From NCBI GenBank assembly GCA_011390515.1, contig JAABSJ010000028.1:1-39845 (forward strand): DNA of 39,845 nucleotides. Reading direction: 5' to 3'. Of this stretch, positions 1 to 39,845 are shown piece after piece. Under the pieces are notes generated by a model. That model was not told where the DNA came from. It worked only from the letters and a program-made list of their open reading frames with translations, and did no database searches. How positions within the stretch are numbered: position 1 is the first letter of the stretch; each line of letters starts with the position of its first letter. The translations under genes were made by a program, and so were the position numbers. The stretch is from Oscillatoria sp. Lineage in GTDB: Bacteria; Cyanobacteriota; Cyanobacteriia; Cyanobacteriales; Laspinemataceae.

Positions 1-299
1 ATGAAGAGAACGACTGAAGTCGTTACTACGAACATGAAGAGAACGACTGAAGTCGTTACTACGAACATGAAGAGAACGACTGAAGTCGTTACTACGAACA
101 TGAAGAGAACGACTGAAGTCGTTACTACGAACATGAAGAGAACGACTGAAGTCGTTACTACGAACATGAAGAGAACGACTGAAGTCGTTACTACGAACAT
201 GAAGAGAACGACTGAAGTCGTTACTACGAACATGAAGAGAACGACTGAAGTCGTTACTACGAACAAAAGAAGAGAACGACTGAAGTCGTTACTACGAAC
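1..299 (-). repeat. Tandem hairpin-repeat array, nine copies
   Basis: Eight identical 33-bp units run from the first base to 264, followed by a ninth, slightly diverged copy at 275-299. Each unit carries an inverted repeat (AACGAC, loop TGAA, GTCGTT). Read on the minus strand the unit is GTTCGTAGT followed by a hairpin and a TTCTCTTC tail, so the array lies directly 3' of the minus-strand SLH gene. The unit length is a multiple of three, which leaves an open frame coding for repeated MKRTTEVVTTN; I regard that as accidental. The array may continue past the window edge. Perfect identity of the eight copies points to recent expansion. Confidence 0.95.
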
Positions 300-310
300 T
301 TGGGGAATGA

Positions 311-946
311 TTAGTTCGGGATGTCGGGGATAGTGCCGGGATTGTTTTGTTTTGCTAAATATTGACTTAAGGCATAAGCCATATCTGCACGAGTCATCGG
401 TTGTAAGGGATTGAGAGCGTTATTGTTGCCAATATTCACTAACTCCTCAAAGATAGCAGTGGCTAGGGCTTGTTTGGCCCAATCTGGGGTTTGATAGCCA
501 TCTCGATAGGAGGTTAAAATCCGATTAACATCAGCATCATTAATCATTAAAACCCCAAAAGCCTGGGCAAAAATTGCAAATCCTTCGGCGCGAGTTACGG
601 GTTGATTGGGATGGAATCTGCCGGTTAAATCGCCTTTCATAATTCCAGTTTCCATGGCGATTTCAATGTCTTTATAGGCCCAATGGGAGGGCGAAACATC
701 GGGAATGGGTTGATTTTGATTGGTGACTGTATTACGTTGGTCCAATTGAAAGGTTTTGACGAGAATCGAGGCGAGTTCGGCGCGAACAACTCCGCGTTCG
801 GGATGAAATTGTCCGTCAGGATATTGAGTCATTAACCCGGATTCAAGAACCTCTTGAATAGGATTAATCGGTTGTTGTGCTTGGACGGGGATCATCATGC
901 TTTGCAGCAGTAAGGTGACGGAAATGAGGGTTAAAATTTTCTTCAT
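311..946 (-). CDS. SLH-domain secreted/envelope protein
   Basis: The 211-residue product starts with a clear signal peptide (basic MKK, hydrophobic core, VQAQQ cleavage region near residue 24). The rest is three S-layer-homology (SLH) units at about residues 28-70, 80-130 and 140-198. They show the usual pattern of an aromatic/glycine turn (YPDGQFHPER, GRFHPNQPVTRAE, ALNPLQPMTRAD) followed by a hydrophobic helix. SLH triplets bind cell-wall polymers; in cyanobacteria they also occur in outer-membrane porins, but no beta-barrel region follows here, so this is a free SLH protein. No Shine-Dalgarno sequence is visible before the ATG. The hairpin array at 1-299 begins 11 bp after its stop codon. 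Family assignment is strong; the physiological role is unknown. Confidence 0.9.
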   Translation of the reverse strand: MKKILTLISVTLLLQSMMIPVQAQQPINPIQEVLESGLMTQYPDGQFHPERGVVRAELASILVKTFQLDQRNTVTNQNQPIPDVSPSHWAYKDIEIAMETGIMKGDLTGRFHPNQPVTRAEGFAIFAQAFGVLMINDADVNRILTSYRDGYQTPDWAKQALATAIFEELVNIGNNNALNPLQPMTRADMAYALSQYLAKQNNPGTIPDIPN

Positions 947-1256
947 AGATGGAGGATAGTTTTCTGAAAACGGTTAGGGTTAAGCGCGTTTTGTGTGAGG
1001 GTTCAGGACTCCAAGTGTTATTGAGTCTGGCGTGGGTGGTCCCGATCGCTCGATGTTAGGTCCCTCACCTCCCTAAACAGCGCTATGGAATAGAACTACA
1101 ACCGGGACTTGACCCGATAAGGATTTTCTGGTATGATTCGGCTGCTCCAGTGACGATTTCTATTATCCGATCGCCCGGGGCGCAAGGCAAGAGAGTCGGA
1201 GGTCTATTCGAGGGTGGGGGCTGGGGCCTCCCTGAAAAAATTTTTTGGGGTTGAGC

Positions 1257-1285
1257 TTGAACTCTTTTGAAAGATAGGATACAAT
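1257..1285 (+). promoter_or_regulatory. Possible sigma-70-type promoter
   Basis: TTGAAC (1257-1262) and TACAAT (1280-1285) are separated by 17 bp, matching four and five of six consensus bases. It would start transcription near 1292 toward the 60-residue gene, giving a long leader of about 260 nt that includes the TCCGTAA repeats. Supported only by sequence match. Confidence 0.3.
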
Positions 1286-1431
1286 TTAATAGAGCCATGA
1301 TGCCTAATCCTCCATCACTCCAATCCAAAGGATTCCAAGCACAGTCTCTAGCCTAAAATCAGACCAAGCCTGAGATTACAATTAGGGCGACAGTCTCTAA
1401 GGAAACGTACCGGCACCAACCCGGCTCAATC

Positions 1432-1473
1432 TCCGTAATTTCACGTACAGAGAAAGTTCCGTAATTTTACGGA
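1432..1473. promoter_or_regulatory. TCCGTAA inverted repeats, possible operator or leader hairpin
   Basis: A perfect palindrome TCCGTAATTTTACGGA occupies 1458-1473, and a further TCCGTAA lies at 1432-1438, 26 bp upstream of the palindrome. The group is 80-120 bp before the start of the 60-residue gene. Spaced copies of one half-site suggest a protein-binding site, but a leader hairpin is equally possible. Confidence 0.35.
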
Positions 1474-1552
1474 GTTAGATCGAGCGATTCCACCGATGAT
1501 TTTTCCAAAGATGAGCGACAGAATAGTAAGCATAGAGTTCAGGTAAAAGATT

Positions 1553-1735
1553 ATGCAAGTTACAGCAACGGTTCGCGATATGTTCATCAATGCTTCTCTC
1601 TCTCAGCAAATTAGTTTCCACGACTGGGTACTCTTAAATGCATTACCCGAGTCCAACCTCTCTCAAGAAGAGAGACGGATGATCAAACGCTTACTGCACA
1701 GCGTGAGACGAGGTTGGTTTAGGGTGTTAAGTTAA
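1553..1735 (+). CDS. Small cyanobacterial protein of unknown function (60 aa)
   Basis: A 60-residue protein, basic at the C-terminus (RRMIKRLLHSVRRGWFRVLS) and probably all helical, with no signal peptide or membrane segment. ATG is preceded by AGG at 9 bp, and an intrinsic terminator follows 30 bp after the stop, so it looks like a complete single-gene transcription unit. The Q-I-S-F-H-D-W...LPESNLSQEE pattern resembles short conserved cyanobacterial proteins of unknown function, but I cannot name the family. Two helices joined by an acidic turn and a basic tail would fit nucleic-acid or membrane-surface binding; that is speculation. Confidence 0.7.
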   Translation: MQVTATVRDMFINASLSQQISFHDWVLLNALPESNLSQEERRMIKRLLHSVRRGWFRVLS

Positions 1736-1765
1736 AACAAGACCTGAGATCAATTTTATTTCTCA

Positions 1766-1793
1766 AGTCCGGTTTCTGTGAAACCGGCTTTTT
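1766..1793 (+). terminator. Intrinsic terminator after the 60-aa gene
   Basis: A stem CCGGTTTC / GAAACCGG with a TGT loop (1769-1787) is followed by CTTTTTG. It matches a rho-independent terminator and separates the small gene from the convergent cobA-hemD gene. The stem sequence resembles the GAAACCGGGTTTC palindromes at 4797-4953. Confidence 0.8.
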
Positions 1794-1818
1794 GTGTAGA
1801 GAGGGTCAATAAATCCCC

Positions 1819-3426
1819 TCACCCGTTCGTAGACAGTAAGGCTTCTAGCAAGCCGTCGAGAGTATATTCATCAGCTTCCACATCAACTCTTCCGAGTAAT
1901 TCATAACAGGTTTTTGACGTTTGCGGACCAATTGAAGCAATTCGCACGTTGTTTAATAAGCTTTGCCAAGGTTGATCGCCACTCTGGGACTTGCCATCAA
2001 GTAACTGGCAAAAGTTTCGCACGGTTTTGGAACTGGCAAAGGTGACGATATCAATGCGTTGTTGCAGTGCTTTCCATGCTTCCGGCGCGATCGCATCGGG
2101 ACAACCGGACTCATAAGCAGCAACTTCTTCCACAATCGCACCTTGTGCGGTAAATTCCGCCACCAAAACCTCTCGTCCCCCAGTTTCCACCCGAGGAAAC
2201 AATATTTTTTGTCCCGATACATCTTCGGGAAATTGTTCCACCAGGGAATCCGCCACAAAATCTGGGGGAATATAATCTGCTGTCAAACTCCGCTGTTGTA
2301 AGGTGGCAGCAGTTTTTTTGCCAACCACTGCAATTTTAACTCCCGCCAGGATGCGGGTATCTTTTCCCTTGGCAAGGAGGCGATCGCAGAAGTAATCCAC
2401 GGCATTGGCAGAGGTGAGAATTAACCAGTCAAACTCTGAAATTCGGGCGATCGCATCATCCAGAGACTCCCAACTAGAAGGAGGACGAATTTCCAACGCT
2501 GGCATTTCAATCACCTTGGCACCCGCATCGGTGAGCATTTCGGTAAAGGTACTCGATTGTCCTGCCGATCGCGTGACGAGAACGGTTTTTCCCGTTAAAC
2601 CCGAGGCAGAATTAAAGGAAGAATTTACAGCGTGAGAGGAATAGTTAGACATGGAAACAGAGTCAGCAGAATCAGGAGAAAGTGGACGACGAGAGGGGGA
2701 GTCGGGAAGCAGATAGTCGCGTAATTTGACCACTTCGCCAATCACCATCACCGCAGGGGAGAGAGATTCCCCTCGGGTGCGATCGCGGATATCGGCAAAG
2801 GTCCCTGTCCAAACCACCTGGCGAGGGGTGCCACAAGCGCGAATAATCGCGATGGGAGTTTGCGCAGATTTGCCATGTTGCAGCAACTGCCGGAGGATTT
2901 CATCCAGTTGCCTTGTCCCCATTAAAATCACCAGGGTGGGGGTTTGCGCCAGGGTTTCCCAGTCGAGGCGATCGCAATCATGTCCCGTCACCACCGTAAA
3001 CGAGTGACTCATCACCGGATCCGTCAGGGGAATTCCCGCCAGTAACGGTCCCGCTAACGCCGAAGAAATGCCGGGGATGACTTCATAAGCACATCTTGCC
3101 GCCTTCAACGCCTGGATTTCCTCCGTACAGCGTCCGAAAATAAAAGGGTCTCCACTTTTCAGGCGAACCACCCGCTTGCCTTGCTGACATTGCGCCACCA
3201 GGAGGCGATCGATATCCCCCTGTTGCCAACTCGGTTCTCCACCGCGTTTGCCGACATGGATCCGCTGACAACCCGCAGGTGCCAATTGCAACAAAGACTC
3301 ATCAATCAGGGCATCATACACGATCGCCTCCGCTTCTGCCAACAATTGCCGTGATCGCATCGTTAAATAGGCAGCATCCCCAGGACCTGCACCCACCAAA
3401 TAGACAATTCCCCCTGTTTCAGTCAC
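1819..3426 (-). CDS. cobA: Uroporphyrinogen-III C-methyltransferase / uroporphyrinogen-III synthase fusion
   Basis: This 535-residue protein joins two tetrapyrrole enzymes. Residues 1-240 are SUMT, which uses SAM to methylate uroporphyrinogen III at C2 and C7 on the way to siroheme and cobalamin: VGAGPGD near the N-terminus, RLKSGDPFIFGR, PGISSA and LMGTRQLD. Residues 280-535 are the HemD-type synthase that closes hydroxymethylbilane to uroporphyrinogen III (VLVTRSAGQ, LTSANAV, VGKKTAATL, FASSKTV). A serine/proline-rich linker joins them. GRCTEE replaces the common GRGGEE and GIPLTDP the common GIPLTHR; I believe this is a cyanobacterial variant. Translation starts at GTG with AAGGGA about 10 bp upstream; the next Met lies inside the SAM domain. 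The fusion channels product to substrate at the branch between haem/chlorophyll and sirohaem/B12. Confidence 0.93.
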   Translation of the reverse strand: MTETGGIVYLVGAGPGDAAYLTMRSRQLLAEAEAIVYDALIDESLLQLAPAGCQRIHVGKRGGEPSWQQGDIDRLLVAQCQQGKRVVRLKSGDPFIFGRCTEEIQALKAARCAYEVIPGISSALAGPLLAGIPLTDPVMSHSFTVVTGHDCDRLDWETLAQTPTLVILMGTRQLDEILRQLLQHGKSAQTPIAIIRACGTPRQVVWTGTFADIRDRTRGESLSPAVMVIGEVVKLRDYLLPDSPSRRPLSPDSADSVSMSNYSSHAVNSSFNSASGLTGKTVLVTRSAGQSSTFTEMLTDAGAKVIEMPALEIRPPSSWESLDDAIARISEFDWLILTSANAVDYFCDRLLAKGKDTRILAGVKIAVVGKKTAATLQQRSLTADYIPPDFVADSLVEQFPEDVSGQKILFPRVETGGREVLVAEFTAQGAIVEEVAAYESGCPDAIAPEAWKALQQRIDIVTFASSKTVRNFCQLLDGKSQSGDQPWQSLLNNVRIASIGPQTSKTCYELLGRVDVEADEYTLDGLLEALLSTNG

Positions 3427-3560
3427 AATTGCTTGTCCCTTTTGACATCCTCAGACGGTATCTTACCTTGATTTCGGTGGCACTGTTGCCTTTTGTGGCA
3501 ATTCTTCCTTTAACCCGGACTAAACTCCAACTCATATACGATAGAACATACGCCTTACCT

Positions 3561-3600
3561 CTAAATGTAGAGGCGATTCCCGAATCGCCTCTACATTTAG
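3561..3600. repeat. Perfect 40-bp palindrome of the GGCGATTC...GAATCGCC family
   Basis: Two 19-bp arms (3561-3579 and 3582-3600) are perfectly complementary around a CC centre, extending the core GTAGAGGCGATTC. The same core recurs in the tandem repeat at 39607-39845. It lies in the divergent spacer between cobA-hemD and the glycosyltransferase. It is a dispersed palindromic repeat, not a terminator: it follows no gene end and has no T-run. Confidence 0.9.
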
Positions 3601-3634
3601 GGTGAGTTTTCAAAATATGGGTAAGTCCTGTAGT

Positions 3635-3664
3635 ATTTTCGATCAGGAATGTTTCATCGAAAAT
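3635..3664 (+). promoter_or_regulatory. Leader hairpin just before the glycosyltransferase start
   Basis: ATTTTCGAT (3635-3643) and ATCGAAAAT (3656-3664) form a 9-bp stem with a 12-base loop that holds AGGA and an ATG (3649). In RNA this would hide the upstream ATG and leave the downstream ATG at 3676 accessible, which supports the shorter start. Confidence 0.4.
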
Positions 3665-3675
3665 TACCTGAACCC

Positions 3676-4491
3676 ATGTCAACCCAGCAGCAAACTATCT
3701 CCCTCCTTTGTCCCACAAGAGGCCGTCCGGAACAGGCATTACGACTAGCTTTGAGCGTATTAAACACAGCATCTCAACCCCAGCGAGTCGAACTGCTGTT
3801 TTATGTGGATGATGACGACAGCAAACAATCGGAGTATTTGGAACAGTTTAAAACCCATAAACCGGAATTGGACCGCTTTCGCCGCTGTGGGTTTTTATTA
3901 GGAGAGGCGATCGGGATTTCCAAAGCATGGAACGAACTCGCCAGTCGCTGCCAAGGTAACCTCCTAATTATGGCAGCCGATGACCAAACCTACAACGACT
4001 TCGGATGGGACGATCGCCTCGACATCGAAACCCAGAAATATCCCGATGAAATCTTTTGTATGTGGTTCAACGAAGGACATTGGCAAGAAAAACTCTGTAC
4101 CTTCCCCATCGTCTCCCGCAAATGGTGTCAAACCTTGGGCTATTTTACCACGGGATTATTTGAATGCCTTTATGATGATATGTGGATTTGGGAAATTGCC
4201 AAACGAGTCGGCAGATTGCATTATATTCCGGATATCCTCACCGAACATTTACACTGGGGATATGGTAAAGCAGAAATCGATGAAACCTATCAACATAAAC
4301 AAGTCGATGCTGACAAGAACTTAAAACCGGCAGTCTATCGAGACATGGACTTATATTGTAGAACCGTTCCCTACCGAGAAACCGATGCCAGACGCATTGC
4401 TGCCGTCATGCAAGGAAAAGTTTTCCTCTATCCCGTACAGTTAATGGTCCCCGGAAAATCCACCATCTTCGATCGCCGAGACAAAGATTAA
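3676..4491 (+). CDS. GT-A-like glycosyltransferase
   Basis: A 271-residue protein beginning with a nucleotide-sugar-binding Rossmann strand (ISLLCPTRGRP), then a DxD-like cluster (FYVDDDDSK, about residue 40) and an acceptor/metal segment (LIMAADDQTYN, about residue 97). This is the order seen in small GT-A glycosyltransferases. The C-terminal half (WGYGKAEIDETYQHK) resembles bacterial proteins of this type that act on surface glycans, but the sugar and acceptor cannot be read from sequence. I chose ATG 3676 over ATG 3649 because the fold starts immediately after it and the upstream ATG sits in a hairpin loop with AGGA touching it. An array of hairpin repeats begins 10 bp after the stop. It faces the FkbM methyltransferase gene. 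Confidence 0.75.
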   Translation: MSTQQQTISLLCPTRGRPEQALRLALSVLNTASQPQRVELLFYVDDDDSKQSEYLEQFKTHKPELDRFRRCGFLLGEAIGISKAWNELASRCQGNLLIMAADDQTYNDFGWDDRLDIETQKYPDEIFCMWFNEGHWQEKLCTFPIVSRKWCQTLGYFTTGLFECLYDDMWIWEIAKRVGRLHYIPDILTEHLHWGYGKAEIDETYQHKQVDADKNLKPAVYRDMDLYCRTVPYRETDARRIAAVMQGKVFLYPVQLMVPGKSTIFDRRDKD

Positions 4492-4500
4492 TCTTCCCCA

Positions 4501-4792
4501 GTTCGTAGTAACGCCTTCAGGCGTTCTCTTCTCTTATGTTCGTAGTAACGACTTCAGTCGTTCTCTTTCTTAGTTCGTAGTAACGACTTCAGTCGTTCTC
4601 TTATCTTATGTTCGTAGTAACGACTTCAGTCGTTCTCTTTCTTAGTTCGTAGTAACGCCTTCAGGCGTTCTCTTATCTTATGTTCGTAGTAACGACTTCA
4701 GTCGTTCTCTTCGTTTGTTCGTAGTAACGACTTCAGTCGTTCTCTTTCTTAGTTCGTAGTAACGACTTCAGTCGTTCTCTTTCTTAGTTCAA
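4501..4792 (+). repeat. Hairpin-repeat array, eight plus-sense copies
   Basis: Units begin at 4501, 4538, 4573, 4610, 4645, 4682, 4717 and 4752, with spacing alternating 37 and 35 bp at the start. Each has GTTCGTAGT, then a 6-bp stem with a TTCA loop, then TTCTCTT or a similar pyrimidine tail. Copies at 4501 and 4645 have the stem pair changed from A-T to C-G on both sides (AACGCC/GGCGTT). Because these are every fourth unit, the array seems to be a duplicated four-unit block of about 144 bp. It follows the plus-strand glycosyltransferase in sense orientation. Confidence 0.95.
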
Positions 4793-4796
4793 GGAA

Positions 4797-4953
4797 CCAG
4801 AAACCGGGTTTCTGCGATAACTGTTGCTTTATTGCCTAAATTTATGAAAGAAACCCGGTTTCTCACCCCCTACAAAGGACCAGAAACCGGGTTTCTGCGA
4901 CAACTGTTGCTTTATTGCCTAAATTTATGAAAGAAACCCGGTTTCTCACCCCC
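4797..4953. repeat. Two direct copies of a 74-bp element bounded by GAAACCSGGTTTC palindromes
   Basis: Copies occupy 4797-4870 and 4880-4953 and differ at one base. Each starts with AGAAACCGGGTTTCT and ends with AGAAACCCGGTTTCT; these 15-mers are inverted copies of each other and each is nearly self-palindromic. The middle of about 40 bp is A/T-rich and identical. The structure is like a very small terminal-inverted-repeat element without coding capacity. It sits between the plus-sense and minus-sense hairpin arrays. Confidence 0.9.
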
Positions 4954-4956
4954 GAT

Positions 4957-5196
4957 AACGACTGAAGTCGTTACTACAAACGGGGAAAAATAACGACTGA
5001 AATCGTTACAACGAACTAAGAAAGAGAACGACTGAAGTCGTTACTACAAACGGGAAAAGATAACGCCTGAAGGCGTTACTACGAACTTGGATAAGATAAC
5101 GCCTGCAAGGCGTTACTACGAACTTGGATAAGATAACGACAGCAAGTCGTTACTACGAACTTGGATAAGATAACGACAGCAAGTCGTTACTACGAA
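4957..5196 (-). repeat. Hairpin-repeat array, seven minus-sense copies
   Basis: Copies start at 4957, 4992, 5027, 5062, 5098, 5135 and 5172, all in the opposite orientation to the array at 4501-4792, and so in sense with the minus-strand FkbM gene whose 3' end lies at 5211. Stems vary in a compensated way: AACGAC/GTCGTT or AACGCC/GGCGTT. Minus-strand loops are TTCA, TTGCA or TTGCT. The copy at 4992 has a changed stem base that still pairs as a U-G wobble on the minus-strand RNA but would be a C-A mismatch on the plus strand. Confidence 0.95.
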
Positions 5197-5210
5197 TAGG
5201 GAAACAGGAT

Positions 5211-6050
5211 TTAAAAATCATCATTTAAGGCGAAAACTAAGTTAAAGACATATTGCGACTTATAATATTGATCCGGGGATAATTTCACCCAGTTTGGGGA
5301 CTCGTTTCGCAATAAATAGGGACTGTATCCTAGGGATGCCATGAACTCTCGTAACTGTTTTTCATCCGTTCCCATTTTATGTAAGGCAAAGCGATTGATT
5401 TCGGCAATAATGTAGGGGACTTGATAGGTAGTTAGGGTTTGTAAGGAACCTTGCAAAACTTGATGTTCCGCCCCTTCTGTGTCAATTTTAATTAGTTTTA
5501 CCCCCGTTAATCCTTTGTCTCGGAGAACTTCATCCAGGGTTGTCATGGGTAGAGTGGAGGTTTGCCGGTGACTGCGGCTGATTTTATTAAATTCATGCAA
5601 TCCCACATCCCATAAGGCGTGTCCCCCATCATTATCGGCATTATAGAAGAATTCTACAGGTTTCGTTTCTGAACCCAAGACTGTAGGAATTACCTCCATT
5701 TGGGGGAACTGATTTAAGGTAATATGGTCTTGAATCCAGTCGATATTAGTTTTATCCGGTTCAATGCTAATTACTCTGCCAGTTTCACCGACTAGAATCG
5801 CGGCGAGAAGGGAGTAATAGCCAATATGTGCGCCAATATCAATAAAGGCATCTCCGGGTTTTAACACCCGTTCTAAAAATTTAGATTCTTCTGGTTCGTA
5901 GAATTTTCCCTGGGAAAAGTAGTTCCACATGATTTTTTGGCTGTATTTGGAAATATCCAAATCTAGGCGCAATTTATGATAGTCATGATTCAGTCGAACT
6001 AACAGATTAAAGGGTTTTCTTTGGGAAGATTCGGGCAGGGTTTGAGTCAT
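5211..6050 (-). CDS. FkbM-family SAM-dependent methyltransferase
   Basis: A 279-residue protein with the FkbM-type Rossmann fold: motif I FIDIGAHIGYYSLLAA (about residues 69-84), the acidic end of strand 2 (VISIEPDK) and the family hallmark LIKIDTEGAEHQVLQG (about residues 187-202). FkbM enzymes O-methylate hydroxyls in polyketides and, in many bacteria, sugars of surface glycans. Here the genes upstream (a TPR/glycosyltransferase giant) and opposite (a glycosyltransferase) favour a glycan substrate; that is inference. Start ATG at 6050; no Shine-Dalgarno sequence is seen. It is separated from the upstream gene by 136 bp containing a repeat, so it may have its own promoter. Confidence 0.9.
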   Translation of the reverse strand: MTQTLPESSQRKPFNLLVRLNHDYHKLRLDLDISKYSQKIMWNYFSQGKFYEPEESKFLERVLKPGDAFIDIGAHIGYYSLLAAILVGETGRVISIEPDKTNIDWIQDHITLNQFPQMEVIPTVLGSETKPVEFFYNADNDGGHALWDVGLHEFNKISRSHRQTSTLPMTTLDEVLRDKGLTGVKLIKIDTEGAEHQVLQGSLQTLTTYQVPYIIAEINRFALHKMGTDEKQLREFMASLGYSPYLLRNESPNWVKLSPDQYYKSQYVFNLVFALNDDF

Positions 6051-6130
6051 GAATTAACAGTTAGCAGCAGGATGGACAACAGGAGGAAATAATACAAAAT
6101 TACCGTATCAAAAGTCGGGTTTTTCTCTTA

Positions 6131-6184
6131 GCCCGCGCAGGCGGGCTTCGTCCGTATAGCCCCACCCTTGAGGGTGCGGGTTTT
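6131..6184. repeat. GC-rich double-hairpin dispersed repeat
   Basis: GCCCGC-GCAG-GCGGGC (6131-6146) is followed by a second hairpin (ACCCT-TG-AGGGT with flanking C/G pairs, 6161-6180) and then TTTTC on the plus strand. The element lies between two minus-strand genes, so the T-run is on the wrong strand for terminating the upstream gene. It resembles a common cyanobacterial intergenic repeat that I recall from related genomes. Confidence 0.7.
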
Positions 6185-6186
6185 CT

Positions 6187-9100
6187 TTACAGAATTCCTC
6201 CTAGAATTTCTAGGAAGCAATTAACTTGGTTTTCCCATGTCCATTGTTGCATAAATTGGGCGGCAATAATGCCTTTTTGTTGGGCAGTTTCACGATTTTG
6301 ATAGAGGGTTTCTAGGGTTTCTATAATTTCCTCAATGTCCGATTCTCCCCACCCTTCGACGCCGATAAACTGGGGAGTGGGTTGGACGGCTTTCTGAATT
6401 TTTAAGGGATAGCAATGATTGGGTTCAATCAAATCTAAATGTCCGGTGTTGGCGGATAAAATAGTGGGAATTCCGCAAGCCATTGTTTCCATTGCTACGA
6501 GGTTGGTTCCCCCTTCGCAACGATTGGTAAAGAGGGCGCAGTCGGCTTCGTGGATGATTTGCGGCATCAGATAATTGGGAATTGCACCAATATCGATAAA
6601 GGAGTCAGGATTTAACCCATTGTTGATTAGCCAATGGGTAATATTTAAGCGTTTATCTGCCCCAATTTGCGGCAGTCCGGTGACATGACCCGTGGTTTCG
6701 AGTCCGCGCATAAATTGGGGCCAAAAGTTATGCCATGCGGTGATGAGTAAGGCTTCAGGGTGACGTTTTTGGAAGGCTTTAAAGGCGGCGATGACGATAT
6801 CTTGCCCTTTGCGATATTCTAGTTTGCCGCCGCTGAAGATGACGAAGCGATCGCCGAATAAATTAGACTTAGGGGCAGGATGAAACAAGGTGGGGTCAAT
6901 GCCTTGGGGTAATGCCTGAACTGTGGTGATTCCCTGACTTTTTAGAACTTCAGCATTCCAATTTGAACCAGCAACAATTAACAAATAGTTCTCGGCTAAT
7001 TTGCGTTTTTCTGGGGTGAAATTCGTATCTTCAAAGAAGATTAAGCCGATATTTTGTTTGCCGCCGAGTTGTTGGGTGGTGGCAAGACTGATAAAATCAT
7101 TGCCGAGGGCATGAAGGACGGGAAAATCACACCATATCGGTTTACCGGGGTTTTGAGTCCGCAATTGTTCTAAATTTTGATACCGATCGCAAGCAGGTTG
7201 GAGTTGCGATCGCACCAACGGATTCACTACCCCCGAGGTATCCGGTGGCAGCAATAACATCGGTTCATATCCCGGGTTTTTTTGCAGTTGCAGGGTGAGA
7301 TTTGTCCCATAAATCCCCCACCCAGTCATCTGATTGATCGACCATGCAAGGCCCAATCTCAAGGGTTTCTGAGAGGGTTTTGCAACGGGTTGATTGCGAT
7401 CGCCAATTGAGTTAGTCATCATCGATTTGGGGTTCATCCTGACTTCACCTTCTAAGCATTTTTTCCCGGGCAAAGATGGGTTTTGTTCCGGTAGTCCAAC
7501 TTTTGCAGAATTCTCCACAGTTTGCCGCAATGCTTCAGCAATGCGATCGCCTACTTCCTGCCAGTCTCCCGGTTGTTTTTGCCGGAATAATTGCAGACTC
7601 GGATACCAAGGCGAATCGGAGCCCTCCAGTCCCCAACGCCAATCGGGAGTATAAGCTAATAACAGCCAAGTGAGTTTACCCATTGCCCCGGCTAAATGGG
7701 CAACGGAAGTATCCACGGTAATAATTAAATCTAATTGGGAAATTGCCGCAGCGGTATCAGCAAAATCCTGGAGAGTTGGTCCTAAATCCTGAATGGGTAA
7801 ATTTCTCCCTTGCCAACTTTCCCCCGCTTGCCCTTTTTGAAGACTATAAACTTTAACCCCAGAAACGGTTAACAAAGATTGGAAAACATCCAGGGAACAG
7901 GACCGCTTATAATCGCTGTGGTGTTGGGGATTTCCTGCCCAGACAATCCCCACTTTAAACTGTGCTGATTCAAGGGTAAGTTGCCTTGAATAGGGCGGCT
8001 GAATATAAGGAATGATATTGGGAATTGTGGGTAAAGTCGTGCCAAAAATTCGAGGCAAACTCATCAGGGGAATCCAACTCTCAAACGGTTTTAACGCCTC
8101 TTGATTGGAACTAATTGCATCAATACCCGGAACCGTTTTTAAGACAGAAACCAGGGGCGCAGCAACTAAGGCGACTACCCGGATTCCCTGTTGGGCAAGT
8201 AAGGGGGCATAGCGGATAAATTGGAGGATATCCCCTAACCCTTGTTCAGCATATAATAGGAGTGTCTTGCCGGTTAAATCTGCACCCTCCCACCGAGGAA
8301 CCTCAAAGTGAGGTGGGGCGGGGCATCCTTTGACGCGCCACCGCCATTCGTATTCGGCAAAACCTCCGCGCAAGTCTCCGGCAATCAGGAGACTGATGGC
8401 GAGGTTGAGGTGAGCTTCGGCAGAGTCGGGCTGGATTTCGAGGGCGCGGTGATAGGTGGCGATCGCCCCGGCGGTGTGATGTTGTTCCTGGAAAGCCGTT
8501 CCCAGGTTAATTTGGGCGTCAATATACTGGGAATCCAGGGCGATCGCTCGCTGAAAACAAGCCACTGCCTCGGTAATTCTGCCTGTCTTCAGGAACAGAT
8601 TCCCCAAGGTATTATGGGCTTCTATATAGTCGGGGTCAAGGTTAGTCGCCTCCTGGATATGGGCGATCGCCTCTGTAACATTCCCCACTTCTTCCAGGGC
8701 ATTTCCCAGATGGTAATGAGCTTGACTATGATAAGCATCCAGGGCGATGACTTGGCGATAGTGGGCGATCGCTTCCTGGAAATTTCCCTCGTCACACAAG
8801 GCATTTCCCAGATTATAATGGGCGGGGAGACAGCAGGAATCTACGGCGATCGCTTGTGCTAAATAGGAAATCGCCTCACTGGTTTTGCCCAAACTGCGTA
8901 AGGCTGCCCCGAGATTAATATAGGCAGGGAGATAGCGGCAATCGGCAATGATCGCTTGCTTGTAATACCCCACTGCGGTATTAATTTTTCCCCCTTGATG
9001 GGCGATCGCCCCTAACAGTTGCCACCCTTGCGCCTGATTGGGATACTGACGCAGTAACACCCGGCAACGGCGTTGAGCATCGGCAAAGTTACCCGCTTCG

Positions 9101-12100
9101 TAATCCTGGCGGGCGAGGGCGAATTCTGGGCTGATTGTCGAAGGTTCGGCGAAGACAATCCGCGTCGCCAACACCTCGGTTAAACTCTGTGCTACCGCAT
9201 CAAATACCCCCTGCCAATCCCCCCGTTCCTCCTGGCGAAACAGGCGCATTGTCGGATACCAAGGGGAATCAGAGCGATTCAGCAACCACCGCCAATCTGG
9301 AGCATAGCTTAACGCCACCCAGACGGATTTACCCAAGGCACCGGCTAAATGTGCTACGGAAGTATCCACCGTAATCACTAAGTCTAATTGAGCAATCATG
9401 GCGGCAGTATCGGCTAAATCCTGTAAGTGCGGGGCTAAATCTTGAATCGGGAGATTTTGCTGGCGAATGCGGGATTCTTCCGGACCTTTTTGGAGACTAT
9501 ACCACTTAATGCCGGGAATGTTGAGCAGGGGGAGAAAATAGCGCAAGGGACAGGAACGAGTGCGATCGCCTTTATGTTGGGGATTCCCCGCCCAGACGAT
9601 ACCCACCTTAAATCCCGGTGCATCTAATATAACTGGGGCTAAATGGTTGGGGGTGAGATAGGGAACTTCCCCAGGGATAGTTGCTAAGGTAGTTCCTAAG
9701 ATGTGAGGCAAACTCAACAGGGGAATCCAGACATCAATCGGTGCCAATTCGGACCAATAGGCGCTGACGCGATCGATGCCCGGGACGCTTGCAAATAAGC
9801 GCACCAAGGGTTGGTTAACCAAGGCAACGACTCGCCCCCCGCGTTGGACGAGTAAGGCGGCATAACGGATGAATTGGATACAATCTCCCAATCCTTGCTC
9901 GGCATGGAGTAAAATGGTCTTCCCTTGGAGATCGGAACCGTCCCAAAATGGCGCAGGAATCGGGGGTAAATCTGGTGCGGCTTTCACCCGCCACCGCCAT
10001 TCATAGTCCCGAAATCCCTGGCATAAGTCACCTTGGATCAGTAAGGCAATTCCCCGGTTGTTATGGGCTTCAGAGTAGTCCGGTTGTAGGCGCAGGGCGG
10101 TGTTATAGCAGGCGATCGCCTCCTCGACTCGTCCCAAGTCTTGCAGTACCAACCCCAAATTATTGTATCCTTGGGCATAGTTGGGATTCAGGGTAATTGC
10201 TTGTTCAAAGTGAGAAATGGCGGTTTCTAATTCCCCCAACTCGTGCAATACCATCCCCAGATTATTATACCCCTCCACATGGTTCGGTTGCAAGACAATC
10301 ACCCGCTCAAACTGGGTGATCGCCGCTTCCCGGTTTCCCAGTTCCCACAGGGCATTTCCTAAGTTGTAATGCAACCCCACTTCTTGCGGGGCGTAAGGTA
10401 AAGCGCGGTGATAACAAGCAACGGCTTCTCGACAGTTTCCCTGACTTTTCAGAATCATTCCCAAATTCGTTAAAGCCACCGGATGCTTCGGCATCTGTGC
10501 CAACACTTGCCGATAGAACCGTTCTGCTGCGGTTAAATCTCCCTCCTGATGAGATAGAATCCCGCGTCCCAGTTTTGCACTCCCTTTCGGGGGCATCTTT
10601 GCCCGATTTCCTGTCAATTTCAACGCCTCAATTAAGGCTTGTTTCACTGCCTCAAAAATACTTTGCCAATCCCCGGGCTTGCTTTGGCGAAACAGGCGCA
10701 GGGTGGGATACCAAGGCGAATCGGGGCGATGCAGCAACCATCGCCAATCTGGTGCAAAGGGCAGCAACACCCAAGCGGGTTTTCCCAATGCCCCGGCTAA
10801 ATGTGCTACTGCCGTATCGACGGTAATAATTAAGTCTAATTCCGCCATGATTTCAGCGGTATCCCGGAAATGATTCAATTGAGGGGCTAAAGCTTGAATC
10901 GGGACTTCAGGGGAGAGTTCAGTTAATTCATTGGAGTCTTTTTGTAAGCTATAAAAACCAATTTTATAACCTTTGAATTTCTCTACTAATTGGATAAAAT
11001 AACTGAAGGGACAAGAACGTTTGATGGCAGTGGGATTCTCCTGATTTGCTGCCCAAACTATTCCTATTTTGCAAGAGGGAGAAGGGTTGAGATTCTCCGA
11101 TGAAGCATTTAGAAGAGATCCCCCCCAACCCCCCTTCTTAAGGGGTGAGTTAGAGGTATTTTGGTCGTTCGGTACTAAAGATACATCAGCCTGGGTAGGC
11201 GGGCGATGTTCCTGTAGATCCAGCCGGGAGGGGTGTGGGGGACGCACCATCAGATAGGGAATCTCACGGGGAATTGTTTCTAACGTTGTGCCAAAAATTC
11301 GGGGTAAACTCATCAAGGGGGCATGAACATCAAACGCCGGTAACGGTTCATCCCTCAGAACCAGGATATCCACCCATTCTAGCTGTTGCAACAAGGGAAA
11401 CAAGGGGGTATAACACTCCAGAATTACGCGCCCGCCCTGGGCGGCGACAAGGGGAATATAGCGGATAAATTGGAGGGTATCTCCGAGTCCCTGTTCACTA
11501 TGGAGGAGAATGGTGCGCCCGGTGAGGGGGGAACCGTCCCATAGAGGTTGGGGAAACGGGCGAGGTGTGAGGGTTTCGGTTTGCCACCGCCATTCATATT
11601 CAATGAATCCCTGTGGGTAATCCCCGGATATCAGGAGGGAGAGGGCGCGATTCCAATGGTAGATGACGGTGTGAGGTTCCAGGGCGATCGCCCGATTATA
11701 ACAAGCGACTGCCTCAGCTAAATCCCCAGAGTCATGCAAGGCGACGCCGAGGTTATAGTGAAATTCTGCTGAATCGGGAGAGCGATCGCAGACTTGCCGA
11801 TACTGGGTAATTGCCGCCTCTAAATCTCCCGCTTCTTTCAGGGCATTGGCGAGATTCGTCTGAATTTGCAGGTCCTGCGGATCTAAGGCAAGGGCTTGCT
11901 GATACTGAGCGATCGCCTCTTGAATCTCTCCCCGTTCTAGGTGCAAATTTCCTAAATTATAGCAGGCTTTGGTATAATTAGGGCGCAGGGTAATGGCTTG
12001 GCAGTAATGGGCGATCGCCTCTGCCTGTTGTCCCGCCAACTTCAGGGCATTTGCCAGATTGTAATGAAACTCCGGCATATTTGGATGGACTTTGACGGCT

Positions 12101-12321
12101 TGCTGATACCAAGCGATCGCCCCGAGATTGTCTCCCTCTTGGGCGGCGATCATTCCCAACAGGTTCAATGCCAGAAGGTGATCCGGTTCCCGATGCAGGA
12201 TTTCCCGACAGAGGGTTTGTGCCAAGGCAAAATTCCCGGTTTCGCACTGTTTTTGAGCCATTTCCCAACATTGCGAAACGGAGAGTTGTGAGTAAGGGTT
12301 CGCAGATTGATTCACGTCCAT
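6187..12321 (-). CDS. Giant three-module TPR / GT9-like protein with C-terminal GT4 glycosyltransferase
   Basis: This 2044-residue protein repeats one architecture three times: tetratricopeptide repeats followed by a domain like heptosyltransferases (GT9). Modules span about 1-580, 587-1060 and 1065-1620. Each GT-like part has WDGS/WEGADLxGKT, EQGLGDxxQFIRY, GIVWAxNxxxxxxxxRSC and ITVDTxVAHLAGAxGK, and ends SPWYPxxxLFRQ. A fourth part (about 1650-2044) is GT4/GT-B: FSGGKLEYRKGQD and EGGTNLVAMETMACG. TPR arrays coupled to such domains are thought to glycosylate proteins or build surface glycans; the substrate is unknown. No signal peptide, so cytoplasmic. Module 1 has about 45 extra residues around 365-410, including PLKKGGWGG. 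It begins 36 bp after the phytyltransferase stop and may be cotranscribed. Confidence 0.88.
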   Translation of the reverse strand: MDVNQSANPYSQLSVSQCWEMAQKQCETGNFALAQTLCREILHREPDHLLALNLLGMIAAQEGDNLGAIAWYQQAVKVHPNMPEFHYNLANALKLAGQQAEAIAHYCQAITLRPNYTKACYNLGNLHLERGEIQEAIAQYQQALALDPQDLQIQTNLANALKEAGDLEAAITQYRQVCDRSPDSAEFHYNLGVALHDSGDLAEAVACYNRAIALEPHTVIYHWNRALSLLISGDYPQGFIEYEWRWQTETLTPRPFPQPLWDGSPLTGRTILLHSEQGLGDTLQFIRYIPLVAAQGGRVILECYTPLFPLLQQLEWVDILVLRDEPLPAFDVHAPLMSLPRIFGTTLETIPREIPYLMVRPPHPSRLDLQEHRPPTQADVSLVPNDQNTSNSPLKKGGWGGSLLNASSENLNPSPSCKIGIVWAANQENPTAIKRSCPFSYFIQLVEKFKGYKIGFYSLQKDSNELTELSPEVPIQALAPQLNHFRDTAEIMAELDLIITVDTAVAHLAGALGKPAWVLLPFAPDWRWLLHRPDSPWYPTLRLFRQSKPGDWQSIFEAVKQALIEALKLTGNRAKMPPKGSAKLGRGILSHQEGDLTAAERFYRQVLAQMPKHPVALTNLGMILKSQGNCREAVACYHRALPYAPQEVGLHYNLGNALWELGNREAAITQFERVIVLQPNHVEGYNNLGMVLHELGELETAISHFEQAITLNPNYAQGYNNLGLVLQDLGRVEEAIACYNTALRLQPDYSEAHNNRGIALLIQGDLCQGFRDYEWRWRVKAAPDLPPIPAPFWDGSDLQGKTILLHAEQGLGDCIQFIRYAALLVQRGGRVVALVNQPLVRLFASVPGIDRVSAYWSELAPIDVWIPLLSLPHILGTTLATIPGEVPYLTPNHLAPVILDAPGFKVGIVWAGNPQHKGDRTRSCPLRYFLPLLNIPGIKWYSLQKGPEESRIRQQNLPIQDLAPHLQDLADTAAMIAQLDLVITVDTSVAHLAGALGKSVWVALSYAPDWRWLLNRSDSPWYPTMRLFRQEERGDWQGVFDAVAQSLTEVLATRIVFAEPSTISPEFALARQDYEAGNFADAQRRCRVLLRQYPNQAQGWQLLGAIAHQGGKINTAVGYYKQAIIADCRYLPAYINLGAALRSLGKTSEAISYLAQAIAVDSCCLPAHYNLGNALCDEGNFQEAIAHYRQVIALDAYHSQAHYHLGNALEEVGNVTEAIAHIQEATNLDPDYIEAHNTLGNLFLKTGRITEAVACFQRAIALDSQYIDAQINLGTAFQEQHHTAGAIATYHRALEIQPDSAEAHLNLAISLLIAGDLRGGFAEYEWRWRVKGCPAPPHFEVPRWEGADLTGKTLLLYAEQGLGDILQFIRYAPLLAQQGIRVVALVAAPLVSVLKTVPGIDAISSNQEALKPFESWIPLMSLPRIFGTTLPTIPNIIPYIQPPYSRQLTLESAQFKVGIVWAGNPQHHSDYKRSCSLDVFQSLLTVSGVKVYSLQKGQAGESWQGRNLPIQDLGPTLQDFADTAAAISQLDLIITVDTSVAHLAGAMGKLTWLLLAYTPDWRWGLEGSDSPWYPSLQLFRQKQPGDWQEVGDRIAEALRQTVENSAKVGLPEQNPSLPGKKCLEGEVRMNPKSMMTNSIGDRNQPVAKPSQKPLRLGLAWSINQMTGWGIYGTNLTLQLQKNPGYEPMLLLPPDTSGVVNPLVRSQLQPACDRYQNLEQLRTQNPGKPIWCDFPVLHALGNDFISLATTQQLGGKQNIGLIFFEDTNFTPEKRKLAENYLLIVAGSNWNAEVLKSQGITTVQALPQGIDPTLFHPAPKSNLFGDRFVIFSGGKLEYRKGQDIVIAAFKAFQKRHPEALLITAWHNFWPQFMRGLETTGHVTGLPQIGADKRLNITHWLINNGLNPDSFIDIGAIPNYLMPQIIHEADCALFTNRCEGGTNLVAMETMACGIPTILSANTGHLDLIEPNHCYPLKIQKAVQPTPQFIGVEGWGESDIEEIIETLETLYQNRETAQQKGIIAAQFMQQWTWENQVNCFLEILGGIL
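11119..11155 (-). repeat. Dispersed palindromic repeat inserted in frame in a coding region
   Basis: The minus strand reads CCCCTT-AAG-AAGGGG with a G-rich extension and codes for NSPLKKGGWGG inside module 1 of the TPR/glycosyltransferase protein, near residue 390. Modules 2 and 3 have about 15 residues at the matching place, module 1 about 60. This peptide is familiar to me as the translation of a short repeat found inside many cyanobacterial proteins and intergenic regions. Confidence 0.65.
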
Positions 12322-12357
12322 GATTTAAAGGCTATCGGGGAGGGTGATGATCTGAAT

Positions 12358-13335
12358 TTACGCCAACAGACAAGCCACGGGAAACATGATATATTCCATG
12401 AAAAATAGTTTCCATATAAATTGGTAGCAAGCGGCGATCGCCACTTTATCTTCTAAATCAACCTGGCGACTGCGCCACCATAAACCCGTCAATGCCAAGC
12501 TATGGGCGATCGCCAAGACAAACGGATTGACTTGAGGGAGCCACAGAAACGCAGCTACACTGGTAGCAATATAACAGATAACTATTACCCATCGGGCTAA
12601 ATCGAAGACAGTCCGCGCCCCCAAACGCAGGGTCCAGGTGCTAATTTGATAGAGGCGATCGCCTTCCATGTCAGGAATATCTTTAAAAATGGCGATCGCA
12701 AAGGTAAAGCCCAAGACAAACAGCGTCAGCGCCCATACCGAGGGGGGAATCATCAACTCTACGTCCCCTGACATCACCCATTGGTAATGTAGAAACAACC
12801 CTAAATTAACAATAATCCCGCGCACGGTGAAAATGCAAAAAGACGCCCAAAAGGGAAAGCGTTTTAACCGGATGGGCGGCATCGAATAAGCCGTTCCCAA
12901 TCCTAAACTAATCCCCACCGTTGCCAACAACCAAGGACCTTGTAACCCAGCTAAGATAACGGACAAAATTCCCGTCATTCCTACAATAATTTGCCCTTGT
13001 TTGCGGGAAAATTCTCCAGAAGCCACGGGTAAATCTGGCTTATTAATTTGGTCAATTTCAATGTCAAAAAGTTGGTTTAATCCAACAATATAAACATTTC
13101 CACAGAGACAAGTGAACCAAGTTCCAAATAAGGGCAAGAGGGCTTTCCAAGTCAGGCTGTTTCCAGAGAAAGCCCAGGCGATCGCAAACAAGCCAATGGC
13201 ACTCAAACTGGTGCCAATAATCGTATGGGGGCGGGTAAATTTCCAGAATGAATAGAGCCAAGGGGCATATTTCTGGACCACATTCATTTCAGCCGGTTGA
13301 GAAACCGCTGGGGGAGAGGGAGAAAGTTGGCTCAT
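12358..13335 (-). CDS. Homogentisate phytyltransferase (UbiA family)
   Basis: A 325-residue integral membrane prenyltransferase, the committed step of tocopherol synthesis: it condenses homogentisate with phytyl diphosphate to give 2-methyl-6-phytylbenzoquinol. It shows the two acidic, magnesium-diphosphate-binding motifs of the UbiA family, NQLFDIEIDQINKPDLP (about residues 84-100) and KDIPDMEGDR (about 215-224), and about eight or nine hydrophobic helices. The FTRPHTIIGT segment marks the phytyltransferase branch (slr1736/VTE2 type). The open frame extends upstream to 13494, but that part overlaps the preceding gene and has no membrane-protein character, so I chose MSQLSPSPP at 13335. The gene follows the tocopherol methyltransferase by 59 bp, which supports the assignment. 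Confidence 0.9.
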   Translation of the reverse strand: MSQLSPSPPAVSQPAEMNVVQKYAPWLYSFWKFTRPHTIIGTSLSAIGLFAIAWAFSGNSLTWKALLPLFGTWFTCLCGNVYIVGLNQLFDIEIDQINKPDLPVASGEFSRKQGQIIVGMTGILSVILAGLQGPWLLATVGISLGLGTAYSMPPIRLKRFPFWASFCIFTVRGIIVNLGLFLHYQWVMSGDVELMIPPSVWALTLFVLGFTFAIAIFKDIPDMEGDRLYQISTWTLRLGARTVFDLARWVIVICYIATSVAAFLWLPQVNPFVLAIAHSLALTGLWWRSRQVDLEDKVAIAACYQFIWKLFFMEYIMFPVACLLA

Positions 13336-13394
13336 AATCTTGCTAAAAATACAATCACCACAACAGCAAAGATAGAAAAGACTGTCAAGAAAAG

Positions 13395-14309
13395 TTAGGA
13401 TTTCGTGCCACAGAGTACCCCATACCGGATTAACCCTTGCTTGTATCCATCGCGCATCAGTCCTAGAGCCAGCGCCCCTTGAATAGTTTGCCAACCGGAG
13501 AATAATAATCCCAAAAGGGCTGAGGGATCAAAGGCAGAATCAATGACTAAATCCCAAAATGGAGCCACCGCTTCGGACCAATCGGCAACCTGAATTCCTT
13601 GGAACCCAATTTCTCGGGCAATTGTCTCATATTCGGGTAAAGAAATCACATAAGGCAGGTAATAAACCTTGTAAATTTCCATTAATTGATGCCGTTCGCG
13701 ATCGCTCAAGGGGGCAGCCGGGGGGGCCACAGGACGATGACACCAGGTTGCCATCATCAATGCGCCTCCGGGTGCCAACACCCGATAGCATTCCTGTAAA
13801 AACTTCTTTTTATCCGGCATATGTTCGCCACTTTCCAGGGTCCAGACGAGATCGAAGGAATTATCGGCAAAGGGCAATTCTAGGGCATTGGCGACGCGGA
13901 ACTCCGCCCTTGGACCCGGGGTCATGCTCCCCGCTTCCGGAGGGGAGGATGGGGAAATACCAGCTTCTCTGGCTCGTTCTGTGGCCCGGGCCGCCTGGAC
14001 TGGACTGAGGGTAATTCCCGTGGCGCTGGCGTTAAACTTTTGTGCTAAGTATAAAGAGCTACCACCGATGCCGCAACCTACATCTAAAATCGTGGAAACC
14101 TGGTGGGTGAGGTCCTTGGACAACTGCACCCCTGTCCAAGCCAGGAGTTCCTCAATCAAGTCAATCTGTGCCTGTCGTCGATCCAAGCGGCGATCGCCCC
14201 TTTCTCCGTAATACCCATGATGCATATGTTCCCCCCAAACCTGTTCCCATAGTCCGGAGGAAGCATCATAAAACTGCTGAATTTGCTCGTACAAGTTGCT
14301 CGTCATCAT
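13395..14309 (-). CDS. Gamma-tocopherol methyltransferase
   Basis: A 304-residue SAM methyltransferase, last step of alpha-tocopherol synthesis (gamma- to alpha-tocopherol). Motif I is [16 protein letters not shown] (about residues 72-88), followed by [12 protein letters not shown] and [14 protein letters not shown]. The N-terminus [21 protein letters not shown] is typical of the tocopherol/MPBQ methyltransferase branch (slr0089/VTE4), and the adjacent phytyltransferase gene supports it. About 12 extra residues ([14 protein letters not shown], near 130) lie between [12 protein letters not shown] and the [11 protein letters not shown] strand, encoded by GC-rich, repeat-like DNA. ATG at 14309 or 14306. 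It is divergent from the chemotaxis gene. A sarcosine- or MPBQ-type methyltransferase is a less likely alternative. Confidence 0.87.
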
Positions 14310-14395
14310 GGCTGGTTAACACTCAGAAGCCCTGGGCTTACAGTAAAGCAGCCTCTATTGTAAACGATCGTGAACCCATTGGAGAAATCTGCCCT

Positions 14396-15880
14396 ATGTT
14401 AGTCAAACGTTTCCCCTTGAGTTGGGATTTCTCAAAAATCAAAGTGACTTACCAGATTTTTGGGGGATACGCTGTTCCCATCTTCCTCTCAGTCTGTGCT
14501 GCAATTTTGGTATATTTTCATGGAGTCAGGCGAGTCAATGACGCATCAGAACAGTTAGATGCTGTTCGGGTGCGCGTGGATGAAGTGGAAGCGTTAGCTT
14601 ATAGCATTATCGCCATGCAGCGAGCAGCTCGGGCTTATATTATCTCTCGGGATATTAATGAATTACAAGAGTATGAAGAGTGGGATAATACGTTTTATGA
14701 ACAGTCGGAAAAATTGCGATTTTTAATTCAAAGCCCGGACCAAAGAGAGAATCTCAAACTGATTATTGAATTAGGCGATCGCGTTAATGAATTTGACCGG
14801 CGCTTAATTTCTTATATCGAACTCTCCAAGGTGAATAAAGCAGAAGAAACCGCTCGCAGTGGAGAAGGCAAACTCGCTGCAACCACGCTCAAAGAACTGG
14901 TGAAAAAGTTTACAGACACAGAACAAGTGATTTTAGCCCAGCGAAATCAAGAGCGTGCGGATGCCTTAATATTTCTCTCCCGGGTTGTCTTTGGAACCGC
15001 TGGAATCACGGCTTTATTAGGCATCACCATCGGCGCTAAAATTGCCTCGGCGATCGGTCAAAAAATGAACCAACAAGCCGCTGCGATCGCAAAATCCGCT
15101 GCGGAAATTGCTGCCACCATTGAACAACAGGAACGTAGCGCCGCCTTTCAATCCACTGCCACCACCGAAACCACCACTCACCTCGATCGCTTAAGTTTTT
15201 CCTCTCAACAAGCAGCCGAGGAAACCACCCATTCATCCGCCTGTGCCGATCGCGCCCTCACCCTCGCTAATCAAGGGACCGCAGCCGTTAGCGAAACTTT
15301 AGCGGCAATGGCAACCCTGGAACAGAAAGTGCAGGATATCGCCGGGGAAATCGGCTGTTTAAACCAACAAACCCATCAAATTGCCGATATTGCCCAATTA
15401 GTCGGTCAGTTAGCCACCCAAACGAATATGCTGGCCTTAAATGCCGCGATCGAAGCGATTCGTGCCGGGGATAAAGGCAAAGGATTTGGGGTCGTTGCCA
15501 CGGAAATCCGCAAACTCGCCGATCGCAGCAAAGAATCCGCTGATAAAATTCACACCCTACTCAGGGATATCGAAGCGACTCTCGGTTCTACCATTAAAGT
15601 TACCCAGGAAGGAACCACCAGCGTCACCGCCAGTAGTCAGATTACTCAACAAACTGCTGAGGCATTTCAAGGAGTTCGTACAGCCATCGATGAAGTTGTT
15701 GCCAGTACCGCCGAAATTGCCCTCGTTGCTAAACAACAAGCCACGGCAATCCATGAAGTGCTGGATGCTACTAATACTATTGATATTTCGGCGCGAGAAA
15801 ATGTCGCCGGTATCACTCAAGTTAAAATTGCCATCCAACAACTCAATGATGCAGCCCAAGCGTTGCAAGCAATGGTCTAG
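14396..15880 (+). CDS. Methyl-accepting chemotaxis protein with CHASE3-like sensor
   Basis: A 494-residue transducer. A first membrane helix (about 20-43) is followed by a helical periplasmic region of about 140 residues that resembles CHASE3 ([24 protein letters not shown]), a second membrane helix (about 190-215) and a long cytoplasmic coiled coil. The signalling tip (about 334-381) contains [37 protein letters not shown] split around the turn; GDKGKG replaces the usual GExGRG. I see no separate HAMP domain. In filamentous cyanobacteria such proteins feed CheA for pilus- or slime-based gliding. The open frame runs upstream to 14168 across the divergent gene; ATG 14396 has GGAG 11 bp upstream and starts shortly before the first helix, so it is preferred. 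Confidence 0.9.
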
Positions 15881-15972
15881 GAGGGTTTGTGATGACATTG
15901 GAGCTTTTAAAACCGGATTTTCTATCATTTAGACGCGCTATAGTTAACCTCAATCATTCTGACAATAAAATG

Positions 15973-16030
15973 AAGGAGTGGGAGCATCTTGCGCCCGAGG
16001 AGAATAGGGGTCATCTTGCTCCCACTCCTT
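15973..16030. repeat. Hairpin repeat with GGAGTGGGAGCA arms
   Basis: A 14-bp stem (15973-15986 with 16017-16030) encloses 30 bases. The arm and part of the loop are related to the longer palindrome at 30410-30463 (GGAGTGCGAGCATCTTGC). It lies 93 bp after the chemotaxis gene stop with no T-run, so it is a dispersed repeat that may act as a 3' structure. Confidence 0.8.
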
Positions 16031-16083
16031 AAATAACATTTGTACTTCATGAGCTTGGAAAGCGCTATAAATGCGAAAACCTG

Positions 16084-16089
16084 TATAAT
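16084..16089 (+). promoter_or_regulatory. Minus-10-like box upstream of the binding-protein gene
   Basis: A perfect TATAAT lies 35 bp before the ATG at 16125, giving a leader of about 30 nt. No convincing minus-35 box is seen at 16-18 bp. Confidence 0.3.
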
Positions 16090-16124
16090 TCTCTAAATTA
16101 CCAGAATCATTTCCTAATTCTAAT

Positions 16125-17684
16125 ATGCTTAAAACTCACCCATTATCACGCCCAAACAATCCAAATTTTCACTCATCTTTCTGTAGTTGTGGCCTGGTTC
16201 ATGGCCCAGTGAATTGCACCATAAATCTCCCGGCAGATGTCCGAAATCTGCGGGAGGCTTGGCAGAAACTTTCCAGCCCTTCTCTGAGCCAAATCGTCAC
16301 TGGAAATCATCACGCCCCTGAAAAATTTCCCCGCCGCAGTGAACCCAGACTCAATGGCTTAATCGCCGAGTCGGAACAGTGGGCAGCCGAGGCGATCGCC
16401 CGGTTTGGGGGAATTGAGGCAGTGATGGCTTCAGCTTATGGAGTTGACGCCGAGGGCAGCATTCGAGATACCCTGCCGGACAGTCCGTTTACCCGGCGTA
16501 AATTTCTGCAACAAGTGGCGATCGCTGCTGCCTTGACTGTTGCCACAAATTGCGCTATTCCTGAACCGGAAGAACCCGACTCATCCCCGGTGAGTCGGTT
16601 AGAAAAAACTCATCTCAAAATCGGCTTTCTTCCCATCACTTGTGCCACCCCAATTATTATGTCCCAACCCCTGGGATTTTATCAGAAATATGGACTCAGT
16701 GTAGAACTGGTAAAAATGGAGAGTTGGGAACAGGTCAGAGATTCGGCAATTGACGGGGAACTGGATGCCTATCATATGCTCTCCCCCATGCCCATTTCTA
16801 TGACCTTGGGCCTAGGGGCTCCAGCCTTTCCGATTAAACTAGCCAGCATCGAAAATATCAACGGTCAAGCGATTGTTCTAGCCCTTAAACATCAGGATAA
16901 AGTCAAAGAAGCCAAAGATTTTAAAGGCTTAACCCTGGGCATTCCGTTCCTCTATTCGATGCATAACTTATTATTACGGTATTATCTGGCGAGTAATAAT
17001 ATCAATCCAGACCGAGATATTAACATTGAACGGGTCCCGCCCACCCAGGTGATCAACTTAATGAAAGCGGGAGAAATTGATGGCTTTCTGATGCCCGATG
17101 GCAATGCCCAACAAGCGGTTTATGAAAAAGTCGGGTTTATCTACCTGCTGACCAAAGACCTGTGGGAAGGACATCCCTGTTGTTCCTTTGCGGCCTCTAA
17201 ACCTTGGATTGATGAACATCCCAGCACCTTTCGCGCCTTGAATAAAGCGATTATTGATGGCTGTAATTATGCCCGAAATCCAGAGAATCGCCTGGAAATT
17301 GCCCAGGCGATCGCCGCGCCGGAATACCTGAATCAGCCGCAATCGGTGTTAGAAGCCGTCTTAACCGGCACCTTTGACGATGGATTAGGCAACATCCGGA
17401 CCGTTCGCGATCGCATTGATTTCGATCCCTATCCCTGGAAAAGCTTTTCCTACTGGATTACGTCCCAGTTTGCCCGATGGGGAATGTTGGAGGAGCAGAA
17501 CACCTCCCACGAGGCGATCGCCGATGAAGTATTTTTGACGGGATTAGCCCGACAACTTGCCAAACAACTGGGACAGACCCCCCCCACCATCATCCTGCGG
17601 GATGAACAATTAAAATTTGGCCTCTTCGACCCCAGCGAACCCGACGCCTACCTGCAAGCGCAAATTCAAAAACATGGATTTTAA
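16125..17684 (+). CDS. CmpA/NrtA-family ABC transporter substrate-binding protein with unusual N-terminus
   Basis: Residues 155-519 are a periplasmic binding protein of the nitrate/bicarbonate (NrtA/CmpA) type: KIGFLPITCATPIIM, DAYHMLSPMPISMTLG, GIPFLYSMHNLLLRYY, GEIDGFLMPDGNAQ and LWEGHPCCSF. Export appears to use a twin-arginine signal, FTRRKFLQQ at about 121-129, followed by a hydrophobic stretch and ATNC, a possible lipid-anchor cysteine near 142. Before it is an odd leader of about 120 residues with a cysteine/histidine cluster (FCSCGLVHGPVNC) and a helix-rich segment (SEQWAAEAIARFGG). No permease or ATPase gene is adjacent, so transport partners are elsewhere or the protein is a sensor. 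The start ATG has no Shine-Dalgarno sequence; a shorter start would lose part of the leader only. Confidence 0.85.
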   Translation: MLKTHPLSRPNNPNFHSSFCSCGLVHGPVNCTINLPADVRNLREAWQKLSSPSLSQIVTGNHHAPEKFPRRSEPRLNGLIAESEQWAAEAIARFGGIEAVMASAYGVDAEGSIRDTLPDSPFTRRKFLQQVAIAAALTVATNCAIPEPEEPDSSPVSRLEKTHLKIGFLPITCATPIIMSQPLGFYQKYGLSVELVKMESWEQVRDSAIDGELDAYHMLSPMPISMTLGLGAPAFPIKLASIENINGQAIVLALKHQDKVKEAKDFKGLTLGIPFLYSMHNLLLRYYLASNNINPDRDINIERVPPTQVINLMKAGEIDGFLMPDGNAQQAVYEKVGFIYLLTKDLWEGHPCCSFAASKPWIDEHPSTFRALNKAIIDGCNYARNPENRLEIAQAIAAPEYLNQPQSVLEAVLTGTFDDGLGNIRTVRDRIDFDPYPWKSFSYWITSQFARWGMLEEQNTSHEAIADEVFLTGLARQLAKQLGQTPPTIILRDEQLKFGLFDPSEPDAYLQAQIQKHGF

Positions 17685-17710
17685 AACCGTGCGGGAAAAA
17701 CTCTCGCGAG

Positions 17711-17743
17711 GGGACCCCGAGGACCGGGCCTCCCCGGGGTCCC
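17711..17743. terminator. GC-rich hairpin between binding-protein gene and ktrB
   Basis: GGGACCCCG (17711-17719) pairs with CGGGGTCCC (17735-17743) around a 15-base loop, 26 bp after the stop of the binding-protein gene. There is no T-run, so termination is uncertain. Confidence 0.4.
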
Positions 17744-17858
17744 TGTGGCGTCCCCATCAAATAGCAGATGCAACAAATCAGAGGCGCAGACTGATGGCGA
17801 ATTGATAGGCGATCAACACTTCACCCTAAAATCAAAACAATCTCAAAGCTAAAATATC

Positions 17859-19193
17859 ATGACTGTTGCTAGAACGATTTGTCTCGGCTTTCTGGTGATC
17901 ATTGCGATCGGCACAATCCTGCTGCTGCTGCCCGTCTCCACCAGTGATGGGACCTGGAACAATTTCGTCACTGCTTTATTTACCGCCACCTCCGCTGTCT
18001 GTGTCACGGGCCTAATCGTCGTCGATACCGGCACCCATTATTCCGGATTGGGGGAATTTTTCATTCTCTTGCTGATTCAACTCGGTGGACTCGGTTACAT
18101 GACCGCCACCACCTTTCTGCTGCTGCTACTGGGACGGCGCTTGGGATTGCGAGACCGGATAGCGATTCAACAATCCTTAGATACCGCAGAAATGTCCGGG
18201 GTGGTCCCCTTGGTACGTTCCATTGTTGCCATGACTCTAGTCTTTGAACTAACCGGGATGTTCGTACTCCTGTTTATTTTTATCCCAGACTTCGGCTTTA
18301 ACAATAGCCTGTGGCTGTCAATTTTTCATAGCATTAGCGCATTTAACAATGCCGGGTTTAGTTTGTTTGCCGATAGTTTAATGGGCTATGCCGGATCCAT
18401 CCCCATGAATTTGGTGATCACCTTCTTGGTGATTTTTGGGGGGATTGGCTATCAAGTCATCATGGAAATGTATATGTGGGTGCGCGATCGCATTTCCAGA
18501 AATCCCGAACGGGTTGTCTTTTCCCTTCATTTTAAAATCGTCACCAGTACCACCCTGTTACTGCTGATTCTAGGGGCGATCGCCTTCTTCTTCACCGAAT
18601 CCCAAAATCCCGAAACCTTGAAAAATGTCGGATTCCTCGAACGGATACTCAGTGCCTGGTTTCAGTCCGTCATCACCCGTACTGCTGGATTTAACAGCAT
18701 CGATATCGGTCAAATGACCACAGCGGCCCTCTTTATCACCATTGCCTTGATGTTTATCGGGGCCTCTCCAGGCAGTACCGGAGGCGGCATCAAAACCACC
18801 ACCGTGCGCGTCCTGGGAAGCTGCACCCGTTCCGTACTCCAGGGACGCAACCAGGTGCTCTGCTTTGAACGCCAAATTCCCCCAGAACTGATTTTGAAAG
18901 CCGTTGCCGTGGTCCTCAGTTCCTTCAGCGTCGTCGTGGTTGCCACCATTTTGCTGGCAATCAGCGACCCCAACATTGAATTTATCGAGCTTTTCTTTGA
19001 AGTCATCTCCGCCTTTGCCACGGTCGGTTTGTCTATGGGGATCACCGGCAATCTCTCCACCCTCGGCCAACTGGTGATCATCGTCACCATGTATGTAGGC
19101 CGGGTGGGAATGGTCATGCTCATGAGCGCCCTGATTGGAGACCCCAAACCCTCCAACATCCGCTATCCAGAGGAAAATTTGTTAGTGGGATGA
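17859..19193 (+). CDS. ktrB: Potassium uptake channel subunit KtrB (TrkH family)
   Basis: A 444-residue membrane protein with four M1-P-M2 units. The four selectivity-loop segments are visible: AVCVTGLIVV (about 46-55), AFNNAGFSLF (161-170), TRTAGFNS (273-280) and AFATVGLSMG (385-394). The gating loop GASPGSTGGGIKTTT (about 301-315) lies between the third and fourth units. The length is typical of KtrB and shorter than TrkH. The conserved loop glycines fit potassium selectivity; KtrB is usually driven by sodium. Its regulatory subunit KtrA is encoded 317 bp downstream on the same strand. No ribosome binding site is seen before the ATG. Confidence 0.93.
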   Translation: MTVARTICLGFLVIIAIGTILLLLPVSTSDGTWNNFVTALFTATSAVCVTGLIVVDTGTHYSGLGEFFILLLIQLGGLGYMTATTFLLLLLGRRLGLRDRIAIQQSLDTAEMSGVVPLVRSIVAMTLVFELTGMFVLLFIFIPDFGFNNSLWLSIFHSISAFNNAGFSLFADSLMGYAGSIPMNLVITFLVIFGGIGYQVIMEMYMWVRDRISRNPERVVFSLHFKIVTSTTLLLLILGAIAFFFTESQNPETLKNVGFLERILSAWFQSVITRTAGFNSIDIGQMTTAALFITIALMFIGASPGSTGGGIKTTTVRVLGSCTRSVLQGRNQVLCFERQIPPELILKAVAVVLSSFSVVVVATILLAISDPNIEFIELFFEVISAFATVGLSMGITGNLSTLGQLVIIVTMYVGRVGMVMLMSALIGDPKPSNIRYPEENLLVG

Positions 19194-19510
19194 AGGGATT
19201 GGGGGGAGTGGGGGAGTGGGGGAGATAGGGAGGATGGGGAGGATAGGGAGGATGGGGAAGTTTGTAGTAACGACTTCAGTCGTTTCCTCCCCATCTCCCC
19301 CATCTCCCCCATCTCCACATAAGTACAAATCTCCCCAGAAAGTTGGTACTCTAACAAAAGTAAATCATGCTCTTGCCGTCAGCACCTCTCCACTGAGGGG
19401 GCGCAATAGATTCCAGACCCTGGATTCAAAAGGCAGTTGGCGGCACTCACGAATCAGATGGCATTTCTAGTGGCATCTGAATCCATTGATTCCAATCCAA
19501 GGTAGCTCCT
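19194..19510 (+). other. ktrB-ktrA spacer with GA-rich and CT-rich arms around one hairpin repeat
   Basis: 19200-19259 is nearly pure purine (GGGGAG, GGGAGGAT and similar units) and 19285-19325 is its pyrimidine counterpart (CTCCCCCAT units). The two arms could fold into a long imperfect hairpin with one copy of the AACGACTTCAGTCGTT repeat (19260-19284) at its tip. The remaining part, to 19510, shows nothing clear. The open frames here are by-products of the low-complexity DNA. Confidence 0.7.
19260..19284 (+). repeat. Single plus-sense copy of the 3'-end hairpin repeat
   Basis: GTTTGTAGT followed by the AACGAC-TTCA-GTCGTT hairpin and TTCCTCC. It has the same orientation as the ktrB gene it follows, 66 bp after the stop. 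Confidence 0.9.
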
Positions 19511-20206
19511 GTGAATCTATCCTCTCTGAATTTCTTTCGCAATCTGCGTTCAGACAATAAGCAATTTGCCGTGATCGGGTTAGGGCGCTTCGGTCGCGCC
19601 GTCTGTGATACCTTACACGGATTGGGGTATGAAGTGCTCGCTATTGATGTCGATGAGAAGAAAGTTACCCAAGCGGTGAGCGAACAAATTGCCGCACACG
19701 CATTGCAACTGGACACGACCGAACCCTCAGCGATTCAACAGGCCGGAATGACGGATTTCGATACGGTGATTGTCGCGATCGGGAATTTCTTGGCCCAGAG
19801 TATTATTACGACCCTTAACCTCAAAGAGGCTGGGGTTAAGCACGTTGTCGCCAAAGCTTCCTCGGAAATTCACATGAAACTGCTCAAAAAAGTAGGGGCC
19901 GATCATGTGGTGTTTCCAGAACGGGAAATGGGTTGTGCTTTAGCGCGGACCATTACCACCCCCAGTATCCTCGATCGCTTTGAACTCGACCCAGAACATA
20001 GCATTGTCGAAACGATCGTGCCCCCCAGCTTCCACGGTAAAACCATTGCCGAACTCGAACTTCGCAATCGCTACGGTCTAAATGTCCTAGCTGTCAGCCA
20101 AGATGAAAAATTTGAGATTAATCCTCCCGCGAACCGGCGACTCCTGGGGGGAACGGTGATGGTGGTGATTGGAGCGAATAAGGCGATTGATCGGTTGAGA
20201 CCTTGA
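19511..20206 (+). CDS. ktrA: Potassium uptake regulatory subunit KtrA (RCK domains)
   Basis: A 231-residue cytosolic protein. The N-terminal RCK/TrkA-N Rossmann domain has FAVIGLGRFG (about 19-28), an acidic end of strand 2 (AIDVDEKKV), DTVIVAIGNF and HVVAKASSEIH. The C-terminal RCK-C part covers about 145-231 (RFELDPEHSIVETIVP...GGTVMVVIG). KtrA rings bind ATP/ADP on the cytosolic face and gate KtrB. I accept the GTG at 19511, with AAGG 9 bp upstream, because the Rossmann fold begins soon after it. Placed after ktrB on the same strand, though separated by a structured spacer, so expression of the two may be differentially set. Confidence 0.92.
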   Translation: MNLSSLNFFRNLRSDNKQFAVIGLGRFGRAVCDTLHGLGYEVLAIDVDEKKVTQAVSEQIAAHALQLDTTEPSAIQQAGMTDFDTVIVAIGNFLAQSIITTLNLKEAGVKHVVAKASSEIHMKLLKKVGADHVVFPEREMGCALARTITTPSILDRFELDPEHSIVETIVPPSFHGKTIAELELRNRYGLNVLAVSQDEKFEINPPANRRLLGGTVMVVIGANKAIDRLRP

Positions 20207-20262
20207 GAAAACTATCGGGGACAGGGAGCAGATGCGCTGTCTAGGACTCCAAAACAATCCTT

Positions 20263-20290
20263 GTAGAGATGCGAAATGTCGTGTCTCTAC
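20263..20290. repeat. GTAGAGA palindromic repeat
   Basis: GTAGAGA (20263-20269) pairs with TCTCTAC (20284-20290) around ATGTCG-like bases. The sequence resembles the dispersed cyanobacterial GTAGAGACGCGAAATTTCGC family. It lies 57 bp after ktrA and could act as a 3' structure. Confidence 0.6.
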
Positions 20291-20378
20291 CTCTTTTCAA
20301 CCGTTAGAAATATTCAGGGCTGGGTGTTGAGGAATTAAACTATACTTAAAGCTTAGAAGTTATCAAAAAATCATCCTT

Positions 20379-20972
20379 ATGTTGGGTAAATTCTTTAAAA
20401 AACCCTCTGCGGAACTGGGCGATCGCGTTCCCCCCGGACAACATCTGGCTACGGGGTTTCCTGTCCTCACCTATGGGGATACGCCACAAATTTCTCGCGA
20501 TCGCTATTTTTTAAAAGTCTGGGGTCTGATCGAACCTCAAACCTTTACCTGGGATGACCTGATGGCCATGCCCCAACAGGAGTTTACTGCTGATTTCCAC
20601 TGTGTGACTCGCTGGTCTAAACTCGATGTCAAGTGGAAGGGAATCAAAGTCCTAGATTTCATGAAGCAACTGGCAGTGGATCCGAAAGCAATTTGCATCA
20701 TGGAACATTGCTATGGCGGTTATACCACCAATATTGCGATCGCAGATTTCCTCCGGGAAGAAAACTTTTTCGCCCATACTCTCTTTGATGAACCCCTGAG
20801 TCCCGAACATGGCGGCCCCCTCCGCCTCGTCGTCCCTCATCTTTACGCCTGGAAAAGTGCCAAATGGATTAACGGTTTAGAATTTTTAGCCCAAGAATCA
20901 TCGGGATTTTGGGAACGCAACGGTTACCACCAACGAGGAGAACCCTGGACAGAAGAACGCTACAGTTACTAA
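20379..20972 (+). CDS. Sulfite-oxidase-like molybdopterin oxidoreductase
   Basis: A 197-residue protein that corresponds to the molybdopterin-binding domain of the sulfite oxidase/MsrP family without haem or dimerisation domains. The hallmark FHCVTRWSKLDVKWKGI holds the cysteine expected to ligate molybdenum (about residue 75), followed by MEHCYGGYTTNI and the C-terminal PHLYAWKSAKWINGLEF. Proteins of this short form are annotated as sulfite-oxidase-like oxidoreductases; the substrate is not known. There is no signal peptide, so a cytosolic location is likely, unlike TAT-exported MsrP. No Shine-Dalgarno sequence precedes the ATG. A hairpin-repeat array follows 18 bp after the stop. Confidence 0.88.
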   Translation: MLGKFFKKPSAELGDRVPPGQHLATGFPVLTYGDTPQISRDRYFLKVWGLIEPQTFTWDDLMAMPQQEFTADFHCVTRWSKLDVKWKGIKVLDFMKQLAVDPKAICIMEHCYGGYTTNIAIADFLREENFFAHTLFDEPLSPEHGGPLRLVVPHLYAWKSAKWINGLEFLAQESSGFWERNGYHQRGEPWTEERYSY

Positions 20973-20990
20973 CTAGGTTATCCCTCTTGT

Positions 20991-21195
20991 GTTCGTAGTA
21001 ACGACTTTAGTCGTTATCTTGTCCTAGTTTATAGCAACGACTTCAGTCGTTATCCCTCTTGTGTTCGTAGTAACGACTTTAGTCGTTATCTTGTCCTAGT
21101 TTATAGCAACGACTTCAGTCGTTATCTTGTTGTAGTTCGTAGTAACGACTTCAGTCGTTATCTTGTTTTAGTTCGTAGTAACGACTTCAGTCGTT
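20991..21195 (+). repeat. Hairpin-repeat array, six plus-sense copies with 36-bp period
   Basis: Copies start at 20991, 21027, 21063, 21099, 21135 and 21171, exactly 36 bp apart. The first four form a duplicated 72-bp dimer: GTTCGTAGT with a TTTA loop alternates with GTTTATAGC with a TTCA loop. Stems are perfect and are followed by TTATCTTGT or TTATCCCTCTT tails. The array follows the plus-strand molybdoenzyme gene in sense orientation. Confidence 0.95.
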
Positions 21196-21214
21196 ATCTT
21201 TCTAATTCCCAGGT

Positions 21215-21239
21215 AACGACTAAAGTCGTTACTACAAAC
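21215..21239 (-). repeat. Single minus-sense copy of the 3'-end hairpin repeat
   Basis: AACGAC-TAAA-GTCGTT followed by ACTACAAAC on the plus strand, the reverse of the adjoining six-copy array. It therefore reads in sense with the aldehyde dehydrogenase gene, whose 3' end is 60 bp away. Confidence 0.9.
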
Positions 21240-21276
21240 AGCAAAGAAAAAACCGGATAGTCTTCCTATTTTCCCC

Positions 21277-21290
21277 GACTCTAAAGAGTC
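21277..21290 (-). terminator. Short hairpin after the aldehyde dehydrogenase gene
   Basis: GACTCT-AA-AGAGTC lies 9 bp beyond the stop codon. No T-run follows on the minus strand, so it is a weak terminator candidate at best. Confidence 0.35.
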
Positions 21291-21298
21291 AGATTTCC

Positions 21299-22678
21299 CT
21301 ACCCCCCAATAAACCGTTTGATAAACTCAAGCTTGTTTTTATAAGGCGGATAGCGCAAATCTAAATCAAAGCGGAAAGACTTCTCTAACACACTTTTTGA
21401 GTGAGAAAAGGTATCAAAACTGGCTTTACCATGATAAGAACCCATTCCACTTTCCCCGACGCCACCAAAGGGTAATTCAGAAACCCCCAGATGCATGATG
21501 GTATCATTGAGGCAAACGCCACCACTCGATGTTTCTCTCAGGACTTGTTGCTGCTGTTGTTTATCCGTGGAAAATAGATAAAGGGCGAGGGGTTTGGGTT
21601 TTTGGTTGATAATGGCGATCGCCTGGTCTAGTTTGTCATAGTCCAGAACCGGCAGAATGGGCCCAAAGATTTCCTCTTGCATAATCGGCGAAGCGAGGGA
21701 GACGCCATCGAGAACCGTTGGTGCAATATAGCGATCGCCTGCATCGGTTTCACCCCCAACCAGAATTTCTCCATCCTGGAGTAACCCTCGCAGACGCTCA
21801 AATTGTTTGTCATTAATAATCCGGCCATAGTCGGGACTATTGGCCGGATTTTGACCATAAAATTCAGTAATGGTGCGTTCAATTCCCACCAACAAATCTC
21901 GTTTAATCCGACGATTGACCAACAGATAATCCGGGGCGATACAAGTTTGACCGGCATTCATAAACTTGCCCCAAACAATCCGCTTGCAAGCAGTGGGTAG
22001 GTCAATATCGGTCTCGACAATACAAGGACTTTTCCCGCCCAGTTCTAGGGTGACTGGGGTCAGATGTTTCGCCGCCGCTTCCATGACAATTCGGCCAATA
22101 TGAGTCCCCCCGGTAAAGAAGATATGGTCAAATTTTTGGGATAATAAATCTTGGGACACTTCCACCCCGCCTTCCACGACGGCAATATAACTCGGATCGA
22201 AGGTTTTGCGGATTAAGTCGGCGACAAGGTGCGAGGTATGAGGCGCAATTTCGGAGGGTTTTAAGGTGACACAGTTTCCAGCAGCAATGGCCCCGAGTAA
22301 GGGAGAAATGGTTAACTGAAAGGGGTAATTCCAAGGACTGACAATCAAAACAACGCCTAATGGATCGGGATAAATTCGTGCCACACTCGGGAATTGGTCG
22401 AGGGGACGGGCGACGGTTTTAGGTTTGGCCCAGGATTTAAGATGTTTGAGGACATAATTGATTTCTCGAATGACGCCAACTTCGGTCAAATACGCTTCAA
22501 CTTCTGACTTTTTCAGGTCTTTATTCAGGGCATCAAGGACGAGTTCCTTGCTATCAATAACGGCTTGTTTCAGCCGTTTCAGTTGTTCGATGCGAAAGTC
22601 GAGGTCTTTGGTTTTTCCTGTGGCAAAGAATTGGCGTTGGGCCTCAATCACGTCACAAATGCGAGATGTGGTCAGCAT
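21299..22678 (-). CDS. Aldehyde dehydrogenase family protein
   Basis: A 459-residue NAD(P)-dependent aldehyde dehydrogenase of the short class-3-like type. It shows the cofactor and substrate motifs VSPWNYPFQL, KPSEIAPHTS, FTGGTHIGR, LELGGKSP with the general-base glutamate (about 212) and NAGQTCIAPDY with the catalytic cysteine (about 245), then EEIFGPILPV. The C-terminus has a hydrophobic/basic tail (FRFDLDLRYPPYKNKLEF) as in fatty-aldehyde-oxidising members. In cyanobacteria the closest described enzyme, AldE/AldH (slr0096), removes fatty aldehydes; that role is inferred. ATG has AAGGA 9 bp upstream, inside a perfect palindrome. Convergent with the molybdoenzyme gene across the repeat arrays. 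Confidence 0.9.
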   Translation of the reverse strand: MLTTSRICDVIEAQRQFFATGKTKDLDFRIEQLKRLKQAVIDSKELVLDALNKDLKKSEVEAYLTEVGVIREINYVLKHLKSWAKPKTVARPLDQFPSVARIYPDPLGVVLIVSPWNYPFQLTISPLLGAIAAGNCVTLKPSEIAPHTSHLVADLIRKTFDPSYIAVVEGGVEVSQDLLSQKFDHIFFTGGTHIGRIVMEAAAKHLTPVTLELGGKSPCIVETDIDLPTACKRIVWGKFMNAGQTCIAPDYLLVNRRIKRDLLVGIERTITEFYGQNPANSPDYGRIINDKQFERLRGLLQDGEILVGGETDAGDRYIAPTVLDGVSLASPIMQEEIFGPILPVLDYDKLDQAIAIINQKPKPLALYLFSTDKQQQQQVLRETSSGGVCLNDTIMHLGVSELPFGGVGESGMGSYHGKASFDTFSHSKSVLEKSFRFDLDLRYPPYKNKLEFIKRFIGG

Positions 22679-22680
22679 GA

Positions 22681-22692
22681 AGGATATCCTTA
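22681..22692. promoter_or_regulatory. AAGGATATCCTT palindrome at the aldehyde dehydrogenase ribosome binding site
   Basis: A perfect 12-bp palindrome ends 2 bp before the ATG on the minus strand, and its AAGGA serves as the Shine-Dalgarno sequence. It could be an operator or a hairpin that masks the site, but short palindromes also arise by chance. Confidence 0.3.
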
Positions 22693-22845
22693 ATTGATGG
22701 TAGAGGTGAACCCAGGGCAGTCGCCCCTCTTCTATTGTATCTATTGTAGAGACTCTTGGAAAGTTGCCTACCTCTGAGCTAGATTTAGGATTGATAGGAA
22801 GATGTTATCTTGGAGACTTACTTTAGTGATCAACAACAGCGCTGA

Positions 22846-22870
22846 CCCCCTGGGGACGGTTACCAGGGGG
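22846..22870. terminator. Strong hairpin overlapping the stop codon of the lipoprotein gene
   Basis: CCCCCTGG (22846-22853) pairs with CCAGGGGG (22863-22870) around a 9-base loop; on the plus strand TTTTC follows. The lipoprotein stop codon (22860-22862) is in the loop, so on the minus strand the last codons form one arm. The T-run is on the plus strand, where no gene leads into it. Confidence 0.5.
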
Positions 22871-24206
22871 TTTTCGCTAGAGAATTGCTCGGAGGTTCGG
22901 TTTGGGGAAAAGACTGTAACCATTGATGGGACTGCTGAATGGCATGGTCTAAAGCGGTCTGATAAGCGGTGATTTTTTGTGCGACTAAGGGATGTTTTTT
23001 ATGAGTGGGAGGGACGGTTTGCAGGAGTGCGATCGCCTCTTGCCATTGAGAGGCGATCGCATTCCAGTCATAGAGGGAAAAGGCGGATGGGGTGAGTTTG
23101 CGGGCTGTTTCTGCGGTTGCCACAGCGCGCTCAAATGGGTCGGTTTGCTGGACTGTTTGCTGGGCGTCAGCGAGATTAACCTGGGATTGCGCTAGGAGTT
23201 GTTCCGCTAAGACCCGTTTGGAATGGTTGATAGGAACGCTTTTGAGGTGAGCGATCGCCTGTTGCCACTCCCCCCTCACCGCTTCCCATTCTCCCATTGA
23301 ATGGGCCGTTTTTTGCAGCTTTCTGGCGCTTTCTACTTGCGCGAGGGCCCGGTTGTAGGGGTCAAGTTGGGCAAGGTGCTGATGGACCTCTGTGAGATGA
23401 CTTTCATAGTCTCGGATTTTGGGGGCGGCTAAGATTGTCTTGTCATCATCGGGGGAAATGCTCACCAACAGGGCGATCGCCTGTTTCCACAACAGGGCCA
23501 CACTCTCCCATTGTTCCATCGTTGAGGCGGTTTCAGCCCGTTGCTTGGCTTCTTCTGCTTTAGCCATTCCCTGATACAAGGGGTGGAATTGCCAGAGTTG
23601 TTGTTGAGAAAATGTGAGTTTTCTCTCATACTCAATCCGCTTTTGTTGGACGAGGGAATACTGGGGATAGGTCGAGGGGATAATCTGCAACTGCGCCACT
23701 GCGTCCTGCCAAGCTTGTACACCTTCGGTCCAGTCGCGTTTATCAACAGCCATGCGGGTGAGTTGTGAGGCTCTTCCTCCTTTGGTGAGAGCAGGTTTCA
23801 ATGGGTCTAATCGGTCAAATTGCTGGCGGGCATAAGTGAGGTTTTTGTGATAAACCGGGAGTCTTTGTTGGGCAAAATTCCAGTGAGGATGTTCCCGGGA
23901 TACGGTTTCCAATCGGGCGATCGCCTCCTGCCAATGCTGTGCCACCCGATGCCACTCTTCCCATGTCCTGGCACTTTGGGTCAAATCTGCCGCTAGGGTT
24001 GCCTCGGCGACTGCTTCCGAAACTGGGTCGGGATTCTCCTCAGCAGACTCGGAAATCGACTCTGCCGAAGGTGCAGCAGTTGCCGTGAACAGGATGCTGT
24101 GCTCACATCCGGCAATCACCACCGACACCAGGGCGATCGTAATCTTGAGAAGGGATACCCCCAGGCAGGCGGGGGATATGCCATTAAACAGACTTCGCAG
24201 TTGCAT
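22860..24206 (-). CDS. Five-repeat tryptophan-rich lipoprotein
   Basis: A 448-residue protein with a lipoprotein signal (hydrophobic core then VVIAGC, Cys near residue 34), so probably tethered in the envelope. Five degenerate repeats of about 72-75 residues follow, from about residue 68 to the C-terminus. Each begins with an A-rich helix (AETARKLTPSA), has a W...W..AI pair (DWNAIASQWQEAIALLQTVP), then a helix with QKI.xY..xL and ends near LDP. Helical hairpins of this kind resemble TPR-like scaffolds. I do not recognise a named family. The frame is open to a TTG at 24248, but the ATG at 24206 directly precedes the signal peptide and is preferred. The stop codon lies in the loop of a strong hairpin. 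Confidence 0.8.
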   Translation of the reverse strand: MQLRSLFNGISPACLGVSLLKITIALVSVVIAGCEHSILFTATAAPSAESISESAEENPDPVSEAVAEATLAADLTQSARTWEEWHRVAQHWQEAIARLETVSREHPHWNFAQQRLPVYHKNLTYARQQFDRLDPLKPALTKGGRASQLTRMAVDKRDWTEGVQAWQDAVAQLQIIPSTYPQYSLVQQKRIEYERKLTFSQQQLWQFHPLYQGMAKAEEAKQRAETASTMEQWESVALLWKQAIALLVSISPDDDKTILAAPKIRDYESHLTEVHQHLAQLDPYNRALAQVESARKLQKTAHSMGEWEAVRGEWQQAIAHLKSVPINHSKRVLAEQLLAQSQVNLADAQQTVQQTDPFERAVATAETARKLTPSAFSLYDWNAIASQWQEAIALLQTVPPTHKKHPLVAQKITAYQTALDHAIQQSHQWLQSFPQTEPPSNSLAKTPW

Positions 24207-24438
24207 AACCTGATTGGAGTATAGAGACTTGGCGATCAACAGAGGCAATTTATGCTCTTTGTCTCGTTGTAGCGCGATCGCAAGGCGATCGGGTCACTCC
24301 CAGCAAATTTTATGCCTTTCGACGTATATCAACCTCCATCTCTAGGTCTTATAAATTTACCTTGGCGGTGATTACATCTATCTACAGACATAAATTCCCC
24401 CCCTCCTCTCCCTCCAACCCACGGCATGGGAACAGGAA

Positions 24439-25023
24439 TTAAGGGGAGATTGCTGGAAACACTCGATTCAAATCCAGGATTAACCCCTCAAACCCTGGAA
24501 TAGAAACCGTTTCATTCGGTAGCTTGACTTGTTTTTGCCGATAGTCAAAGGTTCCGCCTAATTTTTGATAAGGAGTCGTATAAATTTCCAGTTGCTGTTC
24601 TAATAAATTCACAATCCAATAGTCTGAAATTCCCGCTTTAGCATACAAGGGTAATTTCACCTGGCGATCGTAGTCCAAGGAAGAATCAGCAATTTCAATC
24701 ACCAGCACAATATCATCCGGCATCGGATGATGGGACAGGTAGTTATCCTCCCGGTTTCGCACTATGCTAAAATCCGGTTCCGGTTCGCTATGATTGGGCA
24801 GGATAATCGGGTCCTGACAGCGGACTTTCGCCTGACCTGACACCCGTAAAATCAGTTGTTCATTCAGGTTCATACAACAAACGGCATGAAGTTTTCCTTT
24901 CGAGACCATCTGGATTGCTTCTCCTTGGATTAATTCAGTGCGATCGCCTTCCGGGAAAAACCCCAGTTCGATGAGACGGTGATACTCTTCTATGGTAAAG
25001 CGTTTGGCGGTAGCTAGGGTCAT
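24439..25023 (-). CDS. Uma2-family endonuclease-like protein (DUF820)
   Basis: A 194-residue member of the Uma2/DUF820 family, a PD-(D/E)XK nuclease-like fold that is greatly expanded in cyanobacteria. Visible are TELIQGEAIQMVSKGKLHA, EPEPDFSIVR and the core VLVIEIADSSLDYDRQVKLP followed by YAKAGISDYWIVNL. The acidic residues in these three motifs are those expected for metal binding. The biological role is unsettled; nuclease activity has rarely been shown. It is divergent from the chelatase gene with 103 bp between them. Confidence 0.92.
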   Translation of the reverse strand: MTLATAKRFTIEEYHRLIELGFFPEGDRTELIQGEAIQMVSKGKLHAVCCMNLNEQLILRVSGQAKVRCQDPIILPNHSEPEPDFSIVRNREDNYLSHHPMPDDIVLVIEIADSSLDYDRQVKLPLYAKAGISDYWIVNLLEQQLEIYTTPYQKLGGTFDYRQKQVKLPNETVSIPGFEGLILDLNRVFPAISP

Positions 25024-25126
25024 TATGAGTGAGGGGGTTGACGACTCTTGTTATTCTACCATAACCTTTCCTAACTTCCAATTATTCCGCTACAATTAAA
25101 CCAGTCAAATTAATCGACTCCTTTAT

Positions 25127-28100
25127 ATGAAACGAATTGTTTTAATTGCAGGATTTGAATCGTTTAACGCTGACTTGTACCGGCAAGCAGCACAGGTGGC
25201 AATTGCGCGCTGTCCTGAGTTGGATATTCGGGTCTTTAGTGACGCAGACCTCACCGCCAAAACCGAGGAGGTAGCAACGGCACTTCAAGAGGCCGATGTC
25301 TTTTTTGCCAGTTTGATTTTTGACTATGATTGCGTCATGGGATTGCGGTCCAAGGTCCCGCAAATTCCCATTCGCCTGGTTTTCGAGTCTGCCTTGGAAT
25401 TGATGAGTTTAACTCAGTTAGGAAAATTTGCGATCGGGGACAAACCCAAAGGAATGCCGAAACCTGTGCAATTCATTCTGAGTAAGTTCTCCAGTGGCCG
25501 AGAAGAAGATAAACTCGCCGGATATATTAGTTTTCTCAAAACCGGACCCAAACTGCTCAAATATGTCCCGGTGCAAAAAGTCCAGGACCTCCGCAATTGG
25601 CTGATTATTTATGGATATTGGAATGCTGGAGGTGCAGAAAATGTTGCCGCCATGTTTTGGACTTTAGCGGAAAAATATCTCGGATTAACCGTGGGGGAAA
25701 TTCCTCCTCCCGTAGAGACTCCTAATATGGGATTACTCCATCCTGATTATTCCGGATATTTTGAATCACCCCGCCAATATTTAGACTGGTATCGCCGTCA
25801 AAATTCATCCTCAACCCATCCCGTTGTAGGAATTCTGCTTTATCGCAAGCACGTTATTACTCAGCAACCTTATATTCCCCAATTAATTCGCCACTTTGAA
25901 CAAGCGGGATTAATTCCGCTGCCAATTTTTATTAATGGGGTTGAGGGTCATGTGGCAGTTCGAGATTGGATGACATCCGCTGATGAAACCCGTCAGCGAC
26001 AGCAGGGAAATAATCAAACTCGGTCCTTATCTGCCGAAGCAGTGGAAGTGGATGCCATTGTTTCTACCATTGGATTTCCCTTAGTCGGAGGTCCTGCGGG
26101 TTCAATGGAAGCGGGACGGCAAATTGAAGTAGCAAAAGGCATTTTGACGGCTAAAAACCTCCCTTATTTTATCGCAGCACCATTATTAATTCAAGATATC
26201 CATTCTTGGACTCGCCAAGGGATTGGGGGATTGCAAAGTGTCGTGTTATATGCTTTACCTGAACTGGATGGGGCGATCGATACTGTTCCCCTCGGTGGTT
26301 TAGTCGGGGAAGACATCTATTTAATTCCTGAACGAGTCAAGCGGTTGACGGGACGGATTAAATCTTGGATTGAACTGCGAAAAACAGCCCCAGCAGACCG
26401 CAAAATTGCCATTATTTTATATGGATTCCCCCCGGGTTATGGCGCAACGGGAACCGCTGCTTTATTGAATGTCCCTCGCAGTCTCCTCAACTTCCTGCAA
26501 TCCCTCAAAGATAACGGTTACACTGTGGGGGATTTACCTACAGATGGGGAAGAGTTAATCCGACGGGTCAAGGTTGCCGATGAGTCACCGATGGAGACAA
26601 AATTAACGCGATCGCAAGGCATTATTCCCACCATAGTCAACGTCAAAACCCTGGATAAATGGTTGGGATATCTCCTGACTCGGCGGATTGAGAAGCAATG
26701 GAAATCTCTCACCGATACTGGCATCAAAACCTACGGAGATGACTATGCATTGGGGGGAATTCAGTTAGGCAATATTTGGATTGGCGTCCAACCCCCTCTC
26801 GGGATTTCTGGCGACCCCATGCGGTTAATGTTTGAACGAGATATGACACCCCATCCTCAATATGCCGCCTTCTATAAATGGCTGCAACATGATTTAAAGG
26901 CCCAAGCATTGGTTCATTTTGGAATGCATGGAACTGTGGAATGGTTACCCGGGTCTCCCTTGGGAAATACGGGCTATTCTTGGCCGGATATTCTCTTGGG
27001 AAATTTGCCGAATCTCTATATTTATGCCGCCAATAATCCCTCGGAATCAATCTTAGCCAAGCGGCGGGGATATGGAGTGTTAATCTCCCATAATGTGCCG
27101 CCTTATGGTCGGGCGGGATTGTACAAAGAGATGGTATTGTTGCGGGAATTGATTGGAGAATATCGGGAAGATCCTGCAAAAAATTCAGCATTGCGGGAGG
27201 CGATCGCCACAAAAATTGTCGATATTGGCCTAGAAATGGACTGTCCCTTTGCCGAAGCCAAAAAATTAGGCATTGACTTCACCCCAGAAACAGCCAGAAT
27301 GTTTAGCCCCGAGGTGTTAAACCCCTATTTTATCACCATTTATGACTATTTACAAGTCGTCGAACAACGGCTATTTTCCTCCGGACTACATACCCTGGGA
27401 GAACCTCCCAATACAGCCGCATTAAAGTCTTATATTGATGCCTATTTTGACCAAGACTTTGACAAGGAACTTGTAGAGGAACTCGCCACCGGCAACAGTC
27501 CAGAATCCCTCTCTCAACTCATCCCCAATCCCGATGAAGCAATGCAAATTTGCCAATTATTAAGGCAAACCCCCGACGAAATGACCAACCTCCTGCGCGG
27601 ATTAAATGGGGAATATATACCCCCTGCACCCGGTGGGGATTTATTGCGCGATGGACCAGGAGTTTTACCCACGGGACGGAATATTCATGCCTTAGACCCC
27701 TATCGAATGCCCTCCCCTGCTGCCTACAGTCGAGGGCGAGAAATTGCCCAAAAAATCATCGCCCAACATCAGCAAGAAACCGGGCAGTATCCTGAAACTG
27801 TCGCGGTGATGTTATGGGGATTAGATATCATCAAAACACGCGGCGAATCCCTAGCCATTCTGTTAGAATTAGTCGGGGCAGAACCTATCAAAGAAGGAAC
27901 GGGACGGATAGTCCGCTATGAACTCCAAACCTTAGACCAAGTAGGACATCCACGCATCGATATTTTAGCCAATCTATCCGGCATTTTCCGCGATAGCTTC
28001 GTCAATATTATCGAACTGCTGGATGATTTATTTTTACGCGCTGCTGAAGCAGATGAACCCGAAGACCAAAACTTTATCCGCAAACACGCTTTAGAGTTAA

Positions 28101-28849
28101 AATCTCAGGGAATTGAGAATGTTTCCGCCCGGTTATTTTCTAATCCTGCCGGAGATTTTGGGTCTTTAGTCAATGACCAAGTTATCGAAAGTAACTGGGA
28201 ATCCGGGGATGAATTAGCCCACACTTGGCAAAGTCGAAACGCCTTTAGTTACGGACGAAAAGACAAAGGCAAAGCGCGTCCGGAGGTGTTGCAACAGTTA
28301 CTTAAAACCAGCGATCGCATCGTCCAAGAAATCGATTCTGTCGAATATGGACTCACAGATATTCAGGAATATTATGCCAACACCGGCGGATTAAAACGCG
28401 CCGCCGAAACCCAAAGCGGCAAAAAAGTTACCGCCAGCTTAATTGAAAGTTTCTCCAAAGATACCACTCCCCGCAAATTAGAAGACCTCTTACGCTTAGA
28501 ATATCGCACCAAACTCCTCAATCCCAAATGGGCGGAATCAATGGCAAACCAAGGGTCTGGTGGTGCTTATGAAATCTCCCAACGGATGACTGCCTTAATC
28601 GGTTGGGGAGGGACCGTTGATTTTAAAGATAATTGGGTGTATGATGGAGCCTCAGAAACCTATGCCTTCGACCCAGAAATGGCCGATAAACTGCGAAAAG
28701 CCAATCCAGAAGCATTCCGCAATATAGTGGGTCGAATGCTAGAAGCGCACGGACGGGGTTTCTGGAATCCAGACCCGGACAAGTTAGAAAAACTGCAAGC
28801 GTTGTACAGTTTAACTGAGGATGAAATCGAAGGGGTGGCAATGGAGTAA
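25127..28849 (+). CDS. bchH: Magnesium-chelatase subunit H-type protein (BchH/ChlH-CobN family)
   Basis: A 1240-residue chelatase large subunit, which holds the porphyrin or corrinoid while an ATPase pair drives metal insertion. Landmarks: an N-terminal domain (MKRIVLIAGFESFNADLYRQ, FFASLIFDYD), YGFPPGYGATGTAALLNVP (about 432), HFGMHGTVEWLPGSPLG (about 597) and the C-terminal SRNAFSYGRKDKGKARPEV with YDGASETYAFDPEMADKLR. Canonical cyanobacterial ChlH is about 1330 residues with a different N-terminus as I recall it, so this is probably the second, shorter paralogue that databases name BchH or CobN. Whether it inserts magnesium or cobalt is not decidable here. No ChlI/ChlD or cobalamin gene is adjacent. 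No Shine-Dalgarno sequence is visible. Confidence 0.85.
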   Translation: MKRIVLIAGFESFNADLYRQAAQVAIARCPELDIRVFSDADLTAKTEEVATALQEADVFFASLIFDYDCVMGLRSKVPQIPIRLVFESALELMSLTQLGKFAIGDKPKGMPKPVQFILSKFSSGREEDKLAGYISFLKTGPKLLKYVPVQKVQDLRNWLIIYGYWNAGGAENVAAMFWTLAEKYLGLTVGEIPPPVETPNMGLLHPDYSGYFESPRQYLDWYRRQNSSSTHPVVGILLYRKHVITQQPYIPQLIRHFEQAGLIPLPIFINGVEGHVAVRDWMTSADETRQRQQGNNQTRSLSAEAVEVDAIVSTIGFPLVGGPAGSMEAGRQIEVAKGILTAKNLPYFIAAPLLIQDIHSWTRQGIGGLQSVVLYALPELDGAIDTVPLGGLVGEDIYLIPERVKRLTGRIKSWIELRKTAPADRKIAIILYGFPPGYGATGTAALLNVPRSLLNFLQSLKDNGYTVGDLPTDGEELIRRVKVADESPMETKLTRSQGIIPTIVNVKTLDKWLGYLLTRRIEKQWKSLTDTGIKTYGDDYALGGIQLGNIWIGVQPPLGISGDPMRLMFERDMTPHPQYAAFYKWLQHDLKAQALVHFGMHGTVEWLPGSPLGNTGYSWPDILLGNLPNLYIYAANNPSESILAKRRGYGVLISHNVPPYGRAGLYKEMVLLRELIGEYREDPAKNSALREAIATKIVDIGLEMDCPFAEAKKLGIDFTPETARMFSPEVLNPYFITIYDYLQVVEQRLFSSGLHTLGEPPNTAALKSYIDAYFDQDFDKELVEELATGNSPESLSQLIPNPDEAMQICQLLRQTPDEMTNLLRGLNGEYIPPAPGGDLLRDGPGVLPTGRNIHALDPYRMPSPAAYSRGREIAQKIIAQHQQETGQYPETVAVMLWGLDIIKTRGESLAILLELVGAEPIKEGTGRIVRYELQTLDQVGHPRIDILANLSGIFRDSFVNIIELLDDLFLRAAEADEPEDQNFIRKHALELKSQGIENVSARLFSNPAGDFGSLVNDQVIESNWESGDELAHTWQSRNAFSYGRKDKGKARPEVLQQLLKTSDRIVQEIDSVEYGLTDIQEYYANTGGLKRAAETQSGKKVTASLIESFSKDTTPRKLEDLLRLEYRTKLLNPKWAESMANQGSGGAYEISQRMTALIGWGGTVDFKDNWVYDGASETYAFDPEMADKLRKANPEAFRNIVGRMLEAHGRGFWNPDPDKLEKLQALYSLTEDEIEGVAME

Positions 28850-28952
28850 GATGAATGATTAATCCGGGATAGAACTAGCTTGTCTCCGAATTCTGGGTGA
28901 TAGAATAGGTCTAAAACTGGGGACACGCATTTAGTTGGATTTGAGATCAATC

Positions 28953-29666
28953 ATGAATTCAGATAAAATTGCCGATTTTTTTAATGGAATCATCTCCCTA
29001 ATCGAGGCCATAATCTGGCCTGCTTTTGCAGTGTTTTTCGTGGTTTACTTTGGAGACTCTATAAAGAAACTCATCAATACTATCAGCGAATTCAGCTTAA
29101 AAGCAGGACCCTCGGGAGTGGAGGCAAATGTTACCCGACAACTGGAGTCAGCGGCAATGCTAGGTGCTGCTTCTGGACAAAAGAAATTTAGTCAAGAGTC
29201 ATCGGATAGCGGGGAAAATGCTGATGCCAATCATGAATCCCGAAAAATTATTCATGCGATCGCCCGGGTTTCTGACCCTAAAATTTCTGAGGAATTGCTG
29301 ACCAAAAAAGTGCTGTGGGTTGATGATTGTTTGGAAGAAAATGCTTATGAACAAAAAGCCTTAGAAGTCTTAGGGATTCAATGTAGTTTTTCTCGGAATA
29401 CTGAAGAGGCGATCGCCCAGATAAAAGCCAGTCCCTATCATGCAGTCATCTCAGATATTGACCGTCCCCCGGACGATCGCGCCGGTTACACCTTGCTGGA
29501 AGAACTGCGGCGATCGGGCTATTATATGCCCTATATCCTCTACGATCGCACCATCCTCCCCGAACACCAAAGCGAAGCAAAGCGACTCGGTGCAAATGGC
29601 TGTACCACCCATCCCACGGAACTCTTTGAAACCATCATTTCGGCTTTAATTGGCGATCGCAATTAA
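28953..29666 (+). CDS. Membrane-anchored receiver-domain protein
   Basis: A 237-residue protein with one membrane helix near the N-terminus (ISLIEAIIWPAFAVFFVVYF), a linker of about 80 residues, and a C-terminal response-regulator receiver domain: VLWVDDCLEEN (acidic pair), VISDIDRPPDD (expected phospho-acceptor Asp, near 168) and the strand-5 region GCTTHPTEL, where His takes the place of the usual conserved Lys. No output domain is present. Membrane anchoring and loss of the lysine suggest an atypical, perhaps phosphorylation-independent switch. I chose ATG 28953; the frame also opens with TTG at 28935. It lies 103 bp after the chelatase gene. Confidence 0.8.
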   Translation: MNSDKIADFFNGIISLIEAIIWPAFAVFFVVYFGDSIKKLINTISEFSLKAGPSGVEANVTRQLESAAMLGAASGQKKFSQESSDSGENADANHESRKIIHAIARVSDPKISEELLTKKVLWVDDCLEENAYEQKALEVLGIQCSFSRNTEEAIAQIKASPYHAVISDIDRPPDDRAGYTLLEELRRSGYYMPYILYDRTILPEHQSEAKRLGANGCTTHPTELFETIISALIGDRN

Positions 29667-29747
29667 CCCCAGCAGTCCCATTCTCTAAACCCCCACCTAA
29701 ATTCTGCTAAAATTCAGTCAAGTTTTATTGAAAATCCCCCAAAATCT

Positions 29748-30365
29748 ATGATAAAATTGGTAAATCAATCAGTCCACTGTCGCCACCATCTAGGATTTGT
29801 TTTCCTCCTGAGTCTCCTCAGTTTATTCCACGCCGATCGCCCATTACAGTCCCAATCCAGCGCCCTCTCTCCGGAATACCAAGCGGCATTAGCAACCCTG
29901 AATATTCCCGTCGCGGTTCCAACCTACATCCCCGATGGATTTACCCTTTCTCAAATTAAAATTAACCTCTGTCCCTCGGATATTCCCCAAAGCGGCGAAT
30001 GTAGAGAAGGAACCTCCTATCAGATTATTTATCGCCACCCAGACAATACCTGTTTAATGATTGAGGCTGTTGGAGGAGGATTAGGCGGACCGGATAGTGA
30101 ATTTCATTATACCACTCAAACCGATCTTTTAGGAGAAATTGATATTAGATTTGGGGATATGTCCAGAGAAAGAAAAACCCCGATTCCGGAGCAATTAACA
30201 GTTCCTCAACCGAACTTATATAATTTCCCCGAAGCAGCAGTTTCCGCAAGTTCTCCATTTTATGCGGTGCGAGTGGAAGAAAACCGCTATTCATGTGGTC
30301 AGAACACCAGCATTTCCCCTCTGGAGTTCGAGCAGATTCTTCAGTCTTTGGTTTTGTTGAAATAA
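29748..30365 (+). CDS. Secreted protein of unknown function
   Basis: A 205-residue protein with an N-terminal hydrophobic stretch (HLGFVFLLSLLSLF) that acts as a signal peptide or anchor. The mature part includes VAVPTYIPDGFTLSQIKI, YRHPDNTCLMIEAVGGGLGGP and a C-terminal LEFEQILQSLVLL. Four cysteines in the mature part could form disulfides. It reminds me of cyanobacterial secreted proteins with a YxPxGF and TCxxIEAxxGGxGG pattern of unknown function. It is convergent with the CHAT exoprotein gene, with a shared bidirectional hairpin between them. Confidence 0.75.
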   Translation: MIKLVNQSVHCRHHLGFVFLLSLLSLFHADRPLQSQSSALSPEYQAALATLNIPVAVPTYIPDGFTLSQIKINLCPSDIPQSGECREGTSYQIIYRHPDNTCLMIEAVGGGLGGPDSEFHYTTQTDLLGEIDIRFGDMSRERKTPIPEQLTVPQPNLYNFPEAAVSASSPFYAVRVEENRYSCGQNTSISPLEFEQILQSLVLLK

Positions 30366-30370
30366 CGGTT

Positions 30371-30499
30371 TATAGCGGTTTTTGGACTCATGAGATACAG
30401 ATATTTATAGGAGTGCGAGCATCTTGCTCGCTAGAAAAGTAGCGAGCAAGATGCTCGCACTCCCCAAAAATGTACCTCATAGCTGTGGGAACCGCTATA
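30371..30499. repeat. Nested palindromic element with TATAGCGGTT ends
   Basis: TATAGCGGTT (30371-30380) and AACCGCTATA (30490-30499) are inverted ends. Inside, 30410-30432 and 30441-30463 form a perfect 23-bp stem around an 8-base loop. The stem contains GGAGTGCGAGCATCTTGC and is related to the hairpin at 15973-16030. The 129-bp whole looks like a small non-coding mobile or dispersed element with one palindrome inside another. It lies in the 183-bp gap after the secreted-protein gene. Confidence 0.85.
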
Positions 30500-30500
30500 A

Positions 30501-30547
30501 CTGGAAAAGATGGCGATTATCTTTGAAAAAATCGCCATCTTTTCCAG
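30501..30547. terminator. Bidirectional terminator between convergent genes
   Basis: A perfect 17-bp stem (30501-30517 with 30531-30547) encloses a 13-base loop. The arms contain AAAAGATGGCGAT and its complement, so each strand ends the stem with TCTTTTCC. It starts 1 bp after the stop of the CHAT exoprotein gene and 135 bp after that of the secreted-protein gene, and serves both. Confidence 0.75.
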
Positions 30548-30548
30548 A

Positions 30549-33500
30549 TTACCAAGGAGAACCAATGGTGATAAATCCGGCCCAATAGTAAGGATGGGAA
30601 AAGTCCGTCATGGTGAACTGTTGCAATTCATTCGGCAAGGCGATCGCCCCGTTAGAACCCATGAGTTGTCCCGCTTCCAACCGGACGGTTCCCCGCAGCA
30701 TTTCCAGTTGGGCGCGGCGCAATCCTTCGGAACGAATCGGGGCCGATCGCAATTGCCGGTATAATTCAGTCATTAATCCTAATGTCGCTTCATCATTCAC
30801 ATACCATAAGGAGGCGATCGCAGATTTCACCCCGGACTGCAATGCTAACCCAGCAAATCCTAACTCCGCCTGTTCATCTCCAATGGCAGTCCGACAGGAA
30901 CTCAACACTAATAATTCCACTTCTGGATTATGCCATTGTAACTCTTTCATTTGGGAAAATGGCAAGCGATGATTCCATAACTTAATATAAGATTCCCCCG
31001 CATCTCCCGGTTGAAAATCGGCATGAGTCGCTAGATGAACCATGCGAAAATCTCCTTGATTTCCCCGCTTTTTCAAGATATCCAGGGTAAAGTCTTCATT
31101 TAAAAATCGTTCACCAGGCCAACAAGAGTCGGACCCAAGCTGCGTCTGACAAATAATAGTTTCTAACTCAACTGGAACCGCTGGCAAGGGGTTTGAGTCC
31201 AAAAATTTAGAAGCTCCCATTGCCAAAACTTTCTCGGTTTTCAAGTTAGCATATACAGGTTGAGTTAGACTAAAACTCGGCATCACGGACAGACTGTACC
31301 GTTCAATCAGAAAGGTTTCGCCATCATGGAGTGCAGCAAAGGGAAGCGATCGCACTCCAGCGTCAGGAATAAAGGATAGATTTTCGATGCCTCGTTGTTT
31401 CAGGGTGGGTTCAATGGGTTCAATTAACAAGCGATGAAGCTGTTGAGAGGACTGGAGATAGCGGTGAGTGTGGATCATTTTGAAATTGGTAATTTCCCCG
31501 CGCATTTCTAAGGTTAATTTCTCAACCAGTGCACGATTCGCCTCGGGGATTTGAATCCGTAAGGGTTGCTCATGTCCGGTGACTACTAATAATTCTACTG
31601 GGTCATCAGCATGGCGATCGCAAGGCCATCCTAATTCTTCTTCCCGGGTCCGACTGCGCTGCCAGTCCTCATGGCGATCGCCATTGGGACAAATCAATGC
31701 CGCATTTTCATGCAACTCCGTTCGTCCAAACACGATATACACCACAGCGGTTTTGATTCCCGTCGCCTCCTCGGTTTGCCGCAGGGTTTGTCGCACTTCA
31801 TTGAGGGACTGGATATCCACAGGAGATGAATCTTGAAAATAGTCCATATACTCCCGAGATAACGCTTCTTCCAAAGTCGTCACTTCCACATCTAAATCAA
31901 GTTCCACCGGAGAACCAACGGCGATCGGTTCTGACTGTTGAGCGGTTTCTAACGCTAAATAGGAGGAGTTTCCCGTAGAGTCCGACTGAGTTTCTATCGC
32001 CGTACTGGATTCTGTTTCCGGGGCGATCGCAGAGGCGATCGAGGCACTAACTGTCGGTTTTGGTTCTAAAGGTGAGAGGGAAGGGGGTAGAGTTCCTGTC
32101 GGAGAACCCGTGCGCGTGGGTTCAGGATTCATCATCCCGGTTGGAGTCAGGGTTGGGGGTTGGGTTGGTTCAGGTTGTCTTACCCCATCATTTCCCTGCG
32201 GCAACGAGGTGATTTCCGGTGGGGATATACTCGGTCCTCCGGGGGGTTCTGATGGAAGTGACCCGGGTGACATCAGTTCCGGGTTACTTCCTTCCTGGGG
32301 TAAGGATTCCGGGGTGGATAACGGTTCCCCGAGAGGAGGTATCTCTGGCTGTGTGAGAGTTGGGGATGCCGGTCCTGCTTGAGGTTCCAGCGCTTCCGGT
32401 GCCGGTTCCGGCGCTTCCGGCGCGAGTTCCGGTTCCGGTACAAGTTCCGGTTCCGGCACAAGTTCCGGTTCCGGTTCCGGCACAAGTTCCGGTTCTGGTT
32501 CCGGCACAAGTTCCGGTTCCGGTTCCGGTTCTGGTATCGGTTCCGGTTCCGGTTCCGGCACAAGTTCCGGTTCCGGTTCCGGCACAAGTTCCGGTTCCGG
32601 TTCCGGTTCTGGTATCGGATCGACGCCATCATCGGTTGCGATCGTAATATTCCCCCGGGTAATCGAACGGGGGAATATTTCCCCGATATTGAGGGTAGAT
32701 GTCCCCGTGGTAATCACATCCCGAGTGCCATGCAACAGGGGATTGCCAATTTCAAACCCTTCAATCGGGTCGATATCATCTCCTCCAGCATGATTTAATG
32801 TGATACTCCCACCCCCTGTACTCCCTGCCGAGGAAATACTGGCAAACCCCGTGGGAGAATACTCACTGGCAAAGGAATCGGTGGCGCGGAACAATCCCCC
32901 AGTGGTTTCGATGAAGATGTCACCGCCTTTGCCATTGGTTCCCCCTTGTGCGTTAATCCAGGAGACTTGGATATCCCCAATCGGGTCCAGAAACACATTC
33001 CCCGCATCTCCCAAAGTAGCGCTAGCGTTGATCGCACCGGCAGTAATGGCAATCTGGGCCATCACCGTCACATTTCCCCCTTGGGTGACCCCAGATGCTG
33101 TGAGATTGCCGGTGAGAATTTCACCTTGGGTACTGGTGACACTCAGATTTCCTCCGGTGGTGGCAGAAGCGGTATCTAAATTCCCGCTTTGGACATTGCC
33201 AGACAGACTTTCTAGGGTAAGTTGCTGTCCATTAGTGGTGATATCCGCCACCGTTAGCAGATTCTCACTCTCGATTTGGACTCCCGGTGCAGCAGTGGTG
33301 GTCAGGTTCCCCTGAAGCGTGAGAGTTCCGGTACTGGAGGCGCGGAAACTGGCGGCAGCAAGGGTATCCATCGCTGTGAGATTTGCCGAATTCTGGATGA
33401 TGAGATTTCCTAACGGTTGCTGACTGCCAACGGCGCGATTAAAGGTGACATCCCCCATTCCGGCGTTGAGGGTGAGATTTTGGGGGACATTGGTTGCGCT

Positions 33501-36500
33501 ATCCAGCAGACCCCGGAAGAGAATCTGACCCGGACCCGCGCCGGTTGTAATCAGGGAATCGGACCCGAGGGCGATCGCGCTATCAAATGTGATACTCCCT
33601 CCATTCGTGGTCACATCCCCCCCTAAAATAGTCTTCTCCGTGGTCACATTTAACTGATTTAACGGTGAACTCTCCCCAATATTTCCCCGGAATTCTATCG
33701 AACCCGTTCCCGCATTCAAGCTCAAACCCGATGACCCTAAACTCTCTCCAGAATTGCCATCAATATTGCCCAGAATTGTAATATTTCCCCCTTCCTGGTC
33801 CGTGGTGAGGGTAATCTCATTTCCCAGAATCAGATTGCCGGTCAAATCAATATTATTCTGAGGAGTTACCACATCAGAATTGAGGTAAATTGTCGCGGCA
33901 TTCAGGGAAATTGCTGCATTATCTGACCCGGTAATCATCCCATCCACAACAATCTCTCCCGAACCCCCTTGGAGGGTTAACGGGTCGGTAAAGGTGACGG
34001 GATTCACAATAGAAATATTTCCCGTAGAGTCAGTCCGTCCAATCGTAATCGAGGTAAAACCATCTTGAATTTGTGCTAAATTATTTTGGGTTAAATCTAA
34101 ACTCTCCTCGGCATCGTTAGGATTCCCTAGGGTAATATTTTGGGTTGGGGTTGCCGGTTGCAGGGTGAGGGTATTAGTCCCGGTAACTGGCCCATTAAAA
34201 TCGATTTCTCCTGCGGTTAAGGTGAGGGGATTGTTGCCCGCATCTACACTGGAACCGAAAACTAAACCCCCAGTTCCGGGGTTTAAATTGGCTCCTTCGG
34301 TGAGGATGACAGGTGCAGCAAACCGGATATCATGATTGGGGGTTTTTAAAGTGCTAGAAAGGGTGACGGTTCCCGGGCCTGTTTGCTGAAAAGCCCCATC
34401 TAAATTAAAGGGAGTAGTAATTTCTAACGGGTCAGTATTGGCAACAGTTAACGAACCCGTTCCCCGGGTAGTAACGCCTTGGTTAAAGATGAAGCGATTG
34501 CCGGTCAACATGATACCATCCGGCCCATTGGTGGTAATTAAATCATTAAATGTCGTTCGACCTGTGCCCGCTAACTGATGTAAATGACCTGCGGTAATGG
34601 CCTGAGTTGTGACATCATGGGCATTAACGATCGCCAGGGTATGCAAGGGGATTTGACTGCCTACGGGTTGAGTTAAGAGGATATTACCGATTCCGGCATC
34701 CAGGTTCAGGGTGTAATTTCCATCGATAGTCCCGCCTACAATTAGATTACCCGAACCTGTGCGTAAGGTAATATTATTGAGCAAATTAACGGCACCGTCT
34801 AGGGTGATATTTTGAGTGGTGGTGATGATGTTATTGGTGAGATAAATTTGACTTCCCGTTTTGAGGGTGAGTGCATAATTAGTGGCGCTGAGGTCCATTT
34901 CTCCTAAAGACCCGACATAAATATCACCGACAGTCTCCGAACCAATGGTTAGGGTCCCATTTGGGATGTCTAACATCAGCAATTCTGGCATTGTGAGACT
35001 GTATTCTCCACTGGCATCATGAATGGCGATCGCCTGACCCGGGGCGATCGGTTCTAAAATGAGATTATTGTTACTAGAGATACGACTTTCATCTTGAAAA
35101 CTAATATTACTCCCTCGAAAAGTAACGTTCCCCTGGCCCGTTTGCATCGGGTTAACAAAGCTGTTGCTAAATCCGATGCCTTCTGCACCATTCACGCCGA
35201 TTCCTTCTAGGAGAATCTCTCCATTTCCGGTAGATTGGATGGTACTGTTATTCTCAACCTCAATGCCGAAATTGCGGTCACTCGTACCCTGTCCAGTCCC
35301 TGTTAAGGAAATATTTCCATTCCCTGACACGGTGCTATTTTCCATCCGGATTCCCATGTTTGAATGAGTGCCAATCCCCCCCATTCCTTCGATGGCGATC
35401 GCCCCGGTTTGGGATTGGATGTTACTCCCATTTACCAAACTTACCCCGGCATTCAGTTGTGCCGTCCCATCCCCACCAATTCCCCGGAGTCTAATATTTC
35501 CCGTCCCTGATGTAATCCGGGAACTCTCCATGAGAATCCCATAATTTTGTTCAGTTCCGGTTCCTCCAATCCCTTCTAGGATAATGTTTCCCTCAGTCGA
35601 TTCTACCTGGTTCCCGGTTTTAAAAATAATTCCGAGATTAGTAATTCCGGTGCCATTTCCCCCGACCCCTCGCATCCGAATATCACCGACATTAGACGTG
35701 ATGGAAACATTATTATCGACATAGATGCCGTAGTTATCCACCGTTCCATTTGCCCCGGTTCCTTCTAAGATAATTGACCCCATGAATGAACGCAAAGAAC
35801 TCCCATTCATCAAGCTAATTCCATCATTGACATTTTCCGTGCCTTTGCTGAAACCTGTTAACCGGATATCTTCATAAGCAGAAACCGATACCCCATCTCG
35901 GATAGCGACTCCAGTATTGAAATTTCCCACATCTCCCCCCGTCCCCTCCATCACAATCGACCCGGTTTGAGAGTCAAGGATACTATTCATTAAAACACTC
36001 ACCCCTCGGTTATTGATTCCGCTCCCTTTTGCCGTTCCCGTTAAGCGAATATCTCCATTTGCAGAGAAGGTAGATTCACCAATTAATATCCCGGCAGTCC
36101 AGTCCGTTCCATTAACCCCAAACCCTTCTAAAATAATCGTTCCCCCTAAAGATTCTAAGCGGCTATTATTTTGAATGTTGATACCTGGGTTGTATTCTCC
36201 GGTGCTATTGCCACCCGTCCCCATGATGCGAATATTGCCATTTTCTGAGCGGATAGTCACCCCATCCCCAAATATTCCTAGGTTAGAGGTTACCCCATCA
36301 CCGCCCTTTCCAGTCAGGGTAATATCGGCATTCGCGGAGAGGGTGGCATTTTGAAGATATAGCCCAGTATTCCAGTTAATTCCTGCCCCTCCGATGCCAT
36401 TCAGGGCGATCGTCCCATTTCCAGTTGTTTCTATCCGACTGCCTTGATGAATTAGAATCCCGTTGTAATAATCGCCCAACCCTCCACTCAATCCGGTTCC

Positions 36501-38276
36501 TGTAATCTGGATATTACCCCCGGCAATGTTGATGGTACTGTTAGTAATTTGAACTCCGTTACTATTTGCTAATACCCCCGTTCCTGTGGCGTTGAAATTG
36601 CCCCCTCCGGTATTAATCACCGCATTGTTAATGGCTATTTCACCCCCATTGGCATTATCAATATCAGCATTTAAGACCAGATTCAAAGAATCTCCCCCGG
36701 GAACACCATCCGTAATATCCGCATTGATAATAATGTTGTTATGGGCGTTTAAAGTTAGGGTATTATTGTGTCCGGTTCCGTTATAATTAATGGGCGCATT
36801 GACCGTAATACTTCCCTCTTGGGTCCCCCCATTTCCGGTTTCAATGGTGACAGATTGATTTCCACCTGTTAGGGCAGCTAAAATCAGGTTTACTCCAAGT
36901 TGTGCCGTATCCCCTTGAGCCACAAAGGGATTACTATTGTTAATATTGACAGCCCCTGCCCCTGCTACAATGTCGATATTATTGGGGTCAATTAGCCATT
37001 CCCCACCGATTCCGCAAGTGGGAGGATTCGGACAAGTGGCGCGCGCCTTGGGAACTGTGGTGACTTCTAAAAATTCCAATCCACTGGTTTCTATAAACCC
37101 GCCATTTCCCCCGAAAATACCCCCTTGGGCGCTAATTTCTCCATAAATCTGGGCGGTTTCTTCTGCAAAGATAATGATCCGTCCACCATCACCAAATTCC
37201 GTGACATCGGCAGCAATGGTGGAGTCATCACTGATAAAGGTTTGTAAGGCATTCGGAATGGTTCCTTGACCCCGTTGATCGCCACCGATGAGGATAGTCC
37301 CCCCGCGATGAGTTCCCGATGTATTGATATCGGCATCGATGACGGCAACGCGATTTCCTACGATTGAAACTTGTCCTTGGGATGAATTAATACTGCCCGA
37401 AACCAGACTATCTCCAGGTTGAGTCTCGATGCTCATTCCTGAACTGGATAACTGCACGCTACCATCGGCATTAACGGTTATTTGATGGGCATGATTTACT
37501 CCAGAACCTGTCAGCAATTCCGGTAAGGATTGGGGAGTGGAAATATCTAGTCCTGATATGCCGGTTCTGATGTCTAAACTTAACAGGTGATTCTCTTGAG
37601 AAATTCGGACAACACTCTCGCCGGGAACCGCTGCAATGGTTATATTGCCTCCCGGTGCAGATAAAGTGCCGCTATTGAGGAGGGTTCCGCCTAATAGGGT
37701 TAAGTTGTTACCCGGTTCTAGGGTTAAGTTGCCTTGGTTAATAATCGCACCGGGTTGGAGGGTGGAAAAGGCAAATTGAGAGGGGGTTCCGACTAGATTA
37801 GACCAGTGATTATCGCCTACGGCATTAAACCAATTGCCTTCACTGAATCCGATGCCGGTGGCAGTTGTCGCGAAAAAATCGGCGGGGACGTTTAATTGAG
37901 CGTTGGGTCCAAATAAGATTCCGGCAGGATTCATTAAATAGAGGTTTGAATTGCCGCCGGTGAGTTGAATTAATCCGTTAATGATGGAGGCATCTCCGCC
38001 AGTAATGCGTCCTAAAATATTTTGAATTTCGGGGTTGGAGAGGAAGTTGGCAACTTGTCCGGGGTCGAGTCCAAATTGTTCAAAACTATGGAATAAATTT
38101 GCACCGTCTTTGGAGAGTTGTCCGCCTTCAATATTAAATTCTGGTCCTTCTGGTGTGACAATTGTGCCGGTGTTATCGGAGGCGGGGGTAATGGGTTGCG
38201 CGAGGGAAGATTTAGCTATTCCGGTGAGATAGGAAAGCAACAGTAGAGATACGATCGCCCTGATGGTGTGATTCAT
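30549..38276 (-). CDS. Filamentous-haemagglutinin-type exoprotein with C-terminal CHAT protease domain
   Basis: A 2575-residue secreted protein. A signal peptide (ending near SSLAQPI, residue 27) is followed by a TPS/haemagglutinin N-domain (about 30-270; [19 protein letters not shown]). About 1550 residues of parallel beta-helix repeats follow, among them a block of roughly 40-45-residue units with GNIRLTGxGGDG and NxGIxxxxxS patterns. Then comes a Pro-Glu linker (about 1879-1962) and a Pro-rich stretch, and last a CHAT caspase-like domain (about 2180-2575) with the His of VHLATHADF (His 2418) and Cys of LVLSSCRTA (Cys 2461). TPS N-domains need a TpsB pore; none is in the window. In cyanobacteria this exoprotein-CHAT fusion is known. 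The protease may act in surface signalling, self-processing or defence; unproven. No ribosome binding site is seen. Confidence 0.92.
32390..32640 (-). repeat. GGTTCC hexanucleotide minisatellite coding for a Pro-Glu linker
   Basis: GGTTCC units, broken by GGCACAAGTTCC and GGTATC variants, repeat along about 240 bp and translate to PEPEPEP and LVPEPEPE. The higher unit is 18-30 bp. It lies between the beta-helix and the CHAT domain, so changes in unit number would lengthen or shorten the stalk without a frame change. Confidence 0.9.
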
Positions 38277-38847
38277 AATGACGGAAATGAGTTAGATACA
38301 CAACAAAACTTGACTAGAAATTTGGGTAAATTCTAGGGGTTACCATCTAGCTAGAATGGCCCCTCTCAACCCACTCCTGTAAGGAAGTTGCCCCCCTCTC
38401 GATTCCCGATGAGGTTACACTTGGGTCTAATATGATAAGGAACTTCAAATCATCTCATCTTTCCCTCCATAGCTTTCAGGACAAGGCAGTGCCTTTTCCC
38501 TCTGGTTAAGAGACTCAGTAGATGTTGTATCCTTTTGTTTCTCGGTATTGTGGAAAATACGGAGATTTTGGTAAAGTTAACAAACCATCATACCATGCCA
38601 TAAAGTGTGATGTCAATACCAGGTTGAAAAATTGCAGTTTTCATCAAAACCAGGGCACTGAACACCCAAGGAGTTTCTCTGTGCTAATTTCTGTCCCTTG
38701 ATTTCAGGATTTAGAGGAGTCTTTACAACTTAGAAAAATTTGATATAATTAGGGTGACCATTGGTGAAATTTGCCAGGGTGGCGGTTCAGTTTTAAGGCA
38801 AAACCTCGGGGTCCGATTAAGCATAAAATCAGGAGAATTAACCCAAG
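38277..38847. other. 571-bp divergent intergenic region
   Basis: This is upstream of both the CHAT exoprotein gene and the LprI-domain gene. Apart from a good plus-strand promoter (38722-38749) I see no gene, hairpin array or clear riboswitch. The leader of the LprI gene is about 90 nt. Confidence 0.7.
38722..38749 (+). promoter_or_regulatory. Sigma-70-type promoter for the LprI-domain gene
   Basis: TTTACA (38722-38727) and a perfect TATAAT (38744-38749) have 16 bp between them. The predicted start is near 38756, about 92 nt before the ATG. Confidence 0.65.
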
Positions 38848-39522
38848 ATGAAAGCGATAACTCTGAATCAAGTTTGGCGGGGGTTGGGAGGATTTGGACT
38901 GGTGGGATTGATGGCGATCGCCCCTGGATGGAATCAACCCAGTACAGTGGCTCAACCCCGACTCAATTGCAACAATCCCCAAACTCAAGCTGAAATGAAT
39001 GCTTGTGCAGGACAACGGTGGCAAACGAGCGATCGCCAACTAAATCAAATCTATCAAGCGCTCATCCCACAACTGTCCAATAGCAGGCGGCAACAATTAG
39101 TCACGGCACAACGCGCTTGGATTACCTTTCGCGATTCTGAATGTGAATTTTACAGCAGTTTAGCCGAAGGGGGTTCGATGCAACCGATGCTGCGATCGGG
39201 CTGTTTAGCGAATTTAACAGACATTAGAAACTCTGAGCTTACTCAGTATCGCCAGGGCCAAATTCCCCCGGCGCGAGGACAAAGTTATCAAGGGGCTGAT
39301 AACCGCCTCAATGTTGTCTATCAGCAGGTGATGCGGCAACTTTCAGGGAACCGCAAAGAACAGTTAAGAACGGCACAATTGGATTGGATTAAATATCGCG
39401 ATGCTCTCTGTGAATTTGAGCGCAGTGGTGGGGGAAATGCCGGTTTTAATATCTGTCAAATTCGGCTGACTGAAGTGAGGACGGATCAGTTGGAAGATCA
39501 TTTAGGAGATAGCACATTATAA
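38848..39522 (+). CDS. Secreted protein with two LprI/DUF1311 domains
   Basis: A 224-residue protein with a signal peptide (hydrophobic residues 12-25, VAQP cleavage region near 37). Two related LprI-type domains follow: residues 40-130 (CNNPQTQAEMNACAGQRW, LVTAQRAWITFRDSECEF, SGCLANLTDIRNSEL) and residues 145-220 (ADNRLNVVYQQVMRQLSGN, LRTAQLDWIKYRDALCEF, FNICQIRLTEVRTDQL). The repeated W-x-x-[FY]-R-D-x-x-C-E-F pattern is the LprI hallmark; LprI of mycobacteria inhibits lysozyme, but most homologues are of unknown role. The second domain lacks the first N-terminal cysteine pair. ATG has AGGAGA 12 bp upstream, and a promoter lies 92 nt before it. A tandem repeat follows its stop. Confidence 0.85.
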   Translation: MKAITLNQVWRGLGGFGLVGLMAIAPGWNQPSTVAQPRLNCNNPQTQAEMNACAGQRWQTSDRQLNQIYQALIPQLSNSRRQQLVTAQRAWITFRDSECEFYSSLAEGGSMQPMLRSGCLANLTDIRNSELTQYRQGQIPPARGQSYQGADNRLNVVYQQVMRQLSGNRKEQLRTAQLDWIKYRDALCEFERSGGGNAGFNICQIRLTEVRTDQLEDHLGDSTL

Positions 39523-39574
39523 CAATTGATGGGGTTTGGTAACAGGTTTTTAGGCAGGATTGACGCAGATTTTT

Positions 39575-39603
39575 CAGAAACCCCTACATAATAGGGGTTT
39601 CTG
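39575..39603 (+). terminator. Hairpin after the LprI-domain gene
   Basis: CAGAAACCCCTA and its complement TAGGGGTTTCTG form a 12-bp stem with a CATAA loop, 53 bp past the stop. There is no T-run after it, so it may be a repeat of the GAAACC family rather than a terminator. Confidence 0.5.
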
Positions 39604-39606
39604 ACA

Positions 39607-39845
39607 GGCGATTCTCGAATCGCCTCTACAGATTTCATGGGGTTGCGGGGGATGTTTTGTTTGGACTGGCGATTCTCGAATCGCTTCTACAGATTTCATG
39701 GGGTTGCGGGGGATGTTTTGTTTGAACTGGCGATTCTCGAATCGCTTCTACAGATTTCATGGGGTTGCGGGGGATGTTTTGTTTGGACTGGCGATTCTCG
39801 AATCGCCTCTACAGATTTCATGGGGTTGCGGGGGATGTTTTGTTT
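39607..39845. repeat. 61-bp tandem repeat, four copies to the window edge
   Basis: Copies begin at 39607, 39668, 39729 and 39790; the last is cut by the window end. Each has GGCGATTC-TC-GAATCGCC (or GCT in copies two and three) plus TCTACAGATTTCATGGGG and a GTTGCGGGGGATGTTTTG segment. The palindromic core matches the 40-bp palindrome at 3561-3600. The array lies 3' of the LprI-domain gene. Confidence 0.95.

Follow-up and report, generated by a model that had tools for sequence, protein, structure and literature searches.

The stretch analysed here (hereafter the window; 39,845 nucleotides) makes up contig C201 in a Laspinema-type genome assembled as 376 contigs and 5.97 Mb (the home genome). 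It holds 32 copies of a short hairpin repeat (REP) in six arrays of 9, 8, 7, 1, 6 and 1 copies, and every array lies 3′ of a called gene and on the strand of that gene; both observations were made in a preliminary description of this DNA, and both were reproduced. The features are as follows.

1–299, minus strand: REP array of nine copies, period 33–35, at the contig end and 3′ of gene 311–946
3567–3594, no strand assigned: one copy of a second GTAG REP, GTAGAGGCGATTC-CCG-AATCGCCTCTAC
4501–4792, plus strand: REP array of eight copies, period 35–37, left arm of a head-to-head set
4793–4956, no strand assigned: spacer between the arms, two copies of a ~83-nt unit
4957–5196, minus strand: REP array of seven copies, right arm of the same set
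19260–19284, plus strand: single REP between TrkH-like and TrkA-like genes
20991–21195, plus strand: REP array of six copies, period 36, left arm of a head-to-head set
21215–21239, minus strand: single REP, right arm of the set with 20991–21195
311–946 (minus), 3751–4491 (plus), 5211–6050 (minus): called open reading frames preceding arrays
17859–19193 (plus), 20379–20972 (plus), 21299–22678 (minus): further called open reading frames preceding arrays

Each ~83-nt unit of the spacer at 4793–4956 contains AGAAACCGGGTTTCT and AGAAACCCGGTTTCT, which are mutual reverse complements. AGAAACCGGGTTTCT gave 32 matches, both strands counted, in 994 kb of the home genome, and the units are perhaps another hairpin family. 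A longer, GCAAG-type loop occurs in three of the seven copies of the 4957–5196 array. A 110-residue open reading frame at 1–333, lying over the first array, was not retained by the gene caller and is most likely a by-product of the repetitive sequence; 12-nt periodic repeats were seen at 32388–32651, within a 2575-residue open reading frame at 30549–38276 (minus strand).

Sequence and copy number of the hairpin repeats

The REP takes the form GTTY-GTAGT-AACGACTTCAGTCGTT, and the consensus of 109 singletons with full flanks was GTTY-GTAGTAACGACTTCAGTCGTT-n-Y-C, with hardly any conservation outside it. GTAG-tagged REPs are marked by a short stem-loop bearing GTAG on one side, by a high copy number and by an intergenic location, and all three were found here. 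The degenerate core GTAGTAACGNCTTNAGNCGTT matched the home genome 970 times (551 forward, 419 reverse), while the reversed pattern gave no match there; in 624 kb of the same genome, a first-order Markov control allowing at most five mismatches returned none, versus 163 in the real sequence. Only four of 241 sites were called inside genes (two in the home genome, two in G005). The exact 21-mer was present in 895 copies in the home genome and in 1106, 838, 564, 116, 110, 35 and 31 copies in seven other genomes of the genus; all eight genomes of the genus thus carry it, and none of the 21 other relatives searched does.

Among the matches listed, 108 stretches held the 21-mer. Laspinema olomoucense, L. 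palackyanum, Oscillatoria sp. HE19RPO and Phormidium pseudopriestleyi accounted for 67 of these and Spirirestis for one; the other 40 were non-cyanobacterial, mostly from Chloroflexota, and an inverted partner lay within 200 bases at 17 of the 29 non-cyanobacterial loci examined from that set. Arrays in G005 (L225), HE19RPO (L124) and G006 (C1) have GTAGTAACGAC swapped for AACGTCACGAC or AACGTCCCGAC, and the variant units carrying these lack the GTAG tag. Literature searches with the letters of the REP 25-mer and 16-mer did not find the sequence, and none of the papers on Laspinema repeats, judged by title, concerned REPs.

The second GTAG REP family (GTAGRGGCGATTC..GAATCGCC) recurs at 39607–39629 and 39790–39812, where its copies lie inside tandem repeats of 61 bp at the end of the contig. 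It gave 50 strand-hits in 994 kb of the home genome, and copies surround a RAYT-like gene on contig C328 (L032) that scored 73 bits, short of the NCBIfam cut-off (80).

Placement of the arrays and their strand relative to genes

Genes were called with our own hexamer-based open reading frame caller, and arrays were grouped by intergenic region in seven assemblies. From 241 region records we excluded the four inside genes and 46 at contig or stretch edges; the remaining 191 became 151 non-redundant groups when regions sharing a flanking gene were merged, the rule being at least 150 matching bases in one flanking gene, by which paralogues were possibly merged too. Two sets stand outside the strand grouping: piece L142 (153 bases) and stretches L272–L276 of G003. 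Regions of G005 were picked by the listed places of the 21-mer and cover 100 of its 110 copies. Home-genome stretches came in three sets: 20 from the contigs listed first in the core-pattern scan; 18 chosen by contig number, plus two that are the window; and a third in which six extend sampled contigs, three were taken by number and others hold matches from an earlier search or to the core pattern. Named loci were included for holding an exact match, and no stretch was selected by strand. Selection by match inflates occupancy overall, with no known reason for it to favour one gene context.

The preliminary description had assigned the arrays to the 3′ sides of genes, and this assignment held well beyond the window: copies are closer to the 3′ end of the upstream gene at 72 of the 84 tandem sites, with median distances of 47.5 bases (to that 3′ end) versus 134. 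In the home genome and G006 together, copies occupied 22 of the 155 gaps between convergent genes, 31 of the 536 between tandem genes and 8 of the 175 between divergent genes (convergent versus divergent, p 0.003). Downstream and convergent placement is a further mark of GTAG-tagged REPs, and passages of PMC3733652 report it for other families of REPs too.

Strand was a different matter. The preliminary description saw in the shared orientation a function at transcript ends, which we take here as that of an RNA element whose sense copies are kept after genes, and put the chance agreement of six arrays at about 1 in 32 if either consistent direction counts. The strong 3′-side placement and the agreement of all six arrays speak for such an element. 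The six arrays are, however, not six independent trials, because, inserted in either direction, a head-to-head set will agree with the two converging genes; the array at 1–299 and the copy at 19264 alone carry information about strand, and the figure of 1 in 32 falls away. Over the 151 non-redundant sites, a strict orientation rule is rejected. Tandem sites with a single orientation numbered 39 sense versus 23 antisense (~63%, p 0.056; 49 versus 26 before merging, p 0.011), and the array closest to the upstream stop was sense in 53 of 84 tandem sites (p 0.021); the latter count favours a transcript-end element. Against it, the home genome was evenly divided (6 sense, 6 antisense; G005, 26 versus 13), and convergent single-orientation sites matched the nearest gene in 12 cases and opposed it in 13. 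By copy number, the tandem single-orientation sites were 22 sense to 11 antisense with one copy, 7 to 3 with two and 10 to 9 with at least three. The single-copy ratio favours a transcript-end element, and the even split at sites with at least three copies speaks against it. The weak sense excess sits in small sites, and we therefore reject amplification as the mark of a selected sense function. Home-genome arrays at contig edges are similarly double-edged: beside gene 3′ ends the tag faces the gene in 11 of 13 (11 sense, 2 antisense), as a transcript-end element would have it, but arrays beside gene 5′ ends share the same outward GTAG, by 4 to 1.

Orthologous sites bear on the same question. 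The gap between the TrkH-like and TrkA-like genes contains a lone sense copy in the window and a head-to-head pair in both G004 and G006; in G007 the one copy is antisense and has three mismatches, and an antisense copy also lies at the start of a G003 contig, which does not show the upstream gene. G005 and G001 have no copy there, and the G002 sequence ends early. The antisense copies of G007 and G003 count against an element that must be read in the sense direction. At the 20972–21299 site, with 6+1 copies in the window, G005 has none, G002 and G007 one each, G004 and G006 four each, and G003 four plus one inverted. All copies of G002, G007, G004 and G006 share their strand with the upstream gene, and the copies by that gene are sense in all five other genus genomes that have them; this agreement fits a transcript-end element, but one ancestral insertion could account for it. 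In the 4491–5211 gap, G004 has 3+3 and G006 4+2 copies as compared with 8+7 in the window, and G007 has a single decayed one; other small genes intervene in G005 and G002, and the G003 sequence is cut. The differences at these orthologous sites of the window are insertion and array-length polymorphisms.

The change of orientation within both convergent gaps (4491/5211 and 20972/21299), to which the preliminary description drew attention, is real; the gene-based explanation attached to it is unneeded, since head-to-head pairing produces it. Among regions with both orientations, the outer order was plus-to-minus rather than minus-to-plus in 18 versus 6 convergent, 14 versus 6 tandem and 5 versus 0 divergent cases, and five further mixed regions begin and end on the same strand. 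Head-to-head order is thus found in all gene contexts, including those where copies become antisense to genes, and is independent of gene direction. One orientation only was found at 97 of the 151 sites, so the inverted pair is not the universal unit; among mixed sites, head-to-head order dominates. Pairing explains the flips, and orientation accordingly does not imply a function at transcript ends. The hairpin, moreover, is equally stable on either strand (-5.0 kcal/mol), which counts against a transcript-end element, and we consider such an element improbable. The apparent strand agreement in the window comes from small numbers, from the position of arrays on 3′ sides and from head-to-head sets, whose GTAG faces outwards.

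A related reading takes the arrays for intrinsic transcription terminators, given their position after genes and, in some arrays, a hairpin followed by a pyrimidine-rich tail. Yet only 9 of 126 singletons have at least five T in eight bases, the T fraction downstream is 0.31 as compared with 0.274 in gaps overall and 0.352 upstream, and the 6-bp stem is weak at the folding energy given above. With neither a stable stem nor a U tract, we reject this reading, which we hold to be very unlikely. Folded as RNA over 4492–5210, the paired arrays form long stems (-382 kcal/mol, a value taken without a shuffle control), and paired arrays may possibly affect transcripts, as sections of PMC8049555 and PMC3733652 report for REPs elsewhere.

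The RAYT gene and a proposed route of REP spread

A scan for Y1 transposases in all eight genus genomes placed a RAYT gene beside arrays of the REP of the window in three sister genomes, G003, G004 and G006 (loci L203, L202 and L201), and association with a RAYT adjoining the same REP is another mark of GTAG-tagged REPs. The protein is 198 residues long (180 residues near a contig end in G006). At L202 and L203 (G004 and G003), a plus-strand array lies on one side of the gene and a minus-strand array on the other, the left (plus) copies being degenerate in G003 (L203), with 4–5 mismatches; at L201 an array lies on one side only, followed by the contig end. The NCBIfam model REP_Tyr_transpos scored these proteins at 92.9–96.9 bits (curated cut-off, 80), and they carry NHYH, YIHYNP, WY and a proline-rich N-terminus, the marks given for subclass 2.8 (NHYH, YIHYNP, W[YH] and a proline-rich N-terminus) in the relevant part of PMC6006769. 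No other Y1 match in the genus was close to this RAYT, the best being 30–32% identical over ~100 residues.

Genomes with the RAYT have 564, 838 and 1106 copies of the 21-mer, and those without (G001, G002, G005 and G007) have 31, 35, 110 and 116. That the four RAYT-less genomes have the four lowest counts would occur in 1 of 35 arrangements if the seven genomes were exchangeable, which related genomes are not. The cognate RAYT was not found in the home genome, a draft in which contig C331 (26,132 bases) ends inside the gene adjoining the expected locus, the match stopping at 26,130; this negative covers the assembled sequence, which breaks at that locus.

RAYT relatives at 55–70% identity were found in a search of 148 genomes of the order. 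GTAGT hairpins with other stems occurred near 11 of the 18 RAYT loci fetched outside the genus, and the hairpin scan found none near the other seven. Of 21 non-cyanobacterial genomes taken from the 40 stretches among the matches listed, 14 had a RAYT match of some kind and seven had none; a full-length relative (44–49% identity) was present in eight, one with an in-frame stop. All eight of these full-length relatives, among the matches listed, lie near GTAGT hairpins, five of them near the exact 21-mer. In a tree, the Laspinema RAYTs group with cyanobacterial ones and are split from the Chloroflexota/KSB1 rows at 96/97, which indicates that the AACGAC stem was retained or reached twice, rather than recent transfer of the RAYT gene. 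The same 21-base REP was observed beside RAYTs only 44–49% identical across phyla (L299–L304 versus L201–L203), and cyanobacterial RAYTs that are 58–70% identical pair with different stems.

A model for the spread of these repeats emerges, in which we have high confidence: the repeats are GTAG-tagged REPs of a subclass 2.8 RAYT, often in inverted pairs, whose arms expand and which are lost upstream of genes. The TnpA_REP/RAYT of subclass 2.8 would recognise the GTAG-hairpin in single-stranded form and copy or move the REP, a role predicted for it from its family, and the mobilised unit would often be the inverted head-to-head pair. After insertion, single arms would grow into head-to-tail arrays that include a few flank bases, probably by replication slippage or unequal recombination, a step suggested by the locus-specific spacers and the copy-number differences at orthologous sites. 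Arrays would accumulate 3′ of genes as insertions upstream damage promoters and get lost. The motif, the copy number, the RAYT genes next to arrays of this REP in sister genomes, the higher counts where that gene is present and the varying occupancy of orthologous sites are direct observations in favour of the model. Against it stand the RAYT not found in the home genome, the 97 of 151 sites with one orientation, the seven non-cyanobacterial genomes that have the 21-mer and no RAYT match, and the seven related cyanobacterial loci where the scan gave no GTAGT hairpin.

A weak sense excess remains and is not fully explained. It is not due to head-to-head pairs, since the 39:23 sites have a single orientation. 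This residual could stem from insertion chemistry, if a RAYT acting on single-stranded DNA met strands unequally exposed by replication or transcription, but the excess is absent in the home genome, and we find this source doubtful; GC skew sampled in the 7.69 Mb G005 chromosome gave no clear origin or terminus. We would likewise give little credence to a ~2:1 strand preference at gene 3′ ends beyond REP pairing, with the GTAG-hairpin inserted by the RAYT, or retained by selection, on the coding strand shortly after the stop codon. Were that preference true, the transposase would read the direction of transcription.

Relation to known REP systems

What we describe is mostly familiar biology met in a new organism: the hairpins form a numerous family of very small mobile elements, REPs, of an established type, linked to an established type of transposase. 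The genus offers a clean comparative system, with one RAYT, 31–1106 REP copies and orthologous sites of 0–15 copies, and it illustrates how the geometry inherent in a mobile element can produce a conspicuous strand pattern within a single window.

In their GTAG tag and short loop, the repeats resemble the GTAG-tagged REP families of Di Nocera et al. 2013 (PMC3733652), which include the cyanobacterial GTAG-12, -15 and -16; the stem is 6 bp here and 6–9 bp in most of those families, according to the portions of that article compared. The two also have in common hundreds of copies, an intergenic location (convergent gaps and the downstream sides of genes), pairing both head-to-head and tail-to-tail, and association with RAYTs. 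The stem sequence did not appear in the portions of PMC3733652 compared, in which article the family table is a figure. The RAYT resembles subclass 2.8 as set out in part of PMC6006769 in its NHYH, W[YH] and YIHYNP motifs, its proline-rich N-terminus and its length of ~199 residues; flanking GTAG REPs, cyanobacterial hosts and relatives in other phyla are shared as well, and no difference emerged among the features compared with that part. As in the REPINs of Bertels and Rainey 2011 (PMC3116915, in the sections considered), REPs occur as inverted pairs and are locally reiterated in tandem together with flank. The larger copy numbers of RAYT-bearing genomes have a counterpart in the E. coli REPINs, as a section of PMC8049555 relates. 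Unlike the REPINs of those sections of PMC3116915, most sites here have a single orientation, and their arms expand head-to-tail.
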